The position numbers and the translations under genes are program-made. Under the pieces are notes generated by a model. It searched no databases, was not told where the DNA came from, and worked only from the letters and a program-made list of their open reading frames with translations. From Polynucleobacter sp. AP-Ainpum-60-G11 (GTDB lineage Bacteria; Pseudomonadota; Gammaproteobacteria; Burkholderiales; Burkholderiaceae), in contig NZ_CP061318.1 of the NCBI RefSeq assembly GCF_018688375.1, forward strand, positions 558,001 to 622,000: a stretch of 64,000 nt of DNA, written 5' to 3'. This document shows positions 1 through 64,000 of this stretch, one piece after another; position 1 is the stretch's first letter; the number at the start of each line of letters is the position of its first letter.

Positions 1-24
1 GGCGTAACTCTGCCGAAGACTTAA
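1..24 (+). CDS. dcd: dCTP deaminase, 3' end only
   Basis: Only the last seven codons and the TAA stop lie in the window. They encode GVTLPKT, which matches the usual C-terminal tail of proteobacterial dCTP deaminase (…GVTLPK-). The enzyme converts dCTP to dUTP for dTTP synthesis. The gene ends 39 bases before the decarboxylase start on the same strand, so the two may be co-transcribed. The call rests on a very short match plus the family's conserved terminus. Confidence 0.6.
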   Translation, partial: GVTLPKT

Positions 25-63
25 TCTATTTAATCGCCGTATTGGCGAATTTAAAGGGTACTC

Positions 64-2331
64 ATGAAATTTCGTTTTCCAATCATCATTATTGATGAGG
101 ACTTTCGCTCTGAAAATATTTCAGGTTCGGGTATTCGTGACTTAGCGGAGGCTATTGAAAACGAGGGCATGGAGGTTATCGGCTTAACCAGCTATGGTGA
201 CCTCACATCCTTTGCACAACAAGCCTCCCGTGCCTCTAGTTTTATTGTGTCAATTGACGATGAAGAGTTTGTGTCTGACTCTGAAGACCATGACTTGCCT
301 GCATTAAATAACTTACGCGCATTTATTACAGAAGTGCGTAAGCGCAATGAAGATATTCCAATTTTCTTGTATGGCGAGACCCGTACTTCACGCCATATGC
401 CGAACGATATCTTGCGTGAACTGCATGGCTTTATTCATATGAATGAAGATACGCCTGAGTTTGTGGCGCGTCACATTATTCGTGAAGCCAAGGTTTACCT
501 AGATTCATTGGCCCCACCATTCTTCCGTGCGCTGACTAATTACGCCTCTGAAGGTTCGTACTCTTGGCATTGCCCAGGTCACTCTGGCGGTGTAGCTTTC
601 TTAAAGAGCCCAGTTGGCCGTATGTTCCACCAGTTCTTTGGTGAGAATATGCTCCGTGCTGACGTCTGCAATGCAGTGGAAGAGTTAGGTCAGTTGTTAG
701 ATCACACTGGACCAGTATTGCAAAGTGAGCGCAATGCTGCGCGCATCTTTAATGCCGACCATTTGTTCTTTGTAACCAATGGCACGTCGACCTCAAACAA
801 GATTGTTTGGCACTCAACCGTAGCCCCTGGCGACGTAGTGCTGGTAGACCGTAATTGTCATAAATCGGTGATTCATTCGATCACGATGATGGGCGCGATC
901 CCGATCTTCTTGATGCCAACACGTAATCACCTTGGCATTATTGGGCCGATTCCAAAAGAAGAGTTTGAGTGGAAAAACATCAAGAAGAAAATTGATGCCA
1001 ACCCATTTATTAAAGACAAGAGTGTGGTGCCTCGCGTTATGACGCTCACACAAAGTACGTATGACGGCATTATTTATAACGTTGAAATGATCAAAGAGAT
1101 GCTTGATGGCAAAGTGGACTCATTACATTTTGATGAAGCTTGGTTGCCACATGCTGCATTCCATCCGTTCTACAAAGACATGCACGCCATCGGCTCTGAC
1201 CGAAAGCGCACCAAGAAGAGTTTGATGTTTGCGACGCAGTCAACTCACAAGTTATTAGCTGGCCTCTCACAAGCTTCTCAAGTATTGGTACAGGATGCCG
1301 AAGAGCATAAACTCGATCGCGACTGCTTCAATGAAGCTTATTTGATGCATACCTCTACTAGCCCACAGTACGCGATCATCGCTTCTTGTGATGTGTCTGC
1401 TGCCATGATGGAATCCCCTGGTGGCACAACGCTGGTTGAGGAATCAATTGCTGAAGCGATGGACTTCCGCCGCGCAATGCGAGAAGTGGATGATAAGTTT
1501 GGTTCGGACTGGTGGTTTAAGGTTTGGGGTCCAGATCATCTAACTGAAGAGGGTATCGGTGAGCGCTCAGATTGGATCCTAGAGCCGAATGCGAGCTGGC
1601 ATGACTTCGGCAAGGTTGCCAAAGACTTCAACATGCTTGATCCAATCAAGGCGACTGTTGTCACCCCTGGTTTAGACATCGAGGGCAACTTTGGATCTAT
1701 GGGCATCCCTGCAAGTATTGTTACTAAGTACTTGGCCGAGCATGGTGTGATCGTAGAGAAATGCGGTTTGTATTCCTTCTTCATCATGTTCACCATTGGT
1801 ATTACTAAAGGTCGTTGGAATACTTTGGTAACTGAGTTGCAGCAATTCAAAGATCACTTTGATAAGAATGCTCCACTTTGGAAAGTATTGCCAGAGTTTG
1901 TTGCTAAACATCCTCGCTATGAACGCGTTGGCCTAAAAGATATCTGTCAGCAGATCCATGAGTTTTATAAGAGTCGTAACGTTGCCCGCATGACTACGGA
2001 GATGTACACATCAGATATGGTGCCGGCGATGATGCCATCAGAAGCTTGGGCGAAGATGGCGCACAAAAAAGTGGATCGCGTTCCTTTGGATCAACTCGAA
2101 GATCGCATTACTGCAATGCTAGTAACCCCGTATCCTCCAGGTATTCCATTGTTGATCCCGGGTGAGCGCTTCAATAAACGCATCATTGACTATCTCTACT
2201 TTGCTCGAGACTTCAATGAGCGGTTCCCAGGCTTCGAGACCGATATTCATGGTCTTGTTAAAGGGGATATCGATGGACGCAGCGAGTACTACGTTGATTG
2301 CGTAAGACAAGAGCCGGATATTACTTTGTAA
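64..2331 (+). CDS. arginine/lysine/ornithine decarboxylase (PLP, AdiA/LdcC fold)
   Basis: 755-residue PLP-dependent basic amino acid decarboxylase of the large bacterial family that includes AdiA, CadA and SpeC. It has an N-terminal receiver-like wing domain (about residues 1-130), then the fold-type I core. The PLP-binding lysine is Lys396 in the STHKLL motif, and the LHFDEAW motif lies upstream of it. The length fits the 710-760 residues of the family. The family removes CO2 from Arg, Lys or Orn for polyamine synthesis or acid resistance. The substrate cannot be fixed from sequence; arginine is the usual assignment for Burkholderiales homologues. The start at the ATG follows an AAAGGG-type ribosome site. 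A strong bidirectional terminator follows. Confidence 0.93.
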   Translation: MKFRFPIIIIDEDFRSENISGSGIRDLAEAIENEGMEVIGLTSYGDLTSFAQQASRASSFIVSIDDEEFVSDSEDHDLPALNNLRAFITEVRKRNEDIPIFLYGETRTSRHMPNDILRELHGFIHMNEDTPEFVARHIIREAKVYLDSLAPPFFRALTNYASEGSYSWHCPGHSGGVAFLKSPVGRMFHQFFGENMLRADVCNAVEELGQLLDHTGPVLQSERNAARIFNADHLFFVTNGTSTSNKIVWHSTVAPGDVVLVDRNCHKSVIHSITMMGAIPIFLMPTRNHLGIIGPIPKEEFEWKNIKKKIDANPFIKDKSVVPRVMTLTQSTYDGIIYNVEMIKEMLDGKVDSLHFDEAWLPHAAFHPFYKDMHAIGSDRKRTKKSLMFATQSTHKLLAGLSQASQVLVQDAEEHKLDRDCFNEAYLMHTSTSPQYAIIASCDVSAAMMESPGGTTLVEESIAEAMDFRRAMREVDDKFGSDWWFKVWGPDHLTEEGIGERSDWILEPNASWHDFGKVAKDFNMLDPIKATVVTPGLDIEGNFGSMGIPASIVTKYLAEHGVIVEKCGLYSFFIMFTIGITKGRWNTLVTELQQFKDHFDKNAPLWKVLPEFVAKHPRYERVGLKDICQQIHEFYKSRNVARMTTEMYTSDMVPAMMPSEAWAKMAHKKVDRVPLDQLEDRITAMLVTPYPPGIPLLIPGERFNKRIIDYLYFARDFNERFPGFETDIHGLVKGDIDGRSEYYVDCVRQEPDITL

Positions 2332-2353
2332 TTCCTGTATGCATATCTACTGA

Positions 2354-2382
2354 ATAAAAACCACCTACGGGTGGTTTTTATT
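2354..2382. terminator. bidirectional rho-independent terminator
   Basis: A 10-base perfect stem (2356-2365 with 2370-2379) closes on a 4-base loop TACG and has A and T tracts on the two sides. It sits between the convergent decarboxylase and dctM genes and overlaps the dctM stop codon, so it can end transcripts from both strands. Confidence 0.85.
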
Positions 2383-3910
2383 TGCCTGGTTTATCTAGCT
2401 GAAAGACTACCGGTGCATCTTCATCCACCTTGCTTGGCGATGAGTCTGGTTTTGTTTCTTCACTGCCAGTGAAATTAAAGTCCTGGCTCTGCACTAAGGC
2501 TGCAGGCTTATCTAAGAAGGTGGTGACTAGCGCAGGGAAGGCTGCAACCACGACAACCATGATCAGTTGTAGTGCTACCCAAGGTAAGGCACCCCAATAA
2601 ATATCGCTACTCTTTACTTCTTTCGGTGCAACGCCGCGTAGATAGAACAGCGCAAATCCAAATGGTGGATGCATAAATGAGGTTTGCATGTTCACGCAGA
2701 GCATAACTCCGAACCATACTAGTGCAGCGCTGGCTGCAGCTTGAGGATTGCCATTCATAGAGGCAAGCAGCACTGGTGCCAGCAGCTTGACTGCAACTGG
2801 CGCCAGCATGGGTACAACAATGAAAGCAATTTCAAAGAAGTCCAAGAAGAATGCCAAGAAGAAAACAAATAAATTCACAACTACCAAGAATCCAACCCAA
2901 CCGCCTGGCAGATTAGAAAACAACTCTTCTACCCAGTGACCACCGTCAACACCCTGGAAGACGACTGAGAAGCAGGTTGAGCCAATCAAAATGAATACCA
3001 CCATCGCAGTAATGCGCATGGTGTTTTGATAAGCCTCTTGTATTAATCCTCTCAGGTTGGGAATGCTTGTCCTGCGTATCCAGGCTAAAAGCAATGCACC
3101 CATCGCTCCCATGGCACCAGATTCGGTTGGAGTTGCAATGCCCGTCATGATGGTTCCTAAAACCAAGAAAATCAGCACTGCTGAAGGAATAATCCCCATA
3201 AGGCATTTTTTCCAGAGTGACCAGCCTGTGAGGGTGAGTTCGTTCTCGGGGGCGGCGGGTAAATAGTCGGGCCTAAAGCGAGAGAGGAAAAAGGTGTAGA
3301 GGGCAAAAAGACCAATTTGTAGTAGGGATGGACCCCAGGCACCTAGATACATGCTGCCCACATCAGCGCTACCACTCTGAGTTTTTAGCTGGTCAGCCAG
3401 TACGATGAGCACCAAAGAGGGTGGCACCAGTTGTGTAATGGTCCCAGAAGCCGCTAAAACGCCTGTAGCGTAGCGCATGTTGTAGCCGTAACGCATCATC
3501 ACGGGTAGAGAGATCATCGCCATAGCGATCACCTGGGCGGCCACAGTGCCGGTAATTGCCCCCAGAATAAATCCCACAATAATCACCGAGTAACCAAGAC
3601 CACCCCGAATGCGTCCAAAGAGTTGGCCCATAGAGTCCAGCATCTCTTCTGCAAGGCCGCAGCGCTCCAAGATGGCACCCATAAAAGTGAAGAAGGGAAT
3701 GGCTAACAGCAGGTCATTTGCGAGGACGCTACCAAAGATGCGCTGAGGAATGGCTTGCAAAAACGGCATACCAAAGAAATTCTCAGCGATCGCAATGCCG
3801 GCAAAAAATAATCCCGCAGCCATCAAAGAGAATGCCACCGGAAAGCCGATTAACATAAACACAATGAGTCCACCAAACATCAGTGGAGGCATCCATTCAA
3901 GTGGAATCAT
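2378..3910 (-). CDS. dctM: TRAP transporter large membrane subunit DctM
   Basis: 510-residue polytopic membrane protein of the TRAP-T DctM family, the 12-helix subunit that drives sodium-coupled uptake of carboxylates or similar anions. Family features seen are the N-terminal FGGLIVFMLIGFPVAFSLM segment, the GAITGTVAAQVIAMAMISLPVM region and TPTESGAMGA. A hydrophilic tail of about 45 residues at the C terminus, rich in Asp, Glu and Ser, makes it longer than the usual 430 or so. It overlaps dctQ by 4 bases (ATGA), so the two are translationally coupled. No periplasmic DctP binding protein is encoded nearby, so the substrate is unknown. Confidence 0.92.
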   Translation of the reverse strand: MIPLEWMPPLMFGGLIVFMLIGFPVAFSLMAAGLFFAGIAIAENFFGMPFLQAIPQRIFGSVLANDLLLAIPFFTFMGAILERCGLAEEMLDSMGQLFGRIRGGLGYSVIIVGFILGAITGTVAAQVIAMAMISLPVMMRYGYNMRYATGVLAASGTITQLVPPSLVLIVLADQLKTQSGSADVGSMYLGAWGPSLLQIGLFALYTFFLSRFRPDYLPAAPENELTLTGWSLWKKCLMGIIPSAVLIFLVLGTIMTGIATPTESGAMGAMGALLLAWIRRTSIPNLRGLIQEAYQNTMRITAMVVFILIGSTCFSVVFQGVDGGHWVEELFSNLPGGWVGFLVVVNLFVFFLAFFLDFFEIAFIVVPMLAPVAVKLLAPVLLASMNGNPQAAASAALVWFGVMLCVNMQTSFMHPPFGFALFYLRGVAPKEVKSSDIYWGALPWVALQLIMVVVVAAFPALVTTFLDKPAALVQSQDFNFTGSEETKPDSSPSKVDEDAPVVFQLDKPGK

Positions 3911-4458
3911 TGCATGGGTTTTTCATAATGGAGATCGGCGGCAGGTAATGTCACTTCACCATTGAGGGCGCCAACACGTTTAATGATTTCCGATAAGCCT
4001 TGCAGGCTCAGCATAAAGAAACCAAAAGGCACAACAAACTTAATGGGATAGCGTGACAAGCCGCCAGCATTGAGCGAATGCTCTGAGACGAGCCATGAGG
4101 GATAAAACAAGGTAGTCCAAGACAGCCAGGTAAATAATATGCAGGCTGGCATTAAAAAGACAATTAAACCAAAAAGATCTATGTAAAGACGCCCGCGATC
4201 TGAAAGCTGTGAGTAAATTAAATCAACCCGCACATGTTCGTTGCGTTTGAGGGTGTATGCGGCACCTAGCATCACAGCTGCAGCAAATAGGTACCACTGC
4301 AATTCCAGTGGCCAGTTATTGCTCATGTCTAAGCTATAGCGGAGTACGGCGTTGGCAGCAGACACTACACAAGACAGCAAGATCATGACGCTAGCAATCT
4401 TGCCCAGGAATTGATTTAGGCGGTCAATTCCTGTTGAGAGCGTTCCCCAAAAGCCCAT
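3907..4458 (-). CDS. dctQ: TRAP transporter small membrane subunit DctQ
   Basis: 183-residue protein with four predicted membrane helices, matching the DctQ family that pairs with DctM. The central helix pair carries ELQWYLFAAAVMLGAAYTLKRNEHVRVDLIY, the typical DctQ core (an ELxxYL pattern followed by HVRVD). It starts five bases after the argH stop and overlaps dctM by 4 bases, giving an argH-dctQ-dctM order on this strand. The partner DctP is missing from the window. Confidence 0.92.
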   Translation of the reverse strand: MGFWGTLSTGIDRLNQFLGKIASVMILLSCVVSAANAVLRYSLDMSNNWPLELQWYLFAAAVMLGAAYTLKRNEHVRVDLIYSQLSDRGRLYIDLFGLIVFLMPACILFTWLSWTTLFYPSWLVSEHSLNAGGLSRYPIKFVVPFGFFMLSLQGLSEIIKRVGALNGEVTLPAADLHYEKPMQ

Positions 4459-4463
4459 GCAGT

Positions 4464-5882
4464 TTAGAGATCTGCACGACCCCGTTTAATTGCAGCAAGC
4501 ACTTGCGCTGGAGCGGTACCACCAGCGTGTTGACGTGAGTTCACGGATCCATCAACGGTTAACAGGGCAAATACATCATCACCCATCAGTTCGGGGCGAT
4601 TATCTAAGCCGCAAGCAAAACGTAATTCAGGAAGTGTTAAATCGGTGAGCATACAGTTACGACCAACACACGCCTTCACAGCATGAGCTACTGCTTCATG
4701 AGCATCACGGAAGGCCAGACCTTTTTTGACTAAGTAATCGGCTAGGTCAGTCGCGGTTGCGAAGCCTTCTTCAGCAGCAGCCTTCATTACATCGGCTTTC
4801 ACCTGAATATGTGGAACCATATCAGCGAAGATGCGCAAGGTATCCTGCACGGTATCAACCGCATCAAACAAAGGCTCTTTGTCTTCTTGGTTATCTTTGT
4901 TGTATGCCAACGGCTGGCTCTTCATCAAAGTTAACAAAGAAATCAAGTCGCCATACACACGACCAGTTTTTCCACGAGCCAATTCAGGAACATCTGGATT
5001 CTTTTTCTGCGGCATGATCGAGCTGCCAGTACAGAAGCGGTCTGGCAAATCAATAAAGCCAAAGCGCGGACTCAGCCACAGCACTAACTCTTCAGATAAG
5101 CGTGATACATGCATCATCAAGATGGATGCAAAGGCGCAGAATTCAATCGCAAAGTCGCGATCAGATACGGCATCCAGTGAGTTATTGCAGATCCCATCAA
5201 AACCTAGAGTCTTGGCAACTTGCTCGCGATCGATCGGATAAGTCGTTCCGGCTAAAGCAGCTGCACCGAGTGGCAAGCGATTGAAGCGGGCGCGTAAATC
5301 AGTCAAGCGGCTGGCATCACGACTAAACATTTCGTAATAGGCCATCAAGTGATGACCGAAAGTAATGGGTTGCGCAACTTGCAAGTGAGTATGTCCAGGC
5401 ATGATCGTAGCAGAGTGAGTCTCAGCTAGATCAAGCAAGGCAATACGTAAAGTTTTGAGAGTGCTTGCGATTTCATCAACGCTGCCACGTAACCAAAGGC
5501 GTAAATCTGTTGCAACCTGGTCATTGCGTGAGCGGCCAGTGTGAAGACGCTTGCCGGCATCGCCAACCAATTCAGTCAGACGAGCTTCAATATTCAGATG
5601 CACATCTTCCAGTGCGAGTTGCCAGTTAAATTCACCTGCCTCGATTTCACCTTTGATCTGAGCCATACCCTTTTGAATATCCGCCAAATCTTGAGCGCTA
5701 ATAATCTTTTGGGTGGCCAGCATTTCAGCATGAGCCAAAGACCCGGCGATGTCGACCAAGGCAAAACGTTGATCAAAGCCAATAGAGGCGGTATAACGCT
5801 GAACTAGTTCGTCAACGGGTTCGTTAAAACGGGCCGACCAAGCTTGGGCTTTGTTGGCAAGGGAATTTTTTGATGAGCTCAT
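4464..5882 (-). CDS. argH: argininosuccinate lyase
   Basis: 472-residue enzyme that splits argininosuccinate into arginine and fumarate, the last step of arginine synthesis, in the cytoplasm. It belongs to the fumarase/aspartase superfamily; the signature [10 protein letters not shown] loop lies at about residues 285-294 and the TGRSRNDQV segment is present. The chosen ATG begins MSSSKNSL and gives the normal family length; a reading frame open 90 bases further upstream would run into hemC and is not supported. It is divergent from hemC with only 43 bases between the start codons, so the two share one promoter region. Confidence 0.95.
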
Positions 5883-5925
5883 AAACGCAGTATATTGGTG
5901 TAGGTCTTTGATTATTTTAAATGTT

Positions 5926-6906
5926 ATGTCCCAAACCCCCATTTCTAGCTCTACATCCCCTATCTCTGCCACTCCTCAGCGCCTGGTAATCGCCTCCCGT
6001 GAGAGCCGTCTTGCGATGTGGCAGGCTGAACATGTCCGGGATTGCCTCAAAAAGCTCTATCCAGCGTGCGACGTACAGATTCTGGGAATGACTACCCGGG
6101 GTGACCAAATATTGGATAAAGCCCTTTCTAAAGTCGGTGGCAAAGGCTTATTCGTGAAAGAGCTCGAAACAGCCCTGGAGGATGGTCGGGCTGATTTGGC
6201 CGTGCACTCCCTGAAGGATGTGCCTATGGTCATGCCCGAGGGTTTTGATTTGTCCTGCGTAATGCCGCGGGAAGATGCCCATGATGCATTTGTCTCTAAT
6301 GATTACGCCAGCCTAGAAGATTTACCAAAAGGCGCTGTAGTGGGCACCTCTAGCTTGCGCCGCGAGTCGGTCCTGAGATCCAAATTCCCACATTTAGTGA
6401 TTCAACCTTTGCGTGGAAATTTAGATACCCGTATGGGCAAGCTCGATCGCGGTGAATATCAAGCCATTATTTTGGCTGCGGCCGGTCTCAAACGATTAGG
6501 TCTAGAAAGTCGTATTCGAGCGCTACTACCGATTGATCCATACACGCCAGCTGCTGGGCAGGGCGCGCTTGGCATCGAAACTTTGAGTAATCATCCCAAT
6601 ATTAAAGCGTGGCTTGCGCCACTCAATGATTTGCCAACTCTTTATGCGGTCACTGCTGAGCGCATGGTATCTCGCCAATTAGGCGGTTCTTGTGAAGTGC
6701 CTTTAGCGGCTTATGCCACATGGGATCAAGATCACATGAACATCCGCTCTTTTGTTGCTAGCGTTGATGGCACTGCAAGTTGCTTGGCTAGCGCTCAAGG
6801 TGCGGTAAAGAGTTTGGAAGATGCAGAGGCTCTGGGTCTCTCAGTTGCACGCGATCTGATTGCTCAAGGCGCTGAGCATTTATTGCCCAACGGTTTGCCG
6901 AAATAA
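5926..6906 (+). CDS. hemC: hydroxymethylbilane synthase (porphobilinogen deaminase)
   Basis: 326-residue cytoplasmic enzyme that joins four porphobilinogen units into hydroxymethylbilane for haem and sirohaem. The dipyrromethane cofactor cysteine is Cys256 in the [12 protein letters not shown] motif. [17 protein letters not shown] and [10 protein letters not shown] are standard substrate-binding stretches. The start chosen (MSQTPISS) gives a Ser/Thr/Pro-rich lead of about 20 residues before the conserved core; no clear ribosome site precedes it. hemD follows after 22 bases on the same strand. Confidence 0.95.
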
Positions 6907-6928
6907 TCATTAGTAAAGTGATTGGCTA

Positions 6929-7738
6929 ATGAGCAATAAGACCATTGTCATTACCCGTCCAAGCGGACAGGCGCGCCAATTGTCAGAAGCCCTTCAGGCA
7001 AGCTTGCTCAAGAGTGGCTTTACTCCAGATGTCACTCCTCAGATTATTTCCTTACCTCTGCTAACGATTGCTCCCAAGGGCGATGATGTTTTGCGGGGGC
7101 AGATTGCTACAGCACTCAAAACTGCAGACTTAGCCATTTTTGTGAGTCCAAATGCGATTGAATGCACGATGCGTTTACTCGAGCAATCGTGGCAGGGTTT
7201 CTCTGACAAGCCCATGCCTATTGGGGTTATGGGCGGCAGTAGTATGGCAGCTCTCAAAAATCATGGAATCGGTGTTGAGAGCCATCCCACGAAAATCATT
7301 CTTCCCCAGAACAATGCGCAATGGGATTCAGAAGGCTTGTGGGCAGAATTGCAAAAGCTGAATTGGGATTGGTCTTCTAAGACAGTCATCATCTTTAAAG
7401 GCGAGGGTGGGCGCGACTGGCTAGCTGACACCTTAAAAAACGTTGGCGCACAAGTTGAGACTTTTTCAGTTTATGCGCGCGTTCCATTAGATCTCAATAG
7501 CCCCGCCTGGGACGATATTCATGAGATGGATTTTGCTAAATCACTTTGGCTTCTCACATCGTCTGAAGCAGTGCGCTATTTAGGTCAAGCAAAATTACCA
7601 CTTGATATCGCAACAGCCATTTGTCCGCATCACAATATTGCAGATGCCGCTGAGCAGATAGGTTTTGGTGAGGTATTTACTTGCGAACCAGGTGATGAAG
7701 CTTTAATTGCAGCATCACAAGCTTGGTTGTCTATTTAA
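6929..7738 (+). CDS. hemD: uroporphyrinogen-III synthase
   Basis: 269-residue protein with the HemD fold: N-terminal IVITRPSGQARQL, central FVSPNAIE and a C-terminal TSSEAVRYL block. It closes and flips ring D of hydroxymethylbilane to make uroporphyrinogen III. The family is poorly conserved in sequence, and its position 22 bases behind hemC supports the call. The 3' end overlaps that of the convergent ubiC by 4 bases, with no terminator between them. Confidence 0.9.
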   Translation: MSNKTIVITRPSGQARQLSEALQASLLKSGFTPDVTPQIISLPLLTIAPKGDDVLRGQIATALKTADLAIFVSPNAIECTMRLLEQSWQGFSDKPMPIGVMGGSSMAALKNHGIGVESHPTKIILPQNNAQWDSEGLWAELQKLNWDWSSKTVIIFKGEGGRDWLADTLKNVGAQVETFSVYARVPLDLNSPAWDDIHEMDFAKSLWLLTSSEAVRYLGQAKLPLDIATAICPHHNIADAAEQIGFGEVFTCEPGDEALIAASQAWLSI

Positions 7739-8307
7739 TTACTAGGGTAGTCCAGTAGCGCCGGCAGAAATACTTCGCTTACCAAGAGTGGTCGACCTTT
7801 GAGTTGATACAAAGTCCGTCTTGCCCAACTAACCGAAGGCAACTCTGGATATTGCCTGAAACATTTTTTCCATAAGGCGCTTTGCTTATCTAGGCGAGCA
7901 ATTTCTCGGGGAGGCTTCTTCTTAGAGTGCATGCGTGTTTTAGCAAACAACACTGCCCCTAATGGTTTCTTGCCTAAACGTAAGACCCCATGATTACTTC
8001 CGCTTGAGCTACTGCTGGGAATAATGCTGTGAGCCATGACGAGGGGGACACCGTTAGTACATAGGAGCACTTCTCGGATACGACAACGTTTAATCTCGAA
8101 ATGAAAATAGCGACTCTCGTCGCTATTAAGGTTTTGTCGGCAATCTCGTAAGACTATTACTTCTAGTTTTTGTCCAATTGCACGTTCAATTTTTTGGGTT
8201 AAAGAACCGGTATCGCTGAGCCAAGATTGCCACTTACGTGGCGCTTGATGCAATTCACCGGAATCGACTCGATTCCATGCAGAACGGAGACGACGACGGT
8301 GAATCAT
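7735..8307 (-). CDS. ubiC: chorismate lyase (chorismate--pyruvate lyase)
   Basis: 190-residue protein resembling UbiC, which cuts chorismate to 4-hydroxybenzoate and pyruvate, the first step of ubiquinone synthesis. Family landmarks are W..WLSDTGSLT near residue 30, the IREVLL block with its conserved Arg, the LGKKPLGAVLF loop, and WARRTLY...GRPLLVSEVFLPAL with the conserved Glu near the end. It is about 25 residues longer than the E. coli enzyme, with insertions after the first strand and a Ser-rich stretch (SSSSSGS). It lies 2 bases downstream of rhlE on the same strand. Confidence 0.85.
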   Translation of the reverse strand: MIHRRRLRSAWNRVDSGELHQAPRKWQSWLSDTGSLTQKIERAIGQKLEVIVLRDCRQNLNSDESRYFHFEIKRCRIREVLLCTNGVPLVMAHSIIPSSSSSGSNHGVLRLGKKPLGAVLFAKTRMHSKKKPPREIARLDKQSALWKKCFRQYPELPSVSWARRTLYQLKGRPLLVSEVFLPALLDYPSN

Positions 8308-8309
8308 TT

Positions 8310-9854
8310 TTAGCTACCGCTAAAGTTTCTACGTTGACCGCCAGATTTTGGTTTAGCAAAACGTGGACCAGCGGACGGGCGTGAATCTCCAGAACGTGCT
8401 GGACGTGAGTCTGCAGAACGTGGAGGGCGTGAATCAGCAAAACGATTGGCACCGGCAGGGCGTGAGTCGCCAGATGGACGGGAATCACCAGAGCGAGATT
8501 CGAAATGATTGCCTGAGCGATTACCACCGCCTCCGCCACCAGAACGAGACTCTGAACGAGCGCCAGATCCATAACGACCACCACCGCCACCAGAGCGATT
8601 ACCACCACCAAAGCCACCACCAGAGCGACCGCCACCTGGACGACCACCGCCACCACCAAAGCTAGGCTTGGCTTGTGGCTCAAGGCCAGCGATTACAGAG
8701 GCAACGATGTCTTGCTGTGTAAAGCGCTCGATGTTGCGAATCTTGGCGCGATCACGATGTTCAACCAAAGTGATAGCAACACCATTGCGACCAGCACGAC
8801 CAGTACGACCAATGCGGTGCGTGTAGTCCTCTGGTTTCATTGGCAAGCCAAAGTTAATCACGTGACTGATACGTGGCACATCAATACCGCGTGCCGCTAC
8901 GTCAGTCGCAACCAAGATCTTGGTGTGACCCTTACGCAAAGACTCAAGGCGACGCATACGAACAGCTTGAGGCATGGCACCGTGTAAGGCACTCGCTTCG
9001 TAGCCATTAGCACGTAATGTGTCAGCGATCTTTTCGCTTTCAATTTGAGTGCTTGCAAACACTACTGCTTGATCCAAAGAGGCGTCAGCCAAAATGTGCT
9101 CAAGCAATTTATGTTTGTGTGACATGCTGTCAGCCCAGTGGAGCTTCTGCTCAATGTTTGCATGCTTTTCGCCAGCATGAGCAAGCTCAATACGTTTAGC
9201 GTTAGTCGTCAACTCATTAGCCAAAGACATAATCTTTGGTGCAAAAGTTGCAGAGAACATCAAAGTTTGGGTGCGAGCAGCGCAACGCTTATCAATCGCC
9301 TCGAGGTCATCAGCAAATCCCATGTCGAGCATACGATCGGCTTCGTCAATAACGAGTTGTTTGACATCATCTAAGCGAATTGCTTTGCTATCGGTCAAGT
9401 CGAGTAAACGACCAGGAGTTGCGACAACTAACAATGCACCTTTCAGCGCTTGGATTTGCTTGCCATAAGGCATGCCACCCATGACGGTTGCAATACGGAT
9501 ACCTTTCATGCCACGAACTAAGTTCACTGCATCTGCGGCAACCTGTTGAGCTAATTCACGAGTAGGGCAGAGCACTAACACTTTAGGTTGTGCGCGGCCT
9601 GGTACAGGTGAGCCGTTAGGGTTGTCTTCGATGAGTTGATTAATCAAAGGCAATAAGAAGGCTGCGGTTTTACCGCTACCGGTTTGGCTGCTGACCAATA
9701 AGTCACCGCCAGCAAGAGCTGCAGGAATAACCTGAGCTTGCACTTCAGTGGCTTGGGTGTAACCCAGCTCAGCAACGTTTTTAAGGAGTGGCGCCGCGAG
9801 GGCGAAATTCTGGAAATCATTTCCAGAGGGATTAGTTTCTTTAGAAAAAGTCAT
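8310..9854 (-). CDS. rhlE: DEAD-box RNA helicase, RhlE type
   Basis: 514-residue ATP-dependent RNA helicase. Visible motifs are the Q motif near residue 34, SSQTGSGKT (55-63), PTREL (97-101), DEAD (170-173), SATF, and HRIGRTGRAGRNG. Residues 396-514 form a basic, low-complexity tail rich in Gly, Arg and Ser with five DSRP repeats (about 457-493), typical of RNA-binding tails of cold-adapted RhlE proteins. The family remodels structured RNA and ribosome precursors in the cytoplasm. The start is uncertain: MTFSKE is chosen on family grounds. The only good ribosome site lies about 17 bases upstream inside a hairpin, and an in-frame ATG four codons earlier is adjacent to it. Confidence 0.92.
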   Translation of the reverse strand: MTFSKETNPSGNDFQNFALAAPLLKNVAELGYTQATEVQAQVIPAALAGGDLLVSSQTGSGKTAAFLLPLINQLIEDNPNGSPVPGRAQPKVLVLCPTRELAQQVAADAVNLVRGMKGIRIATVMGGMPYGKQIQALKGALLVVATPGRLLDLTDSKAIRLDDVKQLVIDEADRMLDMGFADDLEAIDKRCAARTQTLMFSATFAPKIMSLANELTTNAKRIELAHAGEKHANIEQKLHWADSMSHKHKLLEHILADASLDQAVVFASTQIESEKIADTLRANGYEASALHGAMPQAVRMRRLESLRKGHTKILVATDVAARGIDVPRISHVINFGLPMKPEDYTHRIGRTGRAGRNGVAITLVEHRDRAKIRNIERFTQQDIVASVIAGLEPQAKPSFGGGGGRPGGGRSGGGFGGGNRSGGGGGRYGSGARSESRSGGGGGGNRSGNHFESRSGDSRPSGDSRPAGANRFADSRPPRSADSRPARSGDSRPSAGPRFAKPKSGGQRRNFSGS

Positions 9855-9862
9855 GCAATTAC

Positions 9863-9938
9863 ACATCCCCTTTAAGGGATGTCTCCGTGTATACACTCTT
9901 AGTTTTTTTGAGTGTGATGGTCAAAGGCATCGACCATC
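9863..9938 (-). promoter_or_regulatory. three-hairpin 5' leader of the rhlE mRNA
   Basis: Three separate perfect inverted repeats lie head to tail just upstream of the rhlE start. In transcript order they are 9938-9932 with 9922-9916 (7 bp), 9915-9910 with 9898-9893 (6 bp, A-rich loop), and 9882-9876 with 9869-9863 (7 bp). The third encloses the GGGG ribosome-binding run. The layout suggests translation controlled by RNA structure, for example by temperature or by the helicase itself. The role is inferred; the repeats are seen directly. Confidence 0.6.
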
Positions 9939-10104
9939 AGACAGGCGGCAGCGCGATTATGAACTTCTGTGTTTATGACTTCTAAACGATGCGCTGAAAT
10001 ATAGCTGGGGGGCGATGAATCAAATTGCTTTAAAAAGCCTCCTATTATGGCATTTCCAGAGGCTTATTACAAGGGTTTTCCCGAATTAATTACAAGTAAT
10101 GGCA

Positions 10105-11508
10105 TCAACGTAGCCAGCGCAATAGGCGCTGAACATTTTTGCCATAGGGTGGTCTGGCTAATTTAGTGCCTCTTAAAGGGCTCAAGCCAAACAAGCTGCC
10201 AACTTGTAAAACAGATTTGCGATGGCTAAAGGCATCAAAGCCTGCTTTGCCATGATAGGCACCCATGCCGCTTGGGCCAATACCGCCAAACGGTAAATCT
10301 TCTACTGCTGCATGCAATAGGGTGTCATTGATCGTCATACCACCGGAGCGGGTCTCATTCAGAATGCGCTGCATCACTTTTTTATCTTTACCAAACCAAT
10401 ACAGGGCTAATGGCTTAGGGCGTTCATTGATGTAGCGAATCACTGAATCAATATCACTGATTGCTAGGATCGGCAGAATGGGTCCAAACACTTCTTCTTT
10501 CATGATGAGTGCATCTTCAGGAGTATTTAGGAGTGCTACTGGCGTGAATGACGGCGCCGTATTTTTAGATGGGGTAATCAAAGGGATTGCTTGCGCGCCA
10601 CGGTCTACTGCATCTTGAACTAATTGATGCCATCTTGCCAACTGATGCTCATCAATGGCCCCCGTCAATTCCTCTGGGTTGGAAAATTGCTCTTGGGCTG
10701 CATTACGTAGCTCTTGAACAAATGTATTGCAATCACTCGCGTGCACTACTGCGTAATCAGGGGCAATACAGGTTTGCCCGCCATTTACCAACTTACCGTA
10801 AATAATGCTTGCAGCAGCATCTTTCAGTTTGGCTGAAGAGTCGACAATTGCTGGGGATTTGCCGCCCAACTCTAGGGTGATTGGTGTCAGGTGCTCTGCA
10901 GCTGCCCGCATCACCTTTTTTCCGATGCCCGCTGAACCAGTAAAGAAAAGATGATCAAACGGAAGTGCTGCAAAAGATTCGGCTACTTCGGTACCGCCTG
11001 TAGTGACACAAAACTCGCTAGGGTGGAAATATTCTTGAATTAATGTTGCTAAAAATCCAGAGGTACGCGAACTTCTCTCTGATGGCTTGAGCCAAACACG
11101 ATTGCCGGCAGCAAAAGCGGCGATAGCTGGAACTAGCGCTAGTTGGACTGGATAATTCCAAGGGCTCATGATTCCTATGACGCCCATCGATTGCATTTGG
11201 GTCCACGCATGAGAAGAGCCCAGGAATCCTGGTGTTGGGACTAGCTCAGGCTTCATCCATTCTTTAAGGTGCTTGCGAGCATGTTTGCAGGCCTGATAAA
11301 CCATTTGGAACTCGAGCAACCGACTCTCAACGACATGCCGATTGCCGAAATCAGCAGTCAATACTTTGCAGATTTTTTCTTCATTGGCGCTAATCATGCG
11401 TTCGATGCGTCCAATTCGCTCAAGGCGAACCTCTAGCGTAGGGTTGGGTTCTGCGGCATAAGCAGCCTTGATTTCATCTAATTGGAGTGTGAAGCGATTT
11501 ATCGACAT
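10105..11508 (-). CDS. NAD(P)-dependent aldehyde dehydrogenase, coniferyl-aldehyde type
   Basis: 467-residue aldehyde dehydrogenase without the extra N-terminal stretch of the 490-residue class, as in CalB-like coniferyl aldehyde dehydrogenases and fatty aldehyde dehydrogenases. Catalytic residues are Asn118 in SPWNYP, Glu213 in LELGGKSP and Cys247 in NGGQTCIAPDY. The ARPPYG stretch near the C terminus and the basic end fit the same subgroup. It oxidises aldehydes to acids; the natural substrate cannot be told from sequence. It is flanked by rhlE upstream on the genome (same strand, 200-base gap) and divergent msrA. Confidence 0.88.
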   Translation of the reverse strand: MSINRFTLQLDEIKAAYAAEPNPTLEVRLERIGRIERMISANEEKICKVLTADFGNRHVVESRLLEFQMVYQACKHARKHLKEWMKPELVPTPGFLGSSHAWTQMQSMGVIGIMSPWNYPVQLALVPAIAAFAAGNRVWLKPSERSSRTSGFLATLIQEYFHPSEFCVTTGGTEVAESFAALPFDHLFFTGSAGIGKKVMRAAAEHLTPITLELGGKSPAIVDSSAKLKDAAASIIYGKLVNGGQTCIAPDYAVVHASDCNTFVQELRNAAQEQFSNPEELTGAIDEHQLARWHQLVQDAVDRGAQAIPLITPSKNTAPSFTPVALLNTPEDALIMKEEVFGPILPILAISDIDSVIRYINERPKPLALYWFGKDKKVMQRILNETRSGGMTINDTLLHAAVEDLPFGGIGPSGMGAYHGKAGFDAFSHRKSVLQVGSLFGLSPLRGTKLARPPYGKNVQRLLRWLR

Positions 11509-11560
11509 GGTTATTTGTGAGTGGCAAGCAAACGATTGAATAAGGTATTAGGATAAAGGC

Positions 11561-12133
11561 ATGATCGAAACTATCCTTAAAAACTATCCAAGTCTTGAGC
11601 GCGCCACTTTAGGAGGCGGGTGTTTCTGGTGTCTGGAGGCTGTTTACCAGCAAATCACAGGTGTGAGTGCAGTGGTTTCAGGGTATGCCGGAGGGGCAAT
11701 GGCCAATCCTGACTATGAATCTGTTTGCTCGGGTCAAACGGGCCATGCAGAAATCGTTGATGTCTATTTTGATCCAGCCGTAGTGTCCTACCGAGATTTA
11801 TTAGAAATCTTTTTTGTTATTCATGATCCAACTACCTTGAACTACCAGGGCAATGACCACGGTACGCAATATCGTTCAGTCATCTTTACTCATAGCGATA
11901 GTCAAAATGTCACGGCACATGAAGTAGTTAAAGAATTGGAGGATGCAAAGATCTATTCCAATCCAGTGGTGACTCAAATTGATGTTGCACCTGTTATTTA
12001 TCCAGCCGAGGATTATCACCAGAATTACTTTCGTCAGCACCCAGGTCAGGGCTACTGTATGGCAGTCGTTGCGCCTAAATTAGCGAAATTCAGATCGAAG
12101 TTTCAATCGCTCATTTCGCCAGAGTTTCGTTAA
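11561..12133 (+). CDS. msrA: peptide-methionine (S)-S-oxide reductase
   Basis: 190-residue MsrA that repairs oxidised methionine in proteins. The catalytic Cys21 sits in the GGGCFWC motif with Cys24 beside it, and the family's GYAGG and GHAEIVDVYFDP segments follow. FRQHPGQGYCMAVVAPKLAKF marks the C-terminal part with a resolving Cys. A GGATAAAGG ribosome site precedes the ATG. It is divergent from the aldehyde dehydrogenase. Confidence 0.95.
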   Translation: MIETILKNYPSLERATLGGGCFWCLEAVYQQITGVSAVVSGYAGGAMANPDYESVCSGQTGHAEIVDVYFDPAVVSYRDLLEIFFVIHDPTTLNYQGNDHGTQYRSVIFTHSDSQNVTAHEVVKELEDAKIYSNPVVTQIDVAPVIYPAEDYHQNYFRQHPGQGYCMAVVAPKLAKFRSKFQSLISPEFR

Positions 12134-12162
12134 GGAAGTCCGATTAAGCCTACCTGAGCTTA

Positions 12163-12798
12163 CTAAGGGGCTAAGCGAGCAATACGCCATTGAGCTCCAT
12201 CGAGCTGATAGTGAATGCGGTCATGCAAGCGCGAAGGGCGACCTTGCCAAAATTCAATCTCAGTAGGGTGTAGACGATAGCCTCCCCAATGATCAGGTCT
12301 TGGAGGTTTATCTCCAAAGTCAGCTGCGAAGCGCTTTTTAGCTTCCTCGAGAAATTCACGATTTGGAATCTCGGCACTTTGTGGCGAAGCCCAGGCCCCA
12401 ATACGGGAAGCTGCTGGGCGGGAGTGAAAGTATTCATCACTCTCTGTGGGACTGACACGCTCAACCAACCCCTTGATGCGCACTTGACGTTCTAGCTCGT
12501 GCCAATGAAATAACAGGGCAGCCTGAGGGCGAACGGCTAAGTCTTTGCCTTTTTGGCTTTCATAATTGGTAAAGAAGGTAAAGCCTGCTTCATCAGCGCC
12601 TTTTAGTAAGACAATACGGGCTGATGGATTTCCCGCTGCATCTCCTGTTGCCAAAGTCATGGAATTGGGTTCAGGGCATTCCGCTTTGACGGCTTGATCA
12701 AACCAAAGCTGAAATAAGCTCAGTGGATTGGGTGGAACCTCAGTCTCTGAAAGCTGGCCAAAGGTATAGTTTTTGCGGAGTTGAGCGATAGAGTCCAT
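12163..12798 (-). CDS. pdxH: pyridoxine/pyridoxamine 5'-phosphate oxidase
   Basis: 211-residue FMN enzyme making pyridoxal phosphate from the pyridoxine or pyridoxamine form. Recognisable blocks are [51 protein letters not shown] and the C-terminal [15 protein letters not shown]...W...RLAP end. The start beginning [11 protein letters not shown] matches the family; a frame open 36 bases further upstream would overlap the divergent tcdA start. The starts of pdxH and tcdA are only 22 bases apart. Confidence 0.95.
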
Positions 12799-12820
12799 TT
12801 TTTCAGTATAAAGAGAAGCT

Positions 12821-13570
12821 ATGACAGAAGACAAGTTGGAAGACAGCGCTGGAGATCGTCGGTTTGGAGGTGTAGCTCGGCTATACGGACCAGAGTTGCG
12901 TGAGCGTTTCCGTCAAGCCACTGTCGTCGTAGCTGGATTGGGCGGAGTAGGTTCTTGGGCCGCCGAAGCTTTGGCTCGCACTGCCATCGGACATCTTGTT
13001 CTTATTGATTTTGACCACATTGCCGAAAGTAATACCAATCGTCAGCTGCACGCCTTGGAAGGTGAGTACGGCAAGGCAAAAGTACAAGCCATGACTGATC
13101 GCATTCGACTCATTAATCCCGAGATCACACTCACTACCCACGATGCTTTTTTGGAGCCAGAAAATCTGGATGTATTCATTCCTCAAGGTGCGATTGTTTT
13201 GGATGCTACTGATTCAGTGCAAACCAAAATTGCTTTAGCGGTTTGGGCTAATAAAAATCAGCGCGCTCTTGTGATGTGTGGTGCGGCTGGTGGAAAGTCA
13301 GATCCGACTTCCGTGAGATGTGATGATCTATCTCGAACAGAGCAAGATGCTTTACTGGCGAAGGTACGCCAAGGACTCAGGCAGGATCACGGCTTCTCAA
13401 GAAACCTCAAGAGAAAAATTGGTATTCGCGCGATCTACTCTCATGAGCCTCGCGCCGGAGTTGCTAGTGGTGGGCTGGCTTGTTCTGGCTATGGCTCAAC
13501 CGTGATGGTGACTGCGGCCTGCGGTTTGGCTGCTGCTGCTGAAGTCTTAAATCTCATCGCCACTCAGTAG
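12821..13570 (+). CDS. tcdA: tRNA threonylcarbamoyladenosine dehydratase (TcdA/YgdL)
   Basis: 249-residue E1-like (ThiF fold) enzyme that cyclises t6A37 of tRNA to ct6A using ATP. The nucleotide-binding loop is [15 protein letters not shown] near residue 40, followed by [15 protein letters not shown], the E1 ATP site, and [15 protein letters not shown]; a final [13 protein letters not shown] region is typical of TcdA. It is divergent from pdxH. No sulfurase partner such as csdA or csdE is nearby. Confidence 0.92.
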
Positions 13571-13774
13571 ATTTTCTTAAATCCATCAATAAATCCTTAA
13601 GGGGAATCCCTGTAGGAAATTACGGATTCTGATGTCATCCCAAATTCATTCATTGCGCCTTGAGTCCATGCTTGGCTAGCTTCCCCATTTTTGACGCATC
13701 ACATTTATTTGTTTAAGCACTTTGTGCATTTTCATCCCCTAGTGTAGAGGCGCAGTCCTCCCTAGACTTTGCCT

Positions 13775-13809
13775 CGTTGGTGATTTACCAACGACAAATC
13801 GAAAGGAGG
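13775..13809 (+). promoter_or_regulatory. hairpin and ribosome site ahead of the permease
   Basis: A 7-bp perfect stem, CGTTGGT (13775-13781) with ACCAACG (13787-13793), lies directly before the strong ribosome site AGGAGG (13804-13809) that decides the TTG start at 13816. The leader upstream back to the tcdA stop is about 245 bases with no open frame, so regulation at RNA level is possible but unproven. Confidence 0.45.
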
Positions 13810-13815
13810 TCTCTT

Positions 13816-15198
13816 TTGCAGACTGAACAAACTGGTTTACAGCGCCACCTCAAGGTGCGGCATATTCGCCTGATGGCTTTGGGGTCTACTATCGGTGTTG
13901 GATTATTTCTCGGGTCGGCAAGCGCGATTCAAATCGCGGGACCCTCCATCTTGTTGGGATATTTGCTGGCTGGTATCGTCGCTTTCATCGTGCTTCGCAC
14001 CTTGGGCGAGATGGCGGTGCATGAACCCGTCGCAGGTTCATTTGCGGCTTATGCCAATACCTACGTCGGACCGCTTGCGGGATACATGGTGGGTTGGGGC
14101 TATTGGACTTACTGGATCGTCGTTGGAATAGCTGAAGTCACTGCCGTGGGTATTTATATGGGAATTTGGTTCCCTGAAACGCCACAGTGGATCTGGGCTT
14201 TGTCTTCCATTCTCATGATGGGACTGATCAACCTCATTGCCGTCAAAGTATTTGGTGAGTTTGAGTTTTGGTTTGCTCTCATTAAGGTGGTCGCAATTGT
14301 TGCCATGATTGCCTTAGGTGGTTCAGTCATTTTCTTTGGCTTTACCAATGACTGGAATCCGATTGGTTTAAGCAACCTATGGCAGCACGGTGGCTTCTTT
14401 CCCAACGGTATTAGTGGCATGTTGCTTTCCTTGCAGATGGTCTTATTTGCATACGTTGGTATTGAGATGATTGGTTTATCTGCTGGCGAGGCAGAGAACC
14501 CACGCAAAACTATTCCGATGGCAATTGATTCCTTGGCATGGCGCATCTTGATTTTTTACATGGGCGCGATCCTCGTCATCTTGGCGATCTTTCCTTGGAA
14601 TGAAGTTGGCCAGCAAGGCAGTCCATTTGTCGTGATGTTTGAGCGAATTGGTTTGCGTGAAGCCGCTGGAATTATTAACTTTGTAGTCATTACTGCAGCC
14701 TTGTCATCCTGTAATGCCGGCATCTTCAGCGGTGGGCGACTCTTATATGCACTCTCAGTCAATGGCTATGCGCCGTCACCATTTGCCAAATTATCCAAAT
14801 ACGGTGTTCCACATCGTGCGGTGATGGCAACAGTCGCAGTTTGTATGACTGGCGTGGTACTGAACTACTTCGTTCCGGACAAGGCATTCCAATACATCAT
14901 GGCCGCAGTGACCTTTGTCGGCTTGATGGTGTGGATCGCTATTGTGATTACTCAAATTCAGTTTCGTCGCTCGCTTACTAAAACCCAGGTTGCCGAGTTG
15001 GCATATCGAACACCTTGGTGGCCCTATTCCTCATGGTTTGCATTGGCATTCATTGCTCTGGTAGTGGTGTTGATGGGCTTTCATGAGGATTCACGGGTTG
15101 CCTTGGTCTTAGGCCCGTGCTTATTGGGCGTATATCTCGCCATGTTTTACATCGTTGGCTTGCATCGCAAAACAAAACTAAGTAGTGAATTCAAATAA
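13816..15198 (+). CDS. amino acid permease, APC family (AAT group)
   Basis: 460-residue inner membrane transporter with twelve predicted helices, of the amino acid transporter group that includes CycA, ProY and AnsP. The hallmark N-terminal block RHIRLMALGSTIGVGLFLGSA and the following GEMAVHEPVAGSFAAYA are clear. Proton symport of small neutral amino acids is usual in this group. The TTG start six bases after AGGAGG is chosen; an upstream TTG at 13777 lacks a ribosome site and lies in a hairpin. The gene is 10 bases upstream of ald, which points to alanine, serine or glycine as substrate (inference). Confidence 0.9.
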   Translation: MQTEQTGLQRHLKVRHIRLMALGSTIGVGLFLGSASAIQIAGPSILLGYLLAGIVAFIVLRTLGEMAVHEPVAGSFAAYANTYVGPLAGYMVGWGYWTYWIVVGIAEVTAVGIYMGIWFPETPQWIWALSSILMMGLINLIAVKVFGEFEFWFALIKVVAIVAMIALGGSVIFFGFTNDWNPIGLSNLWQHGGFFPNGISGMLLSLQMVLFAYVGIEMIGLSAGEAENPRKTIPMAIDSLAWRILIFYMGAILVILAIFPWNEVGQQGSPFVVMFERIGLREAAGIINFVVITAALSSCNAGIFSGGRLLYALSVNGYAPSPFAKLSKYGVPHRAVMATVAVCMTGVVLNYFVPDKAFQYIMAAVTFVGLMVWIAIVITQIQFRRSLTKTQVAELAYRTPWWPYSSWFALAFIALVVVLMGFHEDSRVALVLGPCLLGVYLAMFYIVGLHRKTKLSSEFK

Positions 15199-15208
15199 GG
15201 AGATAGAA

Positions 15209-16327
15209 ATGATTGTTGGCGTACCTCAAGAAGTCAAGAATAATGAATTTCGTGTTGGCTTAACCCCAGGCAATGTAAGGGGTTTATGTAAGCAGGGTCA
15301 CTCCGTTTTAGTGCAGCGTGGGGCTGGTGAGCAGATTGGTCTGAGTGATGAGTCTTATCGTTTGGCAGGAGCTACTTTAATTAACAGCGCTGCTGAAGTT
15401 TTTGCAAAAGCAGAAATGGTGGTGAAGGTAAAAGAACCTCAGCCACAAGAGTGCGCAATGTTGCGTGAGGATCAGATCCTCTTTACCTATTTACATCTGG
15501 CTCCAGATCCTCAGCAGACCAAGGCGCTGCTTGCTTCAGGCGCAAGTTGCATCGCCTACGAGACGGTAACTTCGTGCAATGGCGCTCTTCCTCTTTTGGC
15601 GCCAATGAGTGAGGTCGCTGGCAGGATGTCGATTCAGGCGGCTGCCGCACATTTAGAAAAAACCAACGGAGGTTTAGGCATCTTGATGGCGGGTGTGCCG
15701 GGCGTAGCGCCTGCAAAGGTGGTCATATTGGGCGCAGGCGTAGTGGGGCGTAACGCTTTACAAATGGCCGTTGGTTTGGGTGCAGATGTTTGTATCTTCG
15801 ATCGCAATATTGATTGCTTAAGACAGATTGACATACTTTATGGCAATCGCGTGAGAACCTTCTATGCCGATCCTCTCTTGGTAGAGTTGGAGGTGTGTGA
15901 GGCCGATGTGGTGATAGGTGCTGTGCTCTTACCAGGTGCGGCAGCGCCAAAGTTAGTCACTCGGGAGATGGTGCGCAAAATGAAGTCGGGGGCAGTAGTG
16001 GTAGATGTGGCGATAGATCAAGGTGGCTGCTTTGAGACTTCGAAACCTACTACGCACACTGATCCTACTTTTATCGTGGATGGTGTACTGCACTACTGCG
16101 TTGCTAACATGCCTGGTGCGGTTGCCAGAACCTCAACCTTTGCTTTGACTAATGCAACTTATCCATTTATTGAGGCATTGGCAAATCGAGGAATGATAAA
16201 AGCGCTCTCGCATGATCATCATTTGCGTAATGGCTTAAGCGTGCATCGAGGCAATCTGACTTCTGAGCCAGTTGCTAAGGCTCAGAAAGTGGATTTTGTG
16301 TCCGCAGAGGAGTTGTTGGCAGCCTAG
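15209..16327 (+). CDS. ald: alanine dehydrogenase
   Basis: 372-residue NAD-dependent enzyme converting L-alanine to pyruvate and ammonia. Family marks are IVGVPQEVKNNEFRVGLTP at the N terminus, the VVKVKEP lysine, the TYLHLAPD histidine, and the Rossmann loop VVILGAGVVGRNAL near residue 170. The ATG at 15209 follows AAGGAGA; an earlier in-frame ATG overlaps the permease end and gives a non-family extension. With the permease it likely forms an alanine uptake and breakdown operon. Confidence 0.95.
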   Translation: MIVGVPQEVKNNEFRVGLTPGNVRGLCKQGHSVLVQRGAGEQIGLSDESYRLAGATLINSAAEVFAKAEMVVKVKEPQPQECAMLREDQILFTYLHLAPDPQQTKALLASGASCIAYETVTSCNGALPLLAPMSEVAGRMSIQAAAAHLEKTNGGLGILMAGVPGVAPAKVVILGAGVVGRNALQMAVGLGADVCIFDRNIDCLRQIDILYGNRVRTFYADPLLVELEVCEADVVIGAVLLPGAAAPKLVTREMVRKMKSGAVVVDVAIDQGGCFETSKPTTHTDPTFIVDGVLHYCVANMPGAVARTSTFALTNATYPFIEALANRGMIKALSHDHHLRNGLSVHRGNLTSEPVAKAQKVDFVSAEELLAA

Positions 16328-16357
16328 TAATTTCCATGAAGTGGCGAAGATGAATGT

Positions 16358-16383
16358 CTTGGGGGCTTAGGTTCCCAAGCTTT
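16358..16383 (+). terminator. hairpin after ald, possible terminator
   Basis: CTTGGG (16358-16363) pairs with CCCAAG (16374-16379) around a 10-base loop, followed by a short CTTTCCT run. The T tract is poor, so it may only be a weak terminator or a leader hairpin for the next gene. Confidence 0.4.
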
Positions 16384-16400
16384 CCTCTATCATTCCAGGA

Positions 16401-16976
16401 ATGGACTTATCTGCATTAGCACTTTCTACCGGCGTAGTCGCTTTGGCCGAGATGGGTGACAAAACCCAATTACTCTCCCTGATGTTGGCTGCCCGTTATC
16501 CAAAACAGGCTTTAGCCATTATTGCTGGCATCTTGATCGCGACCATTGCCAATCATGCTTGCGCAGCTTTACTGGGGCACTGGCTCACCATATTTATAAG
16601 TCCAGATTTACTCAAGTGGATTTTAGGTTTAAGTTTTCTAGGAATCGGACTTTGGCTCTTAGTGCCTGATCACATTGACGATGCCGCAGGATCCAAGGTG
16701 GCCGATAAAGCCTTTCAGGTGTTTATCCTGACCGTTGGACTCTTTTTCTTGGCTGAGATGGGGGATAAGACCCAAATCGCTACGATTGCCCTGGGCGCTA
16801 AATATTCGGATGTCTTCTCGGTAACGGTTGGCACCACATTGGGGATGATGTTAGCTAATGCCCCAGCCGTTTGGATTGGACAGAAGTTCACTAAACGTAT
16901 GCCGATTAAGTGGGTCCATGCGGTAGCTGCTGTGACCTTCATCGCCATTGGTGTCGCTACCCTCGTCTGGGCTTAG
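16401..16976 (+). CDS. TMEM165/GDT1 family cation transporter
   Basis: 191-residue membrane protein with six predicted helices arranged as two homologous halves. Each half carries the family signature E-x-G-D-K-T: LAEMGDKTQLLSLML near residue 15 and LAEMGDKTQIATIAL near residue 118. Family members export Mn2+ or Ca2+ in exchange for protons; bacterial homologues protect from manganese. No yybP-ykoY type riboswitch was recognised in the 73-base upstream gap. Confidence 0.9.
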   Translation: MDLSALALSTGVVALAEMGDKTQLLSLMLAARYPKQALAIIAGILIATIANHACAALLGHWLTIFISPDLLKWILGLSFLGIGLWLLVPDHIDDAAGSKVADKAFQVFILTVGLFFLAEMGDKTQIATIALGAKYSDVFSVTVGTTLGMMLANAPAVWIGQKFTKRMPIKWVHAVAAVTFIAIGVATLVWA

Positions 16977-17009
16977 GCCAAAATTTTCCTGGGGGCTTAA
17001 AATTGCCCT

Positions 17010-19619
17010 ATGAAAACTGATCTGCCACAGAGCTTTCGTAGGCTCGAATACCGCGCTCCCAATTACACCTTTTCACAGGTTGAGTTAGACATCGCTTTAG
17101 ATCCTGCTAGGACGATTGTGAAGAGTCGTCTGGATGTTCTGCCTGGTGCTGGGCATGAGGCTGGTGCACCTTTGGTATTGCAGGGCCATGAACTCGAGTT
17201 TGTAAGCTTGCGCATCAATGGCGAGGCCCATCGCCAGTTTGAGCTCACCCCTGAAACACTGACGATCCATGCGTTACCGCATGAGGGTAAACAGGCTTTC
17301 GTGGTTGAGATCATCTGCGTTTGTGTGCCTGAGAAAAATACCTCCCTCATGGGTCTATATGTTTCTAATGGAAATTTCTTTACCCAGTGTGAAGCTGAGG
17401 GTTTCAGAAAGATTACCTACTTCCTTGATAGACCGGATGTCATGGCGCGTTATCGCGTTACTCTCCGTGCTCGTGAGGCGCAGTACCCGGTGTTGCTATC
17501 CAATGGCAACCTCATCAGCAATGAGAAGTTATCGAATGGCTGGCATAGCGCTGTTTGGGAAGATCCATTTCCAAAGCCTTCGTATTTATTTGCTTTAGTT
17601 GCCGGTAAGTTGGAATGTATTGAAGAAACTATCACCACCAGTAGCGGTGCTAAAAAGTTGCTCCAGATTTGGGTTGAGCCGCATGACTTAAAAAAGACCC
17701 GTCATGCCATGGATTCCTTGATTGCCTCAATTCATTGGGATGAAAAACGCTACGGCCTTGAGCTTGATCTTGAGCGTTTCATGATTGTGGCGGTAGGTGA
17801 TTTCAATATGGGCGCAATGGAAAATAAGGGCCTCAATGTTTTCAATACCAAATATGTCCTTGCTCAAGCAGAAACGGCAACGGATGCTGACTTCGCCAAT
17901 ATTGAAAGCGTAGTAGCCCATGAGTACTTTCATAATTGGACTGGTAACCGAGTTACTTGCCGTGATTGGTTTCAGCTTTCTCTCAAAGAGGGTTTAACTG
18001 TATTCCGTGATCAAGAGTTCTCCGCCGATCAAATGGGTAGTGAGTCTGGCAGGGCAGTGAAGCGTATTGAAGATGTCCGTTTATTGCGTCAACTACAGTT
18101 CCCTGAGGATGCGGGTCCAATGGCGCACCCAATTCGTCCAGACGAGTATCAAGAGATCAATAACTTCTATACCGTGACCGTCTATGAGAAGGGTGCTGAA
18201 GTCGTTCGTATGTACCAAACGCTCTTAGGTATAGATGGTTTCCGCAAAGGCATGGATCTCTACTTTAAGCGCCATGATGGTCAGGCGGTTACTTGCGATG
18301 ATTTCTTGGCTGCTATGGCAGATGCCAATGGTCGAGATCTTACCCAATTTAAAAACTGGTACAGCCAGGCAGGCACACCTAAGGTCAAGGTAGAAGAATT
18401 TTACGACGCAGATAAAAAACAATATCAAATTACCTTAACGCAATGCCCTTCAGTAAATACGGCGCACAAAGATAGCAAGCCTTTTCACATTCCATTGAAG
18501 ATGCGTCTACTAACACCTGCAGATGATCAGGTGGAGACTTTATTGGAGTTAACTCGAGACCAGCAAACTTGGACCTTTGATCAAGTGACAAGTCACCCGG
18601 TGCTGTCGATCAATCGTAATTTCTCAGCCCCGATCAATTTAGATTTTGATCAAAGCGAGGCCGATCTACTGACGATGTTCTCGAGTGATGACGATGCTTT
18701 CAATCGCTGGGAAGCCGGTCAGACAATTGCAATGCAAATGATTCTGGGCAATCGTTTACCTGATCAGGCGCTAATTGAGGCTTATCGCACTCTCTTGACT
18801 GATTCAGAGTTAGATCCTGCATTCAAAGAGTTGGTGCTAACCCTTCCTGCAGAGACGTATTTATATGAACAGTGCACCAGCGTTGACCCTCAGCAGATTT
18901 ATGCTGCCCGTCGCGCCTTCCGCCACGCTATTGCCAGTGAGCTGCGTATCGAGTGGGCCGCCCTCTATCAACAGATGCAAACGCCAGGACCTTTTAGTCC
19001 TGATGCAACAAGCGCTGGTAAACGCGCTTTAAAGAATTTGGCATTAAGCATGCTGCTCGAAGCGGACCCCTTGATCTGGGCGCCCATGGCGGTTAATCAG
19101 TATCAGAATGCTGACAATATGACCGATCGTTATGCAGCATTAGCGGGGTTGGTGATTCATGGAAGCAAATCTGCAGCAGCTTGTCTGGAAGATTTTTATA
19201 CTCGATTTGCGGATGATGCTTTAGTAATTGATAAGTGGTTTGCATTGCAATCAAGCAGGCCTCCAGTAGCGAATGCTGAATCCACCTTGAGTGAAGTCAA
19301 ACGTTTGCGTGAACACGAAGCTTTTAAGATGAATAACCCCAACCGGGTTCGTAGTGTGATTCATGCTTTCTGTATGAATAATCCCGCCAGCTTTCATCAA
19401 GTGGATGGCAGTGGTTATGCTTTTTGGGCTGAGTCTGTTTTAGCCTTAGACCCCATCAACCCACAAGTTGCTGCTCGTTTAGCTCGGGGATTAGATCGCT
19501 GGCGTCAGTTTGCCCCGATTTATCAGGAGCAGATGCTGTCAGCCCTAAGGCAGGTTGCTGCGTGCGAAACCCTTTCTGCAGATGTCAAAGAGGTGGTTTC
19601 TAAGGCTTTAGGTAATTAG
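17010..19619 (+). CDS. pepN: aminopeptidase N (alanyl aminopeptidase, M1)
   Basis: 869-residue zinc metallopeptidase removing N-terminal residues from peptides in the cytoplasm. The substrate-binding GAMEN motif and zinc motif HEYFH (His304, His308) followed by NWTGNR are present, with the second-shell Glu in LSLKEGLTVFRD. The length and C-terminal helical domain agree with the E. coli-type PepN of about 870 residues. The ATG is 33 bases after the previous gene. Confidence 0.96.
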   Translation: MKTDLPQSFRRLEYRAPNYTFSQVELDIALDPARTIVKSRLDVLPGAGHEAGAPLVLQGHELEFVSLRINGEAHRQFELTPETLTIHALPHEGKQAFVVEIICVCVPEKNTSLMGLYVSNGNFFTQCEAEGFRKITYFLDRPDVMARYRVTLRAREAQYPVLLSNGNLISNEKLSNGWHSAVWEDPFPKPSYLFALVAGKLECIEETITTSSGAKKLLQIWVEPHDLKKTRHAMDSLIASIHWDEKRYGLELDLERFMIVAVGDFNMGAMENKGLNVFNTKYVLAQAETATDADFANIESVVAHEYFHNWTGNRVTCRDWFQLSLKEGLTVFRDQEFSADQMGSESGRAVKRIEDVRLLRQLQFPEDAGPMAHPIRPDEYQEINNFYTVTVYEKGAEVVRMYQTLLGIDGFRKGMDLYFKRHDGQAVTCDDFLAAMADANGRDLTQFKNWYSQAGTPKVKVEEFYDADKKQYQITLTQCPSVNTAHKDSKPFHIPLKMRLLTPADDQVETLLELTRDQQTWTFDQVTSHPVLSINRNFSAPINLDFDQSEADLLTMFSSDDDAFNRWEAGQTIAMQMILGNRLPDQALIEAYRTLLTDSELDPAFKELVLTLPAETYLYEQCTSVDPQQIYAARRAFRHAIASELRIEWAALYQQMQTPGPFSPDATSAGKRALKNLALSMLLEADPLIWAPMAVNQYQNADNMTDRYAALAGLVIHGSKSAAACLEDFYTRFADDALVIDKWFALQSSRPPVANAESTLSEVKRLREHEAFKMNNPNRVRSVIHAFCMNNPASFHQVDGSGYAFWAESVLALDPINPQVAARLARGLDRWRQFAPIYQEQMLSALRQVAACETLSADVKEVVSKALGN

Positions 19620-19682
19620 GTTCACTGGAACAAGGCAAAATAGAGCCAATACAGAAATAAACCCATTTCGGAGAAATTCCTT

Positions 19683-20693
19683 TTGAGCACTTCAAGTACT
19701 TTTAATACCAATTTCAAGCAATATCTGACCTCTGCCAAGGTGAAGGGTGCAGATATTCCTGCGGGCCTACAAGAGTTGTTATTGGCGGTTGCTGATACCT
19801 GCTCAACTTTGAGTCATGAAGTTGCTCAAGGCGCCTTGATTGGCTTATTAGGTTCTGCTGGTACCGGCAATGTCCAGGGCGAAGTCCAACAAAAGCTGGA
19901 TGTGATTGCCAATGACTTATTAATTGAGGGTGTACAGGGCTGCAAATCTTTAGCTGGTCTAGCCTCCGAAGAGATGGAGTTGCCGCTTCCAGTACAGGGC
20001 GCTGGTGACTACTTATTACTGTTCGATCCATTGGATGGCTCTTCAAACATTGATGTGAATGTATCCATCGGCACGATTTTTTCTGTGCTGAAAAAACAAG
20101 ATCCTGCGGCGCCATTGCAGACAGAAGATTTCTTATTGTCAGGTCGCCATCAGGTGGCTGCGGGTTACGTTGTCTATGGTCCGCAAACGACCATGGCTTT
20201 GACGCTTGGCGATGGTGTAGTGATGTTCACCTTAAATAAGGTGACTGGCGACTTTGTCTTAATTAAGCATGCGGTAGAGATTGCTCACTCAACTAAAGAG
20301 TTCGCTATCAATATGTCGAACATGCGCCATTGGGCTGAGCCTGTGCGTCGCTACGTCGATGAGTGCTTAGCTGGCGTGAGTGGAGAGCGTGATAAAGATT
20401 TCAATATGCGTTGGATTGCATCGATGGTTGCTGATGTGCACCGCGTCTTGTCGCGTGGCGGCATCTTTATGTATCCCTGGGATCAACGTGAGCCCCATAA
20501 GCCAGGCAAGCTTCGCCTAATGTATGAAGCAAATCCCATGAGCTTTTTAGTAGAGCAGGCTGGTGGTGCATCGACTAATGGTAATCAACTGATCATGGAT
20601 ATGGTGCCTACAGAACTACATGAGCGCGTGTCAGTCATGTTAGGTTCTAAGGAAGAGATCGAGCGTTTGCAACATTACCATTCTCAGGTCTAA
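19683..20693 (+). CDS. fbp: fructose-1,6-bisphosphatase class I
   Basis: 336-residue gluconeogenic enzyme converting fructose-1,6-bisphosphate to fructose-6-phosphate. The metal and substrate motif [20 protein letters not shown] near residue 118 defines class I, and the [37 protein letters not shown] block completes the active site. It starts with TTG, eight bases after CGGAGA. pepN ends 63 bases upstream on the same strand, and a strong terminator follows. Confidence 0.96.
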
Positions 20694-20723
20694 CGCATTT
20701 ACTGAAATCAGAGTTAGCAGGAT

Positions 20724-20757
20724 TAAAAAAGCCCAATCAGTGATTGGGCTTTTTTGT
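20724..20757. terminator. bidirectional rho-independent terminator
   Basis: A long stem with arms 20725-20738 and 20742-20755 (core GCCCAAT/ATTGGGC) has A6 on one side and T6 on the other. It separates convergent fbp and cphA and can act in both directions. Confidence 0.88.
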
Positions 20758-20791
20758 TTCAGGAGGAGCGCCTGAAAAATACATCAAATGA

Positions 20792-23362
20792 CTAAGGCTG
20801 AACCTTTTCTTTAAGGTAGGCCAAAGACTCCTCTACCTGGTCAATCAGAATCAAGCAGATATCTCCAGCAGATAAATCATTGAGAGCGGTATCAATAGCA
20901 AGGAATTCACCGGTGATTTCTTTAACTTGTTTAGCCCTCTTGGTGCCCACTAAACCCTCTTGTAGAAGTTTGAGGACCTCTCCATCCTCACGACCACGCT
21001 GACACTGGTCTTGATAGAGGATGACATTGTCAAAGGTGTTACCCAGAATACGGGTCAGATCACGAATATCGTCATCACGACGATCGCCTGCACCACTAAT
21101 GACTACGTGACTTTTCTTGGGTTTCATGGCCTCAATAGCACTTGCTAATGCACGCATAGCGTCTGGGTTGTGACCATAGTCAGCAATCACAGTGGCGCCC
21201 TTGTGTTGGAATTGATTAAAGCGTCCAGGCACTGCATTGGCTGAGCTCTCAAATGAATGGAGTCCACGCGCAATCTTTTCAGCATCCAAGCCTAAAGCCC
21301 AGCCAGCCCCAATCGAAGCCATGGCGTTTTCAATTTGGAATCCTAAAACACCATTTTGAGTCAATGGAATTTCACTTACGGGGAAGCGGAAAAGTACTCG
21401 CGCACCCTTAGAGCAAACAATATAAGTGCCATCAAAGTAGATAACTTTTTTATTCTTAGCGCGATGGGCTGCAATGACAGGGTGGTGTTGATTCTGTGCA
21501 AAGAAAATTACACGACCAGTGCAAACATCGCCCATCTTCACGACGATTGGATCGGCAGCATTGAGAACTGCGGCGCCGGTTGGTGCAACGTTCATCACAA
21601 TGACGCGTTTCAAGATGGCCAAGTCTTCAACGCTGGTAATGTAGTTGAGCCCCAAGTGATCGCCTTCGCCAATATTGGTCACAACAGCAACTTCGCAACG
21701 ATCGAAGCCGAGACCTTCACGCAACATTCCGCCGCGAGCTGTTTCTAATACGGCAGCATCGACATCGGGATGCATGAGGACATTACGCGCACTCTTAGGG
21801 CCGCTGCAATCACCAGAATCAATTAGTCGATGGTTGATATACACGCCATCAGTAGTCGTCATGCCAACGCGTAAACCAGTCTCATTTAATAAATGAGAAA
21901 TCAGGCGAACAGTCGTAGTTTTACCGTTAGTCCCTGTTACAGCCACTACAGGAATGCGGCCATCTTCACCTAATGGATACATCATGTTGACAATATCTTC
22001 ACCAACAGGGCGGCTCTTGCCATAAGAAGGCTTCAAATGCATCCGTAGGCCAGGGGCAGCATTGACTTCAACAATGCCGCCACCTTGAGTCTCCAAAGGT
22101 TTGTAAATTGCTTCACACAGGATGTCGACACCAGCGATATCTAAACCAATCATTTGTGCAGCTGCGATTGCGCTAGCAGCCACATCAGGGTGAACATCAT
22201 CTGTCACATCGGTTGCGGTGCCACCAGTGCTCAGGTTGGCATTATTGCGGAGCAAAACCCGCTCACCAGTCTTGGGCACATATTGTGGGCTTAAGCCATT
22301 GCTTGCTAAATGGGCAAGAGCAATGTCATCAAACCGAATTTTGGTTAATGCGGTTGCATGGCCATCGCCACGCAAGGGATTTTTGTTTTCTAGTTCAACC
22401 AGTTCGGCGACGCTATGCTTGCCATCGCCAACGACTTGAGCAGGTTCACGACGTGCAGCGGCGGATAAGCGATTGCCAACTACTAGCAGGCGATAGTCAG
22501 CTCCGGGTAGGTAACGCTCAACAATGGTTTCACGTCCAAAGGCTTGGGTAACTACAAAGCCAGCGCGAACCTCTGCTTCCGTTTGAATATTGGCAACAAC
22601 ACCTTTACCTTGATTGCCATCTTTAGGCTTCAGAACAATCGGGCCACCAATCTTTTGAGCGGCGCGCCACGCATCATCTGCCGTTGTCACGACTTCGCCA
22701 ATGGGAACTGATACGCCTGCAGCAGCTAACAAGTTCTTAGTAAGCTCTTTATCTTGTGCAATCGCTTCTGCAATCGCACTGGTGTCACTGGACTCAGCAG
22801 CTTGAATACGTTTTTGTTTACTTCCCCAACCAAACTGAACCATGCTGCCTTCAGTCATGCGGCGATAGGGAATATTTCTTTGTACGGCAGCATCCACTAT
22901 GGATCCAGTGCTTGGCCCTAGGCGAACATCTTCATATAACGCTTCTAATTCTGAGAGGGCGGCTGCCAAATCAAATGGCACGTCACTCAGTGTTGCTTGA
23001 GTCAGTCCAAAGGCAAAGTCAAAAGCCATGCGCCCAACAACTTCTTCGGTGTATTCCACTACGACTTGATAAACACCAACATCAACAGTTTGTACGGTGC
23101 GACTAAAAGTCACTGGACAACCTGCTTGTGATTGAAGACCTAATGCAGCATGTTCAAGAGCGTGTGCGAGGGAGAGGATTTCATTATGTCCACCACGACG
23201 CATGCTGCCCAATTGGGGAAAGCGTTCGCGAATCTTGATTTCAAACTGAGGAATGGAATCGATGGAGCGTTCTGTTTCATCGCAAGAAACAATGGCTTCT
23301 AAGGCGGTATGGCGGCTCCATAAATTTGGGCCACGCAACATGCGAATACGGGTGATTTCCAA
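20792..23362 (-). CDS. cphA: cyanophycin synthetase
   Basis: 856-residue enzyme that builds cyanophycin, a poly-aspartate chain carrying arginine side groups, by ATP-driven ligation. It has the N-terminal LRGPNLWSRH domain, a central ATP-grasp domain (about residues 210-470), and a Mur-ligase-like domain with the intact P-loop GTNGKTTT near residue 480 and a Mur C-terminal domain (DYGHNPDAMRAL). The length is close to typical CphA1 enzymes. The start is TTG, directly after the TAA of the upstream cphA' gene, with AGGGGC as ribosome site, so the two are translationally coupled. The N-terminal MEITRIRMLRGPN supports the start. Confidence 0.94.
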   Translation of the reverse strand: MEITRIRMLRGPNLWSRHTALEAIVSCDETERSIDSIPQFEIKIRERFPQLGSMRRGGHNEILSLAHALEHAALGLQSQAGCPVTFSRTVQTVDVGVYQVVVEYTEEVVGRMAFDFAFGLTQATLSDVPFDLAAALSELEALYEDVRLGPSTGSIVDAAVQRNIPYRRMTEGSMVQFGWGSKQKRIQAAESSDTSAIAEAIAQDKELTKNLLAAAGVSVPIGEVVTTADDAWRAAQKIGGPIVLKPKDGNQGKGVVANIQTEAEVRAGFVVTQAFGRETIVERYLPGADYRLLVVGNRLSAAARREPAQVVGDGKHSVAELVELENKNPLRGDGHATALTKIRFDDIALAHLASNGLSPQYVPKTGERVLLRNNANLSTGGTATDVTDDVHPDVAASAIAAAQMIGLDIAGVDILCEAIYKPLETQGGGIVEVNAAPGLRMHLKPSYGKSRPVGEDIVNMMYPLGEDGRIPVVAVTGTNGKTTTVRLISHLLNETGLRVGMTTTDGVYINHRLIDSGDCSGPKSARNVLMHPDVDAAVLETARGGMLREGLGFDRCEVAVVTNIGEGDHLGLNYITSVEDLAILKRVIVMNVAPTGAAVLNAADPIVVKMGDVCTGRVIFFAQNQHHPVIAAHRAKNKKVIYFDGTYIVCSKGARVLFRFPVSEIPLTQNGVLGFQIENAMASIGAGWALGLDAEKIARGLHSFESSANAVPGRFNQFQHKGATVIADYGHNPDAMRALASAIEAMKPKKSHVVISGAGDRRDDDIRDLTRILGNTFDNVILYQDQCQRGREDGEVLKLLQEGLVGTKRAKQVKEITGEFLAIDTALNDLSAGDICLILIDQVEESLAYLKEKVQP

Positions 23363-25555
23363 TTAAGCCCCTACTGGAATGCTGGCGTCTGAAACAAAGG
23401 TTTCGGCACCAGCTTCAATTACGTTGAATGGAATGTCTAAGGCCCATGCTGCAGCAATCGCGGCACCAAGATTCATGGCCTTCCAAGGCTCACTAGCACT
23501 AGGCTCGGAATTACGTGGGACCGGAATACTCTTTTGATCATGCTTGGCAGACTTTAGGGTAATTTGTTGATTACCAATCATTACTACACGACCACCTTTC
23601 TTGAGGTGTTCTTGAGCAATCAAAGATGCAGAGTCTTGGGTAAAGAAGATGACTTCACCATCACATAACTCTTCCATGCTGGCAACCATGGGGTCATCAG
23701 CATTTAGAACAGCAACTCCCGTTGGTAATACGACATCCACTTGAGTTCTGACGATACTAAAGACTTGGTCTTCATCGTAAATAGCATATTCAGGAAAGTT
23801 GGCCTTAGGGTCCACATTCAAAACAACGCCCACTTGGCAGCGATCGTAAGCTAGGCCTTCTATCAACATTGATAGATTATTGTTTTCAATGACGGCTGCT
23901 TCAACTGCGCGATTTAATAAAGTGCGACGGGCATTTTCCCAGTTAGCAGCATTACTCTTTTGAATTGATCGATGACCAAAAAATAAACCCTTGCTGCAAG
24001 ACAAGCCTACATACAAATTGGTGAGTCGTAAGAAGTGGGCAATCATTTCGGCAACAGGAGTTTTGCCGCGTGCACCGCAAACCCCAACTACTGGAATGCG
24101 GAAATCAGTTCCTGGCGGGAAAAGATGATTTGCAATTTCTTTACCGACTGGTTGAGGTTTGCCGCTAGCAGGTTTGAGGTGCATCAATAAACCAGGACCA
24201 GCATTGACTTCCACAATGGCAGCATTCTGCTCGTCTAGTGGCCTGCTAATGTCTTGCGCCACTAAATCAACACCAGCAATTTCTAGTCCAACTACGCGGG
24301 CTGCTAACGCAACTTGGCTAGCCACTTCCGGGTGAACTAAGTCGGTGACATCAAACGCAACGTTACCGTTGCTTTGAATCAGTACTTTTTGATCGATAGC
24401 TGGAACGCTGCTACCAGTTAATTTTTGACGTGCCAGCTCGAGCTCTACCGCTGAATCAATGCGTACTGGGTTGAGAGGGCACTCTTCCGTAGTACCACGA
24501 CGCGGGTCAGAATTAATCTGAATTTGAATGAGTTCAAGTACGGTATGTTTGCCATCACCAGTAACCCAAACAGTTTCGCCTTTCGCAGCAGCAACTACTT
24601 TATTGCCCACTACTAGCAGGCGATGCTCATCACCAATGACGTGGCGCTCCACCAGTACTTCACTACCTTCATCAATTGCAACCGCATAGGCTGCTTCAAT
24701 TTCTTGTTGGGTATACAGATTGATAAAGACACCACGACCATGGTTGCCATCAATTGGTTTGACTACTACTGGCAGCCCAATATCTTGCGCCGCTTCCCAT
24801 GCATCATCTGCGCTGGTGACGGTGCGGCCTTCAGGTGTAGGAACTCCAGCGCTAGAGAGAAGACTCTTAGTGAGATCTTTGTCACGAGAGATCGTTTCTG
24901 CGATGGCGCTGGTTTGATCGGTTTCAGCAGTCCAGATACGACGCTGCTTGGCACCATAACCGAGTTGAACCAAATTACCTTCAGATAGGCGAATAGAAGG
25001 GATGCCGCGTTCCTCAGCCGCATTCACGATGCAGGCAGTGCTCGGTCCAAGCAATAGATCATCACCAAGCTCGCGCAGTTCTTCAAGGATCTTGCTTACA
25101 AGCGCAACAGGATCTTGGGTATCTTGCGCTAAGGCAAGATAAAGATCGCGAGCATATTTGAGGGCAGTGAGAGTAACTTCTTCATTAATTGCGCTCACCA
25201 TCACCTTGTAAACACCGCGACGATCGCCGTCACGTGCTTTACCAAAGCCGCCAGGGATGCCCGCTAAATTCTGTAATTCGAGGGTAAGGTGTTCAAGGAT
25301 GTGAGCAGGCCAAGTGCCTTCCTCGACTCTTTTCAGAAACCCACCTGCTTCGCCATAGCTGCAGCGGTGTTCTTGAAGGCTAGGGAGTGCTTTGACTAGG
25401 CGGTCATAAAACCCAGGGATGAGGTTAGAGGGAAATTCCTCTAATTCGCCAATATCGAGCCAAACCTCAATCACGGGATGGTAAGTCCACATATTAGGGC
25501 CGCGGAGATGCTTGACGCTCAAGATCTCAATGGTTTTATCTAGTAATTGGGGCAT
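23363..25555 (-). CDS. cphA': second cyanophycin synthetase (CphA' type, short)
   Basis: 730-residue paralogue of the downstream enzyme with the same N-terminal LRGPNMWTYHP block and ATP-grasp domain. Its Mur-like half is altered. The P-loop near residue 490 reads GARGKTPVAE instead of GTNGKTTT, the following region carries FFGHRSIQKSNAANWENARRT, and the protein stops where the Mur ligase C-terminal domain should begin. Paired cphA and cphA' genes are known in Burkholderiales; the second is thought to support chain building or use dipeptide units, as in CphA2 enzymes. Which applies here is inference. It is the first gene of the pair and diverges from the ABC transporter. Confidence 0.9.
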   Translation of the reverse strand: MPQLLDKTIEILSVKHLRGPNMWTYHPVIEVWLDIGELEEFPSNLIPGFYDRLVKALPSLQEHRCSYGEAGGFLKRVEEGTWPAHILEHLTLELQNLAGIPGGFGKARDGDRRGVYKVMVSAINEEVTLTALKYARDLYLALAQDTQDPVALVSKILEELRELGDDLLLGPSTACIVNAAEERGIPSIRLSEGNLVQLGYGAKQRRIWTAETDQTSAIAETISRDKDLTKSLLSSAGVPTPEGRTVTSADDAWEAAQDIGLPVVVKPIDGNHGRGVFINLYTQQEIEAAYAVAIDEGSEVLVERHVIGDEHRLLVVGNKVVAAAKGETVWVTGDGKHTVLELIQIQINSDPRRGTTEECPLNPVRIDSAVELELARQKLTGSSVPAIDQKVLIQSNGNVAFDVTDLVHPEVASQVALAARVVGLEIAGVDLVAQDISRPLDEQNAAIVEVNAGPGLLMHLKPASGKPQPVGKEIANHLFPPGTDFRIPVVGVCGARGKTPVAEMIAHFLRLTNLYVGLSCSKGLFFGHRSIQKSNAANWENARRTLLNRAVEAAVIENNNLSMLIEGLAYDRCQVGVVLNVDPKANFPEYAIYDEDQVFSIVRTQVDVVLPTGVAVLNADDPMVASMEELCDGEVIFFTQDSASLIAQEHLKKGGRVVMIGNQQITLKSAKHDQKSIPVPRNSEPSASEPWKAMNLGAAIAAAWALDIPFNVIEAGAETFVSDASIPVGA

Positions 25556-25764
25556 ATGTGGAATGTGGGTCTCAGCGCCGCATCAAAAGGTGAGGGCGGG
25601 AATGTCTCAGACTATCTCTCTGGTTCTAGTAATTATTCAAAATCCACAAAATTAGCAAAAATACACAAAAAAGCCTACTTCAATAATTTAACGGTTTTCT
25701 GCCCCGTAAAGTTGACACAGTTACTAAATCTAAAAAATCTAGCTCCACTATACTTTTAGGACTA
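25556..25764. promoter_or_regulatory. shared promoter region between cphA' and the ABC transporter
   Basis: 209 bases, A/T-rich in its right half, separate the two divergent transcripts. A TTGACA hexamer is at 25712-25717 and a TATACT hexamer at 25749-25754 just before the ABC transporter's AGGA ribosome site; their spacing does not fit one promoter, so they may belong to separate ones. No open frame of its own is convincing. Confidence 0.4.
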
Positions 25765-28113
25765 ATGAAGCCAGAAATCTCCCTATCCGCTCCCCCCTCG
25801 CCAAGTCATTGGGCTAGCGCTTTAGAGGCCCCTCAATCTCCCGTAAAAGACCTGAACTCCATACTGGCATGGGTTGAGCCCGATTTAGATCGTGACATGC
25901 GCTTTGAAAAAAGCCTGCTGTGCTTGATCCCAACGGGTCTATTTTGGACTGATGGCAAGCATTCAGAATTTTGGCCCTTGAGCCCTGGGGCGCATCTTTT
26001 ACATGGAGATCATGCTGGGGTAGGCCATCTCAAACTGGAGTCTGAGAGTAGTCTGCTGCGACTTTGGTACTTCACTTTGGCTGTTAACCCCCAAGTATTA
26101 CGCCTGCAGAGTAGTTTTCGGCAGCTGATGAAGGGTGATCAAGTCAGTAATAAGTCTGAAGCTTCTGAGTACGACAAGCAGGTTTGCCCAGTATGTTTGA
26201 GCCCAAAACCTGCCAACTCGGATGCTTGCCCGACTTGCGATCCAGATGAAGATGTTCCGCCATCTACCTGGACTTTGTTTAAGTTATGGCGCTTTGCACG
26301 CCCTTATAAAAAGGAGCTATTACTTGGCTTTGTCCTGACATTGTTGTCCACGGGTGCCACGCTCATTCCGCCGTACCTGACGATGCCTTTAATGGATCAC
26401 GTGTTGATTCCATATGAAAAAGGTAATCCGATTGATTTTGCTTTAGCCACTAAATACCTATTGGCTTTATTTGCTGCGGCAATCGTAGCCTGGGGTTTGG
26501 GCTGGTGGAAAACCTACCTCCTTGCCTTGGTGAGTGAGCGTATCGGTGCAGATTTGCGTAATACAACTTTTGAACACTTGCTTAAACTGTCCTTAGAGTA
26601 TTTCGGTGGCAAAAGAACGGGTGATTTGATTGCGCGTATCGGCGCTGAGACTGACCGTATTTGTGTATTCCTATCGCTCTACGCTTTGGACTTCGCTACC
26701 GACGTCATCATGATCACAATGACGGCAGCAATTTTGGTGTCGATTGATCCTTTGCTGGCATTAGTCACACTAGCGCCATTGCCATTTATCGTTTGGATGA
26801 TTCATGTAGTGCGAGACAAACTCCGTTTTGGGTTTGAAAAGATTGATCGCGTTTGGTCTGAAGTAACCAATATCTTGGCCGATACGATTCCGGGTATTCG
26901 GGTAGTGAAAGCCTTTGCTCAAGAAGACCGCGAGCTAAAACGTTTTGTCGATTCCAATAAACACAATTTACAAATCAATGATCGCGTCAATCGTGTGTGG
27001 GGATTGTTCTCACCAACAGTCACACTCTTAACGGAGACTGGTCTTTTAGTGGTGTGGGGCTTTGGTATTTGGCAGGTCGCACATCAAAAGGTCACCGTTG
27101 GTGTATTGATTGCATTCCTTGCTTACATAGGACGCTTCTACATTCGATTAGATTCCATGAGTCGCATCGTTTCGCATACGCAAAAAGCCGCTGCTGGAGC
27201 GAAACGCATCTTTGATATTTTGGATCATGTCTCAAGCGTTCCTGAGCCAATCAATCCAGCGCCTTTGAGGGAAGTCAAGGGCGGCATCTCCTTGCGGGGC
27301 GTGGGTTTCCGCTATGGTAACCGCGCCGTATCTAAAGGGATTGATCTGGACATCGCCCCTGGAGAAATGATCGGCTTAGTCGGTCATAGTGGTTCTGGTA
27401 AGAGCACTTTGGTGAACTTGATTTGCCGCTTCTATGATGTGAGTGCGGGTTCTATTGCATTAGACGGGCGCGACATTCGTAGCATCGGCATTGCTGACTA
27501 CCGTAAGTGCATCGGTTTGGTTTTGCAAGAGCCGTTTTTATTCTTTGGCACGATTGCAGAAAACATTGCTTACGGTAAACCGGACGCCACTCGTGAAGAA
27601 ATTATTGAAGCAGCGCGCGCCGCGCATGCCCATGAATTTATTCTGCGCTTGCCGCTTGGTTATGACTCACTAGTGGGTGAGCGCGGTCAATCACTTTCGG
27701 GTGGTGAGCGTCAACGCATTTCAATTGCGCGAGCGCTTTTAATTAATCCAAGCATTCTGATTTTGGATGAAGCTACATCTTCTGTTGACACTACAACTGA
27801 AAAAGAAATCCAGCGCGCTTTAGATAACTTGGTTAAAGGCCGCACCACGATCGCGATTGCCCATCGACTCTCCACCTTGAGAAAAGCAGACCGCTTGGTA
27901 GTGCTCGATAAAGGTGAGATTGTGGAAATTGGCTCACATGATGAGTTGATGGATACGCAGGGCGCGTACTACGCCTTGTATCAGGCTCAACTACGTCATG
28001 CTGCCGAATTGGTTGAAGGTGGCGCGATTGGTGAAAGTATTGAAGAGGGTGAACGCGAGCGTGATGAAGAGCGTCTGCAAGTGACCGCTAAAGAAACTGG
28101 GGGCGAGGTATGA
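25765..28113 (+). CDS. cyanophycin-locus ABC transporter (fused membrane and ATPase domains) with N-terminal zinc ribbon
   Basis: 782-residue exporter-type half transporter. Residues 1-170 form an extra soluble domain ending in a zinc ribbon with Cys141, Cys144, Cys155 and Cys158 (CPVC and CPTC). Six membrane helices follow (about 180-480), then an ATPase domain with Walker A VGHSGSGKST, signature LSGGERQR and Walker B LILDEATSSVD. A charged Glu/Arg tail ends the protein. The head-to-head position with cphA' and the 4-base overlap with a DUF1854 gene fit the family that public annotation links to cyanophycin metabolism (from memory). The cargo is unknown. Confidence 0.9.
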   Translation: MKPEISLSAPPSPSHWASALEAPQSPVKDLNSILAWVEPDLDRDMRFEKSLLCLIPTGLFWTDGKHSEFWPLSPGAHLLHGDHAGVGHLKLESESSLLRLWYFTLAVNPQVLRLQSSFRQLMKGDQVSNKSEASEYDKQVCPVCLSPKPANSDACPTCDPDEDVPPSTWTLFKLWRFARPYKKELLLGFVLTLLSTGATLIPPYLTMPLMDHVLIPYEKGNPIDFALATKYLLALFAAAIVAWGLGWWKTYLLALVSERIGADLRNTTFEHLLKLSLEYFGGKRTGDLIARIGAETDRICVFLSLYALDFATDVIMITMTAAILVSIDPLLALVTLAPLPFIVWMIHVVRDKLRFGFEKIDRVWSEVTNILADTIPGIRVVKAFAQEDRELKRFVDSNKHNLQINDRVNRVWGLFSPTVTLLTETGLLVVWGFGIWQVAHQKVTVGVLIAFLAYIGRFYIRLDSMSRIVSHTQKAAAGAKRIFDILDHVSSVPEPINPAPLREVKGGISLRGVGFRYGNRAVSKGIDLDIAPGEMIGLVGHSGSGKSTLVNLICRFYDVSAGSIALDGRDIRSIGIADYRKCIGLVLQEPFLFFGTIAENIAYGKPDATREEIIEAARAAHAHEFILRLPLGYDSLVGERGQSLSGGERQRISIARALLINPSILILDEATSSVDTTTEKEIQRALDNLVKGRTTIAIAHRLSTLRKADRLVVLDKGEIVEIGSHDELMDTQGAYYALYQAQLRHAAELVEGGAIGESIEEGERERDEERLQVTAKETGGEV

Positions 28114-28586
28114 GTCATTATCAAAAGCCACACACATTAGAGCGTGATGCTCTTGGTCGCCTGGTATTGATCGATGCTAGCGGCACTCGTCATGCAGGCG
28201 TCTATCCGGTGAGAGCCTTTCCAATTACAGCTCCAGGCAACGGCATCTCCATCATGGACCAGTCCGGTAAAGAGTTGTGTTGGTTTGATGGTATCAATGT
28301 TATTCCCGAGGGTGAGTTAGCCTTGATTGAAGAAGAGTTGGCTGCCCGTGAGTTCATGCCCGTGATTGAAAAAATCACCAAGGTATCTACTTTTGCCACT
28401 CCCAGTATTTGGGATATCGAAACCGATCGCGGACCCACCAGAATTCGCCTGAAGGGTGAGGAAGATATACGCCGAATTGCCGGCAATACGCTTCTGATTG
28501 CCGACTCCAATGGCCTCCAATTTTTGATCAAAGACTCCACTCAGCTCGATAAAGTCAGCAAGAAGCTATTAGATCGATTCCGTTAA
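28110..28586 (+). CDS. DUF1854 protein of the cyanophycin locus
   Basis: 158-residue soluble protein without signal peptide or membrane segment. The conserved DUF1854 pattern is seen as DALGRLVLID, GVYPVRAFPITAPGNGISI, IEEELAAREFMPVIEKI, and the ending DIETDRGPTRIRLKGEEDIRR. Its ATG overlaps the ABC transporter stop by four bases, so the two are made together. Function is unknown; it may regulate or couple the transporter (inference). Confidence 0.85.
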   Translation: MSHYQKPHTLERDALGRLVLIDASGTRHAGVYPVRAFPITAPGNGISIMDQSGKELCWFDGINVIPEGELALIEEELAAREFMPVIEKITKVSTFATPSIWDIETDRGPTRIRLKGEEDIRRIAGNTLLIADSNGLQFLIKDSTQLDKVSKKLLDRFR

Positions 28587-28608
28587 GAATTTACTTGTTA
28601 AATCAATA

Positions 28609-28638
28609 CTAGGGTTACTACTAATAAGCTAGTGTTAC
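28609..28638. repeat. direct repeat CTAGnGTTAC, 20-base spacing
   Basis: CTAGGGTTAC (28609-28618) and CTAGTGTTAC (28629-28638) differ at one base and are 20 bases apart, about two helical turns. They lie in the 180-base gap upstream of the tctCBA genes, as expected for a regulator site. No regulator gene is adjacent. Role is inferred. Confidence 0.4.
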
Positions 28639-28766
28639 CCCTAACTAACCATTTGGTAAATATTGATGGTAATCAAGTATTCATGCTCCGAATTGGATAA
28701 AAATCCATGCATAACAAAGAGAAGCCAAAGTAATATTGGTATTCAATAATTTTTGGAGGAGCGTTC

Positions 28767-29771
28767 ATGAAGATGAAGTTAAAAGGGGCATTGATTTCCA
28801 CCGCATTAGTCCTCGGTGCTGCCAGTGTTTCACCCGCATTTGCTGCTTGGGAACCAACCAAGCCAGTTGAGTTCATCATCCCTGCCGGTCCTGGTGGCGG
28901 TGCTGACCAAATGGCCCGCATGATCCAAGGCATCATTACCAAAAATAACTTAATGAAACAGGCAGTTATTCCTGTGAACAAGGGTGCAGGCGCTGGAGCT
29001 GAAGGCTTCTTGGCAATGAAAGAAGCCAAGGGCGATCCAAATAAGATCGTGATTACACTTTCTAACTTGTTTACAACTCCATTGGCAACAGGTGTTCCAT
29101 TCAACTGGCAAGACATCACTCCAGTGGCAATGTTGGCTCTGGACCAATTCGTTTTATGGGATAACGCTGACAAGCCCTACAAGACTGCTAAGGAATATAT
29201 CGACGCAGCTAAAGCAGCCGGTGCCGGTAAATTTAAAATGGGTGGTACTGGATCCAAGTCTGAAGACCAGATCATCACTGTAGCGATTGAAAAAGCAACT
29301 GGCGCTAAGTTCACCTATATCCCATTCAAAGGGGGAGGCGACGTAGCTGTGCAACTCGTTGGTAATCACATTGACTCTTCTGTGAACAACCCAATTGAAG
29401 CGGTTGCTCAATGGCGTGCAAACAAATTACGTGCATTGTGCGTATTTGATGACACACGCATGCCTTACAAAGAAAAGATCACTACAACTCAGTCTTGGAA
29501 TGACGTTCCAACATGTAAAGAGGCTGGCGTGTCAACTGACTACGTGATGTTGCGCGGCATTTTCATGGCTCCTGGCGTAACTCAAGAGCAAGTTGATTAC
29601 TACATCAACGTGTTCAAAAAAGTACGCGAGACAGCAGAGTGGAAGAAGTTTATGGCTGATGGTGCATTCAATCAGACATTCATGACTGGTAAAGAGTTCA
29701 GAAATTGGCTCACATTAAATGAAGCATTGCATAAGCAATTAATGGCTGAAGCTGGTTTCATAGCTAAGTAA
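28767..29771 (+). CDS. tctC: tripartite tricarboxylate transporter substrate-binding protein TctC
   Basis: 334-residue periplasmic binding protein of the TctC/Bug family. A Sec signal peptide ends at about SPAFA-A (residue 27). KPVEFIIPAGPGGGADQMAR is the family's N-terminal ligand-binding stretch, and FVLWDNADKPYKTAKEYIDAAKA and IPFKGGGDVAVQLVGNHID are typical. It captures carboxylates such as citrate and delivers them to TctA/TctB. GGAGGAG precedes the ATG. A hairpin between it and tctB probably lowers expression of the membrane genes relative to this binding protein. Confidence 0.93.
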   Translation: MKMKLKGALISTALVLGAASVSPAFAAWEPTKPVEFIIPAGPGGGADQMARMIQGIITKNNLMKQAVIPVNKGAGAGAEGFLAMKEAKGDPNKIVITLSNLFTTPLATGVPFNWQDITPVAMLALDQFVLWDNADKPYKTAKEYIDAAKAAGAGKFKMGGTGSKSEDQIITVAIEKATGAKFTYIPFKGGGDVAVQLVGNHIDSSVNNPIEAVAQWRANKLRALCVFDDTRMPYKEKITTTQSWNDVPTCKEAGVSTDYVMLRGIFMAPGVTQEQVDYYINVFKKVRETAEWKKFMADGAFNQTFMTGKEFRNWLTLNEALHKQLMAEAGFIAK

Positions 29772-29788
29772 TTTTGGAGAAATGAAAT

Positions 29789-29819
29789 AGGACCCCTAAG
29801 AAGTGGGGCCCTATTTTTT
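29789..29819 (+). terminator. terminator or attenuator between tctC and tctB
   Basis: An AGGACCCC arm pairs with GGGGCCCT across an 8-base loop (one A-C mismatch) and is followed by T6. It sits 18 bases after the tctC stop inside the operon, which fits partial termination favouring the binding protein. Confidence 0.7.
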
Positions 29820-29858
29820 GAGCAAGCGTATCTACTAACTTTATTAAAAAATATAAAA

Positions 29859-30386
29859 ATGTCTGAACATACAAACAATTCAAATCAAGACTCAGTCATT
29901 AGCGTTAGAGCGATGGATATCATCACATCGATCGTGTTCTTGGCCATAGGCCTGACAGTGATGATTGGTAGTCTGAAGCTGGGTGCTAGCTGGGGTGTTG
30001 ATGGCCCAGAAGCTGGTTATTTCCCTTTCTATATCAGCTTGATCATCATGTTATCCAGCACGGTTACTTTGTATCAATCTGTAATCGTGAATAAGAATAA
30101 GAAAACTGAATCCTTTGTTGATAGCGAGCCAGCCAAGCAGGTGATGGCGGTTTTGTTGCCGGCGATTGTGTTTGTGCTTGGCGTGCAATTGATTGGCATT
30201 TATGTTTCTGCCGCTCTCTACATCGCGGTCTTCATGGTGTGGTTAGGTAAATATCCAATTTGGAAGGCGGTTGCCGTCTCTGTTGGAGTGAGCGCGGCTC
30301 TTTACCTCATGTTCGAATACTGGTTCCAAGTTCCATTGCCACATGGCGCATGGTTCAATCCACTCGAGTTTGTGGGCGTAAATTAA
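29859..30386 (+). CDS. tctB: tripartite tricarboxylate transporter small subunit TctB
   Basis: 175-residue membrane protein with four predicted helices and the TctB family pattern: an N-terminal helix near residues 20-40, GPEAGYFPFYISLIIMLSS, then FVLGVQLIGIYVSAALYIAVFMVWLG. It partners TctA in sodium- or proton-driven carboxylate uptake. It lies between tctC and tctA on the same strand. Confidence 0.9.
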   Translation: MSEHTNNSNQDSVISVRAMDIITSIVFLAIGLTVMIGSLKLGASWGVDGPEAGYFPFYISLIIMLSSTVTLYQSVIVNKNKKTESFVDSEPAKQVMAVLLPAIVFVLGVQLIGIYVSAALYIAVFMVWLGKYPIWKAVAVSVGVSAALYLMFEYWFQVPLPHGAWFNPLEFVGVN

Positions 30387-30428
30387 AAAAACAATAACTA
30401 TTAAAAAAGATTAAAAAAGGAGTCCAAG

Positions 30429-31928
30429 TTGGAAGAAATTAACGCTCTATTCAGCGGCTTTGCCGTTGCAATGACACCCTTTAACTTGCTATTAATGCTT
30501 GTCGGTGTAACTCTTGGTGTGATTATTGGTGTATTGCCAGGTTTGGGTGGCGCAAACGGTATTGCGATTCTGTTGCCATTGACCTTCACAATGCCACCAA
30601 CATCCGCGATCATCATGCTGTCCTGTATTTACTGGGGTGCATTGTTTGGTGGCGCGATTACATCCGTGCTATTTAATATCCCAGGTGAACCATGGTCTGT
30701 TGCGACAACCTTTGATGGTTATCCAATGGCCCGTAATGGTAAAGCTGGCGAAGCATTGACAGCAGCGTTCACATCCTCATTTGTGGGTGCGTTCTTTGCG
30801 ATTGTGATGATTACCTTCTTGGCACCATTGGTGGCGAAGTTTGCACTCCAATTCGGTCCGCCGGAGTTTTTCTCGGTCTACCTCCTGACCTTCTGTAGTT
30901 TTGTGGGTATGAACAAAGGTTCGCCATTCAAGACAATTTCAGCAATGATGTTGGGCTTTGCATTGGCTACTGTTGGTATGGATACCGTGACAGGTCAGTT
31001 GCGTTTAACTTTCGGTAACCCAGAGTTGATGCGTGGTTTTGACTTCTTGATCGCGGTGATCGGCTTGTTTGGTATTGGCGAGATTCTTCTTTCAATGGAA
31101 GAGGGCTTGGCCTTCCAAGGTGCTGCAGCGAAGATTCGCGGTAAGGTTGTTTGGGAAACTTGGAAGCAGTTACCTAAGTACTGGGCAACTTCATTACGCA
31201 GCTGCTTAATTGGTTGCTGGATGGGTATCACTCCAGGTGGCGCTACTCCTGCATCTTTCATGGCTTACGGTGTTGCAAAACGCGTATCTAAAGAAGGTGA
31301 CAAGTTTGGTACTGGAAAGATGGAGGGTATTGTTGCTCCAGAAACAGCGGCTCACGCTGCTGGTACAGCCGCCTTATTGCCAATGTTGTCATTAGGTATC
31401 CCAGGATCACCAACAGCTGCCGTATTGCTTGGCGGTTTGTTGATCTGGGGTCTGCAACCTGGCCCATTGCTCTTCGTTGAGAAACCAGACTTTGTTTGGG
31501 GCTTGATTGCTAGTATGTACTTGGGTAACTTGGCAGGCTTGTTTGTTGTATTAACTTGCGTTCCATTGTTCGCCTCAATCTTGAGAATTCCGTTCTCCAT
31601 CATTGCTCCAGTCATCATTGTGATTTGTGCGGTTGGTGCATACACCGTCCACAACGCGATGTTTGACGTTTGGTTGATGTTGGGCTTCGGTGTATTGGGT
31701 TATGTCTTCAAGAAACTCGATTACCCAATGGCTCCAATGGTCTTGGCCTTGGTATTGGGTGACCGTGCAGAAGATTCTTTCCGCCAGTCCATGTTGTTCT
31801 CACAAGGTAGCTTAGATATTTTCTTCTCTAACTACTTGGTAGGTGCGATCACTACTCTGGCTTTGGTATTGCTGTTCTGGCCATTAATTGGCAAGTTCAT
31901 CGGCAAGAAAAAAGCTGCTGCAGCGTAA
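30429..31928 (+). CDS. tctA: tripartite tricarboxylate transporter large subunit TctA
   Basis: 499-residue polytopic membrane protein. TctA signatures are GVLPGLGGANGIAILLPLTF near residue 40, and the second glycine-rich region EGIVAPETAAHAAGTAALLPMLSLGIPGSPTAAVLLGGL. The start is TTG, about six bases behind AAGGAG. A Lys/Ala-rich tail closes the protein. A strong terminator follows, so tctCBA is one unit. Confidence 0.94.
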   Translation: MEEINALFSGFAVAMTPFNLLLMLVGVTLGVIIGVLPGLGGANGIAILLPLTFTMPPTSAIIMLSCIYWGALFGGAITSVLFNIPGEPWSVATTFDGYPMARNGKAGEALTAAFTSSFVGAFFAIVMITFLAPLVAKFALQFGPPEFFSVYLLTFCSFVGMNKGSPFKTISAMMLGFALATVGMDTVTGQLRLTFGNPELMRGFDFLIAVIGLFGIGEILLSMEEGLAFQGAAAKIRGKVVWETWKQLPKYWATSLRSCLIGCWMGITPGGATPASFMAYGVAKRVSKEGDKFGTGKMEGIVAPETAAHAAGTAALLPMLSLGIPGSPTAAVLLGGLLIWGLQPGPLLFVEKPDFVWGLIASMYLGNLAGLFVVLTCVPLFASILRIPFSIIAPVIIVICAVGAYTVHNAMFDVWLMLGFGVLGYVFKKLDYPMAPMVLALVLGDRAEDSFRQSMLFSQGSLDIFFSNYLVGAITTLALVLLFWPLIGKFIGKKKAAAA

Positions 31929-31950
31929 GCTAAAGCGCTAAATGAGTAAA

Positions 31951-31976
31951 GAAAAGGGGGCGCAAGCCCCTTTTTC
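31951..31976 (+). terminator. rho-independent terminator after tctA
   Basis: Arms AAAAGGGG and CCCCTTTT around a GCGCAA-type loop, with a T5 run, lie 23 bases after the tctA stop and 36 bases before the next gene. Confidence 0.85.
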
Positions 31977-32011
31977 TATTGGAACAAAAAATCCGATAAA
32001 ATCACCACATC

Positions 32012-32383
32012 ATGAATTTCCGCAAAAACCGCCTCATTCACTGGATTGCTGCTCTAGCAATCGCAATGAGTGCGCTTGCGCCAGCGGTTTCTCAAGCGGT
32101 ATCGCTAGCGAAGCATGGTCAAGGTTTTGCCATGGAGATTTGTGCTGCAGATGGTACGAAGTCGCAGGTTAATGTGCAAAGTGAAGATCAAGCAGATCTC
32201 GCAGAAGCGCAACCATGCCCGTATTGCATTGCTCACACAGCCATCACACCGGCATTCAATACCAATCTCACATTCCAGGCGCCGCAAACACTTGCTTTGC
32301 TGCCACAGCTTTTCTATCAATCACCCAAACCTCTCGCTGTTTGGGTAACACCTCCCTCAGCAGCACCTCCTACACAAGCCTAA
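32012..32383 (+). CDS. DUF2946 family exported protein
   Basis: 123-residue protein with an N-terminal hydrophobic signal or anchor segment (NRLIHWIAALAIAMSALAPAVSQA). The DUF2946 hallmark CPYC motif in QPCPYCIAHTAI is near residue 69, and a Pro/Ala-rich end (PPSAAPPTQA) follows. Another Cys is in the MEICAADG stretch. Function is unknown; members commonly sit beside TonB receptors and copper genes, as here. It is the first gene of a run of five in the same direction. Confidence 0.8.
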   Translation: MNFRKNRLIHWIAALAIAMSALAPAVSQAVSLAKHGQGFAMEICAADGTKSQVNVQSEDQADLAEAQPCPYCIAHTAITPAFNTNLTFQAPQTLALLPQLFYQSPKPLAVWVTPPSAAPPTQA

Positions 32384-32395
32384 ATCTTTTTAGGG

Positions 32396-32430
32396 CATAG
32401 CCTTGCTATGTAGTTGGCAACCAAGTTGCC
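32396..32430 (+). promoter_or_regulatory. two hairpins in the TonB receptor leader
   Basis: CATAG/CTATG (32396-32400 with 32406-32410) and GGCAAC/GTTGCC (32416-32421 with 32425-32430) lie in the 69-base gap before the receptor start. There is no T tract, so this is more a structured leader than a terminator. No known riboswitch consensus was recognised. Confidence 0.4.
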
Positions 32431-32452
32431 GTGATGTTGTGTGGAGAAGCAA

Positions 32453-34600
32453 ATGTTGTTTAAGCAAAAGAAGATTAGTGCATACATGGGTATGCTATTT
32501 GGATCAATGTTGATATCAAGTGGTGCTCAGGCTCAAATTGCACCCCCTCCTGACTATGATCAGAAATTAGCCGATATGGTAGTGACGGCCACAAAATCAG
32601 GTACTACCCTCAGGGATATGACTCAGAACACCACAATTTTGACGAAAGAGGAGTTGGAGATTGCGCCAGAGCAAACGATTGATCAGGTCCTCAAGAACCA
32701 ATCAAGCGTATTTTTAAATGATCAACCTTATTATGAAAAAGATCCAACTGGGCAAAGCATTAATGTTCGTGGCCTAGGAAATGCTAGAACATTAGTTCTG
32801 ATTGATGGCGTGCCTGCCAATGATGCGATGTATGGGACTGTGCAATGGAATCTTGTGCCAATGTCAGCAATCCAAGATGTTGAGTTTATTCGTGGTGGCG
32901 CTTCTAGTCTTTATGGAAATATGGGTATGGGCGGCGTGATTAATATTACAACTAAGCCAATCAGTGATAACAAGGGCGAGGTATCTGGGAGTATTGGATC
33001 CTATGCAACTGGTACGGCGGCAGTATCAAAGGAATTTGCAATAAGCGATTCCTTCAAGCTTAGGGCTTCAGCCGATTACTTTAGTACTGAGGGTTACCAA
33101 AATATCGCAACAATATCCCCTTCGTCGCAATCTGCCCTAAAGACTGGAATGGGAAATGAAAGTGCGGAGAGTGCCAACTATCGTTTGCAGGGCTCTCTAA
33201 AGGTTAGTCAAGATACCGATGGTTTTTTCAATTTCGGACTTCATTCAATGTCAAACCTGCCTACAGGTGGTTATAACTTCGCTAGAAAATCTACCAACGA
33301 GACAACAATTTCCGGTGGAACCACAACAAGGTTGAATTCTAGTGAACAGGTTCAAGTTAATGCATTTTATGAAAACACAACTTTGCAACAACAAAATGTG
33401 AGCTCAAGTAATCCATACATCAATGCCACTTTCCATAATCCTTACTATCAAGTTGGCGGCTCAGCTCAATATACTAATAATTTTCAAAACTCTCTGATTG
33501 ATCAGGTGATCCTAAGTGCTGATGCAAAGCAGCTCTCAGCATCGAATTATCAAAATAACTATGCCTCTCCTGGTGCTGCAAATTATCAAACTAGTAAATT
33601 GGGAGCTTTAAGCTCTCAGGTTGTGTCAGAGGGCACACAAAACTTCTTAGGAATTTTGGGCCAAGCTAAATCAAACCTAACGGCCATTCCCCTTCAAGCT
33701 ACGCTATCCGCTAGAGTTGATAATTGGACTAGTCAGATTCCGGTCAACTATACCCAAGCTGTTGGAGGGGCTCAAGTAAGTACGGCTGTTCCCAATCAAT
33801 CTAAAACAAAATTAAGTCCAAATTTAGGCCTCTTATATCGAGCATCTAGGGAGTTGGATTTTAGGGCTGCTGCTTATCAGGCTTTCCATGCACCAGGGCT
33901 GAATAATTCGATACGTAGTTATGGGTCCGGTTCAAGCTATGTAAGTAATAATCCATTTTTAACTCCAGAGAATATGACTGGGTATGAAATGGGATCTGAC
34001 TATCGCTGGAAATCCGGATTTATTCAAGTAACAGGTTTTAATGCGAATGTCACCAATGCTATCGCCACATACACCATGACTGCCGCCCAAATTGCGAGCA
34101 CTTGTGCGCCAGTATGTTCGGCTGGAGCGAAATCTTACAGCAACGATCAGTCGCTAAGAAGCACTGGATTGGAGCTTCAAGCCCACTATGACATTAGCTC
34201 TAAATGGGCAACAGATTTGGGGTATACGCTCACTAAGGCTGTATTAACTTCAACGTATGGAGCAATTAGTCAGTCATTGAACCCAACGGGGGTTCAGATA
34301 GCCGGAACACCCAGAAATATGGGTAGTGCAAGCCTTACATACTTCCCAATACCAAAGGCTAGTTTGACAGCCTCGGTTCGCTATATTGGAAATTCTTGGT
34401 ATGACACTGCGCACACCTCACCAATACCGGCTTATGCTGTAGTTGGTGCAAGGGCTAACTATGAGGTAACGCCAAATGCAACTGTTTATTTGAGTGCTGT
34501 GAACTTATTAAATCGTAATTACATTACATTTGGTTCTGGCTCACAATACACTGTTGGTCAGCCTCAAACAATCACCGTTGGTGGTCGGATAACATTTTGA
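32453..34600 (+). CDS. TonB-dependent outer membrane receptor, probably for copper
   Basis: 715-residue TonB-dependent receptor. After a signal peptide ending near SGAQA comes a TonB box-like ADMVVTATKS, the plug domain (about 45-165, with INVRGLGNARTLVLIDGVPAND and FIRGGASSLYGNMGMGGVINI), then a beta barrel ending in aromatic-F (GGRITF). A Cys pair, CAPVC, occurs in a predicted outer loop in the last quarter. The ATG six bases after GGAG is preferred over an in-frame GTG at 32441. Substrate is inferred from the following TlpA and PCuAC genes; a siderophore or cobalamin cannot be excluded. Confidence 0.85.
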   Translation: MLFKQKKISAYMGMLFGSMLISSGAQAQIAPPPDYDQKLADMVVTATKSGTTLRDMTQNTTILTKEELEIAPEQTIDQVLKNQSSVFLNDQPYYEKDPTGQSINVRGLGNARTLVLIDGVPANDAMYGTVQWNLVPMSAIQDVEFIRGGASSLYGNMGMGGVINITTKPISDNKGEVSGSIGSYATGTAAVSKEFAISDSFKLRASADYFSTEGYQNIATISPSSQSALKTGMGNESAESANYRLQGSLKVSQDTDGFFNFGLHSMSNLPTGGYNFARKSTNETTISGGTTTRLNSSEQVQVNAFYENTTLQQQNVSSSNPYINATFHNPYYQVGGSAQYTNNFQNSLIDQVILSADAKQLSASNYQNNYASPGAANYQTSKLGALSSQVVSEGTQNFLGILGQAKSNLTAIPLQATLSARVDNWTSQIPVNYTQAVGGAQVSTAVPNQSKTKLSPNLGLLYRASRELDFRAAAYQAFHAPGLNNSIRSYGSGSSYVSNNPFLTPENMTGYEMGSDYRWKSGFIQVTGFNANVTNAIATYTMTAAQIASTCAPVCSAGAKSYSNDQSLRSTGLELQAHYDISSKWATDLGYTLTKAVLTSTYGAISQSLNPTGVQIAGTPRNMGSASLTYFPIPKASLTASVRYIGNSWYDTAHTSPIPAYAVVGARANYEVTPNATVYLSAVNLLNRNYITFGSGSQYTVGQPQTITVGGRITF

Positions 34601-35865
34601 TAGTAATAAAAAACTCGCTTCATTTCAAGCCACATGACGTAGCCAAGGTTTTAATTCTGAGTCTCCTGGTATGGGGCGGGATTGATCTGGCCGTTGCTCA
34701 AATGGACCACTCATCCCATTCCGGAGCGAGTGCGCCTGCCAAGCCTTCTTCATCATGCAAGGGGTCGGGTTTAGATTGTGCGAATTCTGCAACGCCATTT
34801 TTGGGTAAGGATGGTAAGTTGCTTCTAACCTGGACTGGTGGTGGATTTGTTTCAGTTGCTAAATCTGATGATTTGGGAAAGACCTTTACATCTCCTATAG
34901 TTATTGCGGAGCATGGAAAATCTCTAGATGCTGGAAGCGATGCTCGCCCACAAATCGTTTCTGACTCAAAAGGAAATATATTTCTGGTTTATGCATTTTT
35001 CAAAGATGGTAATTGGAACGCACAGATTAATATGGCTCGATCATCCGACGGAGGTCTCAGTTTTACGACACCCATGCCGCTGATAAAAAATGGTTCTAGT
35101 GAGCGCTTTCCTTCAATGGTGATTGGTAAAGATGACTCCATATTCTTGGCTTGGATTGATAAGCGTTTAGTTGCTGATGCAAAGAAGTCGGGTAATCCGC
35201 ATCTTGGTGGATCCATCGCTTACTCATTTTCAAATGATGCTGGGAAAACATTTCAGCCTGAGAAAATAGCTAATGAACAGAGTTGTGAATGCTGTCGTAT
35301 AGGTTCTAGTATTGATCCAAAGGGTGGGGTAGCCATTGTTTATCGAGCTATTTTCCCTGGTGGTATACGTGATCACGCAACGCAGTTAATTAATGAATCC
35401 TCGTCAGGAAAAATTCGCAGAGTCTCTGAAGATGAATGGAAGACTGATGCTTGCCCTCACCATGGTCCTGCAATCGCAGTTTCTAGTACTGGAAAAATGC
35501 ATGTGGCTTGGTTTACTCAGGGAGCTGCTCGATCTGGAGTGTTCTATGCCAACTCTAGCAATCAGGGCGAAAGCTACTCGAATCCAATCAGAATTGGAGG
35601 CGAACATGAGAATGTTTCGCGCCCTTATCTCCTCGCTCGGGATAAGTCCATTTGGTTGGTTTGGAAGGGGTTTGATGGGGTAAAGACATCTGTATACCTT
35701 AAGAAATCACCGGATGATGGTGTTACATGGTCGCAGGCAATCTTGATTGCGCAGACAAGTGCTTATTCAGATCACCCTCTGTTAATTAGTAATGGGGGCG
35801 ATGTCTTTTTATCCTGGCTAACCCGAGCCGATGGCTATCAAGTCATTAAACTAAACGGCAAATGA
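34597..35865 (+). CDS. exported Asp-box beta-propeller (sialidase-like fold) with Cys-rich motif
   Basis: 422-residue secreted protein. The TTG start overlaps the receptor stop, and a signal peptide ends near residue 35 (LAVAQ), followed by MDHSSH with His38 and His41. Five Asp-box repeats (SDDLGKTF, SSDGGLSF, SNDAGKTF, SSNQGESY, SPDDGVTW) indicate a propeller of the BNR/sialidase type. It lacks a clear set of sialidase arginines by eye, and instead carries CECC (Cys230, Cys232, Cys233) and CPHH (Cys286, His288, His289), which look like metal ligands. It is overlapped by tlpA. It may bind or reduce copper in the periplasm (inference); true sialidase activity seems unlikely. Confidence 0.75.
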   Translation: MIVIKNSLHFKPHDVAKVLILSLLVWGGIDLAVAQMDHSSHSGASAPAKPSSSCKGSGLDCANSATPFLGKDGKLLLTWTGGGFVSVAKSDDLGKTFTSPIVIAEHGKSLDAGSDARPQIVSDSKGNIFLVYAFFKDGNWNAQINMARSSDGGLSFTTPMPLIKNGSSERFPSMVIGKDDSIFLAWIDKRLVADAKKSGNPHLGGSIAYSFSNDAGKTFQPEKIANEQSCECCRIGSSIDPKGGVAIVYRAIFPGGIRDHATQLINESSSGKIRRVSEDEWKTDACPHHGPAIAVSSTGKMHVAWFTQGAARSGVFYANSSNQGESYSNPIRIGGEHENVSRPYLLARDKSIWLVWKGFDGVKTSVYLKKSPDDGVTWSQAILIAQTSAYSDHPLLISNGGDVFLSWLTRADGYQVIKLNGK

Positions 35866-36344
35866 TGAAAAAAATACTTCTTACCCTTTCTCTATTTGTT
35901 CTGACAATGCACGCTGCCTTTGCGGATGCATCCACTATTCAGGCGTATCAGAAAGGGGATTGGGGCTCTTTATTAAAGAAAAATGCCGGCCAAGCAGTGG
36001 TCGTTCATTTTTGGGGCGTCACTTGTGCACCTTGCGCAAGAGAAATGCCTCAATGGGGCACGTTTCTCTCTGAGGATAGAAGTGCGAAGGTGATATTTAT
36101 TCAGGTTGATGAAGTATCTCTCGAAGCGACTAAAAAAATGTTAGCTAAGGCCGGCTTGGATAAGGCTTCCAGCTATTACTTAAATACTCCCTTCGATGAT
36201 TATTTTCGCCATGAAATTGATCCGCAGTGGCGTGGTGAAACTCCAATGACTTTGTTGATTGATAAAAATGGAAAGATAATCCGGAAAATAGGTCCGATAA
36301 ATTTTGTTGAGTTAAAGAAGTGGTTCGCTAAAGGTGTTTATTAA
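35862..36344 (+). CDS. TlpA-like periplasmic thioredoxin
   Basis: 160-residue exported thioredoxin-fold protein with signal peptide ending near HAAFA and the redox motif CAPC (Cys55, Cys58) in FWGVTCAPCAREMP. TlpA-family proteins keep copper-site cysteines reduced, for example in cytochrome oxidase subunit II assembly. The ATG overlaps the propeller gene's TGA, and PCuAC follows 15 bases downstream, which points to a copper role. The second Met codon is an equally possible start. Confidence 0.88.
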   Translation: MMKKILLTLSLFVLTMHAAFADASTIQAYQKGDWGSLLKKNAGQAVVVHFWGVTCAPCAREMPQWGTFLSEDRSAKVIFIQVDEVSLEATKKMLAKAGLDKASSYYLNTPFDDYFRHEIDPQWRGETPMTLLIDKNGKIIRKIGPINFVELKKWFAKGVY

Positions 36345-36359
36345 TTTAAGGAGAGTAAT

Positions 36360-36839
36360 TTGAAAAATATTGTGATTAGTTTAATTTCTTTGTCTGCGGC
36401 AGCATTTACTGCTGGAGCCTATGCGCAAAACGCTAAAGTTGGTAGCGTACAAATTGAAAATGCTTATACGCGTTCTACTGTCCCAGGCCAAATGGCTGCC
36501 GGTGGTTTTATGAAGATTGAAAATAAAGGCGCTGCTGATCAACTCATTTCTGCAAGTTCACCAGTTGCCGGTGAAGTTCAGTTGCATGAAATGGCGATGG
36601 AAGGCAATGTGATGAAAATGCGTCAAGTAAAAGATATTCCGGTGCCAGCAGGTGGCGCAGTGGAGTTAAAGCCGGGTGGTTTGCATTTAATGTTTATGAA
36701 CATCAAAGCACCTTTGGCTGCTGGTGAAACTGTTCCAGTTAAATTGAAGTTTGCTAAAGCAGGCGAAGTAGAAGTAAAGATGCCTGTCAATGCGATGGGC
36801 AATCCTGGTGCCGGTCACGGTGGAGCGATGAAGCACTAA
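36360..36839 (+). CDS. periplasmic copper chaperone PCuAC
   Basis: 159-residue exported protein with signal peptide ending near GAYA. It carries the canonical Cu(I) site H-x10-M-x21-H-x-M: His76, Met87, His109 and Met111. The tail GHGGAMKH offers more His and Met ligands. PCuAC proteins deliver copper to the CuA and CuB centres of haem-copper oxidases. TTG start after AAGGAGA. It is the last gene of the operon and is followed by a strong terminator. Confidence 0.93.
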   Translation: MKNIVISLISLSAAAFTAGAYAQNAKVGSVQIENAYTRSTVPGQMAAGGFMKIENKGAADQLISASSPVAGEVQLHEMAMEGNVMKMRQVKDIPVPAGGAVELKPGGLHLMFMNIKAPLAAGETVPVKLKFAKAGEVEVKMPVNAMGNPGAGHGGAMKH

Positions 36840-36872
36840 GCACTCGCTTTAGTAATTTGTAGCAAAGGTATT

Positions 36873-36908
36873 AAAAAAGCCCCTAGTTTTACTTAGGGGC
36901 TTTTGTTT
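36873..36908. terminator. bidirectional rho-independent terminator
   Basis: GCCCCTA (36879-36885) pairs with TAGGGGC (36894-36900); A-rich and T-rich flanks extend the stem on both sides. It ends the copper operon and the convergent ilvD. Confidence 0.85.
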
Positions 36909-36934
36909 TGCTGTATTGGATTTGTTGTCTGCAT

Positions 36935-38623
36935 TTAATCCAGATTTAGATCCGTTACCGCACCCTTACTTGCAGTGCTCGCAAGGTGTGCATACTTAGC
37001 AAGCAATCCACGGGTATAGCGTGGTTTAGGTTGTACCCAAGCAGCGCGACGCTTAGCAATCTCTTCATCGCTCACATTGAGTTGAATAAGTAGCTTATGG
37101 GCATCGATCGTGACAGAGTCACCTTCTTCGATGAGGGCGATAGTGCCGCCTACGAAAGCCTCAGGGGCAACGTGACCAACCACCATGCCCCAGGTACCAC
37201 CAGAGAAGCGTCCGTCAGTAATGAGGCCTACTGTCTCGCCTAAGCCTTGGCCAACGAGGGCAGAGGTAGGAGCCAGCATCTCACGCATACCAGGACCGCC
37301 TTTAGGGCCCTCATAACGAATCACCATGACGTCACCGTCTTTGATCTTTTGCGCCATGATGGCAGCCATTGCATCATCTTCAGAATCAAATACACGAGCA
37401 GGGCCGGTAATGGATGGGTTCTTGAGGCCGGTAATCTTAGCAACGCAACCCTCAGGGGAGATATTGCCTTTGAGGATGGCTAAGTGACCTTGCTTGTACA
37501 GCGGGTTATCTAAAGTGCGAATGACTTTTTGATCAGCGCGCGGTACAGATGGAACATCTTTCAATGTTTCTGCAATAGTCTTGCCTGTGATCGTCATGCA
37601 ATCACCATGCAAGAGTCCGCCATCTAACAAGATCTTCATGACTTGCGGAATACCGCCAGCTTGGTGAAGATCCGTTGCTAAATATTGTCCAGAAGGCTTC
37701 ATGTCGACGATGACTGGAACACGCTTACGAATACGTTCAAAGTCATCAATCGTCCAATCAATCTCAGCAGCACTGGTGATGGCTAGGTAATGCAGAACAG
37801 CATTAGTAGAGCCACCCACTGCCATGATTACGCTAACTGCGTTCTCAATGGATTTTTTAGTGATGATGTCGCGTGGACGTAAGTTTTTCTTAATAGCCTC
37901 AACGAGAACAATGGCTGACTCATGCGCGCTCGCAACTTTCTCAGCATCCTCATTGGCCATCGTAGAAGAGTAAGGCAGGCTCATACCTAAAGCTTCGAAT
38001 GAAGAGCTCATGGTGTTAGCTGTATACATACCGCCGCAAGAGCCGCTACCTGGGCAAGCATGTTGCTCTACGCCCTTGAGATCTGATTCACTCATGCGGC
38101 CGGAGGTGAATTCACCAACGGCTTCAAATGCAGAAACAATGTTCAGATCCTTGCCTTTGAAATGGCCCGGCTTAATCGTGCCACCATAAACATAGATACT
38201 GGGTACGTTGGTGCGCGCCATCGCCATCATGCCGCCTGGCATGTTCTTATCGCAACCGCCGATAACCACAACGCCGTCTTGCCATAAACCATTGACACAA
38301 GTTTCAATACTGTCAGCAATCACTTCACGAGAGATCAGGGAGTACTTCATACCCTCGGTGCCCATGCCGATACCATCGGACACGGTAGGGGTACCAAACA
38401 TTTGCGCTTTTGCACCAGCCTCTTCGAGAGCGGTAACCGCGGCATCTGCGAGTTTTTGCAAACCGCTATTGCAGGGGGTGATAGTGGAGTGGCCGTTTGC
38501 TACGCCAACCATTGGCTTAACAAAATCCTTCTCTTCGTAGCCCATCGCGTAATACATTGAGCGATTAGGTGCGCGAGCAACCCCTTCGGTGACATTGCGC
38601 GAGCGTTCATTGAGGCGTTTCAT
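36935..38623 (-). CDS. ilvD: dihydroxy-acid dehydratase
   Basis: 562-residue Fe-S enzyme of isoleucine, valine and pantothenate synthesis. Cluster cysteines lie in [16 protein letters not shown] and the [15 protein letters not shown] motif; the C-terminal [21 protein letters not shown] is also typical. The ATG at 38623 (MKRLNERSR) has CTGGAG upstream and matches family length; the 19-residue extension to 38680 is unlikely. It is divergent from the response regulator gene. Confidence 0.96.
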
Positions 38624-38774
38624 GCTGATATGGACTCCAGAAAAGAATTTGTCGAAAAGCTCTATTGTGCCGTGAGACAAGGGCGAACGCAGGGGTTTAT
38701 GCAGCCTTTCCTATGTTCATGTCATGCACTGCCACAAGCAGATATTCCTATTGTATTTGGTGAGTAAGGCTCAG

Positions 38775-38794
38775 TATTAGCTGTAAAGCTAATA
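38775..38794. promoter_or_regulatory. 8-bp perfect inverted repeat before the response regulator
   Basis: TATTAGCT (38775-38782) and AGCTAATA (38787-38794) flank a GTAA spacer 58 bases upstream of the start codon. It could be an operator or an RNA hairpin; nothing else marks its role. Confidence 0.4.
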
Positions 38795-38852
38795 TCCTTC
38801 CTAAAAAAGCTGCAGTACATTGCCTTATCTATCACTTTTTCCTTCAAATTCA

Positions 38853-39479
38853 ATGACTAAAGTTGGCCACATCTACCTAATTGACGATGATGAATCCATG
38901 CGCACCTCTTTAAGTAGGATGCTCAGGGACGTGGGCTATATCGTGGAAGATTTCTCCTCTGCAGTGACGTTTTTAGAGGATTCAATGCCGGTAGCGCCAG
39001 CGGTGATCCTGCTCGACATGCAGATGCCAGATATGACTGGGCTAGATTTGCAGGAAAAACTGGTCCAACTGGGTCGTAAAACCCCGATTGTGTTTGTGAG
39101 CGGCCAAAGCCACCCCCATCAAATCGTGAAAAGCCTAAAGCGTGGAGCACTTGATTTTCTATTCAAACCTTTCAATTTGGAGGATTTACTAAAAGCGGTT
39201 GCCGATGCCTTAGAGTTTGATAGACGTCAGCTCAAACGCATTTCTAAAGAGGTGGAAACCAAGAAAGACTATGCAACCTTGACGCCTAGGGAGAAGGAAG
39301 TCTGCTTTTGGCTCGTGAAGGGATTGCTTAATAAGGATATTGCCGTCAAACTAGGGACAACGGATGCCACCATCAAGGTTCATAAGGCTAGAGTGATGGA
39401 TAAGATGAATGTGGAATCGGTTCAAACATTAGTCGCAAAGTACCTTGAATCTGATCTTGAAAATTTCCAAAATAACTAG
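38853..39479 (+). CDS. FixJ-family response regulator
   Basis: 208-residue two-component regulator. The receiver domain (about 1-120) has the acidic pair at Asp11-Asp12, phospho-acceptor Asp55 in LLDMQMPDMTG and a conserved Lys in FKPFN. The C-terminal LuxR/FixJ helix-turn-helix (about 140-205) contains LTPREKEVCFWLVKGLLNKDIA. No histidine kinase is in the window, so it is an orphan. ATG start MTKVGHIYLI is chosen over an upstream TTG because it begins right at the receiver domain. Confidence 0.92.
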   Translation: MTKVGHIYLIDDDESMRTSLSRMLRDVGYIVEDFSSAVTFLEDSMPVAPAVILLDMQMPDMTGLDLQEKLVQLGRKTPIVFVSGQSHPHQIVKSLKRGALDFLFKPFNLEDLLKAVADALEFDRRQLKRISKEVETKKDYATLTPREKEVCFWLVKGLLNKDIAVKLGTTDATIKVHKARVMDKMNVESVQTLVAKYLESDLENFQNN

Positions 39480-39565
39480 CCCTTGGGCTAATTTCCCTAG
39501 GCTTGTTTCCTGACTATGATTTGTTATTAATTTATTTTGTTATTTCAAACACTTAAAGTACTTTT

Positions 39566-40612
39566 GTGAATTCAAACTCTAAGCCACCTGAGATTGTCAA
39601 AGAAGCCTTCACAGAGGCTAGGGAAAAGCTAGGCCTCTCTACCAAGGAGCTTGGTGTAAAAGCTTGCCTGTCTACACGTCAGATTGAGCAAATCGAAAGT
39701 GGCGAGATGAGCTCCTTCTACGGAGCTCAAATTAAATTTACTGCTGCTAAAAAAGTAGCAAAGCTGCTTAACTTAAGCGATGAGGATGCGTTTGACTATG
39801 GCATCCAAACGCAAGAGACATTTACTTCAAGTCCAGATGATCTGCCTATTGCAGAAGCTAAGGTAGTGCCAGCTCCAAAGCTTGAAGATGAGAAGCTGGT
39901 CGCACCTGTCAGAGTTGAGCTAGTGGAAGAAGTTGCTCAACCAAATGAATTGGTAAAAGAAGATCAAGTGCCGGCTAAAAAAGTTGAGGGCATAGAGAGC
40001 CCATCGCTTAGCGCTGCAGTTGAATCAAAACCTAAATCACAAAAGAACCTGTTTCTTTGGCTCAGCGTAACTGCCGCAGCAGTTTTTGCTGTGATCAATT
40101 TGCGCCCAATGTTCTTTGCGGAAAAGCCAGAGGAAATCATCCTTGTAAAAGAAGAGGTTATTGAGCCAGCCCCTGCGGTGGCCCCAGTAGAGCCTGCGCC
40201 CGTTACTCCAGCAACTCCAGCGGTCGCCGCACCGGTAGTTGCTTTGCCGGCAGTCGCTGCAGCTAGCACTGAAGCCTCAGCAGCCTGTCCTGCGGAAGAG
40301 GGCATTATTAGTTACAAGCCAGATGCGCCTCGTAAGGCTGCGGACATGGTTTATGTGCAAGTTAAATCTAAGCAAGTTATTTGCGTAAGTGATGCTTCTG
40401 GAAAGTTGCAGAACAAGATGGTTGAGCCTGGTGTGGGTGCATCCTTTTATGGCAAACCACCATTCAAAGTATTGACAGGTGGCCTTGCTCAGGCGGATGT
40501 ATTTTTTCAGGGTGCAAAAGTGCGCCTAACAAATCCGAATTACAAAACCATCGTGTTGGAAGCTGCTGAAGTAGTAGTTCCATCCGCAGGGACGGATTCT
40601 CAGCAGCGCTAA
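39566..40612 (+). CDS. RodZ-like membrane protein with HTH and C-terminal DUF4115-like domain
   Basis: 348-residue protein. Residues about 10-75 form an XRE-type helix-turn-helix (REKLGLSTKELGVKACLSTRQIEQIESG), residues 161-179 a single membrane helix, then a Pro/Ala/Val-rich linker, and a C-terminal beta-rich domain (about 265-340) with GKLQNKMVEPGVGASFYGKPPFKV, resembling the DUF4115 domain of RodZ. RodZ links MreB to the cell wall machinery. The usual RodZ neighbour ispG is not here, so this may be a paralogue. GTG start without a clear ribosome site. Confidence 0.75.
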   Translation: MNSNSKPPEIVKEAFTEAREKLGLSTKELGVKACLSTRQIEQIESGEMSSFYGAQIKFTAAKKVAKLLNLSDEDAFDYGIQTQETFTSSPDDLPIAEAKVVPAPKLEDEKLVAPVRVELVEEVAQPNELVKEDQVPAKKVEGIESPSLSAAVESKPKSQKNLFLWLSVTAAAVFAVINLRPMFFAEKPEEIILVKEEVIEPAPAVAPVEPAPVTPATPAVAAPVVALPAVAAASTEASAACPAEEGIISYKPDAPRKAADMVYVQVKSKQVICVSDASGKLQNKMVEPGVGASFYGKPPFKVLTGGLAQADVFFQGAKVRLTNPNYKTIVLEAAEVVVPSAGTDSQQR

Positions 40613-40629
40613 CCCTCTTGAGGATTAGC
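40608..40629. terminator. hairpin between convergent genes
   Basis: GCTAACCCTC (40608-40617) pairs with GAGGATTAGC (40620-40629) with one mismatch. It sits at the end of the RodZ-like gene and before the glnB stop. It lacks a T tract, so terminator function is uncertain. Confidence 0.35.
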
Positions 40630-40646
40630 GCATTGAATTCTGATGC

Positions 40647-40994
<348 letters not shown>

Positions 40995-41036
40995 TTAATA
41001 CAGTAATCATACCTAGAACTGAAATCCAATGCCCAG

Positions 41037-42662
41037 TTACGCCCTAAATTGGGAGGTAATAGGATAGCGCCAGTCACGCCCAAAGGCTCTAGTGGTCACA
41101 CGAACGCCCGGAGGCGCTTGGCGACGCTTATATTCGTTTAGCTTAATCAGGCGTGTAACTTTTTCTACACTTTCTGGATCAAAGCCGGCGGCAATAATTT
41201 GGGCGATGGATTGGTTTTGCTCCATATAGCGCTCTACGATGCCATCTAATACTTCATAGGATGGCAGGCTATCTTGATCGGTTTGATCGGGACGTAATTC
41301 GGCGGAAGGGGCGCGCGTCAAAATCCGCTCCGGAATGATTGGGGCAATGCTGTTGCGATAAGCGCACAAGCGATAGACCAAGGTTTTAGCAATGTCCTTA
41401 ATTACTGCAAAGCCACCGGCCATATCTCCATAGAGAGTGCAGTAACCCACAGCCATTTCACTCTTGTTGCCGGTTGTTAAAACTAGACGACCGGTTTTAT
41501 TGGAGAGTGCCATTAAGAGAGTGCCGCGGACTCGCGCCTGAATATTCTCTTCGGTGGCATCCAGTTTGAGGCCCTTAAATTGCTCAGCTAAGGCATGTTC
41601 TAAAGCATCCACTGGTTCACTAATTGGGATCTCATCGTATTGGACGCCCAAGTTCTGAGCCATCTCTCTAGCATCTATCCAGGAGATGTCGGCGGTATAG
41701 CGTGAAGCCATCATGACGGTGCGAACTTTGTCTGCACCTAGGGCGTCTACCGCAATCGCCAGCACCAGTGCAGAATCCACTCCGCCCGAGAGACCAATAA
41801 TGACTCCCGGAAAACGATTCTTCTGAACATAGTCCCGCACACCTAAAACGAGGGCTTGATAAGCCTGGGCTTCTACGCTGGATGGAGCAACTAAGGCTCC
41901 TTGTTCTAAGTCAGCGGATGCATTGACATCAACATAGCCCAGAGCAGTTTCAAACTGCGGCATAGTCATCACCACTTTGCCTGCGCTGTTTAAAGCAAAA
42001 GATCCGCCATCAAAAACCAATTCATCTTGTCCGCCTACTGCGTTGACATAGACCAAAGGCATCTTACTTAAGGCAATCTGCTTGCGTAGCACCTCAATGC
42101 GTAAAGATTCTTTTTGAAGGTGATAAGGCGATGCATTGAGTACTAGAAGTACTTGGGCGCCGGCAGCATGAGCCTGCTTAGCGGGACCTTCATGCCAAGC
42201 ATCTTCACACAGAATGAGCCCGTATTTGATACCGGCATTTTCAAAGACGCAAGCCTCATGACCTGGTGTGAAATAACGCACCTCATCAAATACTTCATGA
42301 TTGGGTAATTCTTGTTTGGCATAGCCCGCAATAACTTTTCCATCACGAATGACGGAAGCATAGTTTTGTAGGCCAGCGGTGGTTTTTTTGGGGTGACCAA
42401 CAATGACAGTTAGTCCTGGAAATTTCTGGAGCTCCAGCACTAAACAACTGAGCTCACGATCGGCGGCCTCAATAAAAGCAGGGCGCAAGAGTAAATCTTC
42501 TGGGGGGTAGCCGGTGAGCGAGAGCTCTGGCGTAAGAACTACAGTGGCGCCTTGTGCATAAGCATCTGCGGCGGCTTGAGAGATGAGCTGCGCGTTGCCA
42601 GGCAAATCACCCAAAAGAGGGTTGATTTGCGCTAAGGCGATTTTTTGCGAGCTCACTCCCAA
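41037..42662 (-). CDS. nadE: NAD+ synthase, glutamine-hydrolysing
   Basis: 541-residue two-domain enzyme. The N-terminal nitrilase-type glutaminase (about 1-260) has the catalytic Glu in TPELSLTGYPPEDLLLR and Cys in LILCEDAWHEG. The C-terminal synthetase domain has the ATP loop GLSGGVDSALVLAIA and TTGNKSEMAVGYCTLYGD. It makes NAD from deamido-NAD with glutamine as nitrogen donor. The start may be the TTG used here or a GTG two codons later; neither has a well-spaced ribosome site. It follows ppa after 11 bases. Confidence 0.94.
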   Translation of the reverse strand: MGVSSQKIALAQINPLLGDLPGNAQLISQAAADAYAQGATVVLTPELSLTGYPPEDLLLRPAFIEAADRELSCLVLELQKFPGLTVIVGHPKKTTAGLQNYASVIRDGKVIAGYAKQELPNHEVFDEVRYFTPGHEACVFENAGIKYGLILCEDAWHEGPAKQAHAAGAQVLLVLNASPYHLQKESLRIEVLRKQIALSKMPLVYVNAVGGQDELVFDGGSFALNSAGKVVMTMPQFETALGYVDVNASADLEQGALVAPSSVEAQAYQALVLGVRDYVQKNRFPGVIIGLSGGVDSALVLAIAVDALGADKVRTVMMASRYTADISWIDAREMAQNLGVQYDEIPISEPVDALEHALAEQFKGLKLDATEENIQARVRGTLLMALSNKTGRLVLTTGNKSEMAVGYCTLYGDMAGGFAVIKDIAKTLVYRLCAYRNSIAPIIPERILTRAPSAELRPDQTDQDSLPSYEVLDGIVERYMEQNQSIAQIIAAGFDPESVEKVTRLIKLNEYKRRQAPPGVRVTTRAFGRDWRYPITSQFRA

Positions 42663-42673
42663 TGACTACGAAA

Positions 42674-43210
42674 TTACTTCTGTGACTTAGCGTAACCTTC
42701 GATGCCATCCAAAATTTCTTTATGGGCACCAGCAACACCAGTCCAACCTTTAACTTTTACCCACTTACCTTTTTCGAGATCTTTGTAGTGCTCGAAGAAG
42801 TGTTGGATTTGAGCGAGGAGTAATTCGTTTACATCTTCAGGTTTTTGCAGATGCTTGTAGATTGGCAAAATCTTGTCTTCTGGAACAGCCAACAACTTCG
42901 CGTCTTGGCCGCCTTCGTCTTCCATCTCTAACATGCCGATAGCACGGCAGCTCACTACTGAACCTGGAACTAATGCAAATGGAGTGATCACGAGAACGTC
43001 AACAGGATCGCCGTCACCAGCAACTGTCTTAGGGATATAGCCGTAGTTGCATGGGTAGTGCATTGCTGTACCCATGAAACGATCTACGAAGAGGCAACCA
43101 GTTTCTTTGTCCACTTCATACTTCACTGGATCCGCATTCATTGGGATCTCAATAATGACGTTGAATGATTCTGGGATTTTCTTCCCTGGGCTGACCTTGT
43201 CGTAACTCAT
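42674..43210 (-). CDS. ppa: inorganic pyrophosphatase
   Basis: 178-residue family I soluble pyrophosphatase. The active site signature DGDPVDVLV and the metal-binding KYEVDKETG, YPCNYGYIPKT and KVKGW segments are present. It is first of ppa-nadE-glnB; removing pyrophosphate pulls the NAD synthase reaction forward, a sensible pairing. Confidence 0.95.
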   Translation of the reverse strand: MSYDKVSPGKKIPESFNVIIEIPMNADPVKYEVDKETGCLFVDRFMGTAMHYPCNYGYIPKTVAGDGDPVDVLVITPFALVPGSVVSCRAIGMLEMEDEGGQDAKLLAVPEDKILPIYKHLQKPEDVNELLLAQIQHFFEHYKDLEKGKWVKVKGWTGVAGAHKEILDGIEGYAKSQK

Positions 43211-43374
43211 AAATACTCCGGTTAGTGATTAATGTGCGTTCGATCTTAGCAAACAGGCAGAGCCATACTGCTGAAGATTGAATCTATTGCCTGCTATTAA
43301 AGCCATGAATGCTTTATGGCCTCTAGTTTAAGGCTTTCTCTAGTGATACCTATAGATAAGTGCCCTAGGTTGCT

Positions 43375-43411
43375 TGACTAATGGTAGCCCATTGGCCTAC
43401 CATTAGTCAAA
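43375..43411. promoter_or_regulatory. 14-bp perfect inverted repeat, probable operator of the XRE gene
   Basis: TTGACTAATGGTAG (43375-43388) and CTACCATTAGTCAA (43398-43411) are exact reverse complements around a 9-base spacer. The left end provides TTGACT as a -35 hexamer, and TACCAT (43399-43404) could be the -10 at 18-base spacing, so a bound repressor would cover the promoter. The repeat ends 10 bases before the start codon of the XRE gene, as expected for autoregulation. Confidence 0.75.
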
Positions 43412-43421
43412 AGGAATTGTT

Positions 43422-43763
43422 ATGAAGAAAATCATTCGAATTAGCGTGGATCCAAGTGATCCTAGTAGCTTCCCCAAAGGCTTTGTTGATAAGAAATTGC
43501 TAGATGCAACATCAGAGCGTTTGATTAAATTGCATCAACAGCACGATGATGCAGAAGCTATGTTGGATGCCGCTCAATATGCAAAAGGTGTACGAGAGAG
43601 AATTGGTTTATCTCAGCAGGAATTTTCTAAACGTATTGAGGTTTCTTTGGAGACCATTCGAAATTGGGAGCAAGGCAAGCGAAGCCCCACTGGTGCGGCT
43701 AAAGCTTTACTGAAGATTCTAGACAGAGCACCCGAGCTTGCATTACTAGCTCTCAGTGTTTGA
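43422..43763 (+). CDS. XRE-family regulator, orphan antitoxin-like
   Basis: 113-residue protein with an N-terminal non-HTH region and a helix-turn-helix at about residues 57-90 (RIGLSQQEFSKRIEVSLETIRNWEQG), ending in LLKILDRAPELALLAL. This form is common in antitoxins of the HigA/NadS type that bind their own promoter. No toxin reading frame flanks it: ppa is divergent on the left and trxB convergent on the right. AAAGGAAT precedes the ATG. It may be a solitary regulator or the remnant of a toxin-antitoxin pair. Confidence 0.82.
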   Translation: MKKIIRISVDPSDPSSFPKGFVDKKLLDATSERLIKLHQQHDDAEAMLDAAQYAKGVRERIGLSQQEFSKRIEVSLETIRNWEQGKRSPTGAAKALLKILDRAPELALLALSV

Positions 43764-43779
43764 TGATTGCCTTTGAAAT

Positions 43780-43812
43780 AAAAATGCCTAGCATCGCTAG
43801 GCATTTTTATTT
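43780..43812. terminator. bidirectional rho-independent terminator
   Basis: A 13-bp perfect stem (43780-43792 with 43796-43808) including A5 and T5 closes on a 3-base loop. It lies between the XRE gene and convergent trxB. Confidence 0.88.
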
Positions 43813-43833
43813 GATTCTGTTGCTTAATCCGGA

Positions 43834-47142
<3,309 letters not shown>

Positions 47143-47151
47143 GGCCACCCC

Positions 47152-47835
47152 TTGCGTAGACTGATTTCAGTAGCAGCCTTAGGGCTCACAATTTTTTTAT
47201 CTCCAAACATAGTATTGGCGGAAGGTGAGAGCGGTGCAGAGCAGTTGCGTCAGTTTGTGCGTAACTCTAAAACTGCGGAAGGCGACTTTAAGCAACAACA
47301 GTTGCGCGCACCTAAAGCAAATGAACCGCAAGACAAAGGTTTAAAAGTAATTCGCCAAACTCAAGGACGGTTTGTATTTCAGCGTCCAGGCCGATTTATC
47401 TGGGATACGCAAAAGCCGTATGAGCAAAAACTGATTGCCGATGGCAAACAACTTATTTTGTGGGACAGAGATTTAAATCAGGCGACATTTAGACCTGCCG
47501 GCCAAGCCTTAGCGGCTACACCAGCAGCAATTCTTTTTGGTGAGACTTCTTTGGACCAGCATTTTGAGTTAGTTGACGGTGAAGATCGCTTAGGTATGAA
47601 ATGGGTTGCTCTAGTGCCCAAGAAAAATCCGAATGCAAAGAATGGTAATGACTTGCCTTACACCAAGATCTCAGTAGGCATGGTCAATGGCCTGCCTAAA
47701 GCGCTCGAGCTCATTGATGGCCTGGGTAGCGTGGTTCTGGTTACTTTAGACAAGATCCAGCTCAATATCAATTTGCCTGCCAGTCGCTTTACTTTCAATC
47801 CGCCGGCTGGCGCAGAAGTCTTACGCTTAAACTAA
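47152..47835 (+). CDS. lolA: outer membrane lipoprotein carrier protein LolA
   Basis: 227-residue periplasmic protein with signal peptide ending near NIVLA-E. The LolA pattern is visible as GDFKQQQL, GRFVFQRPGRFIWDTQKPYEQKLIADGKQLILWDRDLNQATFRP and SLDQHFELVDG. It ferries lipoproteins from LolCDE to the outer membrane. It starts with TTG without a clear ribosome site, close behind ftsK, in the common ftsK-lolA-serS order. Confidence 0.92.
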   Translation: MRRLISVAALGLTIFLSPNIVLAEGESGAEQLRQFVRNSKTAEGDFKQQQLRAPKANEPQDKGLKVIRQTQGRFVFQRPGRFIWDTQKPYEQKLIADGKQLILWDRDLNQATFRPAGQALAATPAAILFGETSLDQHFELVDGEDRLGMKWVALVPKKNPNAKNGNDLPYTKISVGMVNGLPKALELIDGLGSVVLVTLDKIQLNINLPASRFTFNPPAGAEVLRLN

Positions 47836-47851
47836 CGTCTATACCCATTAA

Positions 47852-49177
<1,326 letters not shown>

Positions 49178-49209
49178 TGTTTCAGAAAACCAAAAGCGAT
49201 CCCGCTCAA

Positions 49210-49617
49210 ATGAATAAGCTCTCGTTGCCTTTATTTTTGCTTTGCTCAGTATTGATTTCTCCAGCTGTTTTGGCGACTGAAAAAACCTATCGCTGCGAGG
49301 TTTTGAATGATGCCTATATTAAAAGCAATGGAGAGTTAGATATAGTTAAAGATAGTCCCCGAGTTGGTCAAGAATTTGCAGTAATCAAGAAAACTGGAGA
49401 AGTTGTTGGAGATGTTATGGATTCTTTAGGAAAACCTAAGGTCATTGCATCTGGAAGCAAGGGCAACTCTTATAAAGTGATTTGGACGCAAAAGGCTGCA
49501 GGCAAAGATGGTGCCTTTGTAGACTATCTCAGCATCGAAGGGTTTGCAAAAGACGGTAAGAAGCCTTTTGGATTCTTTTCTGGTGCACTGCTCATGACAG
49601 GCGTTTGCGACCAATAG
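49210..49617 (+). CDS. hypothetical exported protein
   Basis: 135-residue protein of unknown function with a clear signal peptide (MNKLSLPLFLL… ending at about VLA-T), and two Cys in the mature part (RCEV near the start, GVCDQ at the very end), which could form a disulfide. The rest is predicted beta-rich with lysines. A frame-matched ATG at 49177 overlapping the serS stop would add 11 residues; the later start is chosen for its better signal peptide. Neither has a ribosome site. No family recognised. Confidence 0.7.
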   Translation: MNKLSLPLFLLCSVLISPAVLATEKTYRCEVLNDAYIKSNGELDIVKDSPRVGQEFAVIKKTGEVVGDVMDSLGKPKVIASGSKGNSYKVIWTQKAAGKDGAFVDYLSIEGFAKDGKKPFGFFSGALLMTGVCDQ

Positions 49618-49668
49618 ATTGAAAAGCTTTGGGCAGGATTGGCGTTTAAGTTTTATGCTGGATACACC

Positions 49669-49758
<90 letters not shown>

Positions 49759-49787
49759 ACTTGCTCCGATGGATCTACTTAGAATTG

Positions 49788-50333
49788 CTATCTGAGGTTA
49801 CCCACCACAATCTGAAGTACTTGCAGAATAAGTAGTAAGGCAAGGGGCGATAAATCTAGAGCTCCAAAACTAGGAAGTGTTTTTCTAATTGGTGCGAGTA
49901 GGGGTTCTACAAGCAGTGAAACTAAATACTGAATCTGAGAGCCTGCGCCAATCCACGACAGAAGAACGCTTGCAAATACTATCCCAACTAATCCTGAAAG
50001 CATTAGATCGGCTAAGTCAATCAAGGCCAGCAGTAGCCATGAGATGTTAGAGAGATCGGCTCCGGAGAGCAATAATAGTATGGCTGTTTTTCCCGCAACC
50101 AATAGGTAGGCAGCTAAAAAACTGGCGACATCAAATCGTCTAATGCTGGGGATTAGCCTACGCAGGGGAATCACAATCCAATTGGTGAGTGGAAGCACAT
50201 ATGCACCAATGGTGCGACTTTGGCCTGAACCTAGATTAAATGCAAGCCACTGTAAATAACACCTTAGCAAGCAGGCGCCAGCCACAATACTTACTAAGAC
50301 CTGAAGAAGGAGATTCATGATTTGTATCAGCAT
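49788..50333 (-). CDS. YggT family membrane protein
   Basis: 181-residue protein with two copies of the YggT unit: a hydrophobic helix, then P-L-…-P-x-R-…-I/L-P. The first repeat has YVLPLTNWIVIPLRRLIPSI near residues 45-64; the second VEPLLAPIRKTLPSFGALDLSPL near 142-164. Members sit in the inner membrane and are linked to osmotic stress or to cell division gene clusters, with unknown mechanism. A second Met five codons in is a possible start. Confidence 0.88.
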   Translation of the reverse strand: MLIQIMNLLLQVLVSIVAGACLLRCYLQWLAFNLGSGQSRTIGAYVLPLTNWIVIPLRRLIPSIRRFDVASFLAAYLLVAGKTAILLLLSGADLSNISWLLLALIDLADLMLSGLVGIVFASVLLSWIGAGSQIQYLVSLLVEPLLAPIRKTLPSFGALDLSPLALLLILQVLQIVVGNLR

Positions 50334-50436
50334 AGGGCTATTGTATGGTCTTTAAGGTTTAATTTCAGGTCTGAATGCTTTGTATTCTAAGGAGGCCTTT
50401 TGATCCCTTAAAACAATATCGTTGTTCCATGCTCTA

Positions 50437-51096
50437 ATGCACAGCAATATGATTACTGTCGTTATCGCATCTTATAAGTATGGCCATCTTGCTGCACATT
50501 GCATCGAGTCTTTGCTTTCTCAAACCTTAGCGCCCAAAAGAATTATTTTTGTAGATGATGGGGCTCACGACTGTAGTCATCTGCCTGGCCTATATCCTGA
50601 TATTGAATATATTCTCAGACCTCACAATTTAGGTACTGTCGATAACTTTCACGACTTATTAATGATGGTTGACACGGAGTATGTTCTTTTTCTTGGGGCT
50701 GATAATTGGCTCAGATCTGATGCAATAGAGCTGTTGTCTGATTTCAGTGCGGATATTGTCACTTATGACATTGTTGTAACCGGTGAGCTTAAGGAAGAGA
50801 TTCATGATCGCGTTCCGGGTGAGACCAATCCCTATCAAGGCGATCTGTATTGGGATCGGGAGGGCAAGCATCATGGCTCCATGATGTATCGCACCTCTTT
50901 GGGTCAGAAAGTAGGCTACAAGCAAAGGTATGCTGATGGTATTCATCCACAAGAGGATTGGAATCTTTGGGACAAAATGCGAGAGCAGGGCGCCTCAGTG
51001 GATAGCTTAAATGAAGGCCTACTGTTTTATAGAAGGCATCGTGAAAACTTTTTGAAGTACGACCACCTTGCAGATGCTCTAGGCGAGCAACCTTAG
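50437..51096 (+). CDS. glycosyltransferase family 2 protein
   Basis: 219-residue single-domain GT-A transferase. The N-terminal nucleotide-sugar fold is clear: ITVVIASYKYGHLAAHCIESLLSQTLAPKRIIFVDDGA. A FLGADNW stretch stands where the metal-binding DxD is expected, giving only a partial match, so activity is uncertain. A QEDWNLWDKMREQG segment near the end matches the usual ED acceptor motif. No sugar operon is nearby. Start codon uncertain among ATG at 50437 or 50449 and TTG at 50422. Its 3' end overlaps the convergent folB-like gene by four bases. Confidence 0.78.
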   Translation: MHSNMITVVIASYKYGHLAAHCIESLLSQTLAPKRIIFVDDGAHDCSHLPGLYPDIEYILRPHNLGTVDNFHDLLMMVDTEYVLFLGADNWLRSDAIELLSDFSADIVTYDIVVTGELKEEIHDRVPGETNPYQGDLYWDREGKHHGSMMYRTSLGQKVGYKQRYADGIHPQEDWNLWDKMREQGASVDSLNEGLLFYRRHRENFLKYDHLADALGEQP

Positions 51097-51497
51097 TTTG
51101 ATGTTCTCAAGTTAGACCGGATTTCTTTCAGGGTGTCAGCATCGACAGATAGTCTGATACCCAGCATTCCTGAATTCTCAAGCACGGGCGTTTTTCTGAG
51201 GCTCGCTTCAATCGATTCCACTTCAGAGTGGCGAGCACAGGCCTCAACAATTCTGGTCAGCAATCTTTCTTGAGTTTCGTACTGGCCATCCTGAGCTAAG
51301 CGATTGATTTCAATAACGAGTGGATCGTAATCAAACACATGCTCCATGCCATCGCTTGCAATCAATATCAGGCTTGGATTAATCCATAGAATCAGATCCA
51401 GAAGATGTTGATTGGGAATGGTAGCCCCAGGAGCATAGGTTCCAATTGCAGTATTCAGTTGAAGGTCTTTTAGTTCTACACAAGCTATTGATGTCAT
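51093..51497 (-). CDS. FolB-like protein (divergent dihydroneopterin aldolase)
   Basis: 134-residue protein resembling FolB in the T-fold: VELKDLQLNTAIGTYAPG aligns with the family's xLxDLxLxxxIGvyxxE start, FDYDPLV with the Tyr region, QERLLTRIVEAC with the second Glu region, and SLRKTPV with the catalytic Lys near the end. The first conserved Glu, right after IGxY, is replaced (APG), so the activity may differ. Folate enzymes are not adjacent. The alternative is a T-fold protein of other function. Confidence 0.6.
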   Translation of the reverse strand: MTSIACVELKDLQLNTAIGTYAPGATIPNQHLLDLILWINPSLILIASDGMEHVFDYDPLVIEINRLAQDGQYETQERLLTRIVEACARHSEVESIEASLRKTPVLENSGMLGIRLSVDADTLKEIRSNLRTSN

Positions 51498-51530
51498 GTG
51501 ATGCTTTTCTTGCCTTTTGAGAATGTTGCT

Positions 51531-52601
51531 TTATTCGCTGAAGGTCACTACGTGATCAGCTACCAGGTGTATACCAATCTTTTCACCAATTGCATGATCA
51601 TGGTGGCTAGGAACAAAGGCGTATATTTCAGTGCCCGATCCCAGTTTGAGCGTATATAAAAAGTCAGCACCCCTGAAGGTCTTGCGAACGACCTCCGCTA
51701 GCAAAGTGCTGTGGTCATCATGTTGAATATCATCGGCGCGCAAGAGCACATCAATTTCTTTTCCAAGATCGTTGCTGCGATCTTCCTCTAATTCCAGTTC
51801 ACCCAACTCAATTTTGACTTTGTTGTTGGCTTGCACGATGCCCTTCACAAATACTCCGCGGCCAATAAAGTCGGCGACGTAACGATTAACGGGTTTGTGA
51901 TAGAGCTCATAAGGAAGATCCCACTGAACTACTTTGCCTTCAGACATCACACCAATCTTATCGGCAATTGCAAATGCTTCATATTGATCATGAGTCACGA
52001 GCAGGGCAGTAATGTTGTTTGCCTTAAGAATTTCTCGGGTCTCCCCTGCAAGGCGTTCTCTCAGTTCAATATCCAGGCTGGAGAAGGGTTCATCTAGCAA
52101 AATTAAATCAGGCCCTGGTGCCATCGCTCTGGCTAAGGCTACACGTTGCTGTTGGCCGCCACTTAATTCATGAGGGTAGGCATTGGCCTTATCGGAGAGA
52201 GAGACTCGTTCGAGCCATTCCATTGCAACGCTAGATCTCTGTTGGCTGGGGAGATGCTGCAGACCAAAGGCAATATTCTCAAGAACATTTAAGTGAGGGA
52301 AGAGGGCAAAGTCCTGAAAGACCATACCTACTTTTCTTTGGTTGGGTGGGATCTGGATAGAGGCAGAGCTCACAACCTGATCTCGCAGGAGAATTTCGCC
52401 AGCTTTTACAGGCTCAAACCCACAGATCGCACGGAGAACCGTAGATTTTCCACAGCCCGAGGAGCCTAATAGGCAACCAATCTCACCTTGGGAAAGATCC
52501 AGATTCAGGCCGTTGACGGCTGTTACGCGTCCTTGACCATCTCGACTGGGGTAGTCAATTTCCAGCTGTTTGATAGAAAGCAGTGTGTGAGCGGAGTTCA
52601 T
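51531..52601 (-). CDS. fbpC: ferric iron ABC transporter ATP-binding protein
   Basis: 356-residue ATPase of the FbpC/FutC type. Walker A LLGSSGCGKST near residue 50, signature LSGGQQQRVALARA, Walker B LILLDEPFSSLD and the switch His in LLVTHDQYEA are present. A C-terminal TOBE-like regulatory domain (about 245-356) follows. It powers uptake of periplasmic Fe3+ and is divergent from fbpB with 59 bases between starts. Confidence 0.92.
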   Translation of the reverse strand: MNSAHTLLSIKQLEIDYPSRDGQGRVTAVNGLNLDLSQGEIGCLLGSSGCGKSTVLRAICGFEPVKAGEILLRDQVVSSASIQIPPNQRKVGMVFQDFALFPHLNVLENIAFGLQHLPSQQRSSVAMEWLERVSLSDKANAYPHELSGGQQQRVALARAMAPGPDLILLDEPFSSLDIELRERLAGETREILKANNITALLVTHDQYEAFAIADKIGVMSEGKVVQWDLPYELYHKPVNRYVADFIGRGVFVKGIVQANNKVKIELGELELEEDRSNDLGKEIDVLLRADDIQHDDHSTLLAEVVRKTFRGADFLYTLKLGSGTEIYAFVPSHHDHAIGEKIGIHLVADHVVTFSE

Positions 52602-52660
52602 CCCTATAATTTTCTCATTAATGCTAGTGGTTTAATACATAGCTAGAGTCTAAACGGATT

Positions 52661-54226
52661 GTGGATTTGATGAATCGTATTGTGGTGCCGCTTGCCCTGT
52701 TGTTATTTTTGCCCCTATTCGGCTTGGCAGCGCCATTCCTAATTCCTGGGAATAATCTTTTAGCTAGTGGCACGCTTAGCCATCTATGGCACTTTGTCTT
52801 GGGTGGTTACATTGCTTCGACCTTAGTGTTGATTCTTGGTGTCGGCGTAGGTGTATTTATTCTGGGGGTGGGTAATGCCTGGATTATTGCTAGCTATGAT
52901 TTTCCGGGTAAGAAAATATTTGAGTGGGCTTTAATTCTGCCCTTAGCCGTACCCACTTATGTCATGGCTTATTTGTTTGTCGATCTTCTGCAATTCTCAG
53001 GCCCGATACAGAGCACACTGCGCGCCGCACTAGGAATGGATTCGCTATGGTTCTTCCCGGATCCACGCTCCTTGAGTGGCGCGATTTGGTCGTTCTCCTT
53101 CTGCCTCTTTCCTTATGTTTATCTCATAACGCGCACTGCTTTTTTGGAGCGCAGCGGTAGATTGATTGAGGTTTCAGAAACGCTGGGTTATAGCCCGCTT
53201 CAAGGATTTATAAAATTGGTATTGCCAATGGCAAGACCAGCCATCTTTGCCGGTATGGCTTTGGCGCTGATGGAGGTCTTAGCCGACTTTGGAGCTGTGT
53301 CTTATTTTGGTGTTCAAACTTTTGCAACGGGTATCTTTAAGGCCTGGCTTTCTTTTGGCGATCGCGTAGCAGCTGTGCAGCTTGCATTGGGTCTATTAAG
53401 TTTTGTTTTGCTTATCTTCTTTATTGAGCAAAGTAGTCGCTCAAAACTACGATATGCCTCCTCAACGCGAAGCAGACCGCTAGCAAAGACTCTACATGGC
53501 AAGAAAGCTTATTTGGCATTTGCTTTTTGTGGCGCTACCTTGCTATGCGGTTTTTTGCTGCCAGCATTTGCACTCCTGCAATTACTCTTTAAGCAAGGTC
53601 TCACAATCGATATTCGATATCTCGATTGGTTGGGTAATTCTTTATCTGTTTCGTTGCTGACTGCAGTAATTTCCGTTGCACTCGCTGTCTTTTTTGCGTA
53701 TGCAGTGAGAATGAATACTCGCTTAAGCTGGGTTAATCGATTGCTGGGTTTTGGTTACGCATTGCCTGGCGCAGTACTGGCTATCGGCATCCTTTCCTTC
53801 TTGGAAATATTTCACCTTGCTTGGTGGATGTCTGCGAGCATGCTGGTGCTGGTCTACGCTTACTTAGTTCGATTTCTTTCATCGAGCTTGCAAAGCGTGG
53901 AAGCGGGGCTGGCACGCATTACGCCATCTATGGATGCCTCGGCGGCGCTACTCGGGCTTACTAAGGGGCAGATTCTGAAACGAGTTCACGTACCCTTGCT
54001 TAAGCGTAGCCTAATCACTGCCGGCCTCTTCGTCTTTGTGGATGTGATGAAAGAGTTACCAGCAACACTCCTATTGCGCCCCTTTAACTTTGATACCTTG
54101 GCTGTAGCAACCTACCAACTGGCTGCTGATGAGCGCCTCGCTGAACTGGCCTTGCCTTCCTTAACGATTGTTTTAGTGGGGCTATTCCCAGTTTTACTGC
54201 TTTCCAGGGTAATTTCTAAATCTTAA
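52661..54226 (+). CDS. fbpB: ferric iron ABC transporter permease
   Basis: 521-residue permease made of two fused copies of a six-helix unit, as in FbpB/SfuB. EAA loops occur in each half: EVSETLGYSPLQGFIKLVLPMARPA and DASAALLGLTKGQILKRVHVPLLKRS. It starts with GTG; an ATG three codons later is possible. fbpA follows after 62 bases, with a Fur-like site in between. Confidence 0.92.
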   Translation: MDLMNRIVVPLALLLFLPLFGLAAPFLIPGNNLLASGTLSHLWHFVLGGYIASTLVLILGVGVGVFILGVGNAWIIASYDFPGKKIFEWALILPLAVPTYVMAYLFVDLLQFSGPIQSTLRAALGMDSLWFFPDPRSLSGAIWSFSFCLFPYVYLITRTAFLERSGRLIEVSETLGYSPLQGFIKLVLPMARPAIFAGMALALMEVLADFGAVSYFGVQTFATGIFKAWLSFGDRVAAVQLALGLLSFVLLIFFIEQSSRSKLRYASSTRSRPLAKTLHGKKAYLAFAFCGATLLCGFLLPAFALLQLLFKQGLTIDIRYLDWLGNSLSVSLLTAVISVALAVFFAYAVRMNTRLSWVNRLLGFGYALPGAVLAIGILSFLEIFHLAWWMSASMLVLVYAYLVRFLSSSLQSVEAGLARITPSMDASAALLGLTKGQILKRVHVPLLKRSLITAGLFVFVDVMKELPATLLLRPFNFDTLAVATYQLAADERLAELALPSLTIVLVGLFPVLLLSRVISKS

Positions 54227-54227
54227 T

Positions 54228-54242
54228 TGATAATCATTCGTA
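54228..54242. promoter_or_regulatory. probable Fur box before fbpA
   Basis: TGATAATCATTCGTA matches the 7-1-7 Fur consensus TGATAATNATTATCA in 11 of 14 positions, with a perfect left arm. It lies just after the fbpB stop and 46 bases upstream of fbpA, so the binding protein may have its own iron-repressed promoter. Confidence 0.6.
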
Positions 54243-54288
54243 TTTGTGATACATTGGATGTAATCTAATACTGATCGCAAATACAGCA

Positions 54289-55344
54289 ATGACAAGTCCA
54301 ACAATACGTAAATTCTTAGTTCCTACTGCTTTGATTCTGGGCACATTTATGGCATTGCCATTGCATGCTCAAGACGCCAAAGAGCTCAATCTTTATTCAG
54401 CTCGTCACTATCAAACTGATGAAGCGCTCTACAGCGATTTCACTAAAAAAACTGGTATCAAGATTAACCGTATTGAGGCTGATGACAATGCTCTGGCCGA
54501 GAGATTAAAAAGTGAAGGCGCCAATAGTCCGGCTGATGTGATTTTGATGGTAGATGCAGCACGATTATGGCGCGCTCAAATTGATGGATTCTTTAAACCA
54601 ATTCACTCGAAGTATTTAGAGAGCCGAATTCCAGCAAACTTACGATCTAAGCCTGAGCCAGAGGGCTCAACTTGGTTCGGCTTCTCGACTCGAGCTCGTT
54701 TGGTGGTCTATAACAAAGCCAAAGTGAATCCACATGATGTTGATACTTATGAGAAGTTAGCCGAGCCAGTAAATAAAGGTAAGGTGTGCACGCGTTCAGG
54801 CGCTCATCCTTATATGCTGTCATTGATTGGCGCCATGATTGAGCGTCGTGGCGAGGCAGCGACAGAAGAGTGGGCAAAAGGTATGGTCAGCAATATGGCT
54901 CGCCCTCCAAGGGGTGGCGATACCGATCAAATCAAAGCGGTTGCGTCTGGGGAGTGCGGAGTTGCTTTAACGAATTCGTATTACCTAGTTAGACTTTTGC
55001 GTTCCACTAAGCCAGAAGATCAAGCCCTCGTTTCTAAGATTGGTTTTGTTTGGCCAAATCAGCAAACGACTGGCACGCATATCAATATTGCAGGTGGTGG
55101 CGTAGCGAAGAATGCACCGCACTCACAAGCTGCCATTCAGTTTCTCGAGTACTTGGCTAGCGATTCTGCGCAAGAATATTTTGCAAACGGTAATAACGAG
55201 TGGCCTGTGGTGAAGTCAGTCAAGATTGAAAATGAAGGCCTAAAAATGTTGGGATCATTTAAGGCTGAAAACATTTCTGTTGCTGCTATTGGCAAGAACC
55301 AGATTGCCGCTCAAAGATTGCTAGACAGGGTTGGCTACAAGTAA
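54289..55344 (+). CDS. fbpA: ferric iron-binding periplasmic protein
   Basis: 351-residue binding protein with signal peptide ending near PLHAQ. ELNLYSARHYQTDEALYSDFTKKTGI is the FutA/FbpA start, and the iron-binding Tyr pair occurs in GVALTNSYYLVRLL. TTGTHINIAGGGVAKNAPH is also typical. It hands Fe3+ to FbpB/FbpC. A terminator follows the stop. Confidence 0.93.
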   Translation: MTSPTIRKFLVPTALILGTFMALPLHAQDAKELNLYSARHYQTDEALYSDFTKKTGIKINRIEADDNALAERLKSEGANSPADVILMVDAARLWRAQIDGFFKPIHSKYLESRIPANLRSKPEPEGSTWFGFSTRARLVVYNKAKVNPHDVDTYEKLAEPVNKGKVCTRSGAHPYMLSLIGAMIERRGEAATEEWAKGMVSNMARPPRGGDTDQIKAVASGECGVALTNSYYLVRLLRSTKPEDQALVSKIGFVWPNQQTTGTHINIAGGGVAKNAPHSQAAIQFLEYLASDSAQEYFANGNNEWPVVKSVKIENEGLKMLGSFKAENISVAAIGKNQIAAQRLLDRVGYK

Positions 55345-55355
55345 GTTTTATTAGG

Positions 55356-55390
55356 GAAAACCCTTGACTTTTAGAGGGTTTTCGTTTACA
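55356..55390 (+). terminator. rho-independent terminator after fbpA
   Basis: GAAAACCCT (55356-55364) pairs perfectly with AGGGTTTTC (55375-55383) around a 10-base loop, followed by GTTT. Confidence 0.7.
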
Positions 55391-55400
55391 TTAAGAATTC

Positions 55401-55480
55401 GCTGAAAGCCGGCTTTCAGCATAAGAAGCGTACAGACTAGAGTTTTACCGCAGTTGTGGAGACTGTCAGTACGCTTCTTA
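55401..55480. repeat. palindrome cluster, function unknown
   Basis: A perfect 20-base palindrome (GCTGAAAGCC and its complement, 55401-55420) is followed one base later by a 12-bp inverted repeat, TAAGAAGCGTAC (55422-55433) with GTACGCTTCTTA (55469-55480), which pairs three more bases inward past one mismatch. Neither has a T tract. The 337-base gap between fbpA and the lipoprotein holds, besides this, a CTTTGG/CCAAAG repeat at 55624-55638 and no convincing gene. It may be a small RNA, a remnant of a small mobile element, or a binding site. Confidence 0.5.
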
Positions 55481-55681
55481 GAAATATTCCTTAAAAGCAA
55501 TAGCCAAGTCACAACAGTGACCATCTGAAAATCAGCAATGGGCTGCAGCAAATCAAAAAGCATTTAAAAAGTAAATACCAATAACAGCAGGGTCTCTGCT
55601 CGTGTGCAATTTTCACATTGGGTCTTTGGTCGCCAAAGGTGACTAGAATGACTCTATTCCTTAAGAGATATGGATTCCCCT

Positions 55682-55951
55682 ATGAAAATCGTCCTAAGCG
55701 CTTCAGTGCTTGCCGCCTCTCTTGTGATGTTGGCATGCGGAACACCGCCAAGTGAGTTTGGGGTCTATCGACAGTCTGATGGAACGGTTGGGGTTCATGC
55801 CCCAAAATCCGCTAAAGATACTGAGGCTCAGGCCGCAGCAGCAGAGGAGTGCAAAAAACTAGGAAAGCGAAGCGCCACTATTGTTGAGACTCGCAAAACA
55901 GTGAACGACCGCTTTCCTATGACCTACATTTTTGTGTGTAATACCTATTAA
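55682..55951 (+). CDS. small lipoprotein, hypothetical
   Basis: 89-residue protein with a lipoprotein signal peptide; the lipobox VMLAC puts the lipid-carrying Cys at residue 19. The mature part has GVYRQSDGTVGVHAP, an Ala/Glu-rich helix with one Cys (EECKKLG), and a last Cys in FVCNTY, so a disulfide is possible. A frame-matched ATG at 55670 adds four residues but is too close to the AAGAGA ribosome site. No known family. Confidence 0.7.
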   Translation: MKIVLSASVLAASLVMLACGTPPSEFGVYRQSDGTVGVHAPKSAKDTEAQAAAAEECKKLGKRSATIVETRKTVNDRFPMTYIFVCNTY

Positions 55952-55962
55952 GTTACACCTGC

Positions 55963-56853
55963 TTAGCTAAGCAACCATTTCTTAATCGATTTATTGACAC
56001 ACATTGCATCTAAAGCCAGTCCAAAAAATTCAGAGCCATTGGTAACCATGCTCTCAATGGCCTCAACCTTGCCAGATTTCACGCCACGTAAATACGTAGC
56101 AGCGCGATAGCGTAAGAAGTGCTCATTCTGACCTTCCTCATTGTCCGTAGAGCAGATTTCTAAGCTGCCATAGCGGGTCTCTGGGTTGATATTCAGAATA
56201 GAGAGGCCTAATGCACCAATCAAATTTTCTGGGACGGGAATAGGAACATAAGAGTAGAGAGAGACCAGCTGCTCTTGTTCGTCAACCTCAATAATGTGGT
56301 CAACATCGAACACATCTTTTTCTGTCAACTCAGTTTCACCAGAATCGCCGCCACCAAAGGTGGATTCGAATTGCAGCATTGCTGTATTGCTATCTTTAGA
56401 GATATCAATCATGTCAGGATAGCCAAGTAAGCCTTTCCACCAGTACATGAGCGAGAAGGTGCACGGTTTTACTTCAACCAGACCTTTATTGGTTGATTTG
56501 GCAAAGTACAGGCCGTAGAACTCATCATCTTCCTCGAGTCCGTACTGATCAACCTTGAGTTTTTTTGGTGCAGCTGTCTTTGAAGACTTCTTGCTAGCTT
56601 TCTTAGGCACAGGTTTTTTGGCTGCAGGCTTCTTCGCCGCTACCTTTTTAACCGCCTTCTTCGCCGCTGGTTTTTTAGCAATCGCTTTTTTGGCGATAGG
56701 CTTTTTAGTTGCTGATTTTTTCACTACCTTCTTTACGGCCTTTTTAGCTACCACTTTCTTGGCGGCAACTTTCTTAACGGCTTTCTTTGCAGGGGCTTTT
56801 TTTACTACCTTAGTAGCTACTTTCTTTTTTGCTGGAGACTTCTTTGTAGCCAT
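55963..56853 (-). CDS. histone H1-like tail fused to an acidic C-terminal domain
   Basis: 296-residue protein in two parts. Residues 1-100 are almost only Lys, Ala, Val and Pro in repeats such as AKKAVKKVAAKK, like bacterial H1 homologues (HctB, AlgP), and should bind DNA or RNA. Residues 101-296 are acidic and folded, with EEDDEFYGLYF, YWWKGLLGYPDMIDIS, VDEQEQLVSLYSYVPIP and EHFLRYRAATYLRGV…FFGLALDAMCVNK. This second half vaguely recalls YbjN-like proteins, but no firm family is recognised. Single gene; the GAAGGGTAATAG region upstream gives its ribosome site. Confidence 0.8.
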   Translation of the reverse strand: MATKKSPAKKKVATKVVKKAPAKKAVKKVAAKKVVAKKAVKKVVKKSATKKPIAKKAIAKKPAAKKAVKKVAAKKPAAKKPVPKKASKKSSKTAAPKKLKVDQYGLEEDDEFYGLYFAKSTNKGLVEVKPCTFSLMYWWKGLLGYPDMIDISKDSNTAMLQFESTFGGGDSGETELTEKDVFDVDHIIEVDEQEQLVSLYSYVPIPVPENLIGALGLSILNINPETRYGSLEICSTDNEEGQNEHFLRYRAATYLRGVKSGKVEAIESMVTNGSEFFGLALDAMCVNKSIKKWLLS

Positions 56854-57014
56854 GGTCTATTACCCTTCCTATTGGTAGTTAATGTGCTTAGCGCACAAAT
56901 GGATATTACTTCAGTTCTATCCACTTTTGCTGATACCTATATGGGGATTTACCTAGCAATATCAAGGATCAATCCCTAATTATTCTTTGGGCTTTGGAGG
57001 AAGGAGCGTGGTGC

Positions 57015-57042
57015 TTGAATTTAAATGCGAACTTGCTACACT
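57015..57042 (+). promoter_or_regulatory. probable sigma-70 promoter of the YdcH gene
   Basis: TTGAAT (57015-57020) and TACACT (57037-57042) with a 16-base spacer, 42 bases upstream of the start codon. Confidence 0.5.
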
Positions 57043-57084
57043 GGAACGGTGCAGTTATGAATAACCTCAACCTAAAGAGAATTT

Positions 57085-57303
57085 ATGTTCCCTGAATATC
57101 GCGAGTTAATTAGTAAGCTGAAAACATCAGATCGTCACTTTTCTCATTTATTTGATAAGCACAACAATCTCGATCAAAAGATTCAAAGAATGGAAGCTCA
57201 TACTGAGCCTAGTACTCCGGAAGAAATCGAGAATCTGAAAAAGGAAAAGCTTTTACTGAAGGACCAACTGTACACAGTCTTGAAAAAAGCCAGCGCCACC
57301 TAA
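57085..57303 (+). CDS. YdcH family protein (DUF465)
   Basis: 72-residue coiled-coil protein with the DUF465 pattern: EYRELISKLKTSDRHFSHLFDKHNNLDQKIQRME, then a Pro hinge and EIENLKKEKLLLKDQLYTVLKKA. Members are small cytoplasmic proteins of unclear role. AAAGAGAATTT precedes the ATG. A terminator follows. Confidence 0.88.
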   Translation: MFPEYRELISKLKTSDRHFSHLFDKHNNLDQKIQRMEAHTEPSTPEEIENLKKEKLLLKDQLYTVLKKASAT

Positions 57304-57310
57304 TTGGCTC

Positions 57311-57348
57311 AGACCATCAGAGCCTCTATTTGGGTCCGATGGTCTTTT
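57311..57348. terminator. terminator after the YdcH gene
   Basis: AGACCATC (57311-57318) pairs with GATGGTCT (57338-57345), followed by TTT. It lies between YdcH and the convergent yjdM. Confidence 0.65.
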
Positions 57349-57356
57349 ATTGATAC

Positions 57357-57704
57357 CTACGCTTTCTTTAAAAAGCAGGCTTTGAGCAACATATTGCCTG
57401 CCTCTGTCTTGCAGTCCACCTCATGATCGCCAGATACCAGGCGAATACCCTTGATCTTAGTGCCAACTTTCAGGGTAGTGGATGATCCTTTGACCTTTAG
57501 ATCCTTAATGAGGGTTACGGTATCGCCATCAGCCAGTAGATTGCCGTTGGCATCTTTCACAATCAGAACGCCTTCATCCTCTTCTGCAGTGGCTGTCATC
57601 GGCCATTCATGACCGCATTGAGCACAAACAAAGTTCTCACCATCCGGATAAGTCATGTCTTCTTGGCAGGCAGGGCATTTAGGAAGGCTGGCATTCGTGT
57701 TCAT
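57357..57704 (-). CDS. yjdM: YjdM/PhnA family zinc ribbon protein
   Basis: 115-residue protein with an N-terminal zinc ribbon (Cys10, Cys13, Cys27, Cys30) and a C-terminal SH3-like domain with [23 protein letters not shown] and [11 protein letters not shown], the full PhnA/YjdM pattern. Despite the old name it has no proven role in phosphonate use. Likely cytoplasmic. Confidence 0.92.
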
Positions 57705-57780
57705 AGTGGGGCGCTATTAAAAGTGAAGTAGGCGCTAATTTTAGTCCACTACTAGCGGGGTAATTTAGAATCAATAGACA

Positions 57781-59598
57781 ATGAGTAAATCAACCAAGAT
57801 CATCATCGGTGTATTAGGCGGAGCGTTTATCCTAATTGCCGCCGGAGTTTGGTATGCGGCCTCAACAGTTGACCCTGCACAGCTCACTAAATTGCTCTCC
57901 TCTTCAGTCAAGACGGCTACTGGACGAGATTTAAAAATATCTGGGCCAGTTACTCTGAGCTTTTTCCCCAGAATTTCTGTGTCAGCAGAGCGCTTAAGTT
58001 TGAGTAATGCATCTTGGGCATCTCATCCTGAGATGCTTAACCTTAATCGCATTGAGTTAGATATTAAGATCTTGCCGCTACTCAGTCAGCGTATTGAGGT
58101 TGGAAGCATAAAACTCTCTGGCCTAGAGTTAATTCTCCAGAAAAATACAGCCGGTAAAGTCAATTGGGATATGAGTGCGGATGCATCAAATCCTGTTGCT
58201 ACTTCTGATAGCGGTCAGGCTGATAGCGCTTCAGTGAGTGATAAGCTGATCTTCATGGATAGCATTGCGATTGTGGATACTCAGATTCAGTATCAAGATC
58301 CTTCTGCCTCAATCTCAAGCTATCAAATAAAGCGCTTATCCCTCCAGGAGGGTGGTGATGAGACAAGCATCTCGGTCAATATGCAAGCTCAGGGACAGGC
58401 TTTGGACCTCAGTGGAAAAGTTGGACCTCTTTCTCGCTCATTCAAGCAGTGGGATGTTTCTTCGATACGGTTCCCAGTTGACCTTAACCTTAATCTGAAC
58501 GGTAAAACTCTGTTGATGAAGGGTGAGGTAAGTAAGGCTCCTAAGGCTATACCCACATTCAATTTAGCATTGAGCTCAAAAGCATTTGACTGGACCGGCT
58601 CGGGTGAGGCAGTTAACCAAGCCCCTCAATCCATCAGCACTGCTAAGCCGGTGCCAGCCGTACGCCAAACCCAAAAGCCGCAGCCTAATTTCTTATTTAG
58701 TAATGACATCATTCCTTTTGATGCGCTACCTCAAGCTAATGGGAAGGTGCTGATTAATATTGCTGAGTTGGGGTTACCAAAACGCAAGCCAATTGAAAAT
58801 CTTCAGGCTACCTTGCAATTGGATGGCAGCAGTATTGAGATTCCAAGTCTGACGTTTCAAATGGGTAAAGGGAGCGCTGACATCCAGATCAATCTCTCCC
58901 AGATTAATAAAGCAAATCCTGAGCTAGCAGTTAAGGGTGTGACAAAAGATTTCGTGCTAGAGAACTTACTGTCCCGGCTTGATCCAAGTTCCAAGGTGAG
59001 TGGCGGCGCTATGAAGTTAGCATTTGATATCAAGACATCCGGAAACAGTCTTCACCAGATGGCAGCAAATTCCAATGGCAAGATTCAGTTGAGCATTAAT
59101 CAGGCTCGTATGGGTACTAACTTTTTAAACGATGCTGGTGATTTTGTGGTCACCTTATTGGATTCCATGAATCCAATGCGTAAAAAAACGAGTGAAACAG
59201 TTTTGGAGTGTGCGGTTGCCTATCTGCCAATTAATAATGGCCAGGTCAATATAGCCAATACAGTTGGGGCGGAGACAGATAGATTGGATGTGGTCTTAGC
59301 TGGTTCTATCAATCTGAAAACGGAAGCAGTTAATCTGACTATTAATCCACGAGAAAAATCAGGCCTCACTACAGGTCTTGATTTGGCAGGGCTAGTAAAG
59401 ATGGGTGGCACACTGACAAATCCTAAGGCGGGGATTAATCAGGCCGGGGTCGTCAATAGTGCCGTCTCGGTTGGGCTTGGATTTTTAACTGGTGGCGTAA
59501 GCATTTTGGCTGAGAATGCCAGATCAATGACTACAAAAGTGCACCCTTGTAGAGATGCACTGCACCCCTGGTCTGATATCTACCCTGGGGCACAGTAA
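57781..59598 (+). CDS. AsmA family protein
   Basis: 605-residue inner membrane-anchored protein with one N-terminal helix (about 6-27), an AsmA N-terminal domain (VDPAQLTKLLSSSVKTATGRDLKISGPVTLSFFPRISV) and a C-terminal AsmA domain (KASGNSL-like GNSLHQMAANSNGKIQLSI and LVKMGGTLTNPKAGIN). AsmA proteins are part of a group of bridge-like lipid transport factors affecting outer membrane makeup. It is shorter than many but complete. Start ATG without a strong ribosome site. Confidence 0.9.
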   Translation: MSKSTKIIIGVLGGAFILIAAGVWYAASTVDPAQLTKLLSSSVKTATGRDLKISGPVTLSFFPRISVSAERLSLSNASWASHPEMLNLNRIELDIKILPLLSQRIEVGSIKLSGLELILQKNTAGKVNWDMSADASNPVATSDSGQADSASVSDKLIFMDSIAIVDTQIQYQDPSASISSYQIKRLSLQEGGDETSISVNMQAQGQALDLSGKVGPLSRSFKQWDVSSIRFPVDLNLNLNGKTLLMKGEVSKAPKAIPTFNLALSSKAFDWTGSGEAVNQAPQSISTAKPVPAVRQTQKPQPNFLFSNDIIPFDALPQANGKVLINIAELGLPKRKPIENLQATLQLDGSSIEIPSLTFQMGKGSADIQINLSQINKANPELAVKGVTKDFVLENLLSRLDPSSKVSGGAMKLAFDIKTSGNSLHQMAANSNGKIQLSINQARMGTNFLNDAGDFVVTLLDSMNPMRKKTSETVLECAVAYLPINNGQVNIANTVGAETDRLDVVLAGSINLKTEAVNLTINPREKSGLTTGLDLAGLVKMGGTLTNPKAGINQAGVVNSAVSVGLGFLTGGVSILAENARSMTTKVHPCRDALHPWSDIYPGAQ

Positions 59599-59601
59599 TT
59601 C

Positions 59602-59949
59602 TTAAAGCAGTATTCCGCTGATAAAGAGGCTGAATAGAGAAATAAAGATGCTGGCAAAGAAGGCGGTCCAGAAGCTGGAGATCGTGAAGCCACTAACTAC
59701 TGCTGAAACCAGTATCAGCACCAAGGCATTCACTACCAGCAGAAACAATCCCATGGTGAGAACAGTTAGCGGCAGGGTAAGGAGAATTAATAAAGGCTTC
59801 ACAACGGCATTGGCAAAGCCAAGCAGTAGGGCAGCAATCAGTAGTGAGCCGCCATCAGCAAAACGTAAGCCGCTAAAAAGATAGCTGGCGACCCAAAGGG
59901 ATAAAGATGTTAAACCCCATTGAACTAAAAACGGAACCAAGTTACCCAT
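59602..59949 (-). CDS. phage holin family 4 superfamily membrane protein (PF04020 type)
   Basis: 115-residue protein with four predicted helices and the conserved ADGGSLLIAALLLGFANAVVKPLLILLTLPLTVLTMGLFLLVVNALVL stretch of the YvlD/holin-4 family. Despite the family name it is a common chromosomal membrane protein of unknown role, not a sign of prophage. The ATG at 59949 is chosen for its distance from AAGGA; an ATG three codons earlier overlaps that site. Confidence 0.85.
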   Translation of the reverse strand: MGNLVPFLVQWGLTSLSLWVASYLFSGLRFADGGSLLIAALLLGFANAVVKPLLILLTLPLTVLTMGLFLLVVNALVLILVSAVVSGFTISSFWTAFFASIFISLFSLFISGILL

Positions 59950-60010
59950 TAAGAACATCCTTTTTCTTTTTTAGAATTCAGCTTTAATCGTAACTGATTT
60001 TAGTGGTGGA

Positions 60011-60316
60011 TTAAGCCGCTATCTTTTGCTTTGAGTTTTTGATAGGTTTAAAGTGAATTTCAATGTGAGTATTGGTAGCGGCTGCAAGTTTTGTCAGGGT
60101 TCTCAGGGAGGGCAATCCTGCGCCACTTTCTAGTCTCGCGATCGCAGATTGAGAGGTGCTCATCAGTACGGCCAGCTCCTCTTGAGATAGCCCCCTTTTC
60201 ATGCGCGCCTCAATAACCTCTTGTGCAATCTCAAATTCCACACGAGATTCATCGTAAGCTTTTTTGTATTCAGGATTCTTGATCCATTTTTTATGTAAAT
60301 TAGAGATTTTGGTCAT
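60011..60316 (-). CDS. HigA-like antitoxin (XRE family)
   Basis: 101-residue antitoxin. The N-terminal half (EYKKAYDESRVEFEIAQEVIEARMKRGLSQEELAVLM) leads into a helix-turn-helix with TSQSAIARLESGAGLPSLRTLTKLA. Its ATG overlaps the toxin stop by four bases, giving toxin-first HigBA order. It should bind the operator upstream of the toxin to repress both genes. Confidence 0.88.
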   Translation of the reverse strand: MTKISNLHKKWIKNPEYKKAYDESRVEFEIAQEVIEARMKRGLSQEELAVLMSTSQSAIARLESGAGLPSLRTLTKLAAATNTHIEIHFKPIKNSKQKIAA

Positions 60317-60645
60317 ATTAAGTTTGCCTGTTTAGCTCTTCTTGTTGCCATTTCTAAAGCTGCCGGTGGAGTTTTCTGAGTCTTCTTAATAAATACATGC
60401 AATACGATCATTCTTTTCCCGCTGGCATGGATATAAATTCCTCGTGCAATCCCATCCTTACCGGAAACTCGTATCTCCCAAAATTTTGCACCTAAAGATT
60501 TGATGTGAGGCATTCCAACTTCTTGGGGTCCAAATTGCTCGAGTAAACCAGAAACCCTGACAAACCGACTTCTAATATCTGCTGGAAGATCTTCTAGCTC
60601 TTGGTCAACTGTTGAGTTTAGGGTGTGAACACTCCATGTTGTCAT
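60313..60645 (-). CDS. HigB/RelE-family toxin (Gp49-like)
   Basis: 110-residue toxin of the phage-derived Gp49-like group. Pattern: LEDLPADIRSRFVRVSGLLEQFGPQEVGMPHIKSLGAKFWEIRVSGKDGIARGIYIHASGKRMIVLHVFIKKTQKTPPAALEMATRRAK. The WEIR strand, the RGIYI strand and the K-K-TQKTP helix start are the family's functional areas for ribosome-dependent mRNA cleavage. First gene of the pair, just behind its operator. Confidence 0.9.
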   Translation of the reverse strand: MTTWSVHTLNSTVDQELEDLPADIRSRFVRVSGLLEQFGPQEVGMPHIKSLGAKFWEIRVSGKDGIARGIYIHASGKRMIVLHVFIKKTQKTPPAALEMATRRAKQANLI

Positions 60646-60653
60646 CCATAAAT

Positions 60654-60687
60654 TATATCAATATTGATATATGTCAAAAATGATATA
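60654..60687 (-). promoter_or_regulatory. higBA operator and promoter
   Basis: A perfect 18-base palindrome built from TATATCA and TGATATA lies at 60654-60671, eight bases before the toxin ATG. A third TGATATA half-site is at 60681-60687. On the toxin strand a consensus TTGACA -35 (60677-60672) lies between the palindrome and the third half-site, so repressor binding would block the promoter. Confidence 0.7.
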
Positions 60688-60713
60688 ACTTAATCAGTAA
60701 TAAAGCAAGGGCT

Positions 60714-60917
60714 TTAATAGTGGGGAGGGATTTCATCTTTTGGACTGCTGTTGCTTGCGCCGTCAGCACCATTGGCTTGCTCTTTGATGGACTTTAGTTC
60801 TCGATATAGAAACTCAATTTGTTGCTGTTGCTTATAAATGGTTTGATTCAGTTGATCAATCAAATCTTCAGTAAAGCTGAGTTTAATTTCAAGGTTGGTG
60901 ATGCGATCTTCCGTCAT
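60714..60917 (-). CDS. slyX: SlyX family protein
   Basis: 67-residue coiled-coil protein with the SlyX pattern: RITNLEIKLSFTEDLIDQLNQTIYKQQQQIEFLYRELKSIKEQ, and the terminal IPPHY found across the family. Function unknown. It is 21 bases downstream of the DUF1653 gene on the same strand. Confidence 0.92.
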   Translation of the reverse strand: MTEDRITNLEIKLSFTEDLIDQLNQTIYKQQQQIEFLYRELKSIKEQANGADGASNSSPKDEIPPHY

Positions 60918-60938
60918 TTCAATTCCTCTATTGATATC

Positions 60939-61160
60939 TTAAGCATCGACCAATTCAAAGCGACCATCTTCCATCTCCGCCTTTGGCCTTATCCAAAAGT
61001 CATGCGACTGGAGTGATTCGTAGACATAGGCTGGTTCAAGGTTGGCTTCAACATTGGCAAGTAGCACTACTTTATAAAAGCCACCGGTCTTAATGTGCCT
61101 TAGCTTGCTGCCTGGCTTAAAGAGGCCGTCGTCGGCATCTGCCATTTTTGGTTTATTCAT
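60939..61160 (-). CDS. DUF1653-like small protein
   Basis: 73-residue protein matching the DUF1653 pattern: [16 protein letters not shown]…[30 protein letters not shown] (compare xYRHYKGxxYxVxxxA, VVYxxLxxxxxxWVRP). Role unknown. It lies just upstream of slyX and starts 34 bases from the divergent oxidoreductase start. Confidence 0.75.
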
Positions 61161-61193
61161 GTCAAAAAAGTGCTTTCTCAGTATGATCTACGA

Positions 61194-62210
61194 ATGACAA
61201 ATGCTGTCCCGTACTCCATTCTAGATATATCTCCAATCCCACAGGGATTTACTGCTGGGGATGCATTGCGTAACTCACTAGATGTTGCTCAGCATGCGGA
61301 GGCATTGGGCTATACCCGCTATTGGGTGGCGGAGCACCACAATATGACAGGTAATGCCAGCTCTGCCACGGCAGTCTTGGTCGGATATATTGCTGGCGGT
61401 ACCAAAACGATTCTTGTTGGATCTGGTGGTGTGATGTTGCCAAACCATGCCCCGTTAGTCATTGCCGAACAATTCGGCACATTGGCGTCCATCTACCCCG
61501 GAAGGATTGAGTTGGGCTTGGGCCGTGCGCCAGGTACAGATCAAATGACTGCCAGAGCCTTACGTCGAGATTTGCTCGGAAGCGATGACCGCTTTCCGCA
61601 GGATGTACGAGAGTTGCAGCATTACTTTGGCCCCATTCAAGAGGGGCAGGCTGTTAAGGCGATTCCAGGTGCGGATACCGAAGTACCGATTTGGATTTTA
61701 GGATCTAGCTTGTATGGCGCTCAATTGGCGGCTCATTTTGGCTTGCCATATGCCTTTGCTTCACACTTTGCACCTGAGCAGTTGCTTGATGCAATGTCGA
61801 CTTATCGTGAATTATTTAAACCTTCCGATAAGCTAGCTAAGCCCTATTGTGCATTTGTGATGAATGTAGTGGCCGCTGATACTGATGAAGAGGCCGCTCA
61901 TTTATTTACTACTTTGCAGCAAAATGTCATTCGTATGCGCCGTAATACCCGTGGGCAACTACCACCCCCGATTGATGATTTGGATGACTTCTGCGATTCG
62001 CACGAAAAGACTACTGCAGCACACACATTGCGCTGCTCTGCGGTTGGATCTTTGCAAACGGTAAGAAAAGGAATGCAGTATTGGCTCGACCAGACTGGCG
62101 CTAACGAAGTCATCATTACAGGTCAAATCTATGACCACCAAGCACGCTTAAGATCATTTGAGATTGCTGCTGAAGCTGCCAAGGGATTGCGCTTTAGCTC
62201 TAAAGCTTAA
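61194..62210 (+). CDS. LLM class flavin-dependent oxidoreductase
   Basis: 338-residue luciferase-like monooxygenase fold protein of the MsnO8/YhbW group: [44 protein letters not shown] near the start, [41 protein letters not shown], and [28 protein letters not shown]. Natural substrate unknown; uses reduced flavin. ATG start MTNAVPYS chosen to fit the family. The 3' end overlaps the convergent PIN gene. Confidence 0.9.
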
Positions 62211-62616
62211 AGGCGTTGTAGTCGCTGGTAATCAGAATATCTTCTTGTGCAGCTCGACTGGCGATATTGAGTACAGCATTGTCTTTGCTGATGAGTATCG
62301 CCGGCCTCAGTCGATAGGCTAGATCTAAGAAGATTTGATCATTAGGATCTTGGCATATCCAGGGGGCAGGGGCTAAATCAGAATCATCATATTGCTGTGC
62401 TATTGATCGCCATTGGGATAGAACTGCCACTTGAGTGGCCTGGTCTAGCTTGAAGAGGGGGCGAGAGATGACGTCAGCAAACTCAAGCATGGTCTTTTGA
62501 CTTGCAATCGCGACAATGCCTTCATTTACAGTTGCTTGCTTCAAATGAACGGCCCTTTCGTCATTAAAGACAAAAATATCTAGCAAGATATTGGTGTCTA
62601 AGACTACCGGTTTCAT
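62200..62616 (-). CDS. PIN-domain protein (putative toxin, COG1569 type)
   Basis: 138-residue PIN nuclease-like protein. Acidic metal ligands are Asp7 (VLDTNILLD), Glu45 (MLEFADVI), and Asp90, Asp93 and Asp98 in [14 protein letters not shown]1569 proteins are often called toxin components, but no small antitoxin gene precedes it; instead it overlaps the yaeQ stop by four bases and is translationally coupled to it. An RNA-processing role is as likely. Confidence 0.82.
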
Positions 62617-63161
62617 TGCTGCTGATTGCGCCAGATTTCTGGGGTAATGGTGACTTGGCCCATATCCGAGGAAACGTAAGCTTCCCCATCTTGAATATTC
62701 ACATGCAAAACCATGCTGCGTTCCACTAGCTTGTTCAGTTCTTTAGCTTGTTCTGCTGGAATAGAAATCACTTGCAGGTTGCGCGCACGAGTCAGCTTAT
62801 TCGCAATGCCATCCCACCAGATTTTGCTAGTCTGGCCACCATAGCAATAGACAATGACTTGATCAGATCGACCGCAAGCTTTCAGAATACGTCGTTCATC
62901 GGGCTGACCTACTTCAATCCAAAGTTTGATGGCGTCGGTGAGATCCTTAACCCAGAGGTCAGGCTCATCGGTATCACTCAAGCCCTTGGTAAAAGCCAAA
63001 TCTTCTTGTGCTTGCAAAGCAAAGGCGATGATGCGAATCATCATCCGCTCTTCAGTCTCAGAGGGGTGCTTGGCGATGGTGAGGGAATGACTACCGTAAT
63101 AGTGGCGGTCAGAGTCTGCGACGTGTAAGTCGGCTTTGTGGATAGTTGCGCGTAGAGCCAT
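62613..63161 (-). CDS. yaeQ: YaeQ family protein
   Basis: 182-residue protein with the YaeQ hallmark DSDRHYYGSHSLTIAKHPSETEERMMIRIIAFALQAQEDLAFTKGLSDTDEPDLWVKDLTD and WIEVGQPDERRILKACGRSDQVIVYCYGG. The fold relates to the PD-(D/E)xK nucleases; the cellular role is not settled. It is upstream of and coupled to the PIN gene. Confidence 0.93.
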   Translation of the reverse strand: MALRATIHKADLHVADSDRHYYGSHSLTIAKHPSETEERMMIRIIAFALQAQEDLAFTKGLSDTDEPDLWVKDLTDAIKLWIEVGQPDERRILKACGRSDQVIVYCYGGQTSKIWWDGIANKLTRARNLQVISIPAEQAKELNKLVERSMVLHVNIQDGEAYVSSDMGQVTITPEIWRNQQQ

Positions 63162-63250
63162 GGCGCATTATCGCCTTTAATAGGGGGCAAGTCGGATCTC
63201 CCAGTATTATTTAGAAAATTGCCCCGATTTACTGTGTATCGTAGAGTCCC

Positions 63251-64000
63251 ATGATCCGTATTACTGAACTTCGTTTGCCTATTAGCCATGCCCCTGAGGC
63301 ATTGGAGGAGGCGATTTTGAAGCGCTTGAATATCCAAGCTCAAGACTTGATCCGGACTGATGTCTTCAAGCGTAGCTACGATGCCAGAAAAAATGTTGCT
63401 CTAGCGTTTATCTACACCGTCGACTTATCGGTGAAAAATGAAGAAAAATTACTTGAGCAGTTTGCTAATGACATTCACGTAAGGCCATCCCCGGATACGA
63501 GTTATCACTTCCTTGCCAATGCCTCGCAATTAAAAAGTCAAAGATTTGAGCGTCCTGTAGTTATTGGATTTGGCCCTTGTGGGATTTTTGCTGCCTTGGT
63601 ATTAGCGCAGATGGGTTTTAAGCCAATCGTATTAGAGCGTGGCAAACCAGTACGCGAACGCACCCAAGATACTTGGGGTTTATGGCGCAAAAATGTCCTC
63701 AACCCAGAGTCCAATGTGCAATTTGGTGAGGGTGGGGCAGGCACGTTTTCCGACGGCAAGCTCTATAGTCAAATCAAAGACCCAAAGTTTTATGGGCGTA
63801 AGGTCATCGCGGAATTTATTAAAGCGGGTGCTCCAGAAGAAATTCGTTATGTTGCTAAGCCACACATTGGAACCTTCCGCTTAGTTGGTGTTGTCGAAAG
63901 AATGCGCCAAGAAATTATTGAGCTGGGAGGGGAGATTCGCTTCTCGCAAAAAGTGATTGGCTTTGATATTCAGAATGATCACATTGCTGGAGTCAAGATT
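63251..64000 (+). CDS. FAD-dependent dehydrogenase (COG2509 type), 5' part
   Basis: 250 residues are in the window and the frame runs off the right edge. Residues 1-95 form the family's N-terminal RNA-binding-like region (MIRITELRLPISHAPEALEEAILKRL…), then the dinucleotide loop VIGFGPCGIFAALVLAQMGFKPIVLERG (about 104-131) and NVQFGEGGAGTFSDGKLYSQIKDP, both diagnostic for these uncharacterised flavoproteins. Substrate unknown. Confidence 0.9.
   Translation, partial: MIRITELRLPISHAPEALEEAILKRLNIQAQDLIRTDVFKRSYDARKNVALAFIYTVDLSVKNEEKLLEQFANDIHVRPSPDTSYHFLANASQLKSQRFERPVVIGFGPCGIFAALVLAQMGFKPIVLERGKPVRERTQDTWGLWRKNVLNPESNVQFGEGGAGTFSDGKLYSQIKDPKFYGRKVIAEFIKAGAPEEIRYVAKPHIGTFRLVGVVERMRQEIIELGGEIRFSQKVIGFDIQNDHIAGVKI

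Follow-up and report, generated by a model that had tools for sequence, protein, structure and literature searches.

Copper acquisition by Gram-negative bacteria, as opposed to copper resistance, is poorly known. In the cruR-crtA(bfrG)-crpH operon of Bordetella pertussis, a DUF2946 leader stands first and a TonB-dependent receptor second, and the operon supplies copper to heme-copper oxidases (PMC9426467, PMC12914433, PMC13038864). The leader, CruR, is a copper-responsive leader peptide that acts via Rho and not through masking of a Shine-Dalgarno (SD) sequence (PMC9426467). The pcuABCDE operon of Bradyrhizobium japonicum, induced by copper starvation, likewise places a cruR homolog first and includes a TonB receptor and PCuAC; it has neither propeller nor TlpA as described in PMC8424229, PMC12617631 and PMC9426467. 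In CutF-CutO of Rhodobacter capsulatus and in SecM-SecA, pausing on a leader peptide frees a masked downstream SD (PMC9973294, PMC10987492).

The locus described here lies within a window (the whole stretch of DNA analyzed, 64,000 nucleotides) of Polynucleobacter sp. AP-Ainpum-60-G11 and shares the leader, receptor, and PCuAC with pcuABCDE; a propeller and TlpA stand where B. pertussis has the PepSY protein CrpH. Receptor-to-chaperone copper operons are already in print (pcuABCDE, cruR-crtA-crpH, and TccA), which tells against the remark in the sequence-only reading that such a complete import-to-chaperone set is not a textbook system. The features of the locus are as follows.

31952..31974, + strand: intrinsic-terminator-like hairpin, AAAAGGGG-GCGCAAG-CCCCTTTT, after TctA and before cruR, read by eye from the sequence
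32012..32383, + strand: DUF2946 / CruR-type copper leader peptide, 123 aa, first gene of the operon; Pfam PF11162 48.4 bits (cut-off 23.7)
32216..32227, + strand: CPYC codons, residues 69-72, aligned with the CruR copper-sensing motif (role from PMC9426467)
32360..32371, + strand: A-A-P-P codons, residues 117-120, aligned at the position of the CruR arrest motif RAPP
32363..32452, + strand: structured RNA R1, three hairpins inside a closing helix; fold -38.1 kcal/mol, z -3.2
32443..32446, + strand: SD of the receptor gene, GGAG, predicted from sequence and fold to be masked by R1
32453..34600, + strand: TonB-dependent receptor, 715 aa; Pfam plug 84.1 bits, barrel 129.5 bits
34597..35865, + strand: BNR/sialidase-like superfamily propeller, TTG start; Pfam BNR 39.5 bits (cut-off 31.4)
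35284..35298, + strand: CECCR codons of the propeller, residues 230-234; the three Cys in 93/93 rows
35452..35469, + strand: CPHHGP codons of the propeller, residues 286-291; C286 and P287 in 93/93 rows, H288 in 92/93
35862..36344, + strand: TlpA-like periplasmic thioredoxin, 160 aa; Thioredoxin_8 29.2 bits (cut-off 27), CAPC at 36024-36035
36360..36839, + strand: PCuAC periplasmic copper chaperone, TTG start; Pfam PF04314 136.8 bits (cut-off 29.4)
36875..36904, + strand: intrinsic terminator from the terminator scan, 12 bp stem, 3' of PCuAC

The five open reading frames are co-directional on the + strand with gaps, in order, of 69, -4, -4, and 15 nt, as had been noted from the sequence alone. 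The strong terminators proposed for both sides hold downstream, where the 12 bp stem scores; the upstream hairpin is a reading by eye of the + strand at a position for which the scan lists the minus strand only.

The DUF2946 protein, previously treated as an unassigned part of the copper route, corresponds instead to a known regulator, CruR, as characterized in PMC9426467. The CXXC and the C-terminal APP are invariant in 14/14 aligned CruR rows, including that of the window, and the spacing from CXXC to xAPP is 44 residues in the window and its clade, against 45 between CXXC and the arrest motif in B. pertussis (PMC9426467); no solved structure matched DUF2946 at E<=0.1 (best E 0.56). Unlike B. 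pertussis CruR, the window's CruR has an Arg-less arrest motif, the canonical RAPP (or RGPP) being replaced by AAPP; for this reason the protein is classed as CruR-like rather than as a proven arrest peptide. Tails lacking the Arg occur in 27/88 CruRs, every one in Polynucleobacter or in MAGs close to it, and the residue is missing from 38 of the 47 first CruRs read in Polynucleobacter loci. In PMC12992588, R139A of B. pertussis CruR is the in vitro control that fails to arrest, and variants with AAPP are reported as defective in arrest in the contexts described there. The CXXC, the xAPP, their spacing, and the WVTPPSAAPP tail are all kept in the Arg-less CruRs.

Downstream of the leader, the 69 nt intergenic region with a predicted SD-masking RNA differs from B. 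pertussis, which has 162 bp and Rho termination. In the predicted fold of R1 the closing helix pairs the arrest codons CUCC-U-ACACAA (32367-32377) with UUGUGUGGAG (32437-32446), and the cruR stop codon sits in hairpin 1; the pairing arm would be the arrest codons themselves, unlike in CutF or SecM. Hairpins 2 and 3 show covariation, and in the closing helix, which is 83.1% paired, column-wise covariation within the genus was not above that of shuffles. R1 is kept in 68/121 Polynucleobacter genomes, upstream of differing cassettes, and Rfam returned no matches at E<=1 across 31900-37000.

In three sets with arms defined from the arrest motif and the SD, the true partner arm of a leader paired better than permuted partners did (z -3.2, 6/5000; z -5.8, 0/5000; z -4.5, 0/5000). 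The first set comprised 47 of 49 leaders picked by hairpin pattern from 145, with L087 (outside the genus) and L200 (no SD found) dropped; the second, 34 leaders (32 distinct) of 49, the others having no parsed motif or SD; the third was taken after dropping 5 leaders without a recognized start, and locus L220 was common to two of the three. The arms of the first set also outperformed synonymous recodings in pairing (z -6.5, 0/1000). An earlier, looser test using loose regions of 72 genus leaders, which mixed in failed duplexes, was not significant (median rank 0.31), and SD pairing was poor in Paraburkholderia-type loci. According to the predicted fold and the arm pairing tests, the downstream SD is part of a helix, and ribosome pausing would be predicted to open it, as in an SD-masking leader. 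A search of the text of open-licence PMC papers listed none that, judged by title or abstract, deals with SD masking in CruR.

The receptor start was taken as the ATG at 32453, 6 nt past GGAG, rather than the listed GTG at 32441. The protein falls below every NCBIfam cut-off, the siderophore, heme, and B12 families included, such that an assignment to the siderophore or cobalamin receptors, which had been set as the outcome that would count against copper, did not arise; its best-scoring profiles, all sub-cut-off, are of heme and siderophore type. Assignment to OprC was rejected, as the listing at E<=1, of 24 families, does not include TIGR01778. Assignment to CrtA was rejected on bit scores, the protein reaching 62.6 bits with the colicin I receptor and 38.6 with CrtA-Bp (PDB 9RVQ). 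Its best alignment with 9rvq spans residues 602-709 only, the invariant ligand-site His of CrtA-Bp is H358, and among the 87 module receptors every His position is shared by 40 at most. A receptor swap in distant loci, suggested by low BLAST identity, was also rejected, profile scores suggesting instead one fast-evolving group; cassette exchange is argued inside Polynucleobacter only.

Among 47 related Polynucleobacter CruR loci, CruR comes first and PCuAC last in 43, and the content between them varies: nothing (15), another receptor (10), U347 (9), the NF033672 copper-uptake-associated protein with a receptor (5), OprC (5), or other content (3). The flanking genes TctA and ilvD are both in view in 28 loci, one is in 10, and neither is in 9. 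Both flank the NF033672 cassette in 4/5 loci (117-128 bits; cut-off 50). For the OprC cassette, of which 4 were scored and gave 605-615 bits against a cut-off of 472, ilvD is present in 1/5 and neither gene in 4/5, and these CruR-PCuAC loci therefore lie elsewhere or are rearranged. Unrelated outer-membrane import cassettes are swapped while the copper sensor and the chaperone on either side stay the same, and because known copper cassettes replace that of the window between CruR and PCuAC, copper import by the window's cassette is supported. Together with the CruR leader, the canonical-motif PCuAC, and the conserved linkage, this replacement by OprC or by NF033672 plus receptor supports, by sequence comparison, import of copper tied to oxidase assembly, and the five-gene set is very probably a copper importer serving respiration. 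Comparison supports the proposal that the receptor is a copper importer; of the copper-receptor families, CrtA and OprC were tried, and the protein fits neither.

Neighbor counts among 95 distinct propeller loci, mostly found by a scan with the propeller's own motifs, put the order DUF2946, receptor, propeller, TlpA, PCuAC far beyond chance. The receptor and DUF2946 each lie upstream of the propeller in 79/81 loci with >=3.5 kb upstream, TlpA lies downstream in 86/90 with >=0.7 kb, and PCuAC downstream in 47/80 with >=2.5 kb, so that linkage in relatives, whose absence would have counted against the sequence-only reading, is conserved, and PCuAC is tied to the set more loosely than TlpA. Sampling without motif selection gave 15 genomes that match the propeller strongly; in these the receptor was upstream in 14/15 and TlpA downstream in 15/15. 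The order CruR-receptor-propeller-TlpA is kept across alpha- and betaproteobacteria. Directly downstream of a propeller set, B. lablabi (L096) and the Nitrobacter loci L091 and L115 have a CruR-receptor set, with PCuAC in view in L096 and L091.

The TlpA-like protein has the WxxxCxxC, cis-Pro loop, and (by inspection) signal peptide of a thioredoxin, with C55 and C58 conserved in 87/87 and P128 in 86/87. PCuAC is the single match in the genome, which also holds 2 COX1-type and 1 Sco match, and its translation carries H-x10-M-x21-H-x-M, the canonical PCuAC copper motif. The propeller has a signal peptide (by inspection), an N-terminus rich in Met/His, and a near-invariant CECCR...RDH...CPHHGP signature in an alignment of 93 rows; 8 loci were excluded from it, 7 as duplicates or near-duplicates and L043 as a broken locus, whose propeller lacks the three CECCR Cys; H260 is replaced by Gln in 3/21. 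Strand order suggests that the Cys/His of CECCR, RDH, and CPHHGP lie on one face with many conserved Arg/Lys. The structure model (pLDDT 84.7) has PLL lectins and CylK among its best PDB matches and shares the fold of BNR/sialidase-like propellers, but at ~9-12% identity, and the signature and the copper operon context set it apart from these proteins; similarity to solved sialidases is insignificant in sequence (best E 0.098), with the sialidase fold shared. Searching the text of open-licence PMC papers listed none whose title or abstract deals with this propeller in copper operons, and its earlier description as an unassigned part of the route stands. The locus points to a conserved periplasmic component without an assigned role.

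The reading that is probably correct is of a copper-starvation operon in which CruR senses copper via CPYC and, at low copper, the ribosome would pause at the C-terminal xAPP, covering the codons that pair with the receptor SD and permitting translation of receptor, propeller, and TlpA; with ample copper, CruR would be completed, the SD helix would close, and the operon would fall silent. This predicted sign is opposite to that of CutF, which activates with copper for a detoxification oxidase (PMC9973294, PMC10987492). A natural CruR minus the arginine held necessary for arrest, adjoining an RNA predicted to open only on pausing, makes a directly testable switch. The receptor would bring in a copper chelate, the periplasmic propeller would take it on the CECCR / RDH / CPHHGP and Arg/Lys face, its thiols would strip or reduce the copper, TlpA would re-reduce its cysteines, and copper would pass to PCuAC and the CuA-type site of the oxidase. 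The operon, leader identity, RNA structure, propeller signature, and exchange with known copper importers come from comparison; that the ribosome pauses at AAPP, that the propeller binds and reduces copper, and that the metal is handed to PCuAC is inferred. More tentatively, and with less than even confidence, the CECCR/CPHHGP propeller may be a new class of periplasmic copper protein that strips and reduces imported chelate copper, is recharged by a dedicated thioredoxin, and is controlled by an Arg-less arrest peptide, the PP codons of which also serve as the anti-SD arm of a four-helix RNA junction.

It is rather doubtful that the Arg-less CruR no longer pauses, the RNA being a decaying relic or simple translational coupling and the operon copper-independent in most Polynucleobacter; the widespread Arg loss and the arrest defect of AAPP variants favor this, but the conserved leader elements and the retention of R1 before different cassettes do not. 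Somewhat less probable still is chalkophore processing, in which the propeller would act after import as an enzyme or lectin on a copper ligand, sugar-bearing or otherwise organic, recognizing or cleaving it and so freeing copper. Its Cys would then form structural disulfides that TlpA makes or repairs, and for plain disulfides three close, nearly invariant Cys in CECC would be odd; the insignificant sialidase similarity and the retention of the propeller set beside copper genes also argue against it. Import of another metal or metal-organic compound, with CruR and PCuAC common by position only, would agree with a receptor matching no copper family tested and scoring best, sub-cut-off, with heme- and siderophore-type profiles, but is very improbable given that CruR and PCuAC bracket 43 of the 47 loci regardless of cassette and that the alternatives include OprC and NF033672.

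Read from its sequence, the five-gene locus looks like a copper import operon of a known kind, led by CruR, the copper-responsive leader peptide of the DUF2946 family. The sequence-only reading had placed the genes for DUF2946, a TonB-dependent receptor, a propeller protein, TlpA and PCuAC in one co-directional set, and this is confirmed, with gaps of 69 (DUF2946 to receptor, assuming that the receptor starts at ATG 32453), -4, -4 and 15 nt. The set lies between a tripartite tricarboxylate transporter set, in which TctA ends at 31928, and ilvD on the opposite strand:

31952-31974, hairpin and T run, upstream (read from the sequence)
32012-36839, + strand, five-gene set
36875-36904, strong terminator, downstream (terminator scan)

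The genome (one contig, 1.9 Mb) has profile matches to three TonB-receptor barrels, two COX1-type proteins, one Sco and one PCuAC, the last being the PCuAC of this operon. The analysis also drew on PMC12914433, PMC13038864, PMC12617631, PMC6769254 and PMC8424229.

As has been described for B. pertussis (PMC9426467), CruR is a leader peptide through which copper shuts off the downstream receptor gene. Because the DUF2946 family is that of CruR, with a published leader function, the DUF2946 protein is an assigned control element and not, as had been proposed, an unassigned part of the route. The window protein carries CPYC followed by a C-terminal xAPP at a spacing of 44 residues (45 in B. pertussis CruR), and CXXC and APP are invariant in 14 aligned DUF2946 rows, the window included. 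An unusual feature is the arrest motif, which lacks Arg (AAPP in the window, RAPP in published CruR). The CruR tails at propeller loci (n = 88, with a few duplicates) comprise 55 RAPP/RGPP, 27 without Arg (24 AAPP and one each of VAPP, GAPP and QAPP) and six unparsed, four of them REPP. The 27 Arg-less tails come from Polynucleobacter or from Burkholderiaceae/betaproteobacterial MAGs grouping with it, and five tails of the same group or genus keep Arg (homologous loci L042, L044, L076, L077 and L081); in 47 further genus loci the first CruR has Arg in nine and lacks it in 38. In B. pertussis, R139A (equivalent to AAPP) serves as a toeprint control and mutation of RAPP abolishes the arrest product in vitro (PMC12992588). 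Pausing would either have been lost in the Arg-less leaders or occur in some other way.

A further unusual feature is a leader RNA in which the arrest codons are predicted to mask the receptor start. The predicted fold of the RNA that begins at the arrest codons and runs up to the receptor start (-38.1 kcal/mol, z -3.2, matched by 1 of 200 shuffles) pairs CUCC-U-ACACAA, within the P-P-T-Q codons of cruR, with UUGUGUGGAG, which contains the receptor Shine-Dalgarno (SD) GGAG. This helix encloses three hairpins, the first holding the cruR stop codon. In SecM and CutF (PMC10987492, PMC9973294) SD masking is relieved by a paused ribosome, while here the masking arm would be the arrest codons themselves. 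The published CruR route is Rho termination, and 'Shine-Dalgarno' is absent from the main text of that paper (PMC9426467).

A covariance model built from 45 sequences found the leader RNA in 68 of 121 genus genomes, by-eye comparison placing the matches at DUF2946 3' ends except for two weak ones (G351:C9 and G344:C49); the match in genome G094 is a broken locus. All 14 matching genomes in a family sample of 150 are Polynucleobacter, and an Rfam search of the RNA returned no family match. Across 52 copies, in an alignment fitted to the covariance model, 11 pairs of the whole structure changed on both sides, compared with 4.2 in shuffles (0/500 as high), including 5/5 pairs of hairpin 3, 4/7 of hairpin 2 and 0/5 of hairpin 1. 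Column-wise covariation of the closing SD helix alone was not above column shuffles because the helix register moves. Tests as free duplexes support the helix: 41 distinct arm pairs favored their own over permuted partners (z -3.2; 6/5000), as did 32 distinct loci from beyond the genus (z -5.8; 0/5000) and 22 genus leaders that the model's main set does not include (z -4.5; 0/5000; one, L220, also in the first set), permutations that leave relatedness among loci in place. Against synonymous recoding with uniform codon choice, the 41 pairs gave z -6.5 (0/1000). In L183, for example, one of these genus leaders, ACACUCGC pairs with GCGAGUG upstream of OprC, the copper receptor TIGR01778; arm pairing was poor in the Paraburkholderia-type loci L048, L092, L095, L097 and L098. 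A weak second match of the covariance model in the window (56919-57007, minus strand; 16 bits, E 0.02) has an unconvincing sequence.

The remaining unusual feature is a strongly conserved propeller with no assigned role and its own thioredoxin. Named close homologs were all Polynucleobacter among the 120 of 3928 matches listed. Propeller matches occurred in 91 of 299 family genomes and in 34 of 398 genomes sampled across the phylum, 15 of them strong (>300 bits); all of these 15, which include the window, have TlpA downstream, while 14 have an upstream receptor, 11 a nearby upstream DUF2946 gene and 10 a downstream PCuAC. A named-genome scan, biased by patterns taken from the propeller signature, added Nitrobacter, Bradyrhizobium, Reyranella, Hyphomicrobium and Magnetospirillum among the confirmed best 80 of 575. 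In 95 pooled distinct loci, where there was room, receptor (79/81), DUF2946 (79/81), TlpA (86/90) and PCuAC (47/80) were present, some missing neighbors being ORF-start artefacts. Between receptor and propeller, L045 (Paraburkholderia) carries TonB-ExbB-ExbD genes and L047 ExbB-ExbD. In B. lablabi the propeller set is followed by CruR-receptor-PCuAC-CopD, which resembles the pcu operon, reportedly described by Serventi in 2012 as pcuABCDE, minus its YcnI. In L043 the receptor is fragmented and the propeller CECC altered, with TlpA, PCuAC and ilvD seemingly intact; receptor and propeller appear to have decayed jointly. A distant propeller (L180:3224-4777; TCDCC...CPVNGP, 105 bits) has a receptor and weakly matching DUF2946-like sequences next to it, and the family may be wider.

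The window receptor passed no NCBIfam profile cut-off. Its identity as CrtA, the B. pertussis copper receptor, was rejected, with 38.6 bits to CrtA (9RVQ) and 62.6 to the colicin I receptor. In trees of 30 genus-group loci, the window falls with L034, L054 and L055 by its propeller (bootstrap/SH-aLRT 100/99) and by its receptor with L056, L072, L040 and L037 (SH-aLRT 100, quick search); as the trees disagree, the receptor gene (32453-34600) was probably exchanged between lineages within the genus, its neighbors staying.

In different Polynucleobacter, the interval from CruR to PCuAC is occupied by one or another of several unrelated outer-membrane cassettes (window 31928-36935, L181-L227). The propeller occurs in 52 and DUF2946 in 106 of the 121 genus genomes, most propeller-bearing loci having ilvD on one side and Tct genes or a DctM-like gene on the other. 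In 47 DUF2946-centered stretches, a non-random sample mainly from propeller-less genomes, PCuAC was within view in 43, and the interval was empty in 15 or held another TonB receptor (10, two also with the NF033672 set), a 344-370 aa protein (nine; no Pfam family, barrel-like by inspection), the copper-uptake-associated NF033672 protein with a small receptor (five), OprC (five) or other contents (three, including one propeller set). Profiles confirmed NF033672 in 8/8 proteins tested (L182 and seven others; 117-128 bits, cut-off 50) and OprC in 4/4 (605-615 bits, cut-off 472), the fifth OprC (L196), split over two reading-frame pieces, being left out. Both TctA and ilvD were in view in 28 stretches, one in 10 and neither in nine; both flank four of five NF033672 cassettes, and ilvD flanks one of five OprC cassettes (L192). 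These counts establish site identity only for the NF033672 cassette and one OprC locus, which show the cassette exchange. Known or likely copper importers occupying the receptor-propeller-TlpA position are the best evidence that this cassette would import copper.

The 344-370 aa protein, which replaces the receptor cassette (L184:4623-5663, L181:5186-6223), carries CSSCGCSL close to its N-terminus (as read in L184), with a thioredoxin-like gene on the other strand; it is a possible, uncharacterized copper porin. A second, RAPP-type CruR precedes PCuAC in L182 (3393-4427), L226, L207, L208, L199, L191 and L209, and is followed by a 185-217 aa protein (U204; no Pfam match in L182). A Crp/Fnr-type regulator gene, assigned by profile in L183 (7214-7789) and by similarity to it in L192 and L223, lies between CruR and OprC.
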